DNA of 64,000 nt from Timaviella obliquedivisa GSE-PSE-MK23-08B. GTDB taxonomy: Bacteria; Cyanobacteriota; Cyanobacteriia; Elainellales; Elainellaceae. The notes under the pieces are model-generated. The model ran no database searches and was not told the origin of the DNA. It saw only the letters and a list, made by a program, of their open reading frames with translations. The stretch is from contig JAHHII010000003.1 of the NCBI GenBank assembly GCA_019358855.1, positions 248,001 to 312,000 on the forward strand, in the 5' to 3' direction. The translations under genes were made by a program, and so were the position numbers. This document shows, in pieces, positions 1 through 64,000 of this stretch (positions are counted from its first letter, which is position 1; each line of letters starts with the position of its first letter).

Positions 1-558
1 GGTAGAACCGATCGCCTCTGCGATCGCCTGGTGCGAAAGCTTTAAATCGATGGTGATCCCTTCTCCTGTAGGAGTTCCAAAATCTCGGCACAAGATCAGC
101 AAAAAGCTTACCAACCGCGAACCCATATCTCGGTGTGCCAATGTCTCAATCATCATCTCTGTTTGCAGAATCCGAGACGACAAACCTCGCAGCATAATCA
201 GGCAAAGTTCGGGGTTGTCTCTGAGTGCTTTTTCAACCTGCTCAATCGGCACTGACAGCAATTCTACGGGGGTGAATGCGACTGCATGGTAGAAGCGATC
301 GGCTCGTTGCCCCGTAATGAGGGATAGCACGCCAAACACGCTGTTCTCTCGCAGCAGAGCAACCGTGATCTCTTCACCCGCTTCGTAAACCCGCGATAGC
401 TTCACTGCGCCCTTGACTAAAAAGTAGACTCGCTCTGCCGGATCACCCGGAAAGAAAATCGTTTTGCCGCGATCGAAGGTTTCTAGGATAGGCGGGCAAG
501 CACTCCCCCCGAGTTGACGGAATACATTCGCTAATGGTCTATCTTGTAACGCTACCAT
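1..558 (-). CDS. ntcA: Global nitrogen regulator NtcA, 3'-truncated by window edge
   Basis: This is a CRP/FNR-family transcription factor that senses 2-oxoglutarate and controls nitrogen assimilation genes in cyanobacteria. Translating the minus strand from the ATG at 558 gives 186 codons without a stop, beginning [18 protein letters not shown] and continuing through the cyclic-nucleotide-binding-like beta roll ([20 protein letters not shown]) and the dimerisation helix. The last visible residues, [12 protein letters not shown], are the start of the DNA-binding helix-turn-helix. About 37 residues of the usual 223 lie outside the window. An AGGGA ribosome site sits 8 nt before the ATG. The gene diverges from fabI. 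Identity is from recognition of the family sequence and is very likely. Confidence 0.93.
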
Positions 559-630
559 GCAGTTTTTCCCTAACAGCGAGCTTAGAACACCAATTAGAAG
601 GATTCAGAAATAGCCATTAAGCATTTTCTA

Positions 631-682
631 AATTGTTCACTTGTGAACATAATCACACTAAATTGTTCGCGTGTGAACATAA
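631..682. repeat. Two 22-bp direct repeats, 30 bp apart, each with a GTTCxC/GTGAAC dyad
   Basis: Copy 1 (631-652) and copy 2 (661-682) differ at only two positions and share AATTGTTC, then C, then TGTGAACATAA. In copy 1, GTTCAC-TT-GTGAAC is a perfect dyad. A third AATTGTTC half copy starts at 681. The 30-bp period is close to three helical turns, so sites would lie on one face of the DNA. This looks like a multi-site operator between ntcA and fabI. Confidence 0.6.
642..657. promoter_or_regulatory. Perfect CRP-type site (TGTGA-N6-TCACA)
   Basis: The sequence TGTGAACATAATCACA matches the CRP/SyCRP1 consensus at all ten fixed positions. It lies 84 bp upstream of the ntcA start and about 330 bp upstream of fabI. 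It overlaps the first copy of a 30-bp-spaced direct repeat (631-682). Binding by a cAMP receptor protein is inferred from the motif alone. Confidence 0.5.
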
Positions 683-725
683 TTGTTCCGAGATTTAATT
701 TCTGTGAGCAACCTCTGACTTTAAA

Positions 726-769
726 ACACTAAACTTAACTTTCGGAGTATTTTACGTATTAAAAATTAC
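726..769 (-). promoter_or_regulatory. Candidate NtcA-activated promoter of ntcA
   Basis: A perfect NtcA consensus GTA-N8-TAC lies at 756-769. Read toward ntcA, it is followed after 24 nt by TAGTGT (726-731), which fits the TAN3T -10 element. This is the layout of NtcA-activated class II promoters, and ntcA autoregulation is well known. The transcript would have a leader of about 160 nt. The motif is short and AT-rich, so chance occurrence is possible. Confidence 0.55.
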
Positions 770-940
770 ATATTTCTTTCTTCATCCGCTTTAGCAGAGA
801 AAATCAGTAAGAATTTGTCAAAAAGAGAGAAGGGTTCAGTATTCTGCCATGAAATTTAGAGACACAAAGTTTTCCTATCCTTAATCCTGCCTCTATCTCA
901 TCTTGCCTCTATGCATCTGCACCATTTTTCAGTATTCTCC

Positions 941-974
941 ATAGGTGCGCCAAATTGATAGGTGCGCCAAATTG
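941..974 (+). repeat. 17-bp perfect tandem duplication before fabI
   Basis: ATAGGTGCGCCAAATTG is present twice, back to back (941-957 and 958-974). It ends 15 bp before the fabI ATG, so it lies in the leader just upstream of the ribosome site. An in-frame GTG in the first copy could make a longer FabI, but the peptide it would add is not a typical FabI N-terminus. Confidence 0.85.
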
Positions 975-989
975 CTGGGAGCAACGGAC

Positions 990-1766
990 ATGCTGAATTT
1001 GACTGGGAAGAATGCTTTGGTCACGGGGATTGCCAATAACCGCTCGATCGCCTGGGGAATTGCGCAACAGCTTCATGCGGCAGGGGCAAATATTGGGGTG
1101 ACCTATTTACCCGACGAGAAGGGACGGTTTGAAGGGAAAGTCGGAGAACTGGTAGAGCCGTTGAATCCCTCGTTATTTGTGCCGTGCAATGTTCAAAACG
1201 AGGCTCAGGTACAAGCAACTTTCGACACGGTGAAAGAGAAGTGGGGCAAGCTCGATATCCTCATTCACTGTCTGGCGTTTGCTAGTAAAGATGCGCTCGT
1301 GGGAGATTTCAGCAATGTCTCGCGGGAGGCTTTTACTCAAGCACTCGATATCAGCGCCTACTCCTTGGTAAGCCTCAGCCATGCCGCTAAGCCCTTGATG
1401 ACGGCAGGGGGAAGCATCGTAACTATGACCTATGTGGGCGGTGTGAAGGTCATTCCTAACTACAACACTATGGGAATTGCCAAGGCGGCGCTAGAGATGA
1501 ATGTGCGTTACCTGGCGGCTGAAATGGGGGGTCACAATATTCGAGTTAATGGCATTTCGGCAGGACCGATTCGCACCCTGGCATCTTCGGCGGTGGGTGG
1601 AATTTTAGATATGATTCACCATGTGGAGAAGGTGGCTCCGCTGCGGCGGACGGTGACGCAGAAGGAAGTGGGCAATACGGCAGCATTTTTATGTAGCGAT
1701 TTAGCCAGCGGCATTACGGGACAAATTGTATACGTAGATGCTGGTTACGAAATTATGGGAATGTAG
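990..1766 (+). CDS. fabI: Enoyl-[acyl-carrier-protein] reductase (NADH), FabI
   Basis: FabI performs the last step of each fatty-acid elongation cycle, reducing trans-2-enoyl-ACP with NADH in the cytoplasm. The 258-residue product has the usual family length and is an atypical short-chain dehydrogenase. Visible are the nucleotide-binding [13 protein letters not shown] near residue 13 and the catalytic Tyr-x6-Tyr-x6-Lys region around [16 protein letters not shown]. The ATG at 990 is preferred over an in-frame GTG at 945 because GGGAG lies 8 nt before it and [13 protein letters not shown] is the normal FabI start. The gene diverges from ntcA and is followed after 7 bp by ureA, so the two are probably cotranscribed. 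Confidence 0.95.
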
Positions 1767-1773
1767 GTTAACC

Positions 1774-2076
1774 ATGCAGCTTACTCCTCAAGAAAAAGAC
1801 AAATTGCTGATTTTTACTGCCGCGCTAGTTGCCGAACGGCGGAAAGCTCGGGGCGTTAAGCTGAACTATCCGGAGGCGATCGCCTACATCTCTGCGGCTA
1901 TTCTTGAAGGCGCCAGGGATGGGCGCACGGTTGCCGAACTCATGAGCTTTGGCACAACGCTGCTAACCCGGACAGAAGTCATGGAAGGCATCCCTGAAAT
2001 GATTCATGAAGTCCAGGTCGAAGCTACTTTCCCTGATGGCACGAAGCTAGTAACCGTGCATGATCCTATTCGGTAG
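1774..2076 (+). CDS. ureA: Urease gamma subunit, UreA
   Basis: UreA is the smallest structural subunit of the nickel enzyme urease, which splits urea into ammonia and CO2. The 100-residue product is the standard UreA length and begins [30 protein letters not shown], the EGARDG motif and the [18 protein letters not shown] end are family hallmarks. It follows fabI by 7 bp. No ureB, ureC or accessory urease gene is in the window, so this subunit gene is separated from its partners. The end overlaps the convergent xseB by 11 bp. Proximity to ntcA fits nitrogen control, but no own NtcA site was seen directly before it. Confidence 0.95.
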
Positions 2077-2338
2077 GCTCATCTAACAGCGTCTCAATGA
2101 GTAGGTCTACCTGCTGCTGCTGGCGATTCAGAAATCCCTCGCACTGGCGCAACTGCTCAACGGCTGTAGAGAACTGGTCAAACACCTCAGATAAAGGAAG
2201 TTCTCCGCTTTCAATCTGCTCGATAGTCGCCTCAATTTCTGCGACAGTTGCTTCGTAACGCCAATTTGCCGGAAGGCGCATAGTAATGTCGACTTCTACG
2301 GGTTCAGAAGTTTCGGTAATTTTAGAACGCTTGCTCAT
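2066..2338 (-). CDS. xseB: Exodeoxyribonuclease VII small subunit, XseB
   Basis: XseB associates with XseA to form exonuclease VII, which degrades single-stranded DNA to short oligonucleotides. The 90-residue product has the typical helical XseB core, roughly residues 28-85: [22 protein letters not shown], split around the GELPL turn, then an amphipathic helix rich in Gln and Leu. The N-terminal 25 residues are a charged extension. Its ATG overlaps the xseA stop by 4 bp (ATGA), so the subunits are translationally coupled. The 3' end overlaps ureA convergently. Confidence 0.9.
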
Positions 2339-3609
2339 GAGTTTTGCTCTGGGGTGGTGATTTCTTGTACAGTGACTCGCATTTGTCCTTGGGCTAACTG
2401 GACTGTGAGTGCTTGCCCTGGCATTAGTTGTGCAGTGGATCGGACAACAGTGCCGTCTGTGTGACGAATTAAGGCGTAGCCTCGGCTTAAAACAGCGGCT
2501 GGATCAAGCGCACTGAGCTTTTGGCGGAGTAATTCGCAGTGCTGGGTGGCTTCCTGAACGGGTTGGAGGGCACTTTGAGTCAAACGTTGGCGCATCCAAG
2601 CGATCGCTTGCCCTTGCTGTCTGATTTGGCGATCGAGGTGAAGGCGGCGAATTTTGCCCTTTATCCGTTGAACCTGCGCACTGGATTGATCGATCGCTTG
2701 CTGCGTAGTTTGGTGCAGTAGGGCAATGCGATCGCGGTGATCGGCAATGACATCTCTGAGATTAGGTACGGCTTGCTCTGCTGCTGCCGTGGGCGTATGA
2801 GCACAAACATCAGCAACCAAATCTGCCAGCGATTCATCCCGCTGATGCCCAATGCCAGAGACGATCGGGATCGGGCAATCAGCGATTGCTCTCACTACTC
2901 GTTCATCGTTAAAGCAAGCCAGGTCTTCCACTGCCCCACCGCCCCGCGACAAAATCAGCACCTCGGCTCGTCCGTCTCGCTCGACTCGTTGAATCGCCTG
3001 GACGATCGCGGCAGGTGCCTGGTCACCCTGAACCAGGGCTGGTGATAACAACACCTGCATTCCCGGATGACGGCGCTTGAGGGTGCGCTTGATGTCTCCC
3101 CAAGCCGCTGCCTGGGGGGATGTGACTACGGCGATCGCTTGAGGGTAGGGCGGCAGAGGTTGTTTGCGATCGTCATCAAACAATCCTTCTAGTTCTAGCC
3201 GCTTACGCAACTGGCGGTAACGGAGCGATCGTAGCCCCTCGCCTGCGGGCAACACCTGCCACACCACTAACTGGTAGCTACCCCGCTGAGGATAGACACT
3301 AATTCGACCTAGAAGGATAATTTGCTCTCCCTGAACGGGCAGCGTCGCCAACTTACCCATCTGACTTTTCCAAACGACGCAGCTAAGGGTTGCCTTAGCC
3401 TCAGGGTCTTGCAGCGTAAAGAACAACCCGCTCTGATAATGATTGGTGCTCGAAACCTCCCCTGTTACCCAAACCTGAACAAGCTGATTATCCTGCTCTA
3501 ACAAGTCTTGAATATAGGAAGTCAGCCCTGCCACCGAAAGAGCAGTGTCAGGAATAATCAGACTAGGAAAATTATCGTTCATAACCCAAGGATTTTCTTT
3601 AGTCGGCAT
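2335..3609 (-). CDS. xseA: Exodeoxyribonuclease VII large subunit, XseA
   Basis: This is the catalytic subunit of exonuclease VII. The product of about 424 residues shows an N-terminal OB-fold for single-stranded DNA (about residues 20-115, including VWVTGEVSS and [16 protein letters not shown]), then the nuclease core with [30 protein letters not shown] and [20 protein letters not shown], followed by a coiled-coil region and a C-terminal segment with LSRGYALI. All are conserved in the family. An in-frame ATG at 3582 would give a start closer to typical XseA. It is cotranscribed with xseB. Confidence 0.95.
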
Positions 3610-3636
3610 TGCTAAAAAAAGCCATGAAAATCCGGT

Positions 3637-3732
3637 TCCCCTGCCCTCTTAGGGAAGGGGGTAGGGGTTAGGTTCAGTCGCCAACGCAACTAGGGAGACC
3701 TTTCCCCCAACCCCTCTCCTAAAGGAAAGGGG
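3637..3732. repeat. Imperfect inverted repeat rich in CCCC/GGGG runs
   Basis: Two arms (about 3637-3672 and 3697-3732) are imperfect reverse complements built from CCCCT, TTAGG, GAAGGGG and their complements. They could fold into one long hairpin. Similar CCCC-TAACCCC-type palindromes are common intergenic repeats in cyanobacterial genomes. It sits between the divergent xseA and recA genes. Confidence 0.65.
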
Positions 3733-3804
3733 CTTTGAGCAGCTTCATAGCTTCATTGAGCAACACCAGATTTTTTTAGTTTAGCGCCAAGTCTAATTCA
3801 ATTT

Positions 3805-3818
3805 AGTACATTTGTATG
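3805..3818 (+). promoter_or_regulatory. LexA-like box upstream of recA, one mismatch
   Basis: AGTACATTTGTATG matches the cyanobacterial LexA box RGTACNNNDGTWCB except for T in place of the penultimate C. It lies 274 bp upstream of the recA ATG. SOS control of recA is not universal in cyanobacteria, so the role is uncertain. Confidence 0.35.
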
Positions 3819-3998
3819 GTTAAATCAAAAACGAGCTAGAATATAGGTTGGTGCAACGTCCTCATTTTAAAGGAATCTTGCTGCCCTGAAGCAGTTTGCT
3901 GAACGGTCAATTCCCCTTTAAAGAGCAGAGCTTATTCCAAAGTAAATTCTAAGAGTAGACTTAGAAATCGCTCAAGAATTCAACGAGGTTACTACTAA

Positions 3999-4026
3999 CG
4001 TCTTTCGGCATTTTGCCGATAAGACG
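3999..4026 (+). other. 12-bp hairpin in the recA leader
   Basis: CGTCTT-TCGGCA, a TTT loop, TGCCGA, a bulged T, then AAGACG pair into a 12-bp stem with one bulge. It ends 65 nt before the recA ATG. No U-run follows, so it is not a simple intrinsic terminator. It may be a leader stability or regulatory structure. Confidence 0.5.
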
Positions 4027-4091
4027 CTACAACTTATATTAATTTGTCTGCCCGGTTCTAAATTTTTGCAAAATCTTGCCCTGAGGTACGA

Positions 4092-5192
4092 ATGGCTAAA
4101 GCTACTAAAAATAATGAAGGTTCAGAGCGCGAAAAAGCCTTAGACCTGGTGTTAACACAAATCGATCGCACCTTTGGTAAAGGTACAATTATGCGCCTGG
4201 GCGATGCAGGTCGCATGAAGATCGAAACGACTCCTAGTGGGGCGCTCACCCTTGATTTAGCGTTGGGCGGCGGTATTCCCAAAGGACGAATTGTCGAGAT
4301 TTATGGGCCAGAAAGCTCTGGTAAAACAACGTTAGCGCTACACATTATTGCTGAAATCCAGAAAGCAGGTGGCGTTGCAGCTTTTGTCGACGCTGAGCAC
4401 GCTCTTGATCCCGTTTACTCGGCGGCGATCGGGGTAGATATCGCTAATCTTCTTGTTTCCCAGCCCGATACAGGCGAACAGGGGCTAGAAATTGTTGATC
4501 AGCTGGTTCGTTCTACCGCTGTCGATATTGTGGTGGTAGACTCTGTGGCGGCTCTGGTACCAAGGGCAGAAATTGAAGGAGAAATGGGCGATGTGCACGT
4601 CGGTTTACAAGCCCGTTTAATGAGCCAAGCCCTGCGGAAAATCACGGGAAATATTGGCAAAACTGGCTGTACTGTCGTGTTTCTCAATCAGTTGCGCCAA
4701 AAAATTGGGATCTCCTACGGCAACCCAGAAACCACAACAGGCGGCAATGCCCTCAAATTCTATGCGTCCCTCCGGCTCGATATTCGTCGGATTCAAACCC
4801 TCAAGAAGGGAACTGAAGAATACGGGACTCGCGCCAAAGTCAAGGTGGCGAAAAATAAGGTGGCTCCTCCCTTCCGCATTGCCGAGTTTGACATCATTTT
4901 TGGTAAGGGCATTTCTACCTTAGGCTGTCTGATGGACTTGGCTGAGGAAATGAATATCCTCGTGCGGCGCGGTGCCTGGTATAGCTACAACGGCGAAAAC
5001 ATTAGCCAGGGCCGCGATAACGCCATTAAGTACATGGAAGAGAAACCCGAATTTGCGAAAGAGGTAGAGAAGTTGGTGCGAGAAAAACTGGAGATGGGGG
5101 CTGTGGTTTCTGCAAACTCTGTGACTCCAACCAGTTCAGGCAGCGCCGATGAGGATGAAGACGAGATTGAAGAGGTCGATTTAGAAGAATAG
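4092..5192 (+). CDS. recA: Recombinase RecA
   Basis: RecA coats single-stranded DNA and drives homologous strand exchange, and it activates LexA-type self-cleavage where an SOS system exists. The 366-residue product is of normal length. Visible are the Walker [10 protein letters not shown] near residue 75, the Walker [10 protein letters not shown], loop L1/L2 region with [10 protein letters not shown] and the [13 protein letters not shown] segment, and an acidic C-terminal tail ([14 protein letters not shown]). The upstream region of about 480 bp between xseA and recA contains a LexA-like box and a strong hairpin. The murJ gene follows about 100 bp downstream. Confidence 0.98.
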
Positions 5193-5235
5193 GTCGTCGG
5201 GTGGCGATGCTACCCTTGGGACAACTTACGGTTAA

Positions 5236-5279
5236 ATGGGTAGGTGTGAATTGCCCGGACGCGATGTCCGGGAACCCAT
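5236..5279 (+). other. Two-part stem between recA and murJ
   Basis: CCCGGAC-GCGAT-GTCCGGG (5254-5272) is a perfect 7-bp stem, and ATGGGT (5236-5241) pairs with ACCCAT (5274-5279) as an outer stem. There is no U-run. The structure covers the upstream in-frame ATG at 5236, which argues that this ATG is not the murJ start. Confidence 0.6.
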
Positions 5280-5295
5280 TTCTTGTGAGCTTCCT

Positions 5296-6927
5296 GTGTC
5301 TGAATCGAAAAGACCGTCCGAATTAAAGAAATCATCGCGATCGCTGGCTGGCATTGCAGGTATTGTGGCGATCGCCACTCTGGTTAGTAAAGTCTTTGGG
5401 CTGGGTCGTCAAATACTAGTGGCGGCTGTGTTTGGGGTAGGGTCGGCATACGGCGCTTATCAGTTCGCTACGATCATTCCTAGCTTTTTCTTGATCTTGC
5501 TGGGTGGAATTAACGGCCCGTTCCATAGCGCTATGGTCAGTGTTCTCGCCAAGAAGGATAAGCGCGAGGCGGTGCCAGTAATCGAGACGATTTCTACATT
5601 AGTGGGACTGGTCATGCTGGTGTTAACGGCGATCGTAGTAGTATCCGCGCCGCAGCTTTTGACCTTAGTAGCACCAGGCTTGGCTGAGAAAGAACCGCTG
5701 GTGCGAGAAATCGCGATTCATCAACTGCGAATTATGGCTCCGACGGCGTGGTTCGCGGGCATGATTGGTATTGGCTTTGGGGCTTTGAATGCAGCGGATG
5801 TATATTGGTTGCCCTCTATCAGTCCATTGCTGTCGAGCGTGACGATTGTAGTAGCAGTGGGAGGGCTAGCATTTTGGCTAGGGAGTCAAGTCAGTGATCC
5901 CCAGTACGCTTTGCTGGGCGGTAGCGTTTTGGCTGGGGCATTTGTGGTGGGGACGGTGTTGCAGTGGGTGGCACAAGCGATCGCCCAAAAGCAAGCAGGC
6001 TTGGGCGGCTTCCGGCTTCGCCTTGACCTTAAAAACCCTGTAGTTAAAGATGTTTTAACAGTCATGGGTCCTGCGTTATTTGCCTCAGGAATGCTGCAAA
6101 TCAACGTTTACACCGACATGTATTTCACGTCTTATTTAGAGAAACCTTCCGCTGCGGTATCGGCTCTAGATTACGCCAATCTGCTCGTGCAGACTCCTCT
6201 AGGGATTCTTTCTAACGTGATTTTGGTGCCATTGCTGCCCGTTTTCTCTCAACTTTCTGATCCGCAAAACTGGGGGGCACTGAAGCAACGAATTCGTCAA
6301 GGGATATTGATTACGGCGATCGTTATGCTGCCCCTGAGCGGTCTCATGATTTCTCTCTCGACTTCTATTGTCCGGGTAGTCTACCAACGCGGCGCATTTC
6401 AAACAGAAGCCTCACAACTGGTTGCAACCGTGCTGATTGCCTATGCGATAGGAATGTTTGTTTATCTGAGCCGGGATGTTTTAGTGCGGGTTTTCTATGC
6501 GCTGGGTGATAGCGATACGCCGTTCAAGATCAGCCTGGTTAACATTTTCTTGAACGCGCTGTTTGATTATTTGCTGCTGCCCTTTGGCGTACAGGGTTTG
6601 GTTTTGGCAACCGTGAGCGTCAATGTTCTTTCAGTAATTGCGTTAACTTATTTTCTGAATCGACGGCTTGGGGGTTTGGCTTGGCGATCGTGGGCTGCGT
6701 CTATCTGTGGATTAACCTTAATCAGTATCCTTTCGGGCGTAACCAGTTGGGGCATATTAACGATGCTGCAAAATGGGTGGAGCGCCCAAAACTTTTTGAT
6801 TCAAGTCTTACAGCTTGCGATCGCAGGAGCCGCAGGCTTGTTAACGTTTAGTCTCATGGTGAGCCAGTTTAGGCTACCTGAGGTGGAACTGTTTACACAA
6901 CAGATTCGGCAGCGACTAGGACGATAG
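5296..6927 (+). CDS. murJ: Lipid II flippase MurJ (MviN family)
   Basis: MurJ moves the peptidoglycan precursor lipid II across the inner membrane. The product (543 residues from the GTG at 5296) is a polytopic protein with about 14 hydrophobic segments and family motifs such as ATLVSKVFGLGRQ in the first helix, GGINGPFHSAM, ALNAADVYWLPSISPL and YFLSRDVLVR-like YLSRDVLVRVFYALGD. The start is uncertain. An ATG at 5236 adds 20 residues, but these overlap a GC-rich stem-loop and do not look like a MurJ N-terminus; GTG at 5284 is another choice. The gene ends just before a bidirectional terminator shared with the protease gene. Confidence 0.93.
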   Translation: MSESKRPSELKKSSRSLAGIAGIVAIATLVSKVFGLGRQILVAAVFGVGSAYGAYQFATIIPSFFLILLGGINGPFHSAMVSVLAKKDKREAVPVIETISTLVGLVMLVLTAIVVVSAPQLLTLVAPGLAEKEPLVREIAIHQLRIMAPTAWFAGMIGIGFGALNAADVYWLPSISPLLSSVTIVVAVGGLAFWLGSQVSDPQYALLGGSVLAGAFVVGTVLQWVAQAIAQKQAGLGGFRLRLDLKNPVVKDVLTVMGPALFASGMLQINVYTDMYFTSYLEKPSAAVSALDYANLLVQTPLGILSNVILVPLLPVFSQLSDPQNWGALKQRIRQGILITAIVMLPLSGLMISLSTSIVRVVYQRGAFQTEASQLVATVLIAYAIGMFVYLSRDVLVRVFYALGDSDTPFKISLVNIFLNALFDYLLLPFGVQGLVLATVSVNVLSVIALTYFLNRRLGGLAWRSWAASICGLTLISILSGVTSWGILTMLQNGWSAQNFLIQVLQLAIAGAAGLLTFSLMVSQFRLPEVELFTQQIRQRLGR

Positions 6928-6939
6928 AAAAAGATAACA

Positions 6940-6962
6940 AAGGCGGGCATCTAACCCGCCTT
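6940..6962. terminator. Bidirectional terminator between murJ and the HtrA gene
   Basis: AAGGCGGG, loop CATCTAA, then CCCGCCTT forms a GC-rich stem of 6 bp extended by A-T pairs. It lies between two convergent genes and would serve both. T-rich sequence follows on the plus side and A-rich sequence precedes it. Confidence 0.75.
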
Positions 6963-6967
6963 CTTCG

Positions 6968-8161
6968 TTAATTTTGTCGATTTGCCTGTAATTCAGCAGT
7001 TCGCACTGATACTTGCTGCGTATTACTACCTCGTTGCACAGTTACTCGCAACGGCTGTCCTAGCTTGCTCTTATCTACTAGGTTTTGCAACTGATCTGCG
7101 GTAGCCAGGGGTTGTCCATCAATTTGCGTGACGACATCCCCCCGTCGCAATCCTGCCAAAGCTGCCGGAGAATTTGGAACAATGCCTGCAACCAGAACAC
7201 CATTGATTTCGGGAAGTTGGATGACTGCATTAGGGTCACTGTTATTTTGCTTGGCTAGTTCGGGGGTGAGGGTGGCAATTTGAACGCCTAAGTAAGGATG
7301 ACTGACTTTTTCGCCTCGCGCTAACAGCGACGTGATTTCTTTCGCTTTGTTGATGGGAATGGCGAACCCAATCCCCATGGCATTGGCTCGGATGGCGGTG
7401 TTGATGCCTATCACTTCGCCTTGTTCGTTGAGCAAGGGACCACCAGAGTTGCCAGGATTAATGGCTGCGTCAGTTTGAATGAAATCTAAGCGCTTTTCGG
7501 GGATGCCTGCGGTCACGCTAGGACGATTGAGAGTACTGACAATGCCCAGAGTGACTGTGTTGTCGAGTCCGAAGGGGTTACCAACGGCGATCGCCCAATC
7601 GCCCACTTCTACCTGATCCGAGTCTCCTAGGTCTGAGGTTGGCAATCCGCCGCCCTGCACCTGAATTTTGACCACTGCCAGATCGGTCACTTCGTCAGCA
7701 CCTTTAACTTCGCCCTTAAATTTTCGTCCATCTTTCAGCGTCACGGTCACTTGATCAGCCCCATTGACAACATGGGCATTGGTCAAAATAGTGCCCGTCG
7801 CATCGACAATAAAGCCCGATCCTTGCCCTTGTAAATGTTCTTCATAGGGGGCATCGGGAACCATGCCATCATTAAAGAAGCGGCGAAAGAACGGATCGTT
7901 GAAAACCGGATCGGGGTTGCGAGTGATGGTGCGCTCGGTGTCAATGCGGACAACGGCTGCCCCTACTCGCCTAACAGCAGCAGCAACAAAGCTGCCGCCT
8001 TTAGGAGTAGGGGCAGAAGCTGGCACCTGAGGATAGGCTGTGGGTTGCAACGCGATCGCAGGGGCGATCGTCGAAACAGGTTCAGCCCAGCTAGGTAAAG
8101 CCTGTAAGGGATTAAGCGCTAATAGCGCACCTAGAAAAATTGCCAATATGCGAGTGATCAT
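6968..8161 (-). CDS. HtrA/DegP-type serine protease with PDZ domain
   Basis: This is a trypsin-like periplasmic or lumenal protease of the HhoA/HhoB/HtrA group, which removes damaged proteins. The 397-residue product starts [20 protein letters not shown], a signal peptide ending near PSWA. The triad is visible as His in TNAHVVNG, Asp in VTDLAVVK and Ser in GNSGGPLL. One PDZ domain follows ([18 protein letters not shown] and [12 protein letters not shown]). A longer frame opens at 8293, but the extra 44 residues precede the signal peptide, so ATG 8161 is preferred. Which of the three cyanobacterial paralogues it represents cannot be decided here. Confidence 0.93.
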
Positions 8162-8311
8162 TTGCAAACCAACCCAAGAAAACGGATAGAACGGTGAAGC
8201 AGAGTGAACAGGCACTCTTTCGTCCAATTTTAGAAGAAGGTTTCTAATTTTTGCCAAGGGGCGATCGGTGGGGTTACCCGCATTTATAAGCATCGTTTTA
8301 GCTCGATCGCT

Positions 8312-8782
8312 CTAGCTTAGACGAGTTGTGCATTCTAGCAATAGCCTTTGATTGATCAAGGCATGGGGTTGAATTTCGAGGGCACGTCGAAACGCATGAA
8401 TGGCTTCGGTATACTCGCCCAGAGCCGCGTGGCATAGTCCAATACCGTGGAGTGCACCAAAATGAACCGGATTTAGCGCTGCGGCTTGCTGACAGTCTTT
8501 AAGAGATTTACGATAGCGTTCGGTCAAATAGTACAGCACTGCCCGACGGTTCCAGGCTTCGGCAAAGTCGGGCTGATCCTGAATCAGATCGGTTAAGACC
8601 GTTTCGGCTTTAACGAATTCTCCTGCATCTAGATGAACTTGACTTTGTTCAATAATTTCTAGCCCATAAGCGCCTTTTTGGTGAAACCAAATTCGCCAGA
8701 GTTCTACGGTCGCTTTTTCTCGGATGCCTTCGTCTGGATTCTTAAGATCTTCTAGAAGGGCATTGATGGGAGCGTTGTTCAT
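8312..8782 (-). CDS. Tetratricopeptide-repeat protein
   Basis: The 156-residue product has no signal peptide. Residues about 43-150 form three TPR units with the usual small-large pattern: DAGEFVKAETVLTDLIQDQP, then AEAWNRRAVLYYLTERYRKS, then ALHGIGLCHAALGEYTEAIH with FRRALEIQP. TPRs mediate protein contacts, so it is likely a scaffold or co-chaperone in the cytoplasm. Similar small TPR proteins are common in cyanobacteria. It lies between the HtrA gene and an S-layer-homology-type gene on the same strand, without close coupling. The precise partner is unknown. Confidence 0.85.
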   Translation of the reverse strand: MNNAPINALLEDLKNPDEGIREKATVELWRIWFHQKGAYGLEIIEQSQVHLDAGEFVKAETVLTDLIQDQPDFAEAWNRRAVLYYLTERYRKSLKDCQQAAALNPVHFGALHGIGLCHAALGEYTEAIHAFRRALEIQPHALINQRLLLECTTRLS

Positions 8783-8835
8783 GAGGAAGGAAAATATCTA
8801 GAGATGGGGTTAATTCATCCAATGTACAACTTCCG

Positions 8836-9438
8836 CTATTTTTTGTTGTCTCCTTTATAGATGCTCAGAACGCGAACCATGGCGCTCCGAGTCATAGGAG
8901 TGTGAGGCGCGATTTTACCCGAATCGAGGGGAAGAATGCCAGATTGAAGAGACATGGCGATCGCGCTTCTATCTGCCTTAGGAATCTGAACAGCATCTGG
9001 ATAGCGACTGAGAATAGCCTTCACAGTGGATTCGGGTAAAGGCTTTTCTCCTTGGGCTTTTGCCAAAATGGCTAGCGCTTCAGTTCTAGGAACAGGTTGG
9101 CTAGGATGAAACTTGCCTTGGCGATCGCAGGTCATGATGCCGCGACTTAAGACAGTTTGAATTTCTGAATGTGCCCAGTAAGATTCTGGAACATCTTGAA
9201 CCTTAGCCTGACTAATTTGAGAAAAAGGGCGAAGCCGAAATTCTTTGACCAAAAGTTGAGCCAACTCAGCCCGGCTTAAGGGCGGATCAGCAGGCACTTT
9301 GTCTGAGGCAAGTAAAGTTTTGGACGCTGGGCTAATTAGTTTAGATAAAGACCCTTCAGGCTGGGGTTGCACCTGTGCGACTGCCGACACACCCACTAGT
9401 AATACCGTGAGGGAAATTGCACCAATTAATCGTTCCAT
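8836..9438 (-). CDS. Exported S-layer-homology-type domain protein
   Basis: The product of 200 residues begins MERLIGAISLTVLLVGVSAVAQ, a clear signal peptide, so it is exported. The rest resembles SLH repeats: LSRAELAQLLVKEF, VQDVPESYWAHSEIQTVLSRGI and VPRTEALAILAK, then MTRSAMVRVLSIY. SLH domains bind peptidoglycan-linked polymers or outer-membrane components, so it probably sits at the cell wall. A frame from 9486 adds 16 residues before the signal peptide and is less likely. The function beyond wall association is unknown. Confidence 0.8.
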   Translation of the reverse strand: MERLIGAISLTVLLVGVSAVAQVQPQPEGSLSKLISPASKTLLASDKVPADPPLSRAELAQLLVKEFRLRPFSQISQAKVQDVPESYWAHSEIQTVLSRGIMTCDRQGKFHPSQPVPRTEALAILAKAQGEKPLPESTVKAILSRYPDAVQIPKADRSAIAMSLQSGILPLDSGKIAPHTPMTRSAMVRVLSIYKGDNKK

Positions 9439-9663
9439 AGTCTTCACTCCACAACACCACTTACATTCCTCTGCTACCCATTGCAATCAACAGTCCGTTT
9501 GCTTAGTTATCCGGAAATGGAACTGAACCTAGTTCAACTTTGTTATGCAATGACTAATCGAGAATTGGGTGAAGGCTGTGACAGTATTTAGGCTGGAACC
9601 TAGCGTACAAAACAAGCTACTACAAAGATTCTGCGGCGATCGTCCTCAATGCTGAAAACATCC

Positions 9664-10173
9664 TTAAAAATTAGGATTAATCTGCTTGACTAAATGCTCT
9701 AGTTCAGGCAAGATTAGGCGCTCAACTGCAAGACGTACGGCAGGAGTTGAGCCAGGAATTGAGAAAATCAGCTTAGACTGGCAAACGCCTGCGACAGCCC
9801 GTGATGCGATCGCCCGTGAGCCAATTTCTGCATAGCTGAGCCAGCGAAAGAGTTCACCGAATCCAGGGAGCGTTTTATCAAGAGAACGGGCGATCGCATC
9901 ATAAGTTGTATCTCTAGGCGCAATACCCGTACCGCCATTAAAGATCAATGCTTCCACATCAGAGCGCTGGCAGAGGGCTTGAATTAGGGCTTGAATCTGC
10001 GTTGGCTCGTCTCGAACCAAGGCGTAATCCACTACCTCATGCCCGGCATTTTGCAACAACAATTGAATCATCTGACCGCTGCTATCTGTCTCGGCAGAGC
10101 GAGTATCGCTAACCGTAATGACCGCACAGTTGACCCTCAGCGGTTGAACATCAGGATGGGGAATAGGAGCCAT
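9664..10173 (-). CDS. moaB: Molybdopterin adenylyltransferase-type protein MoaB
   Basis: MoaB/MogA proteins activate molybdopterin by adenylation during molybdenum cofactor synthesis, needed for example by nitrate reductase. The 169-residue product carries the MoCF-binding core: NCAVITVSDTRSAETDSSG near the N-terminus, LIFNGGTGIAPRDTTYDAI in the middle and IFSIPGSTPAVRLAVE. The ATG at 10173 is chosen because AGGA lies 6 nt upstream; an ATG at 10197 is possible but has its purine run too close. No other cofactor gene is adjacent. psb28 lies upstream on the same strand behind a hairpin. Confidence 0.9.
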   Translation of the reverse strand: MAPIPHPDVQPLRVNCAVITVSDTRSAETDSSGQMIQLLLQNAGHEVVDYALVRDEPTQIQALIQALCQRSDVEALIFNGGTGIAPRDTTYDAIARSLDKTLPGFGELFRWLSYAEIGSRAIASRAVAGVCQSKLIFSIPGSTPAVRLAVERLILPELEHLVKQINPNF

Positions 10174-10200
10174 AGCAAGTCCTGTTAAATTCACCATTGC

Positions 10201-10235
10201 CCTAAACTTTCGCCCCTTAAGAGCAAAAGTTTAGG
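10201..10235. terminator. Hairpin between psb28 and moaB, possible terminator
   Basis: CCTAAACTTT (10201-10210) is perfectly complementary to AAAGTTTAGG (10226-10235) with a 15-nt loop. It lies after the psb28 stop and before moaB. It lacks a clear U-run on the minus strand, so it may stabilise the psb28 mRNA end rather than terminate efficiently. Confidence 0.5.
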
Positions 10236-10263
10236 GGGTTATGCGAGTAGATATCGACCAGGT

Positions 10264-10593
10264 TTAACCTTTCTCCAGACCGTTTTCCGCTGCATAGCGA
10301 TCCATAAACCGGATAAACCGCTCCCATTCAGCCGTGCTTCTCATGACATAGAGCGCTTCCAAAGCTTCGGGTTGACCGTTGACATACTTGGCATTGACTT
10401 CTCTGGTGGTGATTTCTCCTTCCTCATCAATCATGTACATGCCAGTAATTGAAACCGCACTGTCATCTTCAAAAGCTTTGGGTTTCTCAAAATAAAATGT
10501 GGCAGTGCCGTTGGTACCGTCCTTCGAGCGGGTGAGCCGCACATCGGGGATTATTTCTTCTGCAATACCTCTAGAAAATTGAATTTCAGCCAT
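10264..10593 (-). CDS. psb28: Photosystem II assembly protein Psb28
   Basis: Psb28 is a small soluble protein that binds the cytoplasmic face of assembly-stage Photosystem II near CP47 and protects early intermediates. The 109-residue product is of the family's usual length, begins [20 protein letters not shown] and contains the conserved [26 protein letters not shown] and [14 protein letters not shown]. There is no signal peptide, as expected. A 6-bp inverted repeat (CATAGT/ACTATG, 10644-10660) lies upstream. The gene is probably monocistronic, with a hairpin after its stop. Confidence 0.95.
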
Positions 10594-10758
10594 GACTGCT
10601 CCTTTAAACTGCGCTTAATCCATCTTCCCATTTTTCCACCTCGCATAGTCTTGAACTATGATCAGTTTTAATTCGGTAGTGCTAAATTGCATTTCTCCGA
10701 GCATTTTCAGGTTCGTGCTTTCATTCAGCAATGCCTCAATCCTTGCAGCGGAGTAGTC

Positions 10759-11190
10759 ATGGTTGCAGTTGTTATCGGTATTAATCTGCTAATTGCTACG
10801 GGATGTTGGTACGTGGCTTGGCGGGTCTGGAAATTGCGATCGGCACTCTCGAAAGCAGCAGACGCACTCGTTGCAGCCGAACGGGCTACGCATCGTGTGT
10901 TGAGCGGTGCACCTCAAGGCATTGGCAAGGGAGAAACTGGCGTTTATCAGTTGCGGCAGCAGTATCGGCTCTTGGAGGTGAAGTTGCTGCGAGTTCAACA
11001 AATTTTGAAGTTACTAGGTTTGGGGCAATTGGTGTGGCAGTGGTATGGCAAGAAGCTGCCCCTGTCGAGTCAGTCACTGTCGAATCAGTCACTGTCGAAT
11101 CAGTCACTGTCAAAGCAGTCACCGTCGAAGCAAGCCGCACGTGGCGCTTCAAAGACTGGCTTAGCGAAGTCTCAAAAACCGTCTTTTTGA
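10759..11190 (+). CDS. Small membrane-anchored protein with tandem Ser/Gln repeats
   Basis: The 143-residue product starts MVAVVIGINLLIATGCWYVAW, one membrane segment, followed by a basic, helix-rich part (KAADALVAAERATHRVL and YQLRQQYRLLEVKLLRVQQIL) and a C-terminal tail of repeated SLSNQ-like pentapeptides. ATG 10759 is preceded by GGAG; a TTG at 10687 is an unlikely alternative. It is the first of a same-strand run with the YtxH- and DUF948-like genes, which suggests a joint role at the membrane. I do not recognise a named family. Confidence 0.7.
   Translation: MVAVVIGINLLIATGCWYVAWRVWKLRSALSKAADALVAAERATHRVLSGAPQGIGKGETGVYQLRQQYRLLEVKLLRVQQILKLLGLGQLVWQWYGKKLPLSSQSLSNQSLSNQSLSKQSPSKQAARGASKTGLAKSQKPSF
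11062..11136 (+). repeat. Five 15-bp tandem units inside a coding region
   Basis: The unit CTGTCGAATCAGTCA recurs at 11062, 11077, 11092, 11107 and, diverged, at 11122. The unit length is a multiple of three, so copy changes keep the frame and alter only the number of SLSNQ-type pentapeptides at the C-terminus. Confidence 0.9.
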
Positions 11191-11284
11191 GAAAAAAATA
11201 GATCTAAATCGGTCGTCCGTGCCAAGATTCAATACTCTATAGGTATGGGCTGAGATATATGTGCTGTTTGGCGGGGAATAGATA

Positions 11285-11644
11285 ATGTCAGATAACCGTT
11301 CTGGATCATCAGGATCGTTTGTTGGAGGTTTGTTTGTTGGCGCTATTGTAGGAGCCGTAGCAGGTTTATTGGTGGCTCCAAAAACTGGACGGGAAACTCG
11401 GCAGTTGATTAGAAAATCGGCGGATGCGTTGCCCGAACTAGTTGAAGATTTGTCGAGTAGTGTGCAATTGCAAGCCGATCGCCTCTCTGAAACAGCAGTT
11501 CGTAACTGGGATGGAACGCTAGGACGGTTGAAAGAAGCGATCGCGGCTGGCGTTGAAGCAAGCCAACGAGAAGTACAAGATATTTCTGAGTCGCGCTTAA
11601 AGGTCGAAGGGCGATCGCCAATTCGTGATTCTGGCGTGAGGTAG
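11285..11644 (+). CDS. YtxH-domain protein
   Basis: The 119-residue product has a short polar N-terminus, then a glycine/alanine-rich hydrophobic segment (FVGGLFVGAIVGAVAGLLVA) followed directly by PKTGRETRQLIRKSA, the YtxH signature. The C-terminal two thirds is predicted helical. YtxH proteins are small membrane-anchored proteins with general-stress links in Firmicutes; the function in cyanobacteria is not settled. It is preceded by the small membrane protein gene and followed after 6 bp by a DUF948-like gene, the same pairing known from Bacillus ytxG/ytxH. Confidence 0.85.
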   Translation: MSDNRSGSSGSFVGGLFVGAIVGAVAGLLVAPKTGRETRQLIRKSADALPELVEDLSSSVQLQADRLSETAVRNWDGTLGRLKEAIAAGVEASQREVQDISESRLKVEGRSPIRDSGVR

Positions 11645-11650
11645 TCTGCT

Positions 11651-12265
11651 GTGATTGATCCTGTGTTTTGGTTAGGGGTCTCTATCCTTTTTGTGGCAGT
11701 GAGCATTGCTGCGGTATTGGTGGCGGCAATGCCTGCATTCCGAGAGCTCGCCCGCGCGGCTCGGAGCGCCGAAAAGTTGTTCGACACGCTTAACCGTGAA
11801 TTTCCGCCCACCCTCAAGTCGATCCGAGATACAGGCGCTGAAATTAGCAGCCTCACCGATGACATGAGTGAGGGAGTTCAAGGCGCAGGGCGGGTGGTGC
11901 AGCAAGTTGATCAAAGCATTAGCGGCGTGAAGCAGAAGACAGAAGTTACGACTCGTAGCATCGTGAGTGGAGTCAAGGCAGCTTGGAAAGCGTTCAGCCG
12001 CCCTGACCCTGCTGGCGCAAAGACTATTGATCCCGATAGCGACGATGACCGATCGGAAGATATTAAAGATCCGCCCCGTTTGATTGCTAACACCAGACCT
12101 ACTGTAAAGATTGAAACTGTAGAGATTGGAGAAGACGTAGCTGAGAAACTCGTGAATTCTTCTCAGGAAGCCGAAATAGCGCTATCTAATTATTCTGATT
12201 CGGTTGCAAAGCTAAGTGAGGAGCTAGAGGATATCCGCGATCGCTTAACTCATGAGAAAAATTGA
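11651..12265 (+). CDS. DUF948-like membrane protein
   Basis: The 204-residue product uses a GTG start 6 bp after the YtxH gene. An N-terminal membrane helix (FWLGVSILFVAVSIAAVLVAA) is followed by a heptad-rich region resembling DUF948 (EKLFDTLNREFPPTLKSI and DMSEGVQGAGRVVQQVDQSI), an acidic linker (DPDSDDDRSEDIKD) and a C-terminal coiled coil. With the YtxH gene it resembles the Bacillus ytxG-ytxH pair and probably forms a membrane complex. The 3' end overlaps the guanine deaminase frame by 14 bp if the first ATG there is used. Confidence 0.8.
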   Translation: MIDPVFWLGVSILFVAVSIAAVLVAAMPAFRELARAARSAEKLFDTLNREFPPTLKSIRDTGAEISSLTDDMSEGVQGAGRVVQQVDQSISGVKQKTEVTTRSIVSGVKAAWKAFSRPDPAGAKTIDPDSDDDRSEDIKDPPRLIANTRPTVKIETVEIGEDVAEKLVNSSQEAEIALSNYSDSVAKLSEELEDIRDRLTHEKN

Positions 12266-13610
12266 GATGTCTTCAGCTAACTCCATCCATGCCATTCGAG
12301 GAGCGTTTCTTGATTTTGTTGATGATCCATTTTATGTCTCTGAGCTAGAAAGCGTTCGGTATATTGCCGACGGACTACTGGTGATTGAAGCAGGGGCGAT
12401 CGCCGCTTTTGGAACTTATGCTGACCTGCATCCTCAGTATGTTAATGTACCTGTAACCGCTTACCCTGGCAAGCTGATCATGCCAGGATTTATTGACACC
12501 CACATTCATTTTCCGCAGCTTGAAATGATTGCGGCTTATGGAGAGCAGCTTTTAGAATGGCTTAATCAATACACGTTTCCAACTGAAGAAAAATTTAAAG
12601 ATAGAGATTACTCACAGAAAATTGCTTCGCTGTTTTTAGACGAACTGCTAAAAAACGGTACAACAACAGCATTAGTATTTGCGACGGTTCATCCTCAGTC
12701 GGTCGATGCCTTTTTTGAGGAAGCCAGTCGTCGGAATTTGCGCATAATTGCAGGCAAAGTGCTGATGGATCGGCACGCCCCCGCAGCTTTGACCGACACG
12801 CCTGAAAGTGCCTATCAAGACAGCAAAAAATTGATCCAAAAGTGGCACGGTCAGGGACGTTTGCTTTATGCCATTACGCCTCGGTTTGCCATTACTTCGA
12901 CTGATGAGCAATTGCAGTTAGCCGGAAAGCTGCTGCAAGAATTTCCAGAGGTTTATTTGCATACCCATCTCTCTGAAAACCCAAAAGAGGTGGAATGGGT
13001 GGCAGAACTGTTTCCCGATCGCCGAGGTTATTTAGATGTTTATGATCAGGCAGGACTGGTTGGCAAAAAGTCAGTGTTCGCTCATGGGGTGCATTTAACC
13101 GATGCAGAGTTTCAACGCTTATCTGAAGCTAAAGCGACCCTGGCGTTTTGTCCTACGTCCAATCTATTTTTGGGGAGTGGATTGTTTAAGCTGCATCAGG
13201 CAAAGGCGATCGCTCAGCCCGTGAAGGTGGGACTGGGCACTGATGTGGGTGCAGGAACTAGCTTTTCCATGTTACAGACTGCCAGCGAAGCCTACAAAGT
13301 ATCGCAGTTGCAAGGGCGATCGCTGTCTGCGTTTAAGGCGCTCTTTTTGGCGACGCTGGGCGGGGCACAGGCGCTTTCTCTAGAAGACAAGTTGGGAAAT
13401 TTTCAGCCTGGAAAAGAGGCGGATTTTATTGTGTTAGACCCACAAGCCACGCCGCTAATGACCATTCGGAATGCTGAGATGCCTGCGCAGTCTTTAGAAG
13501 ACCTGGCTAAAACCGCTTTTGGCATGATGATTTTAGGAGACGATCGGGCAATTCATGCGGTTTATATTGCTGGAGACTTGGCTTACGCGATCGCTGACTC
13601 ACAGAATTAG
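12252..13610 (+). CDS. guaD: Guanine deaminase
   Basis: Guanine deaminase converts guanine to xanthine and ammonia and is a cytoplasmic zinc enzyme of the amidohydrolase family. The 452-residue product shows the metal-binding PGFIDTHIHFPQ, the HTHLSE strand, FAHGVHLTD, the substrate-region CPTSNLFLGSG and the catalytic Asp in GLGTDVGAGTSF. Length fits the family. Two starts are possible: ATG 12252, overlapping the previous gene by 14 bp, or ATG 12267, one base after its stop. Either implies coupling with the DUF948-like gene. It may supply nitrogen from purines. Confidence 0.93.
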   Translation: MRKIEMSSANSIHAIRGAFLDFVDDPFYVSELESVRYIADGLLVIEAGAIAAFGTYADLHPQYVNVPVTAYPGKLIMPGFIDTHIHFPQLEMIAAYGEQLLEWLNQYTFPTEEKFKDRDYSQKIASLFLDELLKNGTTTALVFATVHPQSVDAFFEEASRRNLRIIAGKVLMDRHAPAALTDTPESAYQDSKKLIQKWHGQGRLLYAITPRFAITSTDEQLQLAGKLLQEFPEVYLHTHLSENPKEVEWVAELFPDRRGYLDVYDQAGLVGKKSVFAHGVHLTDAEFQRLSEAKATLAFCPTSNLFLGSGLFKLHQAKAIAQPVKVGLGTDVGAGTSFSMLQTASEAYKVSQLQGRSLSAFKALFLATLGGAQALSLEDKLGNFQPGKEADFIVLDPQATPLMTIRNAEMPAQSLEDLAKTAFGMMILGDDRAIHAVYIAGDLAYAIADSQN

Positions 13611-13715
13611 ATTGCAGGATCATGTAGATTGCAACATTCTAAGATTCCGGGATCATTAACGTTGCTCCGTTTTAATCACTCTTGTATGATTAAAATAATA
13701 TTAACGTTAAAAAAT

Positions 13716-13742
13716 GTAACGAATCCTCTCATGTTTCGTTAC
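13716..13742. other. 8-bp inverted repeat upstream of the psb32-like gene
   Basis: GTAACGAA (13716-13723) and TTCGTTAC (13735-13742) are perfect reverse complements around an 11-nt spacer, 48 bp before the ATG at 13790. A TTAACGTTAA palindrome lies just before it (13701-13710). It could be an operator or a leader stem. Confidence 0.5.
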
Positions 13743-13789
13743 CTGAGTAACTGATTCGTATTCACCTTAGAGAAGCTGCTGATTTGTTC

Positions 13790-14590
13790 ATGTCAAAATC
13801 CCCTTTTCACAACCTTTTCAAGATTCTTGTTGCTTTTGCATTAGTCGTTACGACTTGGGCGATCGCTCCGGCGGCTGAAGCGTACGACAACCCAGATTTA
13901 TTACCCACTTCGCCCACGCTAATCATTGACTTAGCTAATTCCTTAACAGCGATTCAGCAGGACAAGCTCGATCAGCAACTCACAGATTTCGAAACTGAGA
14001 CAGGCTGGAAGCTAAGAGTATTAACTCAGTTCGATCGGACTCCGGGTCGAGCCGTGAAAGATTTTTGGGGATTGGATGAGCGTAGCGTCATGGTGATTGC
14101 CGACCCACGCGGCGGCAACCTATTGAGCTTTAGCGTCGGAGATGCGCTCTACAATTTAATGCCACGCACCTTCTGGATTGAGTTGCAAACTCGCTACGGC
14201 AACCAATTCTTTGTTCGAGATAACGGTGAAGATGGTTCAATTTTGGGCGCTTTAGAGTCAATTAAGACATGTTTACGTCAGGGAGGATGTCAATTTGTTC
14301 CAGGCTTGCCGAGAGAACAGTGGATTCTGACCCTAGTGACCTCAGTCTTGGGAGGCGTAATTTGTGGTTTTGCGGCTCAACCTCGTGATGGAAAGCTTTT
14401 TTCTTGGCAGTGGGCGCTGCTTTTTTCTCCTTTATGGGGCATTTTGTTTATTGCGTTCGGTATTGGTCCGGTGGTATCACGAACTTCTGAGTGGGTGCCA
14501 TTGGTGCGGAATATTGCTGGGTTTGTGTTAGGGGCGTTGGTTGCATATTTATCACCAATGTTGAATTCTTCTTCGCCTTCTGAAACGTAA
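13790..14590 (+). CDS. psb32: TPM-domain protein, Psb32-like (Photosystem II repair)
   Basis: Psb32, the cyanobacterial relative of plant TLP18.3, is a membrane-bound lumenal protein that helps Photosystem II recover from light damage. The 266-residue product has a signal segment (FKILVAFALVVTTWAIAP), a mature start YDNPDLLPTSPT, a TPM domain (about residues 40-170, with TGWKLRVLTQFDRTPGRAVK and VIADPRGGNLLSFSVGD) and then two to three hydrophobic segments near the C-terminus. ATG 13790 is preferred over a TTG two codons earlier. Assignment to Psb32 rests on the recognised N-terminal and TPM sequence; a generic TPM protein is the alternative. Confidence 0.75.
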   Translation: MSKSPFHNLFKILVAFALVVTTWAIAPAAEAYDNPDLLPTSPTLIIDLANSLTAIQQDKLDQQLTDFETETGWKLRVLTQFDRTPGRAVKDFWGLDERSVMVIADPRGGNLLSFSVGDALYNLMPRTFWIELQTRYGNQFFVRDNGEDGSILGALESIKTCLRQGGCQFVPGLPREQWILTLVTSVLGGVICGFAAQPRDGKLFSWQWALLFSPLWGILFIAFGIGPVVSRTSEWVPLVRNIAGFVLGALVAYLSPMLNSSSPSET

Positions 14591-14646
14591 ATTGGGCAAC
14601 AAGGGTAATAAACTGGGGATTGATTCCATTCGTCCCCTGTTGCGTT

Positions 14647-16323
14647 ATGAAGTCTCGCTCTTTCTTTTCGGCGCTGGCATTGGCTGTGATCATTCTGCTA
14701 GGGGTGGGTGCGGGTGGTGCTTACTGGTTAGCAAGTAGTTCGCCACTGGGCGGAAAGATCAGTTCTCCTGGAATGCCGTCAGCAGCGATTTTTATGTCGA
14801 GGCGATCGCCCATTGTTGCCTCGTTTTTTGGCAATCCCGATCGCTTAATTTCAGGCGGACTAGTCTTTACGCCGCCAACTCAACGCCGAGCCATGCAAAC
14901 AGAGTTTAAGCAGTTTCAAAATAGCTTGCTGGCGGATACCCATTTGAATTACTCCCATGATATTCAGCCCTGGGCAGGCGATGAGATGACTTGGGCGTGG
15001 ACGGCGACAGATTTGGATCGAGACAGTGACAATGGTCAGCAGCCCGGATATTTGGTAGCGATCGCCACTGATAAACCGGAGCAAGCTCAGGAATCTTTAG
15101 AAAGATTTTGGCAGAAACGAGTCGCTAAGGGAGCCGATTTAGTAGCCGAGCAATATCTCGGTGTGCCAATTGTTTATGGTGCTGAGTCTTTGGCGAGTGC
15201 AGTAGTGGGCGATCGCTTTGTTCTATTCGCTAATCATCCTAAGGTATTGCGCGATGCTCTCAACAATGCCCAAGTTCCAGAGCTAAACCTAAGCAACAGC
15301 AAAGTTTATCAACAAATTACGACAAACTTACCCGCTGAATCCTTGGGCTTGATGGTCATTAATCTGCCCCAGTTGGCAACTGTAGGAGGGAACTCGTTAC
15401 CGCTTAACCCGCTGTATGACTGTCTAGTGATGACTGCGAAGTTAGCTCCACAAGGATTACTGGCAGACGCAACGCTTCTGTCTACAACAGGAACAACGGC
15501 TGAGACAACCATTACGCAACCTGCTCTGTCTGCTCCTGTCGATGCCCTGAAGTTTATTCCAAAAGGCTTAGTCACGGCTGCGGGAACGAATGTTAAGCAG
15601 GTTTTGGCACAGTTTGAAACTGATTTAGTCGGCTATGAAACGATCGCCAAGTTATTGCAACAGCCCATTGCCAAGCTTGAAAAACAGTGGAATATTAGCC
15701 TTTCAGAGGACGTGCTGAGTTGGATGCCAGGAGAGTATGCGCTGGGAATGTTGCCTCGTTCTGAAGGGACGAATGATTGGATATTTGTCACGCGGCAATC
15801 GGCTGAAACGACTGAGGGGTTGAAGCGTCTGAATGCGATCGCTCAAACTCAGGGCATTAGTTTAGGATCTGTGCCACTAGGCGAAACAAAAATTACTGCC
15901 TGGACAACCTTGCAAACCGTTCCTAAGCCCCGTGCTAATTCCCCAAAAAACGCCGCATCTAAGCTAATGACCATTCAAGCTAAAGTTGAGGGTGTTCACG
16001 CCAGCGTCAATGGCTACGAAATTTTTGCTACTTCTCTAGAGGCAATGGAGCAAGCAATCCAGGCTGCCCAAGCGCCTGTGGCAGAAGATAGGCAGCGGGC
16101 GATCGCCGCCTTAGCACCGCGCAATAACGGCTATTTGTTTTTAGATGAAGGCGCTTTGCAGATGTGGGGGCGATCGTTTGCCGATATCTCGGAGCACTCG
16201 CCTCAAGATATTTCCAAAAAAGTTCAGATCTTGTTAGATCATGTCGCATCAGCCACTCTCAGCAATTATGGAAGTGACGCTCAGGGGCAGCATAATGGCG
16301 TATTCGTTCAGTTGAAAAGATAA
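14647..16323 (+). CDS. DUF3352-family membrane-anchored protein
   Basis: The 558-residue product starts MKSRSFFSALALAVIILLG, an uncleaved anchor or signal peptide, and the rest is probably outside the cytoplasm. The body shows the DUF3352 pattern: PSAAIFMSRRSPIVASFFGNP, FQNSLLADTHLNYSHDIQPW, GDEMTWAWTATD and DKPEQAQESLERFWQKR, with further Gly/Val-rich beta segments. The function is unknown. It follows the psb32-like gene by 56 bp, so cotranscription is possible. ATG 14647 is chosen over an in-frame TTG at 14620. Confidence 0.85.
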   Translation: MKSRSFFSALALAVIILLGVGAGGAYWLASSSPLGGKISSPGMPSAAIFMSRRSPIVASFFGNPDRLISGGLVFTPPTQRRAMQTEFKQFQNSLLADTHLNYSHDIQPWAGDEMTWAWTATDLDRDSDNGQQPGYLVAIATDKPEQAQESLERFWQKRVAKGADLVAEQYLGVPIVYGAESLASAVVGDRFVLFANHPKVLRDALNNAQVPELNLSNSKVYQQITTNLPAESLGLMVINLPQLATVGGNSLPLNPLYDCLVMTAKLAPQGLLADATLLSTTGTTAETTITQPALSAPVDALKFIPKGLVTAAGTNVKQVLAQFETDLVGYETIAKLLQQPIAKLEKQWNISLSEDVLSWMPGEYALGMLPRSEGTNDWIFVTRQSAETTEGLKRLNAIAQTQGISLGSVPLGETKITAWTTLQTVPKPRANSPKNAASKLMTIQAKVEGVHASVNGYEIFATSLEAMEQAIQAAQAPVAEDRQRAIAALAPRNNGYLFLDEGALQMWGRSFADISEHSPQDISKKVQILLDHVASATLSNYGSDAQGQHNGVFVQLKR

Positions 16324-16368
16324 CCTTGGTGCTTTCTCACCCTAGGAACGCTGTGCTGCTGAGATAGT

Positions 16369-16791
16369 TCAAGCTATCTCAACGGCTCTTAAAAACTCCT
16401 CCGCTGTGACTATCTTCACCTTACGAAATGGATTAAGTACCAGCAAATCTTTATCGCCGCTGACAATATACCCTGCTTGTCCGTTCAATGCCAGTTCCAG
16501 AACCTTATCATCTTTCGGATCGCGACATTCTTGTACCTTTTCAGTAACCTCAACTAGTGTTGCTCGTTCAACGAACGTTTCCAAGAACTCATCCTGTTCT
16601 TCACTTGTTACAAAGCGATTGAATTTCTCTCGTCCAAGCACGTTGCTAAGTTCTTCCAATAACTCAAGCGAAAACAGAACTTCCCCCTGTTTCAGAGCAT
16701 ACCGAAGTGCTTTCGAGGGATTACCACTACTAAACAGCAATGAACTCACAATCACATTTGTATCGAAAACATAACGCACCTTACCGCTCAT
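16369..16791 (-). CDS. PIN-domain ribonuclease toxin
   Basis: The 140-residue product is a PIN_3-type nuclease. The acidic metal-binding residues are visible: Asp in YVFDTNVIVSS, Glu in LELLEELSNVL, Asp residues in ECRDPKDDKVLELAL and in YIVSGDKDLLVL. Such proteins usually cleave RNA and are held inactive by a partner antitoxin. The gene starts 11 bp inside the end of the upstream small gene, a typical antitoxin-toxin overlap, so cotranscription and coupling are expected. It is a compact chromosomal cassette between unrelated genes. Confidence 0.85.
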   Translation of the reverse strand: MSGKVRYVFDTNVIVSSLLFSSGNPSKALRYALKQGEVLFSLELLEELSNVLGREKFNRFVTSEEQDEFLETFVERATLVEVTEKVQECRDPKDDKVLELALNGQAGYIVSGDKDLLVLNPFRKVKIVTAEEFLRAVEIA

Positions 16792-17008
16792 TCAAAACTG
16801 AGTCCAAAATTTCTGGAGTCAACCCTCGCTCCTCTGCCTTCTGGCTGATGTCATCCATGACTTCTTCTAGTGCCCTTTTCTCACGAGTCGCCTGGGTCAA
16901 TCTTAAGCTGAGCAACGTCTCAATTTTACGCCTTTGCTCTTCCGATGCAGTTTCAAAGATGTGAGCAGCTTCTAGATTAACATGAACGATAATGGGTTTT
17001 GTTTCCAT
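16781..17008 (-). CDS. Putative antitoxin partner of the PIN toxin
   Basis: The 75-residue product starts METKPIIVHVNLEAAHIFE and is otherwise charged and helical (EEQRRKIETLLSLRLTQAT, KRALEEVMDDISQKAEERG). Size, position directly upstream of the PIN gene and an 11-bp overlap fit an antitoxin. I see no clear ribbon-helix-helix or AbrB motif, so the DNA-binding fold is open. The call rests mainly on gene context. Confidence 0.7.
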   Translation of the reverse strand: METKPIIVHVNLEAAHIFETASEEQRRKIETLLSLRLTQATREKRALEEVMDDISQKAEERGLTPEILDSVLNER

Positions 17009-17162
17009 GGTCTGAATAGGTTAGGAAGTTTTAGATTTAATACAGCATCAATCTTCTCTGGTGACAATGCCACTCTAGCTTGTAATGCAGCATATCACCA
17101 TCGCCTCACTCTCCAATCTTAGAAAGTTCAAGCAAAAATAATTTCTTCAACCAAAAACCTCC

Positions 17163-18338
17163 CTAGAGCATTGGCGCACTCAACCCTGTAAGCGGCTGAT
17201 TCTGCTGGGTTGCCTTTAGCCCTTTACTTTGGATCAGTACACCAAAGTTGCCTAACCCCATGGGGTTCATGAGGGCATGGAGAGATTCGCGACGGCGGAG
17301 GATGTCTTGCAGAGATTGGTCAGAGCTAGAAAGAGCAGCAAGGCGATCGCCCAGACCCAGCGCCATTAAAAATAATCCTTGTTGGGTGCGTTCCATATTC
17401 TGTAACCCAAACTGTTCACCCCACCGTTCCAATGCTGTGAAATTAACGTGAGCAGTAATGTCCTGTCGCCCGATCGCTAGGTATGGATCATCATGGTGTG
17501 CGTGTTGGTAATAGCACTGTAATGTTCCTTGAGTGCGAGTTGGGCTGTAGTAACGTTGGGCAGAGTAACCGTAATCAATCGTTAAGAGATAACCTTGATG
17601 GAGGCGATCGCTCACCGACTCTAGCCAGTCCAATGCTTGCAAATTGACTTCGCTACGATAGCCTTCAGGATAGGATTGAGCAGTTAAATTCACGTTCACT
17701 CTCTCGAAATACTCTGTCAATTTTGGGGTAGAAAGTTCTCCAATTGTTTCCTGAAAAGAAGTTCCAAGGTAGATCTCTTGCAGTGTTTTACCGACTCGCA
17801 CCACTCGATGAACAGGAAAAGCATCGACTAACTCATTCGAGAAACAGCAGCCTACGATCGAATCGTTAGGGATCTCTTCCCAAGTTTGCCAGGTTAGACT
17901 TCCCCATGATTCAGCAAACTTCCCGAATCGGCGCTGTTGCTCTGCGGCTAGGGCAGGCGATTTTTCGATAATGATATACTGTAGTGCTTCAAAGCAGGCA
18001 AAATGGTATTTATGAAGATAACGAAGAATGTCTTGGACGAGTAGCCCTTGTCCGGCTCCCATTTCGATTAAGGTAAACGGATTAGGGCGCTCTAGGATTT
18101 CCCACATTTGGACAAATTGTTGGGCTAGAAGTTCGCCGAAGTCAGAACCCAGGTGAGAAGAAGTCAAGAAATCGCTTTGAATTCCTTCTCCTGATTGATT
18201 CGTAGCATAGTAGCCCTGCTGCGGATGATAAAGGGCTAGATCCATAAATTCAGCAAAAGTAATTCTTTGCTCAGATCTCTTGGCAATCTGCTCAGCAATT
18301 ATTTTACAGAGAATTGAATTACTTTCTGCAATCTCCAT
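17163..18338 (-). CDS. SAM-dependent methyltransferase, MidA/NDUFAF7 family
   Basis: The 391-residue product belongs to the DUF185 group related to MidA and human NDUFAF7, which methylates an arginine in a complex I subunit. Evidence is the N-terminal FAEFMDLALYHPQQGYYA, the SDFLTSSHLGSDFGELLAQQ stretch, the SAM-binding LIEMGAGQGLLVQDIL, the CFSNELVDAFPVHRV motif and LLTIDYGYSAQRYY. Length fits. A role in NDH-1 assembly would be an inference by homology. It lies between the toxin-antitoxin pair and the end of the atp operon on the same strand, separated from the latter by a terminator. Confidence 0.9.
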   Translation of the reverse strand: MEIAESNSILCKIIAEQIAKRSEQRITFAEFMDLALYHPQQGYYATNQSGEGIQSDFLTSSHLGSDFGELLAQQFVQMWEILERPNPFTLIEMGAGQGLLVQDILRYLHKYHFACFEALQYIIIEKSPALAAEQQRRFGKFAESWGSLTWQTWEEIPNDSIVGCCFSNELVDAFPVHRVVRVGKTLQEIYLGTSFQETIGELSTPKLTEYFERVNVNLTAQSYPEGYRSEVNLQALDWLESVSDRLHQGYLLTIDYGYSAQRYYSPTRTQGTLQCYYQHAHHDDPYLAIGRQDITAHVNFTALERWGEQFGLQNMERTQQGLFLMALGLGDRLAALSSSDQSLQDILRRRESLHALMNPMGLGNFGVLIQSKGLKATQQNQPLTGLSAPML

Positions 18339-18410
18339 TACTATCTCCCGTCCTATCTAGCTTCCTAGCGTAGTATCTTTTGTTCTTCTTGAAGTGAATT
18401 CAGGGGAATT

Positions 18411-18438
18411 AAAAAAGCAGGACAACGATCTGCCCTGC
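18411..18438 (-). terminator. Intrinsic terminator of the atp operon
   Basis: On the minus strand GCAGGGCA, loop GATCGT and TGTCCTGC pair (8 bp with one G-U), followed directly by six T. It starts about 57 nt after the atpC stop. This is a classic rho-independent terminator. Confidence 0.85.
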
Positions 18439-18494
18439 CCTTCCATCAATTAAGTGAGATTCTAAGTAAGAGTCAATGAATCATCCAAAAGCTC

Positions 18495-19445
18495 TTAAGC
18501 TAGAGCCTCTGCTCCACCGACAACCTCTAAAATCTCCTGAGTAATTGCCGCCTGACGAGCCTTGTTATAGGTCAATGTCAAGCTTAGGATGAGTTCCTTT
18601 GCATTCTCGCTGGCATTATTCATGGCTGTCATCCGAGCCGCCAATTCACTTGCCGAAGACTCCTGTAGCGCCCGCAATAGTTGATTATTCAAATACAGCG
18701 GCAACAATGCGTCCAAAATTTGAGTGGGATCTTGCTCAAAAATCATGTCTTTAGGCAGCGGTTTAGGCGCGCTTGCCTCCACTTTATCCCGTTCTACCAC
18801 AAACGTTCCGCCCCGACTGGTCAGCCGGAAGATCTCGTCGTCTGCCACTTCTAACCCTTGAGGATCTAGCGGCAGAAGGGTTTGAATGACTGGGCGAGAA
18901 CTGACCAGAGATACAAATTTGGTGTAGATTAACTCCACCCGATCGACTGACTCAGACAAGAAGAGTGATAGCAGTTCGTCAGCAATCTTGGAGGCATCAG
19001 CCGCCGAGGGAACCTGATCCAAATTCATAAAAGATGCGCTAATGGGCTGGTCTCGGCGTTGAAAATACTGGGTAGCTTTGCGCCCGACCAATACAAATTT
19101 GTAGTCGATACCCTCTGCTTTTAGTTCATTCGCCCTAGTTTCAGCGCGTTTGATGATGCTGCTGTTATAGCCACCGCACAAGCCTCGATCGCCCGAAATC
19201 ACTAAAATGCCCACCGACTTAACTTCCCGCTTTCGCAGCAAAGGCAAGTCAGCATCTTCAAACTGAAGCCGAGCTTGCAAGCCATAAAGAACTTGCGCCA
19301 AGCGATCGGCAAAGGGACGAGTGGCTGTGACTTGCTCTTGAGCGCGGCGCACCTTGGCAGCCGCAACCAATCGCATTGCTTCTGTAATTTTTTTAGTATT
19401 CTTGACCGAATCGATGCGATCGCGAATTGCTTTGAGATTTGCCAT
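18495..19445 (-). CDS. atpC: ATP synthase F1 subunit gamma
   Basis: The gamma subunit is the rotating central shaft of F1 that couples proton flow to catalysis. The 316-residue product starts [24 protein letters not shown] and ends with the conserved [26 protein letters not shown] helix. Its length, longer than the roughly 287 residues of E. coli gamma, is consistent with the inhibitory insertion typical of cyanobacteria and chloroplasts (around residues 195-235). It is the last gene of the operon, 61 bp after atpA. The symbol follows the usual cyanobacterial naming (also called atpG elsewhere). Confidence 0.97.
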
Positions 19446-19506
19446 AGTTTTAATTCCTCAGATCGCAGTCATGGGCGGTCTAGCGATCGCCCATAAGCTA
19501 ACAGGG

Positions 19507-21027
19507 TTACACAGATGCCAGGAAGGTCTTTTTAGATTCAGCGATCGCTTCTTTCAAAACGGATTCCGCTTCATCGCCCAGCTTTTTCTCACTGGCAATC
19601 AATTCACCGTACTTGGGCTTGCTGTTCTTCAGATAATCGCGCAGAGATTTCGTATAGCTGGTCACCTGCTCAACCGGAACATCATCCAAATGACCGTTGA
19701 TGCCAGCATAAATAATGGCGACTTGTTCCGCGACTGACAGCGGGGAGTACTGAGGCTGCTTCAAAATTTCCCGTAGACGCTGACCCCGTGCAAGCTGGTT
19801 TTGAGTCGTTTTGTCCAAGTCAGAAGCAAACTGAGCGAATGCTTGCAACTCGTCAAACTGAGCCAACTCTAGCTTTACCTTACCCGACACCTGCTTCATG
19901 GCTTTGGTTTGTGCCGCAGAACCAACTCGGGATACCGAAATACCAGGATTCACTGCGGGACGCTGACCGGAGTTGAAGAGGTTGGAGGACAGGAAGATTT
20001 GACCGTCTGTGATCGAAATAACGTTGGTAGGAATGTACGCCGAAACGTCCCCCGCTTGGGTTTCTACAATAGGTAACGCGGTCATACTGCCTTCGCCTAG
20101 TTCAGGGCTGAGCTTAGCGGCACGCTCTAACAAACGAGAGTGAAGATAGAACACATCGCCAGGATACGCTTCACGACCGGGCGGACGACGGAGCAGCAAG
20201 GACATTTGGCGGTAGGCTTGGGCTTGCTTCGACAAGTCATCATAAACCACTAGGGTTGCTTGACCTTTGTACATGAAGTACTCAGCTAAGGTTGCGCCTG
20301 TGTAGGGAGCCAGGTATTGCAGCGCGGCAGGGTCGTTAGCGTTGGCGGCGACGACGATGGTGTAGTCAAGAGCGCCCTTTTCCCGAAGCACGTCAGCGAC
20401 TTGAGCAACGGTTGAAGTCTTTTGACCGATCGCCACGTAAACGCAAATAACGCCTGTGCCTTTTTGGTTCAGGATGGTGTCAACCGCGATCGTCGTTTTC
20501 CCAGTTTGGCGATCGCCAATGATTAACTCTCGCTGTCCACGACCAACCGGAATCATCGCGTCGATCGCGGTGATTCCGGTTTGCATCGGTTCATAAACCG
20601 ACTTCCGTTCAATAATGCCAGGAGCCGGAGACTCAATCAGGCGACTTTCGCTACAGACGATTTCGCCTTTGCCATCAAGGGGACGAGCCAGCGCATCCAC
20701 AACGCGACCAATCATCGCATCGCCCACAGGAATAGAAGCAATTTTGCCTGAAGAGGTAACGGCGCTTCCCTCTTGGATGCCTAAGCCAGTGCCCATTAAC
20801 ACCGCACCGACGTTGTCTTCTTCCAAGTTGAGCGCGATGCCGACTGTGCCATCTTCAAAATCGAGTAGCTCACCCGACATGGCGTTTTCCAAACCGTAGA
20901 TGCGGGCGATGCCGTCTCCAACTTGGAGCACTGTACCCACATTGGCAGTTTTTACGCCTTGGTCGTACTGCTCAATTTGCTGTTGAATAATGCTGCTGAT
21001 TTCATCAGGTCTGATACTAATTGCCAT
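19507..21027 (-). CDS. atpA: ATP synthase F1 subunit alpha
   Basis: The alpha subunit forms the F1 hexamer with beta and carries the non-catalytic nucleotide sites. The 506-residue product has the Walker [14 protein letters not shown] near residue 170, the [29 protein letters not shown] segment (split around [11 protein letters not shown]) and the VSRVGSAAQ motif. N-terminal [21 protein letters not shown] is standard. It follows atpH by 45 bp. No beta subunit gene is in the window, as expected because cyanobacterial atpB-type beta and epsilon genes form a second operon. Confidence 0.98.
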
Positions 21028-21072
21028 AGGTAACTCTCTCGAATGAAAAGATTAAGGACAGAGAAGACTGGG

Positions 21073-21627
21073 TTAGCCTGCACCGAGGCGCATTGTGATC
21101 CGGCGAAGCTGGGAGCGAAGGCTGGCATCAATGACTTGAGAGCCAACTTTGATGATGACACCCCCAATTAGGTCAGGATCGATTCGGGTTTCAAACTCAA
21201 CTTGAGAAGCCTGGGTCATTGCCAAAACTTGATGGCGAATGGATTCGCGCTGTTCATCAGAAATTTCGACGGCTGAGGTAACTTCTGCCAAAACGGTTTT
21301 CTGAAGTTGGCGCAACAGGACGCGGAACTGTTGACAAATATTTTCTAAGAAAGTAATCCTGCCGCGATCGACCAATACCAAAAGAAATTTTAACGTGAAG
21401 GGGTGAATCTGAGAGCCAAGCGCCTGGCTGAGAACGGCTTTTTTGGCTTCGACCCCCACAAGGGGACTTTCTACACAGGCAAGGAACTCAGGAGAATCTT
21501 TGAGCAACCCTAAAATACCAGCCATGTCCTCACCAATTTGATCCACCAGATTGTTGGACTGGGCAAGAGACATAATTGCCTGAGCATAAGGCTCGGAAAT
21601 TTCAGCCGCCATTAAACCAGACTTCAT
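21073..21627 (-). CDS. atpH: ATP synthase F1 subunit delta
   Basis: Delta links the peripheral stalk to the top of F1. The 184-residue product shows EISEPYAQAIMSLAQSNN at the N-terminus and the C-terminal GGVIIKVGSQVIDASLRSQLRR signature of the OSCP/delta family. Its ATG overlaps the end of atpF by 4 bp (ATGA), so the two are translationally coupled. A second in-frame ATG five codons in (MAAEISEPY) is an alternative start. Confidence 0.96.
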   Translation of the reverse strand: MKSGLMAAEISEPYAQAIMSLAQSNNLVDQIGEDMAGILGLLKDSPEFLACVESPLVGVEAKKAVLSQALGSQIHPFTLKFLLVLVDRGRITFLENICQQFRVLLRQLQKTVLAEVTSAVEISDEQRESIRHQVLAMTQASQVEFETRIDPDLIGGVIIKVGSQVIDASLRSQLRRITMRLGAG

Positions 21628-22166
21628 GAAGCACCTCCCATCATGGCAATACTGCGATCGACGAGTTGCTTTTGGGTATCGGCACTCAGTCCAGAGTTAA
21701 GTTGAGCTTCTACTTTTTCCAGGGCTAGGGCAGCGACGCGCTGGCGCAATTCGGTCATGACCCTTTCCTGTTGAGAGTTGAGGTCCTGAGCCGCAGAGGC
21801 TTTCAAACGCTCAATGTCTTGAGCAGATTGAGCCATGATTTCTGCTCTGGCCACCTGGGCGCTGGCTTCGGCATCCGTTTTAATGCGTGTAGCTTCAGTT
21901 TTGGCTTGTGCTAGCTTTTGCTGTTGGCTAGCAAGGGCAGCAGAGGCTTCCTGCTTGCGTTTTTCGGCATCTTTGATAGCGAGCTCGATTTGCGATCGCC
22001 GCTCAGCCAATGTTTTGCCCAAAAAGTTACGAGCCAGGTAGACGACCACTCCTAGCACGATCGCCAGGTTGATCAGGTTCGTATCTAAAATATTGAGATT
22101 AAGCCCAAAGCCTGCTTCTTCGGCTGTGGCAGCAGTTAGTAATATGAGCGTCCCCATGGTTTCCAT
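21624..22166 (-). CDS. atpF: ATP synthase F0 subunit b
   Basis: Subunit b anchors the peripheral stalk in the membrane. The 180-residue product has a hydrophobic N-terminal segment (LINLAIVLGVVVYLARNFLG) followed by a long charged coiled coil (AERRSQIELAIKDAEKRKQE and further Ala/Gln/Glu heptads). Length and architecture match cyanobacterial b. It lies 41 bp after the b' gene. An alternative ATG lies three codons downstream. Confidence 0.96.
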   Translation of the reverse strand: METMGTLILLTAATAEEAGFGLNLNILDTNLINLAIVLGVVVYLARNFLGKTLAERRSQIELAIKDAEKRKQEASAALASQQQKLAQAKTEATRIKTDAEASAQVARAEIMAQSAQDIERLKASAAQDLNSQQERVMTELRQRVAALALEKVEAQLNSGLSADTQKQLVDRSIAMMGGAS

Positions 22167-22207
22167 CTAACGAGTTACTGTGCTGTATCCGAACAATTAC
22201 ATTCAAA

Positions 22208-22639
22208 TTAATTAAAGACCTGTGACCCTAACAGCTTCTCCAAGATCTGACGGCTCAGACCATCAACCTGCTGTTCCAGCGACTGCATCGCCGCCGCTTT
22301 TTGCTGGTCTAGCTCTTGCTGCACTTGTTCGCGCTGTGCCTGAGCTTCTTTTTGGGCTTCAGCAATTTGGGCTGCCGCAATTTTCTGAGCTTCTGCCTCG
22401 GCATTGGTAATCACTAACTGAGACTGCCGACGGGTATCCGCTAGCTCTTTCTCATACTGCTTTGCCAAGTTCTCGGCGTTTGCCAACCGCTCTTGAGCGC
22501 CTGTCTGGGTAGAACGGATGTAACCATCGCGATCGTCCAATGACTTCATCAAGGGCTTGTAAAAAACTGCGTTTAGCGCAACCATCAGCAACAAAAACTG
22601 TACCGCCATCAAGGGAAGAGTGGCATCAAAATCAAACAT
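22208..22639 (-). CDS. atpG: ATP synthase F0 subunit b'
   Basis: Photosynthetic bacteria use a b/b' heterodimer in the peripheral stalk. The 143-residue product has one N-terminal membrane helix ([20 protein letters not shown]), the conserved [10 protein letters not shown] turn and a coiled-coil tail ([20 protein letters not shown] and onward). It is shorter than b and lies directly upstream of it, the standard cyanobacterial order. The symbol follows the cyanobacterial operon naming; atpF2 is a synonym. Confidence 0.95.
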
Positions 22640-22744
22640 TTTTTGCCTCCTGGGCGATTGCGCTTTCTACAGTGACTCTGTCTTGTGTCATATCTTCCTA
22701 CGTTCTGCACTGGGGACGAAATGCGCCCCCAGTGCAAATTTATC

Positions 22745-23017
<273 letters not shown>

Positions 23018-23132
23018 TTACAGAGAGAATTGATTCAGTAATCAATTAATTGTTTGCGCAGGAGCTACGCTCTACCGGATGGTCACCATTCCGACGGGAA
23101 TTGCGAACCAAATCCGAGTCTTGTTTAAGGAA

Positions 23133-23894
23133 CTAGTGTTCCTCATGGGCTTCATCACCATGCCCTTCGAGAGCTTCGTGGATGTATGCACCTGCTAAGG
23201 TGGCAAATACTAATGCCTGAATGGCACTAGTAAATAGACCTAGCAGCATGACTGGAATGGGTACGACCAAAGGCACCAACAGAACCAGCACAGCCACGAC
23301 TAACTCATCTGCCAGAATGTTTCCAAAAAGTCGGAAACTGAGGGAGAGGGGTTTCGTGAAATCTTCTAGGATGGCGATCGGCAACAGAATGGGAGTCGGC
23401 TCAACGTACTTGGCAAAGTATCCAAGTCCTCTTTTGCGGAACCCAGCATAGAAGTATGCCAGAGAGGTCAAGAGTGCCAACGCCACAGTCGTGTTGATGT
23501 CGCTGGTAGGAGCTGCAAGCTCGCCTACTGGCAGTTTGATTAACCGCCAAGGAAGCAATGCTCCTGACCAATTTGAGACAAAAATGAACAGGAATAAGGT
23601 ACCAATGAACGGCAGCCAAGGGCGGTATTCCTTTTCACCCAGTTGATTTCTGGCAATGTCTCGCACAAACTCTAGGGCGTACTCCATGAAATTTTGCATC
23701 CCTTGAGGCACTCTCTGAATGTTGCGAGTGCCCAGCACCGATGCCGTCAGTAGCAGCCCAATCACAACCCAGCTTGTGATGAAAACTTGTCCGTGGAGCC
23801 TGAGTCCACCGAGTTGCCAGTAGAAATGATTGCCTACTTCTAACTCAGCTAAAGGAAACGTTGTAAGGGTATCCAGAAAACTTAGCATTTGCAT
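23133..23894 (-). CDS. atpB: ATP synthase F0 subunit a
   Basis: Subunit a provides the two proton half-channels next to the c ring. The product has five to six membrane segments and the essential arginine region in [19 protein letters not shown], plus the C-terminal [15 protein letters not shown]. The start is uncertain: ATG 23894 ([10 protein letters not shown]) gives about 253 residues and fits relatives, while a GTG at 23924 would add ten residues with no family match. The 238-bp stretch to atpE is mostly atpB end and a 142-bp spacer without a visible gene. Confidence 0.95.
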
Positions 23895-23978
23895 TCCAAA
23901 GGATTGTCCAAATGAGGTGGACACAACAACGTTTCAGCTTGATCGACTAGCCTTCAGTCTTTCAGGTTTAGGAACCCT

Positions 23979-24446
23979 TCAGGTTTGGGGAGCCGATAAA
24001 ATCTTCAACGTGTAAACGAGAATCGCTCCTTTAAAGGTGAGGAAACCTAAGAAAATAGGGAGGACTTGCAACTGGTTCCATTGAGATGCAATTACAATCA
24101 CACCAATCAGTACCGCCAGTTGATTCTTTCCTATTTGTCCTTTCCCTCGACCGAGCTGTTCAACGTTTTTAGCCAACATTCTCAAGTAAACCATACCTGT
24201 GCACGCTCCAATCAGGTAATTCAGGGCAATGTTGAGGGAGTAGAAAATCCAGACGGCAATAAAAATGATTGCGGTCAGAATTAACGTCACCACCAACAGG
24301 TACTGCTGAAGACTGTAGTACTCCTCCATGGAGGAATTTGGCTCAAGGGGGAGTTCGCCGAGCGGGGCTTGGGCAGTGGTTTCGAGAGAGGATTCTGGCG
24401 GGTTCACAATATATATAAAGAGAGCACCAGGGTTGGCAAAAGTCAT
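23979..24446 (-). CDS. atpI: ATP synthase protein I
   Basis: AtpI is a non-stoichiometric assembly factor for the c ring and stands first in the operon. The 155-residue product has four hydrophobic stretches: [56 protein letters not shown] and [19 protein letters not shown]. The first 39 residues are variable, and [11 protein letters not shown] could be the true start. The operon promoter should lie in the 24447-24505 gap or just beyond, but I see no clear consensus there. Confidence 0.93.
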
Positions 24447-24505
24447 TTCTGACCCTCAAAAATCATATCATCGCTCGGCAATAATACTTAATACGATCTA
24501 GAAGC

Positions 24506-25705
24506 TCAAGATGTCTGGGTTGGAGCGAGCAAGATGAGGTGTTGGGCAACCAGCGATCGCACTCCCTCTAAATCCAATCCAGCTTCCTCCATCGCTTTCC
24601 TAACAGTTTGGGTTCCGTTGGGATTACAGGCTCTCAAAAATTTTACTTCTGCATCGTTTAACTTCACGACCTGATAATCGTAGTTAAACAAGCAGCCGCT
24701 CTCCCAGTTATCCATACAAGGACTGCGTTCAGGAATTGCTTCTAGGAGTGCTGAGTCATTGAGCCAGTCATTTTTGGGGAGGGGGGCACGACCTAAAAAG
24801 AATTCGTAGTGAGCGATCGTTTCAGGATCGAGGAGTTCAATGAGGCGATAGATCTGGCGATCGCTTAACCCATGCGCTCGTTCCATTAGCTCTGGCGCTT
24901 GGCTCAAGAGGCGATCGAGTTGCCACACCTTGGGGTTAGAAAAGCCCATGAATTCTAGTCCCGAAGCGTCAATTAACTCAAAGACTGTCTCAATGTTGTA
25001 GTCAATTTCTTGAGGATGGACATACATATCCGCAAAGCATTCATCCTTGTGGTTTTCCATCGACCAGCGATCGCGCTCTCGTTTGACAAGGCGATTATTT
25101 TCAGGCAAAGTCGCAAAAATTTTTCGCCCAACTTGTACGCCATCTGCATAGTTACCTTTTTGACTGCCTTGAAGGAGGGCGATCGCTTGTTGCATCAATT
25201 TAATTTCCCAGCGTCCTAACTCTCCATAGATAAAGATGTGGAGCAATCCGCCGGGAGCTAACTTTTGGGCTAATGCTTGGATACCCCGAATCGGATCGGG
25301 AGTGTGATGCAGCACGCCGACACAATTAATCAGATCAAATTCACCGGGCAGTTGCTCGACATCGAACAAGCTCATTTGATAGAACTCAACGCGATCAGCA
25401 CCCGATCGCTGACAGCGTTCTTGCGCAACTGCCAAAGTGCCAGCGCTGAGGTCAATGCCAACCACTTGCGCCTGCGGATTAAGGTGAACTAGATATTCTG
25501 TCCCAACGCCCGAGCCGCATCCAGCATCAAGAATGCGAATGTCTTGGCGATCGGGCTTTTGTCCGGTGCAAAAACTGTAGGCAGTATTCCAATTCCAACG
25601 CCAGTTATAGCCAGGGGGCGGTTCGTCGAGAAGGGGTTCGGGAGGAAAGGGGTAAGTGTCGTAGAGTTTGGCAACTGCTGCGCTAATCGCTTGGGGGTCG
25701 GACAT
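24506..25705 (-). CDS. Class I SAM-dependent methyltransferase with C-terminal extension
   Basis: The roughly 399-residue product carries a Rossmann methyltransferase core at about residues 50-190. Motif I is ILDAGCGSGVGTEYL, motif II VVGIDLSAGTLAVAQ and motif IV LINCVGVLHHTPDP. The N-terminal AKLYDTYPFPPEPLLDEPPPGYNW, here split around YPFPPEP, and the C-terminal 200 residues are a conserved extension of cyanobacterial relatives, with a substrate not identified here. ATG 25705 is preferred over a GTG five codons upstream. It lies upstream of the atp operon on the same strand, probably with its own promoter. Confidence 0.85.
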   Translation of the reverse strand: MSDPQAISAAVAKLYDTYPFPPEPLLDEPPPGYNWRWNWNTAYSFCTGQKPDRQDIRILDAGCGSGVGTEYLVHLNPQAQVVGIDLSAGTLAVAQERCQRSGADRVEFYQMSLFDVEQLPGEFDLINCVGVLHHTPDPIRGIQALAQKLAPGGLLHIFIYGELGRWEIKLMQQAIALLQGSQKGNYADGVQVGRKIFATLPENNRLVKRERDRWSMENHKDECFADMYVHPQEIDYNIETVFELIDASGLEFMGFSNPKVWQLDRLLSQAPELMERAHGLSDRQIYRLIELLDPETIAHYEFFLGRAPLPKNDWLNDSALLEAIPERSPCMDNWESGCLFNYDYQVVKLNDAEVKFLRACNPNGTQTVRKAMEEAGLDLEGVRSLVAQHLILLAPTQTS

Positions 25706-25812
25706 ATTTTGTAAACTCACACGAAACCAGTAAGAATGAGTTTACCGAAAAGCGAGTTGCCAGTACGTAACCTTTAGAGATGAGGATTCGGGAAGTATGG
25801 GGACAGAAGAGC

Positions 25813-25986
25813 CTAGGGTTTAGGGTTGAGAGTATTGATAGCTTGAACGGCGATCGCAATTTGTTGCACTAATTCTGCGTCTGAGCCTTGATGGTTGAAA
25901 AGAATTTTGGTTTCTTTAAGCAGTTCGCTGTGGCCATGAAGGCGATCGCTACAGTAATAGGGTTGAGACAAAGTTTGCTGGGTCAT
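25813..25986 (-). CDS. Small protein of unknown function with LexA-like boxes upstream
   Basis: The 57-residue product (MTQQTLSQPYYCSDRLHGH at the start) has a polar N-terminus and a C-terminal amphipathic helix (AELVQQIAIAVQAINTLNP). GAGTGAA lies 4-10 nt before the ATG at 25986; a GTG three codons upstream is the alternative. Two tandem LexA-like boxes lie at 26003-26031, just upstream. No family is recognised. The spacing and regulation hint make it a more likely real gene than most small frames here, but it is unproven. Confidence 0.5.
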   Translation of the reverse strand: MTQQTLSQPYYCSDRLHGHSELLKETKILFNHQGSDAELVQQIAIAVQAINTLNPKP

Positions 25987-26002
25987 GGGGTTCACTCTAA
26001 AT

Positions 26003-26031
26003 AGTACACATGAACTAAGTACTAATGTATC
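26003..26031 (-). promoter_or_regulatory. Two adjacent LexA-like boxes
   Basis: AGTACACATGAACT (26003-26016) and AGTACTAATGTATC (26018-26031) each match the cyanobacterial LexA box RGTACNNNDGTWCB with one mismatch. They are spaced 15 bp start to start and lie 17-45 bp before the small gene's ATG, where a repressor would block transcription. Confidence 0.4.
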
Positions 26032-26077
26032 GTAGCTTATTAGAAAGTCAAGCTAGCAAATAGATCCAGAAAACCTA

Positions 26078-26223
26078 TGTCAGCACATCCTGACAAGGTA
26101 ACGAAACTTAAAGTTCCTCTCAGGCTCGTCCCCCTAATCCCATAAGATCTGTGATATTGAGAAAGACATGGGAATCCAGAGCGTTGGGAAAATACATACT
26201 TTTTAATAATTCCAATGTTGGAA
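26078..26223 (+). promoter_or_regulatory. apcE upstream region with two short palindromes
   Basis: The gap before apcE (25987-26368) has no credible gene besides the LexA-like boxes. It holds two perfect dyads: TGTCAG-CACATC-CTGACA (26078-26095) and TTCCAA-TG-TTGGAA (26210-26223). They are operator-like, but no known regulator is assigned. A GGGAG ribosome site at 26351-26355 precedes the apcE ATG. Confidence 0.4.
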
Positions 26224-26263
26224 CCCAAAACGTTTTAAGTTAGAAGTCAAGTCGATCGCCTAG

Positions 26264-29626
<3,363 letters not shown>

Positions 29627-29672
29627 GTGACTTCCTAAATCCCTCTTCCATAGGAGAGGAACTTTGAAAGGG

Positions 29673-29708
29673 AAAGCCCATGATCTGAATTAGATCATGG
29701 GCTTTTTA
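29673..29708 (+). terminator. Strong intrinsic terminator after apcE
   Basis: AGCCCATGATCT (29675-29686) and AGATCATGGGCT (29692-29703) form a perfect 12-bp stem with the 5-nt loop GAATT, followed by TTTT and preceded by AA. It is about 50 nt after the apcE stop. It separates apcE from the convergent kinase gene. Confidence 0.93.
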
Positions 29709-29738
29709 TGGGGCTAATTTAATTGCGATCGCCCCAGA

Positions 29739-32700
29739 TTATCGCTTTAAGACTTGATTGACTCGTGCTAATAACTCCGGCATAGGTAAAGACCCAGGAA
29801 TAACTTCAGTCCGATTTCCCCAAACTTGCTCAACCGTACTCTGCGCAAACGGATCAAGCTCTGCTCGGTGCGTCTGATAGTTCCAAAACAAGATTGGCGG
29901 CTTTGCTTCTAAAGGAGTCAGCGATCGCTCCATCTCCACTAACTGCCCCTGGGCTACCGCCGGATCACCGCACAGCAACAGCAAATCTATACTCTGATTC
30001 TGTAAACTTTGGATGACATCCTGCCAAGAAGCCGCGATCGCACTCTGAAACCCAGCAATTTGTAAATATTGCATTAATGCTCGTACACTCTGAGGCGCAG
30101 GCGAATGCTCTAATCCAGGAGTGGGTAAGTCAAAAATTAAAATTTGAGGTGTCCAAGCGATTCCAACCGCCATCTGCATCACTTGCAGCAATGCAGACAC
30201 CTCCGGGCTACCCACCTCAATGGGCTGATTGGGGGTTGAAGCCAAACAGGGAAACACCGCTAACCCTAGAATTTGATTGGCTGCTTCGGTCATCTGTGCT
30301 GTCAACGTGACCACTGGTAACGCCGACAAAAAGGGCGATCGGCTGAACCGCTCTAAATAGGACTGTGGATCGCTACAAGCTCCATCCAGCAACACAATAT
30401 CTGGCTTCCACACCCGCGCCAACAAATCTGCCTGCTCGAGATCATCCACCTCTAGAATTCGGCATTGATGGGGGTGCAGCAAACGGGTCAAATCCGCAGA
30501 AATCAGTCCAGGGGTTGTCTGACTTTCATATAAATGTAATATGGTTAAGCTCAGTTGAATCGGCAGTGGCTCTGAAAGCAAAGGTTTAACGACCTGTTCC
30601 AGGCAACGCTGGAGGGAATCTGCCTGAACGGGTAGAGATAGAAATGAATCTGCTCCATTTTGGTAAGACTGCTTCTGATCAATTCGCATTGCCGTCGCCA
30701 CCACAGGAATCTGACGGGTTTCTTCGTCTGCTTTCAGCAGCGTTAACACATCCCATCCTGAAAGCATAGGCAGCACAGGGTTTAGAAAAACTACACAGGG
30801 CTGAAGGCGGCGAATCTTCTCTAACGCCTCAGTCCCAGAACGGGCGATCGCCACCCGGTAGCCCAACCCAACGACCTGATGAGTCAATTCATCTAATAAA
30901 TGAGGCGTTGCCTCGACAATCATCACTAGCCGATTGTGCGCCGTCGTCGAAACCGTTCCCGAATTCATCCCCAAATCTATGGGCGACGGTTGCCTTGTTC
31001 CTGTTCCTATCTCTGCTCCAATTTGCTGCGGCGCAGGCGGACTCGGTGGCAACAGCAACGTAAACTCGCTGCCCCTTCCCTCAACTGACGTAAAGGTAAC
31101 ATCGCCCCCATGTAAACGCGCCAGCTTTTGGGTTAATACGAGTCCTAATCCCGTTCCTTTAAATTGCCGAATGAGCGGATTTTCTAACTGTTGAAACTTT
31201 TGAAAAATTAGATGCTGCTTGTCTGCTGGAATGCCAATTCCCTGATCCCAAACCGTGAAAGCTAGCCAACCTTCCCAAGCTTCTACCTTAAGCCCCATTT
31301 TGCCATCTGCTGCTGTAAATTTTAATGCGTTCGACAGGAGATTTGCCAGCATTTGCCGCAACCGCAAATCATCTGCCACCAGTGACTCTAGCCCCGGTTG
31401 AATTTCTAGATTGAACTGAGTTTTCCCCTCAGATGCTCCCACTAAAACTTCAGCTTCTACCTCTTCTTCCGCTGCCTGCAACTGCTGCACTAATTGAAAA
31501 GCTTGCTGACAAACTGTCTTAAGGTTTAAAGGCTCTGGCATCAGTTCCATCTGCCCTGTCTCAATCCGAGTTAAATCTAGAATATTATTTACGATTGAAA
31601 TTAAATGCCGCCCACTGCGGTGAATAAGCAGGGCATACCGCGATTGCCGCTCATTCAGCTTGCCCAGTGCCTGATCTTTTAATAGGCTCGACAAGCCTAA
31701 TACTGCTGTTAAGGGCGTTTTTAGTTCATGGCTGATACAGGATAAAAACTCATCTTTTAACCGATTAAGCTGCACCAAATCTGCATTTTTTGCCGCCAGT
31801 TCTTTGACAATTTGCTGCTGATCGGTGGTATCTTGAGCCAGAACTAACCAAAGGCTATCGGCTTGGCTGAGGGCGACCTGACCTGCGGCAAAGCGCCCAT
31901 TGGCATCGGCAGAAAAGTCTAAGGTTGCTAGCTTAAATTCGGAAGCTGAACCCATGGGGATTTTGACAAATTGCCAAACCCGATCTTGTCCATCTTTCAT
32001 GGGGCAGATACAGACGCAAGTGTCGGGTTCTGTTCCAAGACAAGAGCCGACCGATCGCCCTGTCCTATCTAATTCTCTCTCATCTAAAGTGATTCCATTC
32101 AACGCTGTTCCACTTAATGGCTCCAAATTTTCCCAAATGCTGGGATAAGTATTATCGGCAGGCTCGGCAGTGTTTCCGGTTGAGGTGTTACTTGTTGAAG
32201 TGTTATTTACCGTTGCCTCTTCTAAAATCTGCCCTGCCTGCTGACTAATCTGCTCAGGATCGCGCAATTGACCAATCTGCTGCCGCCAGGCCAAATTTTG
32301 AGCCACCATCCGTCCACTTGCCGTTTGTAGCATGAGGGGAATCGGCAATCGTTCCAGCAATTCCACCATTGGGTTGATGGATAGAGCGATGGGCAGCGGG
32401 GCGACTCGCCTTTGGTTTAAGGGAGCGTGCGAATTCTCGGCGACACAGGTCATAAACTGTAAAAGCTGAAGGCGATCGAGAATGCCTACATATCGCCCCA
32501 ACCCGTCAACTAAAGCCCACTGTCGCCGCTCAATTTCGGAAAAATGAGGTCGAAAATCTTCTAGGCTCCATTGCAGCGATAGAGGGGTTAAATCTTCGAG
32601 CAAGGGCTGCCGATCTTGTCCCAAGGATCTACAAATCTGCTGAATCGTCTGAGCGGCTAGAGCGTCATCGACCCAGCTTTTTGTTAAAGATAAGTAAGGA

Positions 32701-32867
32701 ATTAATCGGCTTAACCGTAATATTCCCAAGGGCGCTTGCTGTTCATTTAACACGATCGCCTGATCGCATCCCATTTGCCCTAGCCGTTGCCAAACGCTTG
32801 CTAAATCATCCGTTTCAATGCAGGTGGGCACAGACAGGATAAATTCCTTGAGAGACACAGTTTCCAT
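29739..32867 (-). CDS. CBS-PAS hybrid histidine kinase with three receiver-like domains
   Basis: The 1042-residue product (from ATG 32867; a TTG at 32939 is less likely) starts with a CBS pair (about 5-140) and a PAS-like sensor part (about 170-350). The kinase core has the H-box SCISHELKTPLTAVLG, N-box LLSNALKF and G-boxes DQGIGIP and GTGLGLVL. Three receiver-like domains follow. In the first the phosphoacceptor Asp is Asn (VVFLNPVLPML) and the conserved Lys is missing; the second keeps an Asp (IVLLDGACSDP); the third is degenerate (LLLLCGDPAVA). No membrane helix is seen, so it is cytoplasmic. It diverges from kaiA with a 180-bp gap, which suggests but does not prove a clock link. Confidence 0.88.
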   Translation of the reverse strand: METVSLKEFILSVPTCIETDDLASVWQRLGQMGCDQAIVLNEQQAPLGILRLSRLIPYLSLTKSWVDDALAAQTIQQICRSLGQDRQPLLEDLTPLSLQWSLEDFRPHFSEIERRQWALVDGLGRYVGILDRLQLLQFMTCVAENSHAPLNQRRVAPLPIALSINPMVELLERLPIPLMLQTASGRMVAQNLAWRQQIGQLRDPEQISQQAGQILEEATVNNTSTSNTSTGNTAEPADNTYPSIWENLEPLSGTALNGITLDERELDRTGRSVGSCLGTEPDTCVCICPMKDGQDRVWQFVKIPMGSASEFKLATLDFSADANGRFAAGQVALSQADSLWLVLAQDTTDQQQIVKELAAKNADLVQLNRLKDEFLSCISHELKTPLTAVLGLSSLLKDQALGKLNERQSRYALLIHRSGRHLISIVNNILDLTRIETGQMELMPEPLNLKTVCQQAFQLVQQLQAAEEEVEAEVLVGASEGKTQFNLEIQPGLESLVADDLRLRQMLANLLSNALKFTAADGKMGLKVEAWEGWLAFTVWDQGIGIPADKQHLIFQKFQQLENPLIRQFKGTGLGLVLTQKLARLHGGDVTFTSVEGRGSEFTLLLPPSPPAPQQIGAEIGTGTRQPSPIDLGMNSGTVSTTAHNRLVMIVEATPHLLDELTHQVVGLGYRVAIARSGTEALEKIRRLQPCVVFLNPVLPMLSGWDVLTLLKADEETRQIPVVATAMRIDQKQSYQNGADSFLSLPVQADSLQRCLEQVVKPLLSEPLPIQLSLTILHLYESQTTPGLISADLTRLLHPHQCRILEVDDLEQADLLARVWKPDIVLLDGACSDPQSYLERFSRSPFLSALPVVTLTAQMTEAANQILGLAVFPCLASTPNQPIEVGSPEVSALLQVMQMAVGIAWTPQILIFDLPTPGLEHSPAPQSVRALMQYLQIAGFQSAIAASWQDVIQSLQNQSIDLLLLCGDPAVAQGQLVEMERSLTPLEAKPPILFWNYQTHRAELDPFAQSTVEQVWGNRTEVIPGSLPMPELLARVNQVLKR

Positions 32868-33049
32868 TCCCAAATTTCCGACCTGTGATTGGATACAGCA
32901 ACTCCATTGATTATCGCGGTATCTCAAAGCAAGCGACAAGTTTTCAAGTATGATTAATGTTAATTATTTTGATGATTGTTGACTTTTGTATATTATTAAT
33001 TATTGTGGCTTGACAGCTATAGCAAGTTTGATGCCTGTGGCAAATAGTC

Positions 33050-33964
33050 GTGAAGACTAGCCTAATAGAGAACCAACAACTTTTACTCCTGAGTACCTTG
33101 TCTTCCTCTCTCTCTGTTTGTGGACTTTATTCGTCTGATACGCTGATCCAGACTATCTCTCAAATTTTGGGAGAAGTCGCTCTACCTGAAGCTGTAGCCG
33201 TCACCTATAGACTCAACGGATTTACTTCTGAAGAGAGTTTTTTACAGTTTGTTCAACAAAAAAATTGTTCTATCGATTGTCTCATTTTAGAAGAGCGACC
33301 TAAGTTACAAAGCGTTTTGGATCAACTGAGTCAGCAATCTATCTTTTTCCCAACTGTGTTTTTAAAGGGTGCAAGTATCCCAGCAGTAGTTGCCCACAAT
33401 CATGAGGACTGGTCTTATCATGCTGCAACTATTTGTTTATTGCCCAATCAATTGAACCAGATTGGCTTTGTTATTGATCAAGCGATCGCCCAGTTCATTC
33501 AGCTTTCCCCGGTTCGTCAGCCTGTCGTTACCACTCGCATTCCAGCAACACCCCTCAGATCTCAGCAGCTTCGTTTATCTGAAAAGCTGAAAGAGCGATT
33601 GGGGTATTTAGGGGTTTATTACAAACGCGATCCACAAAACTTTCTGCGCCACATGAGTCAGCCCGATCGCGAAGAGCTACTGCGGCACCTAAAAGCAGAG
33701 TATTGCGAAATTGTTTTGACTTACTTTTCAGATCCGTCAGCGCTCAATGCTCGGCTCGACAATTTTGTGAATGTCGCTTTCTTCGCCGATGTTTCTGTGG
33801 CTCAAGTCGTTGAAGTGCATATGAACTTAATGGATGAATTTTCTAAGCAACTTAAGCTAGAAGGAAGAAACGACGATATTTTGCAAGACTATCGGTTGAC
33901 TTTAATTGAGGCGATCGCCCACCTCTGCGAAATGTATCGCCGCTCTATTCCCCGCGAGTCTTAG
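33050..33964 (+). CDS. kaiA: Circadian clock protein KaiA
   Basis: KaiA binds the C-terminal tail of KaiC and stimulates its autophosphorylation. The 304-residue product is full length. The N-terminal part (about 20-140) is the pseudo-receiver, variable as usual. The C-terminal domain (about 185-300) is strongly conserved: KERLGYLGVYYKRDP, SYFS-type LTYFSDPSALNARLD, NVAFFADVSVAQVVEVHM and AHLCEMYRRSIPRES. It uses a GTG start at 33050; an ATG at 33031 is in frame but closes at a stop before reaching useful length. The unusual feature is that an unrelated gene separates it from kaiB. Confidence 0.96.
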   Translation: MKTSLIENQQLLLLSTLSSSLSVCGLYSSDTLIQTISQILGEVALPEAVAVTYRLNGFTSEESFLQFVQQKNCSIDCLILEERPKLQSVLDQLSQQSIFFPTVFLKGASIPAVVAHNHEDWSYHAATICLLPNQLNQIGFVIDQAIAQFIQLSPVRQPVVTTRIPATPLRSQQLRLSEKLKERLGYLGVYYKRDPQNFLRHMSQPDREELLRHLKAEYCEIVLTYFSDPSALNARLDNFVNVAFFADVSVAQVVEVHMNLMDEFSKQLKLEGRNDDILQDYRLTLIEAIAHLCEMYRRSIPRES

Positions 33965-34056
33965 TCTCCTGTCTAAATAACCCGTTTAACACCCCATACA
34001 AAAGCCTGTAAAGTTCTATGATGAAACGACAATTTAACCCTGATGGGGAAGTAACC

Positions 34057-34701
34057 ATGAAACTCAAAGAATGGGCGATCGCCAGCTTTTCGGCAATGGC
34101 GGCGATCGTCATATCTGTTTCCTCAGCACTAGCGGAAACCGTGGAAGTTAACGTAGATATTCTCAATGTGAGAACAGGACCTGGCACAAATTACTCAGTT
34201 TTGACCCAGTTTGATAGAGGCGTTCGCGCCAACCGCATTAAGCAAGAAGGCAACTGGGCATACATTGTTACAGGGCGCGTTGAAGGCTGGGTTTTTGCCC
34301 CCTATGTTAGAGTCGTTGCAGATTCTAGCACCTCAGACCCCTCCCTAGAGCCAAGCTACGAAGCCAATGGGAGAATTGAAAACGCCAGGCATAAGGGAAC
34401 AGGTAAGGCAGAAGTCAGGGTCATTGCAGATAGCGCAATTGTAAAAATTGATGCTCTAGGCGAAAATATACAACCCTTTTCGGTCACCTACTATGGCGTA
34501 ATCACTAGCAACGCCAATAATAAAATAAGCCTGAAAGTCAATGGGTTTAAGTCTTTGCTAACTAATGAGCGAGTTGGGACAAATGGAAATGGATCATGTC
34601 AGCTAGAAGTTGATCCGTCTAAAAGGCTCCTTTCTGCTATCTGTCAGGCTCCAGACTTTGATCACGGCAGAACAGTTTTCACCAGAATAGCACCCCAGTA
34701 A
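34057..34701 (+). CDS. Exported SH3b-domain protein between kaiA and kaiB
   Basis: The 214-residue product starts MKLKEWAIASFSAMAAIVIS with a cleavage-like SALAETVEV, so it is exported. Residues about 25-90 are a bacterial SH3 domain (VDILNVRTGPGTNYSVLTQF, GNWAYIVTGRVEGWVFAPY), which often binds cell-wall peptides. The C-terminal 120 residues match nothing I recognise and contain two Cys (SCQLEV, ICQAPD) that could form a disulphide. GGGGA lies before ATG 34057; an ATG at 34018 is further upstream. It is on the same strand as the kai genes with about 90- and 110-bp gaps, so cotranscription is possible but the link to the clock is unknown. Confidence 0.85.
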   Translation: MKLKEWAIASFSAMAAIVISVSSALAETVEVNVDILNVRTGPGTNYSVLTQFDRGVRANRIKQEGNWAYIVTGRVEGWVFAPYVRVVADSSTSDPSLEPSYEANGRIENARHKGTGKAEVRVIADSAIVKIDALGENIQPFSVTYYGVITSNANNKISLKVNGFKSLLTNERVGTNGNGSCQLEVDPSKRLLSAICQAPDFDHGRTVFTRIAPQ

Positions 34702-34814
34702 TATCCTCAGCCGCTCTTTAAAAATCCCAATTTTGAAGGGCGGGCAGGATTCTAGGCTTATTTCAGTACCATTGATCATAGTTCAGTCGTCAAAGGTATC
34801 CCCCACCCCCAGCC

Positions 34815-35138
34815 ATGAGTCCCCTCAAGAAAACATACATCTTAAAGCTCTACGTTGCTGGGAATACTCCTAATTCCATACGCGCATTGCAAACTCTCAA
34901 CAATATTTTAGAGAAAGAATTTCAAGGAGTTTATGCCCTTAAAGTGATTGACGTTCTCAAAAATCCTCAGCTTGCTGAAGAAGATAAAATTCTTGCTACA
35001 CCAACTCTCACTAAAATTCTTCCTCTTCCAGTTCGCAAAATCATTGGTGACCTTTCTGATCGAGAGCGCGTTTTAATTGGTTTGGATTTACTCTACGAAG
35101 AACTTCAGGAAGAAGAGGATGCTTCAGAAGTTGATTAG
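34815..35138 (+). CDS. kaiB: Circadian clock protein KaiB
   Basis: KaiB is a fold-switching thioredoxin-like protein that binds the KaiC CI ring and sequesters KaiA, closing the feedback loop. The 107-residue product is near-identical in pattern to known Kai[61 protein letters not shown] and [18 protein letters not shown], with an acidic C-terminus. The gene precedes kaiC by 66 bp, the usual kaiBC operon. Confidence 0.98.
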
Positions 35139-35204
35139 TCTCTAAAATATCGCTCTAGCAATATTGTTTTTAATTTCTTATTTTTAATCCTGTTACGACA
35201 AATC

Positions 35205-36764
35205 ATGACTCTATCTAATCCGTCTTCTTCCGAAAATTCTACCCTCATAGCAGGTGTCCAAAAAATTAGCACCCTGATCGAAGGCTTCGACGACATTAGC
35301 CACGGCGGTTTGCCAATTGGTCGCACTACCCTTGTCAGCGGCACATCAGGTACCGGAAAAACGATGTTTGCCGTGCAGTTTCTTTACTACGGCATTACTC
35401 AGTTTGATGAACCGGGTATCTTTGTCACCTTTGAAGAGTCTCCTGCCGACGTGATTAAAAACGCCTGTAGTTTTGGCTGGGACTTACAAAAATTTGTTGA
35501 TGAAGGCAAACTCTTCATTCTTGATGCTTCCCCTGACCCAGATGGGCAAGACGTGATTGGCAACTTCGACCTCTCTGCACTGATCGAACGGATTCAATAC
35601 GCCATCCGTAAATACAAAGCCCGCCGCGTCTCTATTGATTCGGTTACCGCCGTGTTCCAACAGTACGATGCTGCCTCCGTTGTTCGCCGCGAAATCTTCC
35701 GGCTGGTGGCTCGTCTCAAGCAAGTCGGTGCGACGACGATCATGACGACTGAGCGTGTTGAAGAATACGGCCCCGTTGCTCGCTTTGGCGTTGAAGAATT
35801 TGTGTCTGATAATGTGGTGATTGTCCGCAATGTGCTGGAGGGCGAACGCCGCCGCCGCACCATTGAAATTCTTAAGCTACGCGGCACTACCCACATGAAA
35901 GGCGAATATCCCTTCACGATTACTAAGGATGGGATTAATATCTTTCCGCTGGGCGCTATGCGTCTGACGCAGCGATCGTCTAATACTCGCGTTTCATCGG
36001 GCGTTAAAGTTCTCGACACTATGTGCGGCGGCGGTTTTTTCAAAGACTCTATCATTTTGGCAACGGGCGCGACGGGTACAGGCAAAACCCTGCTGGTGAG
36101 CAAGTTTATCCAAGATGCCTGCCTGAAGGGCGAACGGGCAATTCTGTTTGCTTACGAAGAATCGCGGGCGCAGCTATCACGCAACGCTTACTCGTGGGGC
36201 ACAGACTTTGAAGAATTAGAGCAGAAGGGGTTGCTGAAAATTCTTTGCACTTATCCTGAATCATCAGGCTTGGAAGATCATTTACAGACTATCAAATCTG
36301 AAATTGCTGAGTTTAAACCTGCCAGGATTGCGATCGACTCTCTTTCTGCCTTGGCGCGAGGAGTCAGCAACAACGCTTTTCGGCAGTTCGTAATTGGGGT
36401 GACTGGCTTTGCCAAGCAAGAAGAAATCACGGGCTTCTTTACCAACACGACCGACCAGTTTATGGGATCTAACTCCATCACCAATTCCCATATTTCTACC
36501 ATCACCGATACAATTTTGATGCTGCAATATGTAGAAATTCGGGGTGAAATGGCGCGTGCCATTAACGTGTTTAAGATGCGCGGTTCCTGGCATGATAAAG
36601 GCATTCGGGAATATACCATTAGTGATCAGGGGCCCGAAATTAAAGAGTCCTTCCGCAACTTTGAAGGCATCATTAGCGGTTCGCCTAGCCGGATTGCCGG
36701 AGATGAGAAGAATGAGTTATCTCGGATTGTGCGGGCATTTCAGGAGAAGGCAGAAGAGGATTAG
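35205..36764 (+). CDS. kaiC: Circadian clock ATPase/kinase KaiC
   Basis: KaiC is the hexameric double-ring ATPase whose phosphorylation cycle keeps time. The 519-residue product equals the length of Synechococcus KaiC. CI has Walker A SGTSGTGKTMF and the paired Glu in FVTFEES; CII has ATGATGTGKTLL and FAYEESRAQL. The phosphosites Ser431 and Thr432 are present in SHISTITD, and Thr426 in SITNSH; counting from the C-terminus confirms the numbering. The C-terminal tail (SRIVRAFQEKAEED) is the KaiA-binding A-loop region. A 6-bp hairpin overlaps the stop and may weakly terminate transcription. Confidence 0.98.
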   Translation: MTLSNPSSSENSTLIAGVQKISTLIEGFDDISHGGLPIGRTTLVSGTSGTGKTMFAVQFLYYGITQFDEPGIFVTFEESPADVIKNACSFGWDLQKFVDEGKLFILDASPDPDGQDVIGNFDLSALIERIQYAIRKYKARRVSIDSVTAVFQQYDAASVVRREIFRLVARLKQVGATTIMTTERVEEYGPVARFGVEEFVSDNVVIVRNVLEGERRRRTIEILKLRGTTHMKGEYPFTITKDGINIFPLGAMRLTQRSSNTRVSSGVKVLDTMCGGGFFKDSIILATGATGTGKTLLVSKFIQDACLKGERAILFAYEESRAQLSRNAYSWGTDFEELEQKGLLKILCTYPESSGLEDHLQTIKSEIAEFKPARIAIDSLSALARGVSNNAFRQFVIGVTGFAKQEEITGFFTNTTDQFMGSNSITNSHISTITDTILMLQYVEIRGEMARAINVFKMRGSWHDKGIREYTISDQGPEIKESFRNFEGIISGSPSRIAGDEKNELSRIVRAFQEKAEED

Positions 36765-37128
36765 AGCGCCTCTTTATTCTTTGTCTTCACCCGCTGATAG
36801 AACTTTCCCAGCGCCGCAATAAATGATCTCTCCTTTTGCCAAAATGGCGGAAAATCTTCTTGTTTCACCCCGATCGCTCTTACATTCCTCTGCGTTGCCT
36901 CATCCATGTTTTAAGGTCATCATTTTGTGCATTTCCAAAACCCCCTAAGACTAACCATGTTAATCTTTATTGTCCTCAGAATCGCATTAGCAGCGTTTTA
37001 ACGTTCACCGACCGCTGTCATTCGCGTTCACCAACCTGTTCACTCCCGATCGCCATCTCGTATTAATATTTTTTGCACAAATCTGCGGCACAGTCCTCTC
37101 CCTACTACTGCCGCTCTTCCTAACCCCT
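36765..37128. other. 364-bp gap after kaiC without a recognised gene
   Basis: A weak hairpin AAGAGG/CCTCTT (36754-36774) overlaps the kaiC stop and precedes a T-rich stretch. Three GTTCAC elements occur at about 37004-37045. No credible reading frame, tRNA or riboswitch was seen. Confidence 0.5.
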
Positions 37129-37884
37129 TCAGCCTTGGCTAACAAACGACAGAACCCTAGCTTCCTCTGCCTCGATCGCACTTAGCCCTTCCAATGCCGT
37201 TGTTAAGTCTCCAGACAACTGCTTGGCATTTTGTTTAGCGCTTGCCTGATTGTATTGAGCAACCTCGATCGGTTTACCAATCCGAATCATCACCTCGCAA
37301 CCCCAACGCGGAATGGCATGGCTGTATCTGAGGGTAATTGGCACAACCTTTATGCCCAAACCAGGCTGGTTGGACTCAGCTTGCAGCGCCAGTCGGATTA
37401 ACCCTGGTTTCAGCGGATTAATCTCATGATTCCGAAAAATATTTCCCTCTGGAAAAACCACCATCATTTGATGATCTTGCAAAACCTTAATGCCGTAACG
37501 CAAGCTTGCTACCGAAGGATTCTTAGGATTAATAGGAAACCCACCTAGCCTTTTAAGTATCCATCCCTGCAAACCTTCTGCCTCGTCTTGCGTCACCATA
37601 AAGTGCATATCTCTCCCGGTTACTAAGCGTCCAGCGGCAAAGGCAATTAAAATACCATCCCAGCGCGATCGGTGGGTCGGGGCTAACACGACTGAACCTG
37701 CGAGGGGTAAGTTTTCCTGCCCAACAATTTCAATACGTTTGAAAAATAAGGGCAGAATGAGCCGACAAAGAAAATATGACAAAGGAATTAACCAAGGCGA
37801 AAAGCGAGAGTTAATAGCAGTAATGGGTTGAGTAGAAGATGTAGTTTCCATCGACATAGGGGAAGAAGTGAGCATTGCCGTCAT
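37129..37884 (-). CDS. 1-acylglycerol-3-phosphate acyltransferase family (PlsC-like)
   Basis: The 251-residue product is a membrane-associated acyltransferase that adds a fatty acid to lysophosphatidic acid or a related lipid. The catalytic HX4D motif is HRSRWD and the substrate motif is FPEGNIFRN. A hydrophobic segment precedes them (PWLIPLSYFLCRLILPLFF). A second ATG lies three codons downstream of the chosen start. It is divergent from nothing close and probably monocistronic. Exact acyl acceptor is not shown by sequence. Confidence 0.9.
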   Translation of the reverse strand: MTAMLTSSPMSMETTSSTQPITAINSRFSPWLIPLSYFLCRLILPLFFKRIEIVGQENLPLAGSVVLAPTHRSRWDGILIAFAAGRLVTGRDMHFMVTQDEAEGLQGWILKRLGGFPINPKNPSVASLRYGIKVLQDHQMMVVFPEGNIFRNHEINPLKPGLIRLALQAESNQPGLGIKVVPITLRYSHAIPRWGCEVMIRIGKPIEVAQYNQASAKQNAKQLSGDLTTALEGLSAIEAEEARVLSFVSQG

Positions 37885-38086
37885 GAATTAAAAAACTGTG
37901 GTTCAAGTTGCGATCGAAGACTCCTTAACACCTACAAACAACATAGCGGCTTATGGGCTAGCGCCGTTTTATGGGTGGACAGTTCTAAATCCTGTCATGT
38001 GCGTCACAGTTTTGAAGTGTTGATGACCCGCCCCTCTTGAACATTCCCTGCTCTGAACTGTTCCTGACACCTCATAAAAATGGAAT

Positions 38087-38117
38087 AAAAATGGAGCGAT
38101 TGCTGCTCCATTTTTTA
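38087..38117. terminator. Intrinsic terminator downstream of the aldehyde dehydrogenase
   Basis: ATGGAGC (38091-38097) pairs with GCTCCAT (38105-38111) around a 7-nt loop, flanked by A-run and T-run on both sides. It would work on either strand and most likely ends the minus-strand aldehyde dehydrogenase/recJ transcript. Confidence 0.75.
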
Positions 38118-38126
38118 TATCGGTGT

Positions 38127-38200
38127 CAGTGGTTTGTGCCGGTGATTTGTGCCGGTGATTTGTGCCAGTGGTTTGTGCCAGTGAGCGCTGCCAGTGGATT
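38127..38200. repeat. 13-bp tandem repeat array, about 5.7 copies
   Basis: Units CAGTGGTTTGTGC or CGGTGATTTGTGC start at 38127, 38140, 38153, 38166 and 38179, with a partial unit at 38192. The 13-bp period is not a codon multiple, and the array ends at the aldehyde dehydrogenase stop, so it lies in the 3' untranslated region before the terminator. Confidence 0.9.
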
Positions 38201-39605
38201 ATTTGCCCATCATACGTTTAACCCCTGCTAGTTTTCCGGCGTAGGGCGCATACCGTAGTTTGATGTCGAGCCAAAAGGGCTTGTAAAAAATGCTTTTGCG
38301 ATGGGAAAAAGTGTCGAAGCTAAACTTGCCGTGATAGCTGCCCATACCGCTGTTACCCACTCCGCCGAAAGGAAGCGCATGAGGGGCAATTTGCATAATG
38401 GTTTCGTTGATGGCAACGCCACCCGAAGAAGTTTCTTGCAAGACGCGATTTTGAACTTGTTTGTTTTTAGAAAAGACGTAAAGGGCGAGGGGCTTGGGTT
38501 GGGCGTTGATTTGGGCGATCGCCTCTCCTAAATCCTCGTATTCCAAAATCGGTAAAATGGGACCAAAAATTTCATCCTGCATGACTGCATCTGTCCAACT
38601 TACTTGATCAATCAAAGTCGGTGCAATGTAGCGCTCTTCAGCCTCTGTCTCGCCGCCTACTAAAATTTTTCCTTGCAATAAATTGGCTAACCGCAAAAAA
38701 TGCCGAGGGCTAATGATCCGACCGTAATCGGAGCTTTGGGATGGATCATTGCCATAAAACTCGCAGATAGTTTTTTGCAGGGCGGCAATTAGAGCAGGTT
38801 TAATTTGGCGATCGACCAGCAGATAGTCGGGGGCAACACAGGTTTGTCCGGCATTGAGAAACTTGCCCCAGACGATGCGGCGGGCTGTGTGCTCAAGATG
38901 TACGTCGCGATCGACAATACACGGACTTTTGCCGCCTAGCTCTAGCGTGACAGGGGTAAGATGCTGGGCTGCGGCTGCCATAATAACTTTCCCGATCGCC
39001 GTCCCGCCTGTAAAAAAGATGTGGTCAAACCGTTCTGCCAGGAGCGCCTGACTCGCTTCTATGCCTCCTTCTACAACAGCAATATAGTGAGGAGCAAAGG
39101 TGGCTTGAATGATTTGAGTAATGATTTGCGAAGTGTGAACAGCAAGTTCCGAGGGCTTGATAAAAGCGCAGTTACCCGCCGCGATCGCTCCGACCAAGGG
39201 CGCAATCATTAACTGAAAAGGATAGTTCCAGGGGCCAATAATGAGGACAACGCCTAATGGCTCTGGTCGGATCTCGGCGCTGGATGGAAAGGTTACCAGT
39301 GAGGTTGATACTTTTTGAGGCTTAGCCCAGGCACGAAGGTGTTTGATGGCGTAGTCAATTTCTTGAGTCACCCCCACTTCGGTTAAATACGCCTCAAATT
39401 CAGGTTTACCCAAATCGGCGTGGATGGCGGCGACAATATCAGCTTGACGGCTGAGAATGGCTTGTTTAAGGGCTTTGAGTTGGGTTAAGCGAAAGTCAAT
39501 GCTTTGGGTTTGCCGAGTGTTGAAAAAGGCGCGTTGCTGAGAAAGCAAGGTTTGAACACGATCGCGGATTTCTTCACGATGTTCAATTGGCGAAGTCAAT
39601 GTCAT
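38199..39605 (-). CDS. NAD(P)-dependent aldehyde dehydrogenase
   Basis: The 468-residue product oxidises aldehydes to acids; cyanobacterial relatives act on fatty aldehydes and other long-chain substrates. Visible are the cofactor region VVLIIGPWNYPFQLMIAP, IKPSELAVHTS, FFTGGTAIGKVIM, the catalytic Glu in TLELGGKSPCIV and Cys in NAGQTCVAPDYLLV. The C-terminus has a membrane-facing PFWLDIKLRYAPYAGK tail like class 3 enzymes. ATG 39605 is chosen for the GAGGAA site 7 nt upstream; a frame from 39623 adds six residues. It follows recJ by 32 bp, so both are probably cotranscribed. Confidence 0.93.
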   Translation of the reverse strand: MTLTSPIEHREEIRDRVQTLLSQQRAFFNTRQTQSIDFRLTQLKALKQAILSRQADIVAAIHADLGKPEFEAYLTEVGVTQEIDYAIKHLRAWAKPQKVSTSLVTFPSSAEIRPEPLGVVLIIGPWNYPFQLMIAPLVGAIAAGNCAFIKPSELAVHTSQIITQIIQATFAPHYIAVVEGGIEASQALLAERFDHIFFTGGTAIGKVIMAAAAQHLTPVTLELGGKSPCIVDRDVHLEHTARRIVWGKFLNAGQTCVAPDYLLVDRQIKPALIAALQKTICEFYGNDPSQSSDYGRIISPRHFLRLANLLQGKILVGGETEAEERYIAPTLIDQVSWTDAVMQDEIFGPILPILEYEDLGEAIAQINAQPKPLALYVFSKNKQVQNRVLQETSSGGVAINETIMQIAPHALPFGGVGNSGMGSYHGKFSFDTFSHRKSIFYKPFWLDIKLRYAPYAGKLAGVKRMMGK

Positions 39606-39637
39606 CCTGAATTCCTCTTTCACTGGATCTATTCCCT

Positions 39638-41938
39638 TTACTCTATCAATCCCCGCACTGTCTGATAGGCGATCGCTTGAATTGTCGTCATCGGCACTTT
39701 GTAAAAGTAATGCTGATGGAATCGCTCTTCTTGGAGGATTTCTAAAAAATTGGCAATCGCCTGATCGATCTCTGCTTGCCTCTCCACGCGTTCCACCGCC
39801 TGATACGTCACCTGGAGTTGATCACCCTGAAGATTAACTGCAAACCCTAATATCTCTAGCGTTTGAAAGCCAAGCCGCAAAGCCCGATCGCTCAGTTCTA
39901 ACTTTTGGATAAACTGCTGATAGGTGGCAGCCTTGCCTGTGCGGCTCAGATATTTGGCAATGCCGACCAGTGTTTGCCAGGTTTGGCTAGGTAAGTTTAG
40001 AGGAGGAGGAGGATAGGCGATCGCCAATTTCTGCTGGGTTTGCACTGCCTCCCGGAACAGGGTTTGCAACTCATCCCAATGGCTAGGGCATTGATCTAAC
40101 TGCAGAACTCCGGTAGTGGGCGGTTGAGGCAACCCGCGATAATCTAACAGCCAATCAAGCTGAATGCTGGGGGCAAGGGTACGAGTCGGGCGCAGGGTAA
40201 TCAGGCGGAGTTCATAGCGTTTTTTGGCGGTATTGAAGTCTAGCTCGGCAATCGCGTCACAGCGTCCTGGTAGAATCTCATCCCGGTAATGCTCCCACCA
40301 AACGCCTGGAAACCCCAGTTGTGTCCCCTCATCCCAGAGTTCAAACTCCGTTTTAATGTAGCGAACCTTACGTCCCCGCCAATCTTCAACATTGCGATGC
40401 CAAACTTTCTCAAACCAGCAGTTCTGAATCAGCAATCGCGGGACTGGATTTCCGATGCCATACGGCTCCAAGAGCTTTAACTCCCGAAATAAACCTTGTC
40501 CTAACTCCGCCACCGTTACCGTTAAATCTGCTCGTCGCTCGGTCAGGATGGTTAAGGGCTGCTGCTGCCGAAGCTGGCGATTGATGGCTGCGGTAAGGAG
40601 ATCAATATTTTCTGTTGGTAACCGGATGTCCATTGCTAGGGGATGTCCGCCAAAGCTGCCGAGAAGATGCCCCTGTTCTTTCAATAGTGAGTACAAGTTG
40701 ATCGATTCAGGCGATCGCGCGGCTCCTTTCGCCTCGCTGGCAGTATTTGCAAAAGGTTCTATTCCTAGCAAAATTACTGGACGCTGATACTCCTGCACCA
40801 TCTGTGCCGCCACTAACCCCAGTACCTCAATCGTCCATTGCGGATCACTCAGGACAATAGCTGGGGTGGTTGATAAATCTAGCTGGGCAATCCGAGCTTT
40901 AACTTGCTGCGCCATGTCCTTTTGCAAAGACCTACAGCGAATGTTCGCCAATTCTGTCTCTTCTGCCAAATGCTGACAACGGGACGGATCAAGACTAGTT
41001 AATAGCTCCACGCAAAAGCGGGCATCGCCCTGAATGTGGCTAATGGCGTTGATGCGAGCGCTCAAACCCCATGAAATATCAGTGGGGCGATCGCCACTCC
41101 GTTTACATAACTCCAGCAGCCTCACCAGCCCTAGCCGCTGGGTTTGCTGCAATTTGGCAATGCCGATTTGTGCTAAATATCGACAGTCGCCCTTAAGCTC
41201 CACCCAATCAGCAATCAGCCCGATCGCAACCAAATCTAGTAAATCTTCTAAAGGGCGTTGAGGCGTTTCTGGTAGGGTTTCGTACATTGCCTCCACTACC
41301 TTATACGCCAAGGCAACGCCCGACAACTGAGCGAAAGGATGGTGAGTCGGCAGCCCATGAGAATTAATGAGGGCGATCGCAGGAGGGCGATCGACGGTGT
41401 GCGGGTCAATCACAATGATGTCAATGCCTAGCCCGCGCGCATACTCGATTTCTAGGGCGTTGGTACTGCCCGTACCGCCCGTCACAATTAGCGTGCAGTC
41501 TACCAACGCGTCAATCCCGGCGATCGACAGCCCCTGATCCTCAGTGAACCGATTGGGAATAAAGTAGGTTAAAAAATCGGCTGGAAAAAATTGTCCTAAC
41601 CCTTCCCACAAAACGGCGGTTGCAGTGATGCCATCTACATCACAATCGCCCCAAATTACAACCCGTTCGCCCTGCTGTCGAGCGATTGCTAAGCGATTGA
41701 CGGTTCGCTGCATTTCTTCACCCAAAGCAAATGAGCTACTAGGCTGATAATCCTTCGGATTTAAAAAGCCTGCGAGCTGACTTGGGTCACGGATACCTCG
41801 CTGCCAGAGCAATTGAGCCGCATACTCTCCCCAGCGCCCTGTTCCCTGACCCACCGCCTTCTGCTGACAAACGATCGCCAAAAACCAGTCCGGTATCTCA
41901 GCGACACTTGGCACCCACCATTCCAAAGAATCGACCAT
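39638..41938 (-). CDS. recJ: RecJ-like DHH-family protein with altered metal-binding motifs
   Basis: RecJ is the 5'-3' single-strand exonuclease of recombination and repair. The 766-residue product aligns along the whole family: motif I GDCDVDGITATAVLWEG, a DHHA1 region with LLGSFGGHPLAMDIRL, an OB-like part and a cyanobacterial C-terminal extension. Two key motifs are changed. Where intact RecJ has VDxG, this has VTGGTGSTN (Asp to Gly), and DHH is DPH in IIVIDPHTVD. The later Asp in GLIADWVEL is kept. It may therefore be inactive as a nuclease or act differently. It starts directly against the acetyltransferase stop. Confidence 0.88.
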   Translation of the reverse strand: MVDSLEWWVPSVAEIPDWFLAIVCQQKAVGQGTGRWGEYAAQLLWQRGIRDPSQLAGFLNPKDYQPSSSFALGEEMQRTVNRLAIARQQGERVVIWGDCDVDGITATAVLWEGLGQFFPADFLTYFIPNRFTEDQGLSIAGIDALVDCTLIVTGGTGSTNALEIEYARGLGIDIIVIDPHTVDRPPAIALINSHGLPTHHPFAQLSGVALAYKVVEAMYETLPETPQRPLEDLLDLVAIGLIADWVELKGDCRYLAQIGIAKLQQTQRLGLVRLLELCKRSGDRPTDISWGLSARINAISHIQGDARFCVELLTSLDPSRCQHLAEETELANIRCRSLQKDMAQQVKARIAQLDLSTTPAIVLSDPQWTIEVLGLVAAQMVQEYQRPVILLGIEPFANTASEAKGAARSPESINLYSLLKEQGHLLGSFGGHPLAMDIRLPTENIDLLTAAINRQLRQQQPLTILTERRADLTVTVAELGQGLFRELKLLEPYGIGNPVPRLLIQNCWFEKVWHRNVEDWRGRKVRYIKTEFELWDEGTQLGFPGVWWEHYRDEILPGRCDAIAELDFNTAKKRYELRLITLRPTRTLAPSIQLDWLLDYRGLPQPPTTGVLQLDQCPSHWDELQTLFREAVQTQQKLAIAYPPPPLNLPSQTWQTLVGIAKYLSRTGKAATYQQFIQKLELSDRALRLGFQTLEILGFAVNLQGDQLQVTYQAVERVERQAEIDQAIANFLEILQEERFHQHYFYKVPMTTIQAIAYQTVRGLIE

Positions 41939-42580
41939 TTACTCGGCTTTTGACTTGAGAACTTTTGCCGGAATGCCAACAGCGGTTTCGCCAGCAGGCA
42001 CATCACTCAGCACTACGGCATTTGCCCCAATGTTAACGTCATCGCTCAAGTGAACCTGACCCAGAATTTTTGCCCCTGCTCCCACGTTGACGCGATCGCC
42101 CAGAATTGGCGCTTCTAAAGGGCGATCGAGGTAGCGATTACCCAAGGTTACCCCTTGCCGAATAATGCAGTCATCGCCAATTACAGAATCGCCATGAATT
42201 ATAATTGCCCCTTGATGCTCAATCACGACTCGCCGACCGAGTTGTACCGTGTAGGGCAAATCAATTCCGTAGGTATTGCGGACTTTGCGGTAGAGCGATC
42301 GATAGAAAATGCTGAGGGGGGCACGCAGTAAAATGGGCTTAATCGACATGCGCCAAACCCCGAACCGTTGAATCGCTACTGCCCGAAACCCAGGTTTAGT
42401 CCAGTCACATCCGTGTGCTTTCCAGTCTTCCTGAATTTGTTGCCACAGCGTCAGCGATTCTTCTGAGCCCTCATTTGCTGCTGGCTCCACTGTCTGATCA
42501 ACCGTCTGATCAACCGTCTGATCAACCGTCTGATCAACCATCGGGATAACTAGATTATCAGGAACTTGTACTTCACTCAA
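41939..42580 (-). CDS. Serine acetyltransferase-like hexapeptide transferase
   Basis: The 213-residue product has a left-handed beta-helix with hexapeptide repeats at about 110-205 (VVIEHQGAIIIHGDSVIGDD, VTLGNRYL, INVGAG-type VNVGAGAKILGQVHL and IGANAVVLSDVP). It resembles CysE and WcaF-type O-acetyltransferases that use acetyl-CoA. Context next to a glycosyltransferase and Wza/Wzc-like genes favours sugar or exopolysaccharide acetylation over cysteine synthesis. Near the N-terminus are four tandem VDQT units encoded by 12-bp repeats. It overlaps the upstream glycosyltransferase by 4 bp. Confidence 0.85.
   Translation of the reverse strand: MSEVQVPDNLVIPMVDQTVDQTVDQTVDQTVEPAANEGSEESLTLWQQIQEDWKAHGCDWTKPGFRAVAIQRFGVWRMSIKPILLRAPLSIFYRSLYRKVRNTYGIDLPYTVQLGRRVVIEHQGAIIIHGDSVIGDDCIIRQGVTLGNRYLDRPLEAPILGDRVNVGAGAKILGQVHLSDDVNIGANAVVLSDVPAGETAVGIPAKVLKSKAE
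42491..42538 (-). repeat. Four 12-bp in-frame tandem repeats (VDQT)
   Basis: The unit CGTCTGATCAAC is repeated four times, with one substitution in the first copy. Each unit contains TGATCA and encodes VDQT in the disordered N-terminus of the acetyltransferase. Copy number change would keep the frame. Confidence 0.92.
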
Positions 42581-43572
42581 ATCTCTCTCCCTCCCTTCAG
42601 CAAGACACTATTTAGGATAAAGTCTCCCAAGATGTTAGGTGGGTCATCATCAGGTTTCCGCTGAATGATTTGCCGCAGCCGCCACACTACGAACCCTGTA
42701 GCCCAAGCAACCTCTGTTAAAACAGCGTAGCTCCATCCATAGTTTTTGACAAAGAACCGTCGCCGCGAATCAAACCAGTAAGTCGGGCGGCGCTTTGGCT
42801 TACGCTTGGTATCAGTAACTCCTGAGCTTTGCCCCACATAGTGCACCACTCGGCTTTCTGGAACATACCAACAAGACCAGCCCGCCTTCTTAGCTGCCAC
42901 ACAAAAGTCAACTTCTTCAAAATACAAGAAGTACTTTTCATCCATCAAGCCTGCAGTTTCAAAGACCTGTCGCCGCACAATCATGCTGGCTCCAGCCACC
43001 CAATCTACTTGCTGAATCGCTTCAGTCACAGGCAGAATAGGCACAATCCGCTGAGCTAGGAGTTGAGTGACTAAGCCCAATCTCAAGCCGCTGTCTAACT
43101 CGCTCCAAACATTGGGAAACCGAAATGCTGAACATTGGGGCGTTCCATCTGGTTCTTCCAGGCGGCTGCCTGCAATTCCAGCTTCTGGAGTTTTCTCCAT
43201 AAAGTCTACTAAGGCGTGCAGGGCACCGGGTCGTACTACAGTGTCGGGGTTGAGCAGCAAAAAATAGTCGGGAGGATCATCATCAGCTAAGGCTGGGCGA
43301 ATGGCAGCATTGTTTCCGAAGGCGTAGCCGCCATTGCGCTCCTGGGGGAGAAAGGTAACCCAGTTCCAGCTTTCAGTGGCGATCGCGGCTGAGATTTGTT
43401 CAACTGAGCCATCTGCTGAATCATTATCTACAACTGTTACCTGTGTTCCTGGCAGAGCTTGCACTTCATCAACAAGAGAGTGCAGGCAGGCGATCGTTAA
43501 TTCCGGGGTTCGATAGTTGAGAATAATGATCCTAAGACGAGCGCACGACGAGGTAGGTGTGACAGCAGACAT
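42577..43572 (-). CDS. Family 2 glycosyltransferase
   Basis: The 331-residue product is an inverting GT-A glycosyltransferase that transfers a sugar from a nucleotide donor. Motifs are LRIIILNYRTPELTIACLHS, TVVDNDSADGSVEQI, NGGYAFGNNAAIR, the metal-binding YFLLLNPDTVVRPGA and YFLYFEEVDFCVAAKKAGW, typical of rhamnosyltransferase-like members. A C-terminal tail carries basic residues and a hydrophobic stretch. It overlaps the acetyltransferase by 4 bp, so both work in one operon, probably on surface polysaccharide. The donor sugar is not deducible. Confidence 0.92.
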   Translation of the reverse strand: MSAVTPTSSCARLRIIILNYRTPELTIACLHSLVDEVQALPGTQVTVVDNDSADGSVEQISAAIATESWNWVTFLPQERNGGYAFGNNAAIRPALADDDPPDYFLLLNPDTVVRPGALHALVDFMEKTPEAGIAGSRLEEPDGTPQCSAFRFPNVWSELDSGLRLGLVTQLLAQRIVPILPVTEAIQQVDWVAGASMIVRRQVFETAGLMDEKYFLYFEEVDFCVAAKKAGWSCWYVPESRVVHYVGQSSGVTDTKRKPKRRPTYWFDSRRRFFVKNYGWSYAVLTEVAWATGFVVWRLRQIIQRKPDDDPPNILGDFILNSVLLKGGREI

Positions 43573-44131
43573 GAGGATTCTCTAAAAAGAACAAAAAGAT
43601 TAAGTCGAGGTCAACAAGGGAGACAGCAGGCATGATAATGAAGCAGCTAAGGAAACCAAGATTTGTCTAGACAAGCGGACAATTTTATAAATCAATTCTA
43701 CGTAATACCTCAGACTTTTCGGAAAAGATTGATTGCCTATCTTCAATTAATTGACTGAACTGGCGACTCCTCTCCTCAACCTTAGTCAAATCTGCCGAGA
43801 AAGATATTAAAAACCCATGAGTAATGTGTTGATTTATACGGGGATTTCATCAAGATGCCATATTGATTTGATGAAAAAACTATGAAAGTCTAGCTATGAC
43901 CCGTAGTTTTGGGCTTGACCATCAACAACTTTGTGATAGTTTGGATGGAGATTTCAGGAATAATTCTCCCGATGGCTTAGTAACTTCTACGTATATAGAG
44001 ATCGAGTCGATCGCACACTAGATCCACGAGACTGGCTGAGGGCGAGATAACAGAGCAATCTAAAACGCAACTAAGCAAGTCGATTTTCTACAGAAACTTT
44101 ATTCCGATTCCTTAGGATTTTAGTAAAAGTT
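43573..44131. other. 559-bp control region between divergent polysaccharide genes
   Basis: No credible gene was seen. A perfect 9-bp inverted repeat, TTTCATCAA and TTGATGAAA (43845-43853 and 43868-43876), could be an operator or a transcript stem. The region is AT-rich and must hold promoters for the glycosyltransferase on one side and the wza-like gene on the other. Confidence 0.6.
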
Positions 44132-45475
44132 ATGAGGGCTACGGTGAAGAATATCCAAAAGGCTCAGTCCTGCAAAATTTCTATAACTTCTATGGCGTTT
44201 GAGTATCAAAGGTCGGTTTTGGTCTTTGAGACTTCTGATTTTAAGGGGTTACGGTGGGCACTTCGACCCCTGGCGTTAGCGGCTGTTGTATGGGTAACTA
44301 CCCTCAGTGCAACTCCTGGGCAAGCGCAAACTCCTGTTGCACCTCCTCCTCCTCCTGTGCCTTCAGTGTCTCCAACTGTCCCACCTACTTTAGCCCCATC
44401 AGCAACTCCAGCAACACCTCGTCCGGTAACGCCATTAACTCCCAGCCGTTTGAGTGTACCGCGCACCCAAGTTCCTACGACAGGCTATCAAGAGGAAGAA
44501 TATCGACTGGGACCGGGTGACCAAATCGGGTTAGACATCTTTGATGTCCCAGAACTAAGTGGTGCGCAGGGTCAGTACGTAGTGCTGATCGACGGCTCTG
44601 TTAACTTACCGTGGGTGGGTAAGATTAGGCTGCAAGGGTTGACACTATCAGCGGCTTCCGACCAATTGGAGAATGCCTACGCACCTTTCATTCGTAATCC
44701 TTTAATTACTGTCAATCTTTTGACCGCCCGGACGCTCCGGGTTAACGTAGTTGGGGCAGTGAAGCGTCCAGGGTCTTACATCATTAGCCCTCAAGGGCAG
44801 ACAAACCAAATTTTGGTGAGTAATACGTCAGTGGCAGGGGGCGGTGCTGCCAGCCAATGGCCGACGGTTACCCAGGCACTTCAGCAGGCAGGAGGCATTA
44901 CCCAACTAGCTAATCTCCGCGAAGTGCAGGTCAACCGTCCTCAGCCCGATGGTTCTCAGCAAACAATTAAGGTTAACCTTTGGGAATTACTGCGATCGGG
45001 ACAAATTCAGCAAGATGTTGCCTTGCGCGATCGCGACACTTTGGTGGTGCCCCAATCTGCCTTCCTCAGCCCTGAAGAAGCCCTACTTAATGGTTCTTCT
45101 AGCTTCGCCCCTGCGACTATTCTGGTCAATGTGGTTGGAGAAGTCAAAGCTCCAGGTACGGTTGAAGTTGCGCCTAACACTTCTTTAAACCAAGCCTTGC
45201 TGACAGCGGGTGGCTTTGAGAGCAGCAGAGCTCGAAGGAAAGATGTCATTCTGGTTCGTCTCAACCCTGATGGCACAGCAGTTCGGCGAACGATTCCGAT
45301 TGATTTGACTGCGGGTATTAATGAAGAAACAAATCCCTCACTGCGAGAGTTTGACACAATCGTGGTAGGGCGATCGGGGATAGCCCAGACAGGCGATACG
45401 CTCGACAATTTCTTTAGACCGTTGGGGAACATCTTTGGCATCTTCAATGTCTTTGACATCTTCAATAATGATTAG
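44132..45475 (+). CDS. Polysaccharide export protein, Wza/SLBB family
   Basis: The up to 447-residue product is an outer-membrane or periplasmic exopolysaccharide exporter. A signal segment (LRWALRPLALAAVVWVTTLS) ends at GQAQ, followed by a Pro/Thr-rich linker, a poly-export domain (YRLGPGDQIGLDIFDVPELS, DGSVNLPWVGKIRLQGLTLS) and SLBB domains (VNVVGAVKRPGSYIISPQG, VNVVGEVKAPGTVEVAPNTS). No lipobox Cys is seen. The start is uncertain: ATG 44192 gives a shorter leader. It precedes the Wzc-like kinase by 92 bp, and the two together form the export machine. Confidence 0.92.
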   Translation: MRATVKNIQKAQSCKISITSMAFEYQRSVLVFETSDFKGLRWALRPLALAAVVWVTTLSATPGQAQTPVAPPPPPVPSVSPTVPPTLAPSATPATPRPVTPLTPSRLSVPRTQVPTTGYQEEEYRLGPGDQIGLDIFDVPELSGAQGQYVVLIDGSVNLPWVGKIRLQGLTLSAASDQLENAYAPFIRNPLITVNLLTARTLRVNVVGAVKRPGSYIISPQGQTNQILVSNTSVAGGGAASQWPTVTQALQQAGGITQLANLREVQVNRPQPDGSQQTIKVNLWELLRSGQIQQDVALRDRDTLVVPQSAFLSPEEALLNGSSSFAPATILVNVVGEVKAPGTVEVAPNTSLNQALLTAGGFESSRARRKDVILVRLNPDGTAVRRTIPIDLTAGINEETNPSLREFDTIVVGRSGIAQTGDTLDNFFRPLGNIFGIFNVFDIFNND

Positions 45476-45567
45476 TCGGCTGAAAACGTGGTGATGGAGC
45501 CTCTGGTTTTCCTGAGGATTAGGTGGTTGAAGCAATTTGAGCTAATTTGAGCTAAACAGAGGGCAAT

Positions 45568-47865
45568 ATGGAGACAGAGCAGACATCTCAAAGCTTGGCA
45601 CCCGTCATCAGGGCTAGACCCCCGTTGATGCCGCCATCACCAGACATGGATGATGATGATAATCTTCCAAATCGAGGGATAAACCTGCGATCGCTGGGCA
45701 GAACCTTACAGCGTCAGGCGCTTTTGATTGCAGGGGTCACCACTGCTATTACCGTTGCGGCAGCTTGGCAAGCTATGCGCATCCCCGACGTTTATCAAGG
45801 CAGCTTCCAAATTTTGGTGGAGCCGGTTTCTAATGAGGCAAGGACATCTGATCCTTCTAACTTAACTCGCAATGCTTCGGGTGGGGTTCCTGATCGAGAT
45901 AATTTCTCGGTAGATTATCCTACCCAGCTTGAGATTTTGCAGAGTCCCACCCGACTCAACCAAATTGTGCAAGAAACTCAAACTCAGTTTCCTGAGTTTA
46001 CTTACGAAAATCTAACAGCAGGATTGGAGGTAGAACGGCTGGCACCTGAGGACAGCCCAGATCCGACCAAAATTATCAAAGTGACTTTTGAAGGGAGTGA
46101 TGAAGCGCTAGTTCAGAAGGTCTTGAAGGTGACTGCTGCTCGTTATCTCCAATACAGTTTGGAAGAACGTAAAACCCGTTCAGGGGAAGGAATTAAGTTC
46201 ATTGATGACCAGCTGCCTGAAGTCAAGCAACGGGTCAACAATCTGCAAAATGATTTGCAAAACTTGCAGCAGCAATACGAACTTGTTGATCCGGCGACGC
46301 AAGGGGGCCAGTTGTCCACTCGGATTAATGACATCACCACTCAGCAGTTAGAAACTCAGCGAGAACTAGGGGAGCAGCGGGTTCTCTACGCCAACTTGCA
46401 GCGACAGTTGCAGCTATCTCCCAATGAGGCGATCGCTGCCTCTGCATTGAGTGAAGACCCAACTTACCAAGCCTCCAAAGCGTCTCTCCAAGAAGTTCAA
46501 ACCCAAATTGCTACTGAGCTTGCTCGTTTTAATGAAGAAGCACCCTTAATTCAGTCTTTACGAGAACGCGAAAGGAATATCTTGGCGCTGATGACAGAGC
46601 AAGCCCAAACCGTAGTTGGACAAAACCTTCAAGGCAGCACAGGTAACTCTCAGGTTTCAGCTTTCCAAAACTCAGTCCGTATTGGACTCATTGGGCAACT
46701 GGTAACAGCAGGTAACCAGATCCAAATCTTAGAAGCACGCAACCAAGCGGTGAACCAGTCTAAAGGCACATTTGAAGCTCGTCTTCAGCGGTTCCCCGCG
46801 GTCGCTCGCCGCTACAGCGATTTAGTCCGTGAGCTCGATATTTCTACCCAAACCCTCAATCGTCTTCAAACTCAGCAAGAATCTCTGCGCGTTGAAACGG
46901 CTCAAACCGAAGTACCCTGGGAACTCATCTCTGAACCCCTTGTCCCGCGCGATAAAGACGGCAACCCCGTTCCACTTCCTTCCAAAGCCTCCCGCTGGGT
47001 CTTGGGTGGTGTTGCGTTAGGCTTGCTCCTAGGTTCTCTGCTGGCACTGCTTCTAGAAAAATATCGTAATGTTTTCTACTCTGTTGAAGATATTCAGGAG
47101 AGCATTCAGTTGCCGCTGGTTGGGATTATTCCCTTTTCTAGAGGCGCAAAGCAGGCGCTTGATTTTCCCTCAGCTTTCGGCTCGGTTGATGATGTAGCTG
47201 TAGGTGATAGCCGTTTAGGTACCGCTCTCTTCCGGGAAGCCTTTAGCGACCTTTACTCTAACATTCGCCTCTCTCAGCCACCCATTCGTTCCTTGATGGT
47301 GGCTTCTCCTGAGGCAGGTGATGGCAAAACCACAATTGCAGTTTACCTGGCGCAAACTGCCGCTGGAGCAGGACAGAGAGTTCTGCTAGTAGACACTAAT
47401 ATGCGCCAACCCCAAGTTCATAACCGTCTAGATGTGCCCAATACGGGTGGCTTAAGCGGAGCATTGGCTCGGGGCTTTAATGTCGAAGAGTTTATTCAAC
47501 AATCGCCTCTTGATGACAACCTCTATGTTCTTACAGCAGGTCCAGCAGTACCAGGTTCGGCACGGCTGCTTGGCTCCGACCAAATGAAGCAACTAATGGA
47601 GAAGTTTCAGCAGCAGTACGACTTAGTCATTTATGATACGCCTCACCTTTACGGCTTAACGGATGCTAGTTTCCTGACAACCCAAGTAGACGAAATCTTG
47701 ATGGTAATTGCCGCTAACCGCACGAACCGGACCTCAGTTGAACGGGTACTGAGTAAGCTAATGACCTTACGCCTATCTAGCATCAGCATGGTCACTAATT
47801 ACCTTCGAGAGCATAATAGTCCAACGGCTCAAAACCGTAGCAGTTCGGCGTTCGGTCGTCGGTAG
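45568..47865 (+). CDS. Polysaccharide chain-length/tyrosine autokinase, Wzc-like
   Basis: The 765-residue inner-membrane product controls polymer length and export. The N-terminal Wzz-like domain (after ALLIAGVTTAITVAAAWQAM) is followed by long coiled coils (about 190-430) and a second membrane helix (WVLGGVALGLLLGSLLALLLE). The C-terminal BY-kinase part has Walker A SPEAGDGKTTIAV, Walker A' VLLVDTNMRQPQVHNRLDVP and Walker B YDLVIYDTPHLYGL. The tyrosine-rich tail of many BY-kinases is absent here (ends NSPTAQNRSSSAFGRR), so autophosphorylation may differ. It is cotranscribed with the wza-like gene. Confidence 0.93.
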   Translation: METEQTSQSLAPVIRARPPLMPPSPDMDDDDNLPNRGINLRSLGRTLQRQALLIAGVTTAITVAAAWQAMRIPDVYQGSFQILVEPVSNEARTSDPSNLTRNASGGVPDRDNFSVDYPTQLEILQSPTRLNQIVQETQTQFPEFTYENLTAGLEVERLAPEDSPDPTKIIKVTFEGSDEALVQKVLKVTAARYLQYSLEERKTRSGEGIKFIDDQLPEVKQRVNNLQNDLQNLQQQYELVDPATQGGQLSTRINDITTQQLETQRELGEQRVLYANLQRQLQLSPNEAIAASALSEDPTYQASKASLQEVQTQIATELARFNEEAPLIQSLRERERNILALMTEQAQTVVGQNLQGSTGNSQVSAFQNSVRIGLIGQLVTAGNQIQILEARNQAVNQSKGTFEARLQRFPAVARRYSDLVRELDISTQTLNRLQTQQESLRVETAQTEVPWELISEPLVPRDKDGNPVPLPSKASRWVLGGVALGLLLGSLLALLLEKYRNVFYSVEDIQESIQLPLVGIIPFSRGAKQALDFPSAFGSVDDVAVGDSRLGTALFREAFSDLYSNIRLSQPPIRSLMVASPEAGDGKTTIAVYLAQTAAGAGQRVLLVDTNMRQPQVHNRLDVPNTGGLSGALARGFNVEEFIQQSPLDDNLYVLTAGPAVPGSARLLGSDQMKQLMEKFQQQYDLVIYDTPHLYGLTDASFLTTQVDEILMVIAANRTNRTSVERVLSKLMTLRLSSISMVTNYLREHNSPTAQNRSSSAFGRR

Positions 47866-47919
47866 AGGATAGCCTCAATCCCATCAACTCGTCTCAATCC
47901 CTCATTAAATCAAGTGAAA

Positions 47920-48801
47920 TTAACCTGTCGTTAAGCTTATGGCGGAGGGCTTATTGCGGTGACGGATAGGTTTGGCAATTAAGGTGATGATGGTTACTTC
48001 GGGGGGGCAAAATAGCCGCCCAGGTGCATATGTGCCTAGTCCTCTATTGACATAAAGGGTGTTTGTGCCCACTGCGTGCAGACCTTCTGACCATTCCCAA
48101 TGACGCACAATACGGTTGCTTTTGCCTTGTGAAAATGGTAGCCACGGGTGGAGTAAGGGAGCTATGTGAGTTCTACCTAGCTCTAGCCATCTGACTATTG
48201 GTCCTAGCCCTGGAATAACAATTTGTCCGCCGTGGGTATGCCCAGAAAGTTGTAAATCGACTCGCCAAGCTTGTAGCGGCACGGCGCTGTCAGGATTGTG
48301 AGAAAGAACAAGCCGGGGAACGGAGGCGGGAATTTTGGGAAAAACAGAGGCAGGGTCAAATTCGCGTGACCAAAAGTCTGCTAAGCCCACTAGAGGAAAT
48401 TGTGTCCCCCAAGGATAGGCGATTTGATTCCAGAGAACATGAATACTGACCTGAGTTAAGGCGTTAGTCACCGTCGCTTTAAAGCCAGGTCGATAGTGGT
48501 CATGATTCCCTAATATGGCATAGATACCCAGTTGGCTTTGAAGCTGCTGAAGCGATCGCGCCAATGCTTCCATAGGTGCTGTGGAATCGGTAATGTAGTC
48601 ACCCGTTAACACAACTAGGTCAGGCTTGGCTTGGTTACTAGTGGCGATCGCCTCTGCCAACAGTTCGTCAGAGAGCCTGAGTCCGTCATAGTGCAAATCC
48701 GAGAGTTGCACGACCCTGGTTCCCTCTAAAGATTCGGGTAATCCAGCAATTTCAATCGTTAGTCTTTCAACAGCCAATGACCCTGCCAAAATCTTGTGCA
48801 T
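47920..48801 (-). CDS. Metallophosphoesterase, YkuE/CpdA-like
   Basis: The 293-residue product has the calcineurin-like two-metal set: Asp/His in VVQLSDLHYDGL, Asp in LVVLTGDYITD, Asn-His in YAILGNHDHYR, His in LVLSHNPD and His in LQLSGHTHGGQI. The family hydrolyses phosphoesters; the substrate cannot be told from sequence. There is no clear signal peptide. It is convergent with the wzc-like gene, 54 bp apart, with no strong terminator between them. Confidence 0.92.
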   Translation of the reverse strand: MHKILAGSLAVERLTIEIAGLPESLEGTRVVQLSDLHYDGLRLSDELLAEAIATSNQAKPDLVVLTGDYITDSTAPMEALARSLQQLQSQLGIYAILGNHDHYRPGFKATVTNALTQVSIHVLWNQIAYPWGTQFPLVGLADFWSREFDPASVFPKIPASVPRLVLSHNPDSAVPLQAWRVDLQLSGHTHGGQIVIPGLGPIVRWLELGRTHIAPLLHPWLPFSQGKSNRIVRHWEWSEGLHAVGTNTLYVNRGLGTYAPGRLFCPPEVTIITLIAKPIRHRNKPSAISLTTG

Positions 48802-49328
48802 AAAACCGAAGGTGACTCCTAATCATTAAATGAGATTGTCCTCCGCAGGAATGCAGTATTGCAGTCGCGTCTATGAGGAGCAAGCATTCAAAGTTTAGCC
48901 TCTGTGAAATGAGGTTGAGGTCAGGCAAACTAGATTTCTAAAGGTCGATTTAGGGGATTGACCTAGGTTTTGAGCAGGGCATTTGTATTCAGTAATACTT
49001 GATGTCTTAAATTTCTAAACACGGGTAATACTTTATACTTTTCATCGATCTAAGTTATTCGATACTCTGCCGATTTAAGATGTTCTTGCTGAATTTATTC
49101 GACACTGCCAAGATCCTGATAACTTTTATGCGAAACTGCACTAAGGCATACGTTTTCCGGCAATATAGGGCTGGGTAACTATCTACAGGCACACTTTATT
49201 TTTTGTCTACTCTTTGAATTTTTAAGTAGTTTGAATAAACTGAGTGGGAAGCATTGCTAAGGAATTAGGGCAAGTTCTAAAGTGTGCAGTTAATTTCGTG
49301 CCTACCTGAATGTAGAGACTTAAATTAG
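48802..49328. other. 527-bp AT-rich gap before the secretion operon
   Basis: No gene is seen. Two similar elements, TTATTCGATACTCTGCC (about 49055-49071) and TTATTCGACACTGCC (about 49095-49109), form a weak direct repeat. The region probably contains the promoter of the secretion operon. No terminator or riboswitch motif was found. Confidence 0.5.
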
Positions 49329-50078
49329 ATGGCTGTAGTTTTGCAAATTGATAATCGTTCAATCACGGCTGAAGAAGTCTTGCCTTTGCTGGCAGGTTAT
49401 CAAATGATGCCGCGATTGGTGCAGGAAATCTTAATTGACCAGGCGATCGCGCCTATTGAATGTACTCCTGAAGAAAATGCCCAGGCAACAGAATATTTCC
49501 AGACCCAAAATGAAATTACCTCAGAAGACGATCGCCAAGCTTGGTTAGGGCGATATGGTATGACTTCGCAACAGCTTGACTCCCTCGCCACACGGGATTT
49601 GCGAATTGACAAATTTAAACAAAAAGTTTGGGGACCGAAAGTCGAGTCTTACTTCCTCAGCCGTAAAAACCAGTTGGATAAAGTGATTTATTCGCTGATT
49701 CGCACTCAAGATGTAGGCATTGCCCAGGAAATTTATTTTCGGGTACTAGAAGGTGAACAAACCTTTGCCGAACTCGCACGCACTTATTCTCAGGGCCCGG
49801 AGGCACAAACCGATGGGTTAATTGGTCCGGTAGAACTAAGTGTGCCTCACCCTGTGTTGGCGCAATTATTGTCTCTGAGTCAGCCGGGTCAAATCAGTGC
49901 GCCGACTAGGGTTGGTGAGTGGCTAGTTTTGGTTCGTCTGGAGAAATTCATTCCGGCACAACTTGATGATCCAATGCGTCGTCGCTTACTTGATGAATGT
50001 TTTAACACTTGGCTTCAAGAACAACTCTCAAAGCTTCAGCCCCTAGCTACTCATACTCTCGCCCCCAGCGTCTCATGA
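49329..50078 (+). CDS. PpiC/SurA-type peptidyl-prolyl isomerase of the secretion operon
   Basis: The 249-residue product has a helical N-terminus (LPLLAGYQMMPRLVQEILID) and a parvulin-like domain at about 115-215 (VIYSLIRTQDVGIAQEIYF, GEQTFAELARTYSQGPEAQT, DGLIGPVELSVPHPVLAQLL, GEWLVLVRLEKF). It lacks an obvious signal peptide, so it may act in the cytoplasm or be exported another way. The stop overlaps the next gene's ATG by 4 bp (ATGA), so it is coupled to the exporter and probably helps fold or keep open its substrate. Confidence 0.85.
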   Translation: MAVVLQIDNRSITAEEVLPLLAGYQMMPRLVQEILIDQAIAPIECTPEENAQATEYFQTQNEITSEDDRQAWLGRYGMTSQQLDSLATRDLRIDKFKQKVWGPKVESYFLSRKNQLDKVIYSLIRTQDVGIAQEIYFRVLEGEQTFAELARTYSQGPEAQTDGLIGPVELSVPHPVLAQLLSLSQPGQISAPTRVGEWLVLVRLEKFIPAQLDDPMRRRLLDECFNTWLQEQLSKLQPLATHTLAPSVS

Positions 50079-53062
50079 CTTACACAAAATCTAGTGTCCA
50101 AGATTTTTTGGTGACTGTTCCCCCTTTCGACCAACTCTCTTCGACAGCCCTCGACTTTTTGACTGAGCGAATGCAAATGCTGCGCTATCGCATGGGGCAG
50201 GCGGTGCTAGTTCGGGACAAAATGCCTGCGCAAGTGTCGGTTCTATTTCAAGGGCATGTGCGATCGCTTGCCTACGATCCTCGGACACAGCGCCCCGTCA
50301 CTTTGGGCATTTTGAAGCCGGGAGACATTTTGGGCTGGGTAGGCTTAGTGAGAGGTGTGGCATGTGAAACGGCGATCGCTTCTACAGAAACGATTTGTCT
50401 CACCCTTTCTGCTGCTGACTTCATGCTGTTGTTAGAACGAGAGCCTGAACTAGCGATCGCCTTTCGTAAACAGTGTCCGCTGATTGAAGTTTTTGATTTA
50501 CTCGGTGCAGAGCTACATCGGCAAGCAAACGGAGATGCCAACCTGAAAGAACTGGCATTTCAAGCAGAAACCGAAGCCGTAGTTTGCAACATTCCCCCTG
50601 GCAAAATTCCTGTCCATCAGCTAGAGGCTGAGCGAATTTGGCTAGTGAGTGGCGGCGGCAAGGTGAACGACTTACCCGTTAGCAGTCGGATCGACACTGC
50701 CAGTGGCGCTGACCTAGAAGTGACGGGCGATCGGGCTGCCCGGCTGATTGGTTTTCCGGTGTCGATGACCGAGAAAATTGATACTGAGGAGTCCCTGGAT
50801 GAGGCACAAGCCGTCCATGCTGAAGTTGTAGATGTTGACATTCCCTACGCTCCCGATCGCCCACCAGAGCCAGATCCAGCGTATGGCAGAAATTTCAACG
50901 ATTCTAAAATTCCTCAAAGGTATCCCCACATTCGGGGGCGAGGGCAGTTAGATTCGGCAACGGCTTGTATTCAAATGCTTTGCCTACACCTCAATACGCC
51001 TTTCCGCAAAGACGTGATTCGGCGCGTGTTAGTCAATCAGCAAGAGCGCAGCGGCGAAATTTCCCTAGAGCTTTGTGGCGCAGTTTCTGAAATGTTGGGT
51101 CTGCACGCTCAGTTAGTTACTGTTCCCGCCAATGCCGTCGGTCGCTTAGAAGCGCCTGCCATGGTGATGTGGCAAGAAAATGTGGCGCTGTTGTATGAAG
51201 CCAGCGAGAAAGAACTGGTCATTGGTGTTCCCGAACTGGGCATCATTCGGCGCAAACCTTCTGAGTTCGCCTCGACCTGGGGCGATCGCGGCGAGGTTTT
51301 GCTGATTAAGCCAACCTCTCAAACGCCCCAAAAGCGCTTCAGCCTAGAGTGGTTTTTGCCTGCTGTGCAGAAACATCGGAAGGTGCTGTTTGAGGTATTT
51401 GTTGCTTCGTTTTTTGTGCAGCTTTTTGCCCTCGCCAATCCCCTCATGGTGCAGGTGATCATTGATAAGGTGATCGTTCAAAACAGTGCCGACACGCTGA
51501 ATGTGTTGGGGATCTTCTTAATTGGACTGGCGATCGCCGAAGCTATTCTCACCACTTTGCGAACCTACCTGTTTGTAGACACCACCAACCGTATCGACAT
51601 GACGCTGGGGTCAGAAATTATTGACCATCTGCTGCGTCTGCCTCTCCGCTACTTTGAAAAGCGCCCTGTGGGTGAACTGGCAACCCGAATTAACGAACTC
51701 GAAAACATTCGGAGTTTCTTGACGGGTACTGCTCTCACTGTAGTCCTGGATGCGATCTTCTCTGTGATCTACATCGTGGTCATGCTGTTCTATAGCTGGC
51801 TGCTGACGCTAGTGGCGTTGGCGACCGTGCCACTGTTTATTCTGCTAGCAGTCGTTGCTTCACCCCTAATTCGGAACCAACTCCGGGTCAAAGCCGAGCG
51901 CAACGCCGAAACCCAGTCTTACCTGGTAGAAGTTGTCTCTGGCATTCAGACTGTCAAAGCTCAAAACATGGAACTACGAGCTAGATGGCAGTGGCAGCAG
52001 CGCTACGGTCGCTATGTCAGCGCGGGCTTTAAAACAGTTCTGACTTCAACCACTGCGGGTTCAGCGAGTAACTTTCTGAACCAGCTTTCGGGTTTGCTGG
52101 TGCTGTGGGTAGGGGCTTCTTTGGTACTAGATCAGCAGATGTCTTTAGGTCAACTAATTGCCTTTCGGATTATCTCAGGCTACGTGACTAGCCCATTACT
52201 TCGATTGGCACAACTTTGGCAGAACTTCCAAGAAGTAGGGCTTTCCATTGAGCGCCTAAGCGACATTGTAGATGCTGCACCCGAAGCCAACGAACTCGAT
52301 CGCCAAAATATTCCCATGCCTCCGATCGTAGGAAACGTGCGGTTTGACGATGTGCTATTTCGGTTTGGCACAAGTGGGCCCTGGCAGCTTAACGGCGTAA
52401 GTTTGGATTTTGCCGCTGGCTCGTTTGTTGGCATCGTTGGGCAGAGCGGTTCGGGTAAAAGTACCATGATGAAGCTGCTGCCCCGCTTGTATGACTTAGA
52501 ATCTGGGCGGATTGTGATCGATGGTTACGACATTGCCAAGGTGGAGTTGTACTCGCTGCGGCAACAGGTCGGCATTGTGCCCCAAGATACGCTGTTATTC
52601 GATGGCTCTGTTCAGGAAAATATCGCCCTCACCTGCCCCAACGCCTCTTCCGATGAAATTATTAAGGCTGCTAAAGCGGCAGCGGCTCATGAATTCATCA
52701 TGGAGTTGCCCAATGGCTACAATACTAGGGTAGGAGAACGAGGTTCGGCTCTATCAGGGGGGCAGCGCCAACGCATTGCGATCGCTCGAACTGTTCTTCA
52801 GAACCCTAATTTACTGATTTTAGACGAAGCAACTAGCGCCCTAGATTACGACTCTGAACGCCAGGTTTGCCTCAATCTTGCTGAAGTGTTTGCCGATCGC
52901 ACCGTATTCTTCATTACGCACCGCTTAAGCACCATTAAAAATGCAGATGTGATTCTACTAATGGACAAAGGCTCAGCCGTTGAAATGGGCACCCACGATG
53001 AACTGATGGCATTGAAAGGACGGTACTTCTGTCTCTATCAACAACAAGAATCTGAAATGTAA
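50075..53062 (+). CDS. ABC exporter with N-terminal cNMP-binding and inactive C39-like domains
   Basis: The 995-residue product is a type I secretion inner-membrane ATPase. Residues about 10-130 are a cyclic-nucleotide-binding-like domain. About 290-420 is a C39-like peptidase region, but the active Cys is Ser (GQLDSATACIQML) and the catalytic His position reads ENVALLYE, so cleavage is unlikely. Six membrane helices follow (about 425-720). The ATPase has Walker A GQSGSGKSTMM, signature LSGGQRQRIAIAR, Walker B LLILDEATSALD and THRLSTIKNAD. ATG 50075 overlaps the previous stop; a frame from 50009 is an unlikely extension. It works with the HlyD-like adaptor. Confidence 0.93.
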   Translation: MTYTKSSVQDFLVTVPPFDQLSSTALDFLTERMQMLRYRMGQAVLVRDKMPAQVSVLFQGHVRSLAYDPRTQRPVTLGILKPGDILGWVGLVRGVACETAIASTETICLTLSAADFMLLLEREPELAIAFRKQCPLIEVFDLLGAELHRQANGDANLKELAFQAETEAVVCNIPPGKIPVHQLEAERIWLVSGGGKVNDLPVSSRIDTASGADLEVTGDRAARLIGFPVSMTEKIDTEESLDEAQAVHAEVVDVDIPYAPDRPPEPDPAYGRNFNDSKIPQRYPHIRGRGQLDSATACIQMLCLHLNTPFRKDVIRRVLVNQQERSGEISLELCGAVSEMLGLHAQLVTVPANAVGRLEAPAMVMWQENVALLYEASEKELVIGVPELGIIRRKPSEFASTWGDRGEVLLIKPTSQTPQKRFSLEWFLPAVQKHRKVLFEVFVASFFVQLFALANPLMVQVIIDKVIVQNSADTLNVLGIFLIGLAIAEAILTTLRTYLFVDTTNRIDMTLGSEIIDHLLRLPLRYFEKRPVGELATRINELENIRSFLTGTALTVVLDAIFSVIYIVVMLFYSWLLTLVALATVPLFILLAVVASPLIRNQLRVKAERNAETQSYLVEVVSGIQTVKAQNMELRARWQWQQRYGRYVSAGFKTVLTSTTAGSASNFLNQLSGLLVLWVGASLVLDQQMSLGQLIAFRIISGYVTSPLLRLAQLWQNFQEVGLSIERLSDIVDAAPEANELDRQNIPMPPIVGNVRFDDVLFRFGTSGPWQLNGVSLDFAAGSFVGIVGQSGSGKSTMMKLLPRLYDLESGRIVIDGYDIAKVELYSLRQQVGIVPQDTLLFDGSVQENIALTCPNASSDEIIKAAKAAAAHEFIMELPNGYNTRVGERGSALSGGQRQRIAIARTVLQNPNLLILDEATSALDYDSERQVCLNLAEVFADRTVFFITHRLSTIKNADVILLMDKGSAVEMGTHDELMALKGRYFCLYQQQESEM

Positions 53063-53119
53063 TATTGCTGCTCGCCCATCTCTCAGTTATCTACATCCCA
53101 GTTAAAGGAGGCTTCGGCA

Positions 53120-54703
53120 ATGGTTAATAAGCAAAACGGCAATGGCAATGGCGCTGGTAAAACGAATGGCAATGGCAACGGTAAAACCAATAGCTTAGGG
53201 CTGGCTTTAGCGACCGATCGCTCGACTAAAGTTCGGGTGGGTGCATCAGATGCAGGACAAATTACTCGTACCGAAGTCTTCGATCAGCCTGTTGTGTTGC
53301 AGCAAACTAACCTCTGGTCGCGGGCGATCGTTTGGGGAATTGTTGGCGTAACGTCCTTTATGCTCATTTGGGCTTCCTTTGCCAAAATTGACGAAGCCGT
53401 ACCTGCCCCCGGACAACTCAAGCCTCAAGGAAGTGTCCAGCCCGTCCAGGCTCCAGTCGGCGGCGTGGTGGAAGAAATCTTGGTCAAAGACGGTCAGCGA
53501 GTCAAGCGAGGCGATGTGCTGATTCGGATGGATACCACGGCGGCTGAGGCGGAACGGAGGTCAAGCCAACAGATCTTGGCATCTTTGGAGCGCCAAAATC
53601 AGTTCTATCGTTCTCAATTGGGTGGCGTTAATGCGCCTGCTGTGGGAGTCAATGTTCCTCCAGAAATTTTGGCGCTCGCTACCAATCGCGCTGCTTTAAT
53701 TGACGAAACCCGCTTGTACGAGGCTCAGCTTGGCGGCGATTCGACTGCTTCTGGGTTGTCGGCAGCGCAACGGGTGCGAATCCAGGCAGGCTTGCGGGAG
53801 TCAGACACGCGGTCTTCGGCGGCTCAGTTTGAGGTGGCTCAGTTGCAACAGCAGCTTAGCCAAGCCAAGAGCCAGCTTGTTGCTGCGCAAAAAAATCTCA
53901 CGATTGATGAAAGTATTTATGGACGGCTTAAGGAGCTTTCCATTCAAGGTGGCATTGGTACCCTCCAAGTCGATCGCCAGGAGCAGCAATTATTAGAGTC
54001 GCGCAATGAGGTCGATCGCCTGGTGCAAGAGATGGCGCGCCTAGAGTACGCGATCGCTGGAGCCAATGAGAAAATGCAAAATACAATGGCGGTGACCGAC
54101 ACCGACGTATTGGGCAAAATTGCCGAAAACCAAAAGCAGCTAGCCAGCATCGATACTCAGCTAAATAAAGCGATCGTGGATAACGACGCGCAAATTGCTG
54201 AACTTAAAAATAAGCTGAGTCAGACTTCGGTCACTTTAAAGTATCAAGAACTGCGCGCGCCAGTAGACGGCGTTGTGTTTGATATGAAAGCTAAAGGCAC
54301 TGGATTTGTTGCCACTACCAGCGAACCGATTGTGCAAATTGTGCCGGGTGATGGTCTGGTAGCTGAGGTCTATGTGACGAATGCGGATGTGGGTTTTGTC
54401 CGTCAAGGCATGATTGTCGATGTGCGGGTTGATTCGTTCCCGTTTAGTGAATTTGGGGATATCAAGGGCGAGGTGCTACAAATTGGCTCTGACGCTTTGC
54501 CACCCGACCCAGAGCATAATTTCTATCGCTTTCCCATCAAAATCAGGCTCGACAAACAGTATATTGAAACGGCTGGGCAACAGATTCCAATCCAGTCGGG
54601 GATGTCGGTGAGCGCCAATATCAAGATTCGTAAACGCACGGTGATGACGATTGTTACCGACCAGTTTACTCGCAAGGTCGATAGTTTCCAGAATGTACGG
54701 TAG
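53120..54703 (+). CDS. HlyD-family periplasmic adaptor
   Basis: The 527-residue product connects the ABC exporter to an outer-membrane channel. It has a polar repeat-like N-terminus (NGNGNGAGKTNGNGNGKTN), one membrane helix (IVWGIVGVTSFMLIWASFA), a lipoyl half (VQAPVGGVVEEILVKDGQRV), long coiled-coil hairpins (about 150-380), a second lipoyl half (LRAPVDGVVFDMKAKGTGF) and a beta-barrel with the HlyD C-terminal pattern. An AAAGGAGG site lies before the ATG. It lies 57 bp after the exporter. The TolC-like partner is not in the window. Confidence 0.93.
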   Translation: MVNKQNGNGNGAGKTNGNGNGKTNSLGLALATDRSTKVRVGASDAGQITRTEVFDQPVVLQQTNLWSRAIVWGIVGVTSFMLIWASFAKIDEAVPAPGQLKPQGSVQPVQAPVGGVVEEILVKDGQRVKRGDVLIRMDTTAAEAERRSSQQILASLERQNQFYRSQLGGVNAPAVGVNVPPEILALATNRAALIDETRLYEAQLGGDSTASGLSAAQRVRIQAGLRESDTRSSAAQFEVAQLQQQLSQAKSQLVAAQKNLTIDESIYGRLKELSIQGGIGTLQVDRQEQQLLESRNEVDRLVQEMARLEYAIAGANEKMQNTMAVTDTDVLGKIAENQKQLASIDTQLNKAIVDNDAQIAELKNKLSQTSVTLKYQELRAPVDGVVFDMKAKGTGFVATTSEPIVQIVPGDGLVAEVYVTNADVGFVRQGMIVDVRVDSFPFSEFGDIKGEVLQIGSDALPPDPEHNFYRFPIKIRLDKQYIETAGQQIPIQSGMSVSANIKIRKRTVMTIVTDQFTRKVDSFQNVR

Positions 54704-54744
54704 AGGTGGATATTTTGGAGACTGAACTTAATCTCTAGAAACTT

Positions 54745-55386
54745 GTGATTGAAACTTTTAAAGCTGCAAAGGTAACGTGGCTACTCTTAACGCTGTTGTC
54801 TGCTCCGGCGATCGCCCACAACGTTGAGATTGCTGGAGAGATTGCTGGAACCTGGCATATTGAGCCTGACCACAATCCTAGAGCGGGAGAGCCTGCGAAA
54901 GTTTGGGTGGCTTTGACGCGGAAAGGGGGCGAGATTCTGCCCTTGGAACAGGCAAATTGCAACCTAGCAGTCTACTCGCAGCCCGATAAAGATGGCGATC
55001 CGCCCATTCTACAGCCGCCGTTGAAAGCGATCGCGGTTGAGGAATATCAGGGAATTCCAGGAACAGATGTGGTTTTCCCGGCGCCAGGGCTGTATGAAAT
55101 GAAATTGAACTGTACGCCCAAAACCGCAGGCACATTTGAAGCGTTTGAGATGCAGTCTGAAGTAACAGTGGCAGCAGGAACTGCCCAAAACTTGCCCCTG
55201 CCACAAAACTCACCCATGCCAACAGTGGCGCAGTCTCCTCAGAATCGAGTCGATACCGATCGCTCAGATGAGGTGCACAGCAGTAAGCCGTCTGATCAGC
55301 AGGGAACAGTAATTTTTTGGGCGATTCCCATTGTTCTAGGATTGGGGTTTCTAAAGGTTTTGTCCGATCGCTCGACAAAATCTTAA
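54745..55386 (+). CDS. Exported protein with C-terminal membrane anchor, unknown function
   Basis: The 213-residue product uses a GTG start 41 bp after the adaptor gene. It has a signal peptide (AAKVTWLLLTLLSAPAIAHN), an extracytoplasmic beta-rich domain (HIEPDHNPRAGEPAKVWVAL, PAPGLYEMKLNCTPKTAG) and a single C-terminal helix (VIFWAIPIVLGLGFLKVL). The layout resembles FixH/YtkA-like or copper-linked exported proteins, but I do not assign a family. Place at the end of the secretion operon suggests a role there or coincidental colocation. It is convergent with mutY, 2 bp apart. Confidence 0.75.
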   Translation: MIETFKAAKVTWLLLTLLSAPAIAHNVEIAGEIAGTWHIEPDHNPRAGEPAKVWVALTRKGGEILPLEQANCNLAVYSQPDKDGDPPILQPPLKAIAVEEYQGIPGTDVVFPAPGLYEMKLNCTPKTAGTFEAFEMQSEVTVAAGTAQNLPLPQNSPMPTVAQSPQNRVDTDRSDEVHSSKPSDQQGTVIFWAIPIVLGLGFLKVLSDRSTKS

Positions 55387-55388
55387 CC

Positions 55389-56456
55389 TTATCCTTCACC
55401 GCGAATTGCCTCAATAATTCGCACATTGGCTTGGGGAAAGGGAAAGTGGTCTAGATCTTCGACAGTAACCCAACGGATTTCTTCACATTCAAGGGGTTGG
55501 GGAATGCCGCTGAGGAACTGGCAGTGGTGAACGTTAAGAGTAACGCGGAAATGGCTGTAGGCATGATCGAGGGTGATAAGGCGATCGCCAACGGTAATTT
55601 CAATGCCTAACTCTTCACGTATTTCTCGAATAATGCACTCTTCTATGGTTTCCCCGGATTCTACTTTGCCCCCCGGAAATTCCCAGAGTCCGCCCAGTAG
55701 CCCTTCTTGACGACGGCGATCGATTAAAATTTGTCCTTGCTCGTTCCAAATGACAGCAACGCCAATCGATTTATGAGGAATAGCAGCACGGCTTTCAGTC
55801 ATAGGAATTTCGGATTGTTTGTTCAAATTGTAAGCCTGACAGTGCGTTTGCCAGGGGCAACAGAAGCAAGATGGATGTTTGGGTGTGCAAACGGTTGCAC
55901 CCAGATCCATTAAGGCTTGATTGAAGTCGCGGGGGTACTGCGGGTCGAGCAGTTCGGTAGAGTGCTGCCATAAAGTGCTCAGAGCTTTGTGAGGCGGCAC
56001 AGGCAGGGCAATAAGACGAGCGAGAACTCGTTTAACGTTGCCATCCAAAATCGGCGTAGCTTGGTTAAATGACGCGCTAAGAATACCGCCCGCAGTGGTT
56101 CGTCCGATGCCCGGTAAAGTCGTGACGATCGCCAGGTCAGTGGGAAAAATGCCGTTGTGGTGAGTCGCAATAATTTGTGCCGCGCGGTGCAGGTTGCGGG
56201 CGCGGGCATAATACCCTAAGCCTTGCCAAGCTTTAAGGACTTGCTGTTGGTCGGCGGCGGCAAGTGGAGCGATCGCCGGGAACCAGTCTAGCCATCTTTC
56301 GTAGTACGGAATAACCGTTTTGACCTGGGTTTGTTGTAGCATGACTTCCGAGATCCAGATGGCGTAGGGATCTTGGGTTTTTCGCCAAGGCAAAATCCGA
56401 CCAGCAGTAGCGTACCAGTCGAGTAACGATTGACGGAGGCGAAGAACTTGCAACAT
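55389..56456 (-). CDS. mutY: A/G-specific adenine glycosylase MutY
   Basis: MutY removes adenine mispaired with 8-oxoguanine. The 355-residue product has the helix-hairpin-helix LPGIGRTTAGGIL with catalytic Asp in ILDGNVKRVLAR, the [4Fe-4S] ligands Cys-x6-Cys-x2-Cys-x5-Cys in CTPKHPSCFCCPWQTHC, and a C-terminal NUDIX-like domain (WEFPGGKVESGETIEE) for 8-oxoG recognition. All key residues are present. ATG 56456 gives MLQVLRLRQSLLDWYA, a normal MutY start; a longer frame opens at 56501. It is convergent with the exported-protein gene and divergent from grxC. Confidence 0.96.
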   Translation of the reverse strand: MLQVLRLRQSLLDWYATAGRILPWRKTQDPYAIWISEVMLQQTQVKTVIPYYERWLDWFPAIAPLAAADQQQVLKAWQGLGYYARARNLHRAAQIIATHHNGIFPTDLAIVTTLPGIGRTTAGGILSASFNQATPILDGNVKRVLARLIALPVPPHKALSTLWQHSTELLDPQYPRDFNQALMDLGATVCTPKHPSCFCCPWQTHCQAYNLNKQSEIPMTESRAAIPHKSIGVAVIWNEQGQILIDRRRQEGLLGGLWEFPGGKVESGETIEECIIREIREELGIEITVGDRLITLDHAYSHFRVTLNVHHCQFLSGIPQPLECEEIRWVTVEDLDHFPFPQANVRIIEAIRGEG

Positions 56457-56573
56457 GAACCAAAAGTAGGAAGCAGATTTGCTGCGATCGCCAGCGATCA
56501 TCAGTCTGCCATATCGTTAGTCTGCTATATCGTCAGCCTACGTCTAAAATGATCATTAGCGCTAGTGAAAACC

Positions 56574-56882
56574 ATGCTGAATTCAATCAACTCGCTTCTC
56601 GGTCGTCATCCCGAAAAAATGACTGCCAACGTAGAGATTTACACCTGGCAAACTTGCCCCTTCTGCATCCGTGCCAAAATGCTACTGAAGTGGAAAGGAG
56701 TAAAGTTCACAGAATATAAAATTGATGGTGATGAAACAGCCCGATCGCAAATGGCTGAGCGATCGCAAGGCAAACGTTCCGTTCCACAGATTTTTGTTAA
56801 CCAGCAGCATATTGGCGGCTGTGATGATTTGTATCGGTTAGATGGACAGGGCAAGCTTGATCCGCTGCTGATGGAGGGCTAG
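56574..56882 (+). CDS. grxC: Glutaredoxin 3
   Basis: Glutaredoxin reduces protein disulphides and mixed disulphides with glutathione in the cytoplasm. The roughly 102-residue product has the active site TWQTCPFCIRAKMLL, the cis-Pro loop RSVPQIFVNQQHIGGCDDLY and the usual length when an 18-residue N-terminal stretch is included. Starts at GTG 56565, ATG 56574 or ATG 56619 are all possible; the last gives the minimal 87-residue fold. It diverges from mutY and is followed by tadA, whose N-terminal coding begins just after the grxC stop. Confidence 0.95.
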   Translation: MLNSINSLLGRHPEKMTANVEIYTWQTCPFCIRAKMLLKWKGVKFTEYKIDGDETARSQMAERSQGKRSVPQIFVNQQHIGGCDDLYRLDGQGKLDPLLMEG

Positions 56883-56949
56883 AGCGATCGAACCCCAGAT
56901 TCCGCTGCCTCTAATTGAACATCCCGACTATTTAAAGCACCGTGCCTGG

Positions 56950-57411
56950 ATGAAACGGGCGATCGCGCTTGCCGCTGCTGCCGGAGCCGCTGGAGAAGTA
57001 CCCGTTGGCGCTGTAGTAGTAGATGCCCAGAGTAATCTCATTGCTGAGGGCGAAAACCGCCGCGAACGAGATCATGATCCCACTGCTCACGCGGAAATAT
57101 TGGCACTGCGATCGGCGGGTCAAGCCTTGCAGTCCTGGCACTTAGAACAATGCACACTCTATGTCACGCTCGAACCCTGCCCCATGTGTGCAGGCGCACT
57201 CATCAATGCTCGATTAGGGCTATTAATCTATGGGGCAGACGATCCGAAAGCGGGAGCAGTTCGCACAGTTACTAATTTGCCAGACAGTGCGTGTTCTAAT
57301 CATCGTTTGCGGGTGATGGGGGGAATTCTAGAGACGGCTTGCCGACAACAGTTGCAGGACTGGTTTCAGCAAAGACGACACGCTAGTAAAAGCGATCGTC
57401 CTTTAGCTTGA
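56950..57411 (+). CDS. tadA: tRNA(Arg) adenosine(34) deaminase TadA
   Basis: TadA converts adenosine to inosine at the wobble position of tRNA-Arg. The product from ATG 56950 is 153 residues with the zinc/catalytic HAEILAL, PCPMCAGALI and GADDPKAGAVRTV. The open frame continues upstream of this ATG to about 56872 and encodes PLIEHPDYLKHRAW, which resembles the N-termini of other TadA proteins. No ATG, GTG or TTG is there, so translation may start at a rare codon such as CTG 56905 or ATT 56914. The end overlaps the convergent DUF760 gene by 9 bp. Confidence 0.93.
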   Translation: MKRAIALAAAAGAAGEVPVGAVVVDAQSNLIAEGENRRERDHDPTAHAEILALRSAGQALQSWHLEQCTLYVTLEPCPMCAGALINARLGLLIYGADDPKAGAVRTVTNLPDSACSNHRLRVMGGILETACRQQLQDWFQQRRHASKSDRPLA

Positions 57412-57744
57412 CTGCTCTTCATCCAAGGAACCTACTTGCATCGCTGCTTCAAAATTCATTCTTTGCTCAGCATTGCGCAAGAAGTAGCCGCTCATCATTG
57501 CTGAGGCAACTAACCGACCCAGCTGTTGGCGGCTAGTTGTGATCGTGACATCAAAATGCTCTAGGGGTAGGGCACCCAGCATCCCAATAATGTTGCGCTC
57601 CATCACTTGCAGAACTTCTTGAGAATCAGGTTTAGCAAGTCGTGCCGCTGTCTCAGGACTCATCGATTGGACGTATTGCCAAAGAGGGTTGCTGGCTTCG
57701 CCACCTTCAAAAAGCTCTGAAACTTGGTTAGTTGAGTCGTTCAT
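57403..57744 (-). CDS. DUF760 family protein
   Basis: The 113-residue product has the DUF760 pattern: NPLWQYVQSMSPETAARLAK, VLQVMERNIIGMLGALPLEH and RQQLGRLVASAMMSGYFLRN. Such proteins occur in cyanobacteria and plastids and are soluble and helical; the function is unknown. ATG 57744 has GAGGT 9 nt upstream; a TTG two codons earlier is less likely. It converges on tadA with a 9-bp overlap. Confidence 0.88.
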   Translation of the reverse strand: MNDSTNQVSELFEGGEASNPLWQYVQSMSPETAARLAKPDSQEVLQVMERNIIGMLGALPLEHFDVTITTSRQQLGRLVASAMMSGYFLRNAEQRMNFEAAMQVGSLDEEQSS

Positions 57745-57898
57745 GTTCAATGACCTCGAAGGGCTTTTGTCTTGCTTCCTAATGTAGCAATTTGTTACAA
57801 CCCTCTAAAGTGGGCGGAACCGAACTGAGTATGGGGGTTATGCTCACCTGATGCCTTGTAAGCCTTTGAACAAATTGTGGCTTTCAAATTATTTGCAA

Positions 57899-58339
57899 CT
57901 ACTTGCGAACCTGGCGACTAAACCCTGAGGCTTTGAATTGCTCTAGCTTGAGTGGGGTGGGCTGATTTGCAGGAACGCTAATGCGAATTTCAAAGGTGCT
58001 TTTACCGGGAGGAATTTCGGGAACGCCGCCTAGTCGAGTGCGGTTTTGCATCACTGAGTTGCCGTTAGCATCATAAATGCGCCCAAAGATATCGGCATCC
58101 ATAACAGGTTTGCCAGAGGTATTGTTGGCGGTTCCGGTCACGATAAAGCAATTGGCGGTCATGCTGCTACCTGAGGCGATCGCGCCTTCAGCAACGTCTC
58201 CGGGGCAATCATGATAGTCAATGTTAGAGACGGGGATCTGGGTAACAGCGAGGGCAGCAGGGGCGATCGCCCAACTGCAAACCCATAAGCAGCACGATAA
58301 ACCGATTGCTAAAAATTGAAATCTTATAGAGCGATTCAT
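57899..58339 (-). CDS. Exported protein with immunoglobulin-like (FxLYD-type) domain
   Basis: The 146-residue product has a signal peptide (FLAIGLSCCLWVCSWAIAP) ending at ALAV. The mature part looks like a small beta-sandwich of the FxLYD or similar kind: CFIVTGTANNTSGKPVMDAD, IFGRIYDANGNSV, and PPGKSTFEIRISVPANQPTP. Such domains occur in secreted cyanobacterial proteins of unknown role. Two mature Cys (DCPGDV and NCFIV) could pair. It is isolated from other genes by 150-300 bp on both sides. Confidence 0.75.
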   Translation of the reverse strand: MNRSIRFQFLAIGLSCCLWVCSWAIAPAALAVTQIPVSNIDYHDCPGDVAEGAIASGSSMTANCFIVTGTANNTSGKPVMDADIFGRIYDANGNSVMQNRTRLGGVPEIPPGKSTFEIRISVPANQPTPLKLEQFKASGFSRQVRK

Positions 58340-58468
58340 AAGGTTTTACAAGAGGAGTGATCGCTTTTAGCTTACCGCGAATCTTTGGGGCAAGACGTGG
58401 GGCGATCGCTCAGGGTCATTAGGGAGTTGCGTGAAAATAAAACTCCAATGGGATGCATTGACTTATCA

Positions 58469-58540
58469 GCCCCCTAAATCCCCCATTCTGGGGGACTTTG
58501 ACAGGTTCGGAAGTCCCCCAGAATGGGGGATTTAGGGGGC
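58469..58540. repeat. Perfect 30-bp inverted repeat with 12-nt loop
   Basis: The left arm 58469-58498 and right arm 58511-58540 are exact reverse complements, GCCCCCTAAATCCCCC through GGGGGACTT and back. Each arm also contains CCCCCATTCTGGGGG. Such CCCCCTAAATCCCCC palindromes are widespread intergenic repeats in cyanobacteria and behave like small non-coding repeat elements. It lies in the gap 58340-58641 between two minus-strand genes; no gene is seen there. Confidence 0.93.
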
Positions 58541-58641
58541 GGTTCGGGGCGTTATTTAATTGCAACTCCCTTAGCTCTAACTCCGAGGATAATAAAATTT
58601 CAGGCTTCCTGAGCATAGAAGCCTAGTAGAATCTTGCCAAT

Positions 58642-60630
58642 TTAATCAAGTATGGCAACAGGTCGATCGCTCAAGGAATCGATATGAGCGAGAGGTAAGC
58701 CTTCTGAAGTCTCAGCTTTGGGCTTTTGGCTTAACAACTGCCCGACCTGTCCTACTAACGCGCCCAATTTTCCTTCGTCCAACAGTGTGTTAATTAATGC
58801 TAATCCGCTAGTAGACATCAATAGCTTGCTAATGTCTGCTGTGCCGCTGCCATTTGCGCCGGGAAATGCGTAGACTCGAGCATCGCCAATGACACCGGGT
58901 TGAGGGGCAAGTGCTTGAACAATTTCTGGTAGCTTCTCTGCAAGTTCGGGCCAGATGGTCATGAAGGTGTCGGCGACTAGCTTAGAGTTGTCCAACGCAT
59001 TTTTAGCGATGACTTGGGCTTGTAGTCCTTCCGATTGCGCGATCGCCCCATCTCGATTAGCATCTGCCAGCATCCGAATGGCTTCCGCTTCTAGCACCGC
59101 TGCTTCCTTAGCCGTTTCTGCCTGGCGCCGCCGCCGATAACCGTCAATTTCAACGACGTTCTGGGCTTCAATCCGGCGTTCTTCGGCTTCTCGCTGGGCA
59201 GCAATAGTCGAAAGTTGGCGCTTTCGTTCTGCGCCTTCAACTTCGGTGGCGGTCAGCACTCCGGCTTCGGCTTTGGCGCGTTGGGCTTCAGCTTGAAAGC
59301 TTTCTTTGCGTTTGTTAGCCAAAGCGATCGCCACATCTTCTTGAGCAAGGCGGGCGAGTTTCTCGGAATCGGCAATTTGCACCTGAGCATCCAATCGGCT
59401 GGCATCCACTAGGCGTTGCCGATTAATTTCGGCAATTTCAGATTGCTGTTGCTGAAGTGCCTGCGCTACTTTGAAAAGTTTGTTCCGTTCTTCTAGTTCA
59501 ATATCGGCATCAATCTGGCTCTGTTGAATGCCCAGTTTACGACGAATTTCTTCTTCTTCAACGGCTTTCTCCTGCAAAATCCGAGTGCGTTCAGTTAATG
59601 CTGTTTCTTGAGATTTGGCTTCCTGAATTTCTCGCTCTCGTCTAGCTTTAAGCGTCTCAATTTGCAGTTGTTGCTCCAGTTTTGCAGCTTCTTTCTCTTG
59701 AACAATTTGGAGCGATCGCTTCTGTGCATCCAGTTCTTTTTGCTCGATCGCCACCTGCGTGGTTAATTCTACTTCTCGCTTTTGCTGAATCGATCGCTGA
59801 ATCGTCTCAGTCCGTAATCGCACGCCCTGCACATCAAAGAAATTATTCGTGTCGTAGGTATCGCTTTCTTGGATTTCAGAAATAGCGATGTTATTCAGCG
59901 TCAAACCCACCTTGCCCAAATCCTGCTGCACCAAGTTTAAAACTTCTTGCGCAAACCCCAGTTTGTCTGAATCAATTTCTGCCAAACTCTTGGTTTTTGC
60001 CGCTGCCCGAATCGCATCATCGGCTCGTTTTTCTAGGGCGTTTTTAATATCGTCAGGGGTAATTTTGTTTCCCTGGGATAATCTTGCGGCAGCTGTCAGC
60101 ACATCTCCTTCTGAGGCGCTAATGCAAACATAGAAAGTCACACGCATATCTGCCCGCAAATAGTCTTGGGTGCGAACAGCTAATTTACCGGTTCTTTCTA
60201 CATCAATGGAGATTTCTCGTAACGGCACACGAGTCAGTTCATGGAACCCTGGCAAGACAACACAGCCGCCATTGAGAATAACGGTTTTTCCTTTAGCAAA
60301 TACGCCTCCGGTGCGCACAAATGCTTCGTTGTTAGGCGTAATGACGTAAACGCGAGTATACGCCCAAATACTCAGCAGCAGCAGGAAAATTAATCCGCCT
60401 GCTATTCCTGGAAAAACTAACATCGGACTGACTTGACCGACCACAGGTTGGCGAGGAACAGGCATGAGTTGAGACGCGATCGGGTGAGACACGATCGGGT
60501 GAGACGCAATCGGGCTGGAAACTTCAGAATGAAATAAATTCACTTTATCGATCGCCACTGGATCAATCATTGTGACTGGATCAATCGAGAGCGTGGGCAG
60601 AGCTTGAATAAACGTGAGCCAAAATAACAT
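58642..60630 (-). CDS. Flotillin-like SPFH-domain protein (YqiK type)
   Basis: The 662-residue product is a membrane scaffold protein. A membrane helix near residue 70-90 (VFPGIAGGLIFLLLLSIWAY) follows a Ser/His/Pro-rich N-terminus with three repeat units. The SPFH domain has YVITPNNEAFVRTGGVFAKG, VILNGGCVVLPGFHEL and AVRTQDYLRADMRVTFYV. A long Ala/Gln/Glu coiled coil (about 280-540) and a Gly/Ala end follow. Flotillins organise membrane domains. The gene is 11 bp downstream of the YqiJ-like gene, as in E. coli yqiJ-yqiK. The start codon is not fully certain. Confidence 0.9.
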   Translation of the reverse strand: MLFWLTFIQALPTLSIDPVTMIDPVAIDKVNLFHSEVSSPIASHPIVSHPIASQLMPVPRQPVVGQVSPMLVFPGIAGGLIFLLLLSIWAYTRVYVITPNNEAFVRTGGVFAKGKTVILNGGCVVLPGFHELTRVPLREISIDVERTGKLAVRTQDYLRADMRVTFYVCISASEGDVLTAAARLSQGNKITPDDIKNALEKRADDAIRAAAKTKSLAEIDSDKLGFAQEVLNLVQQDLGKVGLTLNNIAISEIQESDTYDTNNFFDVQGVRLRTETIQRSIQQKREVELTTQVAIEQKELDAQKRSLQIVQEKEAAKLEQQLQIETLKARREREIQEAKSQETALTERTRILQEKAVEEEEIRRKLGIQQSQIDADIELEERNKLFKVAQALQQQQSEIAEINRQRLVDASRLDAQVQIADSEKLARLAQEDVAIALANKRKESFQAEAQRAKAEAGVLTATEVEGAERKRQLSTIAAQREAEERRIEAQNVVEIDGYRRRRQAETAKEAAVLEAEAIRMLADANRDGAIAQSEGLQAQVIAKNALDNSKLVADTFMTIWPELAEKLPEIVQALAPQPGVIGDARVYAFPGANGSGTADISKLLMSTSGLALINTLLDEGKLGALVGQVGQLLSQKPKAETSEGLPLAHIDSLSDRPVAILD
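60471..60515 (-). repeat. Three 15-bp in-frame tandem repeats
   Basis: Units at 60471, 60486 and 60501 (GAGACGCGATCGGGT and variants) encode repeated SHPIA/SHPIV pentapeptides in the flotillin N-terminus. The period keeps the frame. Confidence 0.85.
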
Positions 60631-60641
60631 GGGTCAATTAC

Positions 60642-61334
60642 CTAGCGAGAGTTGTGTGTACTAAACCAGTAATCTTGGTCGGAACTGTCTTGGCAGATCA
60701 CGATATAGGCTTCGGCAGTTCGTTCAATGACCAAAACCTTAATGCCGCGTTCAGGAATAACCGTCGCCCAATCAGGCAAAATAGCGTTAACTGTGACCAA
60801 GTTGTGGGCGGAATCTAGCACATCGACTTGACCCACTTTCCCTTCAGAGGCTGAAGGAATGCGAGCCGTGCTCACCGAGCCTAAGCAACCAATCAGGCGA
60901 TCGCCACTCGTCTCTTCACCAAATGCCGTAAAAATCTTACCCACAGGCTTGGCAATCTGTCCTCCGAGCACTAGAGCACTTATCAATGCCACTACCAGCG
61001 CTACAGTTCCTCCGCCTACAGTTCCTCCACCCACTGCAACGTTGATCATCCAGCCCAGCAAACCCCAAAGGCTTAAATCGGTCGCCAGCAGCAAAATGAG
61101 AGGCGCTTTTCCAATTCCTATCCAGCCCAAAGTTTGAGCCAGGTTGAAGTCTCCGCCCCCGTTTGCATCGGCATCACCGCCCACGTCAGCATCACTGTCT
61201 AGATCGGCATCGCCATCTATGTCCGCATCACTATCACCATCGCCGCCACCGGAGACGATCACAAACACAAACAGTGCCACGCCCATTCCCAGGAGTATCC
61301 AGTAGGGCAGGTTAGAACTATCAAAAAGCGGCAT
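60642..61334 (-). CDS. NfeD/YqiJ-like membrane protein with Asp-rich repeat
   Basis: The 230-residue product has N-terminal membrane helices (NLPYWILLGMGVALFVFVIV), then an acidic stretch with repeated DxDxD units (DGDSDADIDGDADLDSDADV), a second membrane region (APLILLLATDLSLWGLLGWM and VALVVALISALVLGG) and a C-terminal OB-like domain (IGCLGSVSTARIPSASEGKV, NLVTVNAILPDW). YqiJ-type proteins act with flotillin. The acidic repeat resembles calcium-binding repeats, but no calcium site is proven. It is directly upstream of the flotillin gene. Confidence 0.85.
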   Translation of the reverse strand: MPLFDSSNLPYWILLGMGVALFVFVIVSGGGDGDSDADIDGDADLDSDADVGGDADANGGGDFNLAQTLGWIGIGKAPLILLLATDLSLWGLLGWMINVAVGGGTVGGGTVALVVALISALVLGGQIAKPVGKIFTAFGEETSGDRLIGCLGSVSTARIPSASEGKVGQVDVLDSAHNLVTVNAILPDWATVIPERGIKVLVIERTAEAYIVICQDSSDQDYWFSTHNSR

Positions 61335-61465
61335 AGGGTTTATGGCAAAGAGTGGGAAATTAGGGAAGAAGTTTGCCAGAGATTACCCTCCCTTCTGCTA
61401 GTTCCCCACTCATTTAGAATAGAATCAGGTTAAAACGACAAGGTTTGTAATATTTCTTAGATCCT

Positions 61466-61813
61466 ATGCAACTCAAACGAATCGGGCATGTTGCCATCTG
61501 TGTTAAAGATCTTGTGAAAGCCGCTCAGTTTTATCAAAACTTAGGTATGGAGCTGGTTTGGCAAGATCCAGATTGGGCGTATTTGAAAGCGGGTGAGGAT
61601 GGTTTGGCATTGCTAAGTCCACACTATGACCAGGCAGGGCCACACTTTGGGTTTATGTTCAGCGATCGCGCTGAGGTAGAAGCAGCTTACGATCGCCTCA
61701 AAGCCAATGGCGTTCATCTCACCCCCATCCACGAGCATCGAGACGGCACGGCTTCCTTCTATGGGCGTGATTTGGACAACAATTGGTTCGAGTATCTATA
61801 CGAACCAGCCTGA
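61466..61813 (+). CDS. VOC (glyoxalase/dioxygenase) family protein
   Basis: The 115-residue product is one VOC module with two beta-alpha-beta-beta-beta units: RIGHVAICVKDLVKAAQFYQ at the start, then DWAYLKAGEDGLALLSPH, FGFMFSDRAEVEAAYDRLKA and ASFYGRDLDNNWFEYLYEPA at the end. Family members bind metal for glyoxalase, dioxygenase or resistance functions. Possible ligands are His8 and the Glu near the end. The specific reaction cannot be assigned. Confidence 0.88.
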   Translation: MQLKRIGHVAICVKDLVKAAQFYQNLGMELVWQDPDWAYLKAGEDGLALLSPHYDQAGPHFGFMFSDRAEVEAAYDRLKANGVHLTPIHEHRDGTASFYGRDLDNNWFEYLYEPA

Positions 61814-61860
61814 ACCAGCCGCCAGCGAGATTACTTATTCCTTAAAACATCAGCAGGTTT

Positions 61861-62736
61861 CTAGCCAGTGTATTGGGTGGTAGAAGGGATTGCTTCAACA
61901 AACGCCTGATAGCGATGAGGAGCAATATTTGCTTTTGCTGAAATCATGACAGCAATATTTTCAGCGTCTATTTCTTGAAAAAAGCTTGCAAGCTCCTCAT
62001 CCGAAAGACCCACAGGGTTCCAGTATTCTTTGCAAATGGGTCGATCATTCCAAAAGTGCCCAGAGTTCTCCTTCAATACAAACTCGACAAAAGCACCGTA
62101 CAACATATACTCTGACAATTCCCACGAAGAACAGAGTGTTTCTAAAAAATCTCGCCCTGAAACTTGTTCAATATGGCGATGCATTTTCAAGACGTTATCC
62201 CGTTTCCAGGTGACAATGCCGCCAACGTAGTAGGGGGTAGGCTTAACAGGTAAACCCAAGAGCTTAGCAACAGATTTTTCCCAGGGAGTCACGGGGCGAT
62301 CTTGATCGATATCTACCCGGAATAACCTAACCTGCGAGTCTTGCACAAAATTTTGCAAGCTAAACGGACGAATAAAAGCTAAATCAGAGTCTACAAAGGT
62401 CATGACATCTTGGCTGATGTGCTGCCCAACACTGATTTTCACCAGCTGCTGCACAACCCAGTTCCGTACAGGTGGAGTTTTCAAACTCAGCCAGCCGTTT
62501 TTAATAAAAGGCAATTTGATCAGCCATTTAGGCAAAATTGACTCGACGGTAATGACTTCAGTATGCGGACTTTGGAGTTGCTTAAAGAGGGGAAAGTCTT
62601 TACGGGTAACAATAATGTAATGGGTTACGGGAGGCTGGCAAAACTGCTGAACACTCCAAGCTAGAAGTTTACAGCGCTCAAAATCTGGCGTGTAGCTGGG
62701 AGTAATGAGGGCAAACTGGGGATTCTTCATGGGCAC
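61861..62736 (-). CDS. DUF6492-like glycosyltransferase-related protein
   Basis: The 291-residue product shows an N-terminal nucleotide-sugar-like fold (FALITPSYTPDFERCKLLAW, THYIIVTRKDFPLF) and an acidic motif TFVDSDLAFIRPF, as in GT-A enzymes, then YYVGGIVTWKRDNVLKM and ELSEYMLYGAFVEFV. This matches what I know of the DUF6492 family, thought to be glycosyltransferase-like; the function is not established. It is convergent with the VOC gene, 47 bp apart. Confidence 0.7.
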   Translation of the reverse strand: MPMKNPQFALITPSYTPDFERCKLLAWSVQQFCQPPVTHYIIVTRKDFPLFKQLQSPHTEVITVESILPKWLIKLPFIKNGWLSLKTPPVRNWVVQQLVKISVGQHISQDVMTFVDSDLAFIRPFSLQNFVQDSQVRLFRVDIDQDRPVTPWEKSVAKLLGLPVKPTPYYVGGIVTWKRDNVLKMHRHIEQVSGRDFLETLCSSWELSEYMLYGAFVEFVLKENSGHFWNDRPICKEYWNPVGLSDEELASFFQEIDAENIAVMISAKANIAPHRYQAFVEAIPSTTQYTG

Positions 62737-63341
62737 ATCCAGTAAATGGGATCAGTTACAGTTCTTTGATTCTGGTTAATTTTGTAAACTTAATGGGGTC
62801 TGCTTTGTCTGGTAGGTTTGTCCTACTTGCTTGAAAAATGCTTAGATTTATAGGCTCTATATATTGTCGTATCAGTTTAGGGAAAACTTTTTTAATTTAA
62901 CCTATGCTACTGTGGCTTTTTATCTAAGTCTACAAGGACATGCTTCGTCTATCTAAAATCTTCGTGAAGTTAAGATTGAGGCTGTTGAAGTGTACCTGAG
63001 TTAATTTCTCTAAATCTTGGTCAATTAAATTTGGTGAATTAAATAAAGCTAAAGATTGCCCTTGAAGTTAGAAAGTACCCATGTGCCCAATGTGCTTAAA
63101 ACCAATGTGCTTAAAAGACGCTGAACATTGAACAGTCCTAATTTTTTAGTTCACTGATGACTCTGAGCGATCGCAATCACGTGCAATCACGCATTGAGCG
63201 AGGACTTGCATTCTTGCTAGGGTTGCTCAGTTCATTTTTCTACTCTCTTTTAATCTGTTGAAACAACATCTGCTTAACCAGCGGGAAAATCCTCTCTTTT
63301 TTCATTACGATAAAGAAGTATTCCTGAGGCAGCGTTAAGGT
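62737..63341. other. 605-bp gap with short tandem repeats, no gene seen
   Basis: CAATGTGCTTAAAA is repeated at 63088-63101 and 63103-63116, and GCAATCACGT/C twice at 63173-63192. The rest is AT-rich. No tRNA, riboswitch or reading frame could be supported; the promoter of the following gene should lie here. Confidence 0.5.
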
Positions 63342-64000
63342 ATGGAGTGGCAAGAAGTTTACGGCAATTGGGTTTTAGTTCCCCCTCGTCCTTTAGCGAT
63401 CGCTCATTTTCTAGGCGGTGCGTTTGTTGCTGCTGCGCCTCAAGTTACTTATCGGGCACTGCTAGAGTTTTTGGCAAGTCAGGGCTTTGCGGTGGTTGCC
63501 ACTCCGTTTGTCAATACGTTTGACCATACGGCGATCGCTCAACGAGTCATGCGTAACTCTAACTTAGCGCTCGATTACCTTGAAAATGACGTGATTAAGC
63601 GGCGATTGCCAATCTATGGTGTGGGTCATAGCATGGGCTGTAAGCTGCATGTGCTGATTGGCAGTTTGTATCCTCAAGAACGAGCCGGAAACGTGCTGAT
63701 CTCGTTCAATAACTATCCTGCCAAACGTTCTATTCCCATGTTAGAGCAGATGACGCAGTTCTCTCAAGGGGCATCCCAATTTGCGTCTCAGTTCGCATCT
63801 CAATTTTCTCCCCAAATCCCGGCTCAATTTTTTCCTCAGTTTGTTGCACCTGATCTAAATGTGGAGTTTACTCCGTCTCCTGAAGAAACCAACGAACTGA
63901 TTGCGACTCATTACCAAGTTCGTCGCAATTTGCTGATCAAGTTTCGCAATGATGATATTGATCAAACGCGATCGCTCCATACTGCTTTACTAGCGCGCTT
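63342..64000 (+). CDS. DUF1350 family alpha/beta-hydrolase-like protein, 3'-truncated
   Basis: The first 219 codons are visible and no stop occurs before the window edge. The product begins MEWQEVYGNWVLVPPRPLA and has IAHFLGGAFVAAAPQVTYRA, a nucleophile elbow GVGHSMGCKLHVLIG and VLISFNNYPAKRSIPML, the pattern of DUF1350, an alpha/beta-hydrolase-like family conserved in cyanobacteria and plants. A repeated SQFASQF segment lies at about residues 145-160. The function is unknown. The C-terminal part is outside the window. Confidence 0.9.
   Translation, partial: MEWQEVYGNWVLVPPRPLAIAHFLGGAFVAAAPQVTYRALLEFLASQGFAVVATPFVNTFDHTAIAQRVMRNSNLALDYLENDVIKRRLPIYGVGHSMGCKLHVLIGSLYPQERAGNVLISFNNYPAKRSIPMLEQMTQFSQGASQFASQFASQFSPQIPAQFFPQFVAPDLNVEFTPSPEETNELIATHYQVRRNLLIKFRNDDIDQTRSLHTALLAR

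Follow-up and report, generated by a model that had tools for sequence, protein, structure and literature searches.

The kai locus of Timaviella obliquedivisa GSE-PSE-MK23-08B raises the question of what a large histidine kinase encoded back-to-back with kaiA does, and whether it belongs to the Kai clock. We analyzed a window of 64,000 nucleotides (contig JAHHII010000003.1 of assembly GCA_019358855.1, positions 248,001 to 312,000). The kinase and the kai genes were arranged as follows, with positions counted within the window.

29739-32867, minus strand: kaiA-linked hybrid histidine kinase, 1042 amino acids, stop codon included; orthologues align from the ATG
32868-33049, no strand assigned: divergent intergenic region of 182 bp common to the kinase and kaiA
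33050-33964, plus strand: kaiA (KaiA_N and KaiA_C; Pfam PF21714 and PF07688)
34815-35138, plus strand: kaiB (Pfam PF07689)
35205-36764, plus strand: kaiC (Pfam PF06745, two domains)

The coding part of the kinase gene occupies 29742-32867 on the minus strand with the ATG at 32867, as determined by the ORF reading and the orthologue alignment. An alternative TTG start is located 24 codons upstream; the orthologue alignments begin at the ATG. The back-to-back placement with kaiA described in the initial annotation was confirmed as a divergent pair with a gap of 182 bp. A search with an N-terminal query found one copy of the kinase in the Timaviella genome. On the plus strand, kaiA is followed by the gene of a small SH3 protein and then by kaiB and kaiC. 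The SH3 protein (34018-34701, 227 amino acids) combines a bacterial SH3 domain with a likely signal peptide. None of the 79 named loci that cover both kaiA and kaiB yielded a counterpart, and the nearest relative (L114), also without one, has a shorter kaiA-kaiB gap. This gap is 1.6-1.9 kb in three Okeania loci (L155, L142, and L153) and below 400 bp in most named loci. On the other side, an apcE-like phycobilisome core-membrane linker gene with four linker domains (26315-29626, plus strand) converges with the kinase gene at a distance of about 110 bp.

The initial annotation had derived a clock link from the placement beside kaiA and had staked it on conservation of this neighborhood. Such conservation was found. 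A divergent ORF of at least 500 amino acids adjoined kaiA in 64 of 80 loci, and 60 of these ORFs were kinase homologues; the loci had been selected for high KaiA scores, which makes 60/80 a biased estimate of the rate. In the short-KaiA lineages, the kinase was beside kaiA in 17/17 loci (16 genomes of lineage f32, which would be Nostocaceae to judge from the KaiA type, and one of f27). When residues 1-352 were searched against 79 genomes of the class, matches were obtained in 61, nearly all of them adjoining kaiA. The kinase was also matched in 72 of the 79 named loci that cover both kaiA and kaiB, and some of the others were at contig ends. The next gene beyond the kinase fell into 43 clusters among 60 loci. 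Since this gene is not conserved, the pairing of kaiA with the kinase does not reflect a general inertia of gene order.

Co-occurrence with kaiA, an intended check on the clock link, was likewise borne out. The kinase was present in 85 of 116 genomes with kaiA versus 0 of 18 near-complete genomes without kaiA (Fisher p 1.3e-9, ignoring shared ancestry; the 116 genomes are not a random draw, and the counts were pooled by hand from several searches). The absence from all 18 was determined using a profile of the second receiver-like domain, which scores true members above about 50 bits and other receivers at no more than 34 bits. Two genomes (G254 and G273) carried the kinase without kaiA; in each case the assembly is incomplete and the kinase gene is close to the end of a contig. 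Another genome (G123) had neither kaiA, core kaiB, nor the kinase, a co-loss that may be an assembly gap. No kinase was found in the kaiA-containing lineages f2, f5, f12, f17, f20, f31, f36, and f37, and at least 10 lineages with kaiA had no kinase at the kaiA locus. In at least five genomes (G192, G002, G133, G222, and G080), a homologue was present and did not adjoin kaiA. These results indicate that the clock can run without the kinase or without the linkage. In f12, a short ORF, read as ribosomal protein L21, occupies the kinase position beside kaiA, and the KaiA of this lineage presumably resembles that of S. elongatus. A previous report placed rplU next to kaiA (PMC8113500), in agreement with the L21-like ORF at the f12 locus.

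From this distribution we infer, on good grounds, a clock role for the kinase. We hold with moderate confidence that this single-copy hybrid histidine kinase, long kept beside kaiA, is most likely a dedicated input/output kinase of the Kai clock. It could instead be argued that the linkage serves shared transcription only, the kinase being a clock-controlled output gene on the divergent kaiA promoter region whose protein makes no contact with the oscillator. The genes are head-to-head, separated by roughly 90-880 bp in the loci listed, and divergent pairs can be fixed by shared promoters alone. However, this explanation accounts neither for the conserved pseudo-receivers described below nor for the absence of the kinase from near-complete genomes without kaiA, and we regard it as unlikely.

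The initial annotation had described an ORF with CBS, PAS, HisKA, ATPase, and three receiver-like domains, and Pfam, family profiles, and fold models agreed on this order. The account held as stated; it had overlooked defects in the second receiver, a Cys motif, and lineages with a decayed ATPase. The catalytic core consists of two domains.

31554-31757, minus strand: HisKA, residues 371-438 (Pfam), with the phospho-His H380 at 31728-31730
31044-31373, minus strand: HATPase_c, residues 499-608 (Pfam), with N and G boxes intact in the Timaviella kinase

HisKA, HATPase_c, and one Response_reg domain (648-754) were above the Pfam cut-offs in the Timaviella kinase, which thus combines the HisKA phospho-His with the HATPase_c N and G boxes of a histidine kinase core. 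The phospho-His at the H380 position was invariant in 58/58 family members, and the ATP-binding boxes were retained in 46/58, including the Timaviella kinase. In 10/58 members, the ATPase N, G1, and G2 boxes were gone and the phospho-His was retained; these members also had no Asn in the first receiver. As the decayed members fall into f13 and f26, which lie apart on the KaiA tree, the ATPase decayed on at least two separate occasions. An 858-amino-acid orthologue encoded far from kaiA in G192 (L219:1476-4052) has an intact kinase core. The decayed members, whose ORFs are still open at 629-882 amino acids, would suit a protein that is mainly a scaffold or phosphatase, with kinase activity secondary and HisKA dimerization plus pseudo-receiver docking as the conserved role. 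Yet the ATP-binding boxes are kept in most of the family and in the Timaviella kinase itself, and we consider this explanation improbable.

The C-terminal 405 residues, whose receiver structures were to be checked by prediction, gave three complete receiver folds with a mean pLDDT of 87.7.

30576-30935, minus strand: pseudo-receiver 1 (REC1), residues 645-764, Asn696 in place of Asp and Leu745 in place of Lys
30159-30548, minus strand: pseudo-receiver 2 (REC2), residues 774-903, retains Asp828, lacks the acidic pair, and has Cys874 in place of Lys
29742-30146, minus strand: pseudo-receiver 3 (REC3), residues 908-1042, a receiver fold that has lost its active site

A complete phosphoacceptor site (Asp, acidic pair, Thr/Ser, and Lys) was absent from REC1, REC2, and REC3, which are receiver folds without the key catalytic residues and hence pseudo-receivers. 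The protein is therefore a hybrid kinase in layout only. The predicted fold of REC1 was close to solved ordinary receivers (Z about 21, rmsd 1.2 A, 119 residues). The reported replacement of Asp by Asn and loss of Lys in REC1 proved to extend beyond one strain: among 58 members, the phospho-site was Asn in 42 and Asp in 2, and the Lys position was Leu in 45 and Lys in 2. Asn was also present in 17/17 further members from f32 and f27. Since the substitution is kept family-wide, the alignments identify it as a conserved property and not a chance mutation. In the G192 orthologue, REC1 has Ser at the phospho-site and Lys at the Lys position. The REC2 profile matched receivers, and the phospho-site Asp was found in 43/58 members at the end of the predicted strand beta-3; across the family, REC2 had no acidic pair, and Cys occupied the Lys position in 53/58 within the motif VFPCL. 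REC3, called degenerate from the outset, had no usable active site in the 58 members and was assigned as a receiver from its predicted topology alone. An ordinary internal phosphorelay, from H380 to Asp828 of REC2 and on to some partner with an incidental clock link, would make use of the REC2 Asp, but it is very improbable given that REC2 has neither the metal-holding acidic pair nor the Lys and that REC1 carries Asn in most members.

The sensor part precedes the core.

32433-32867, minus strand: CBS pair, residues 1-145 (family profile and predicted fold)
31830-32372, minus strand: PAS-like domain, residues about 166-346 (predicted model; weak Pfam PAS_8)
32004-32042, minus strand: four-Cys motif C276-x7-C284-x-C286-x-C288 within the PAS

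Taken alone, the CBS of the Timaviella kinase was below the Pfam threshold (E 0.19; E 0.015 with residues 1-230 only). A CBS match was obtained in 22/31 family members (best 8e-9), the family profile matched a solved CBS protein at 1e-21, and the predicted N-terminal fold resembled solved CBS pairs (Z 12.9, rmsd 2.7, 126 residues). Together, the family profile and the predicted fold identify a tandem CBS (Bateman) fold. Solved CBS pairs of similar fold bind AMP, ATP, c-di-AMP, or SAM. Since the ligand thus cannot be predicted from sequence or fold, the adenylate sensing proposed in the initial annotation is no more than possible. PAS_8 was matched in 2/31 members, and the PAS assignment comes chiefly from the model, which has a low-confidence loop at 228-260. 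The C-x7-C-x-C-x-C motif was found in about 36/58 members. Of the four Cys, three are present in the f32 members displayed, and some other lineages have none. A universal family trait is ruled out by the three Cys of the short-KaiA lineages and by several lineages with none. A metal or Fe-S site would be compatible with the Cys spacing.

On our preferred reading of a dedicated clock kinase, nucleotide binding would be the task of the CBS pair, and the PAS, which often carries three or four Cys, would sense redox state or a cofactor. Both inputs may jointly set the autokinase or phosphatase activity at H380, where the core would autophosphorylate. With REC1 unable to accept a phosphoryl group and REC2 severely impaired, phosphate would pass from H380 to a separate response regulator and not through an internal relay, and RpaA is the obvious candidate. 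The pseudo-receivers may act as cis-regulators that clamp the core and as docking surfaces, as in CikA and ShkA. The linkage would suggest a Kai protein as a possible docking partner. Where the ATPase has decayed, the protein would keep only its part in dimerization and docking.

A further proposal, which we put forward tentatively and with somewhat less than even confidence, is that the kinase is an unrecognized clock part: an ancestral, kaiA-linked metabolic and redox input kinase whose three pseudo-receivers would dock to Kai proteins. Many lineages would have retained it, some of them as a pseudokinase, and the lineage of the model species S. elongatus would have lost it. The cyanobacterial clock is known mainly from work on S. 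elongatus. If that lineage lost a conserved clock kinase, metabolic or redox input to the clock in most cyanobacteria may have been missed, and there is a real chance that this kinase is a missed clock component. The family also offers a series of naturally occurring pseudo-receivers and pseudokinases, proteins whose mechanisms have been described as unresolved (PMC12632262).

In the literature searched, most subscription papers being outside the search, no description of the kinase or its kaiA linkage was found. The best-scoring named family was HrmK (NCBIfam NF038297), which matched the core and REC1 (residues 345-756) with 286.8 bits, far below the cut-off of 725; neither the N-terminus nor REC2 or REC3 was matched, and identity as HrmK was rejected. 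The core gave a generic match of 109 bits (cut-off 342) to NCBIfam NF006800, a histidine kinase model that we take to be SasA. SasA is also a clock-linked HisKA kinase, but it begins with a KaiB-like domain. No such N-terminal domain was present in the Pfam results for the Timaviella kinase, and identity as SasA was rejected. A 403-amino-acid frame elsewhere in the genome contains a KaiB-like domain and is likely SasA. A second KaiB-like domain, in a 276-amino-acid frame (G000:C8:73882-74121, L245), is distinct from kaiB and from the likely sasA.

The N-terminal domain of KaiA is itself a pseudo-receiver. Its alignment with the REC3 profile was weak (hhalign P 2.5e-4, 107 columns), and REC1 (1.5e-3) and REC2 (0.14) also point to general receiver kinship; special kinship is not evident, and derivation of the pseudo-receivers from the KaiA N-domain was rejected as unproven. 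The CikA and KaiA pseudo-receivers were not among the top structure matches of the receiver models. In CikA, a GAF sensor is combined with a single pseudo-receiver, whereas the Timaviella kinase has a CBS pair, a PAS, and three receivers, a layout that rules out identity as CikA. The S. elongatus locus tags also place CikA (0644) far from kaiA (1218) (PMC3549803), unlike the kinase studied here, which adjoins kaiA. In the hybrid kinase ShkA of Caulobacter, HisKA is clamped by a pseudo-receiver until a second messenger frees it (PMC12632262), and the Timaviella kinase shares this combination of hybrid layout and pseudo-receiver. ShkA is not a clock protein, however, and it retains a working receiver that takes phosphate (PMC12632262), in contrast to the Timaviella kinase, in which no receiver site is complete. 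CikA is a histidine kinase that ends in a non-phosphorylatable receiver; this domain has an inhibitory effect on the kinase and is a binding site for KaiB and quinones (PMC12632262). The parallel with CikA drawn in the initial annotation is sound in this respect, as both kinases have C-terminal receiver folds without the key residues. The best reading of our analysis is that the kinase would resemble CikA in employing its pseudo-receivers as regulatory or docking domains, yet is not CikA.
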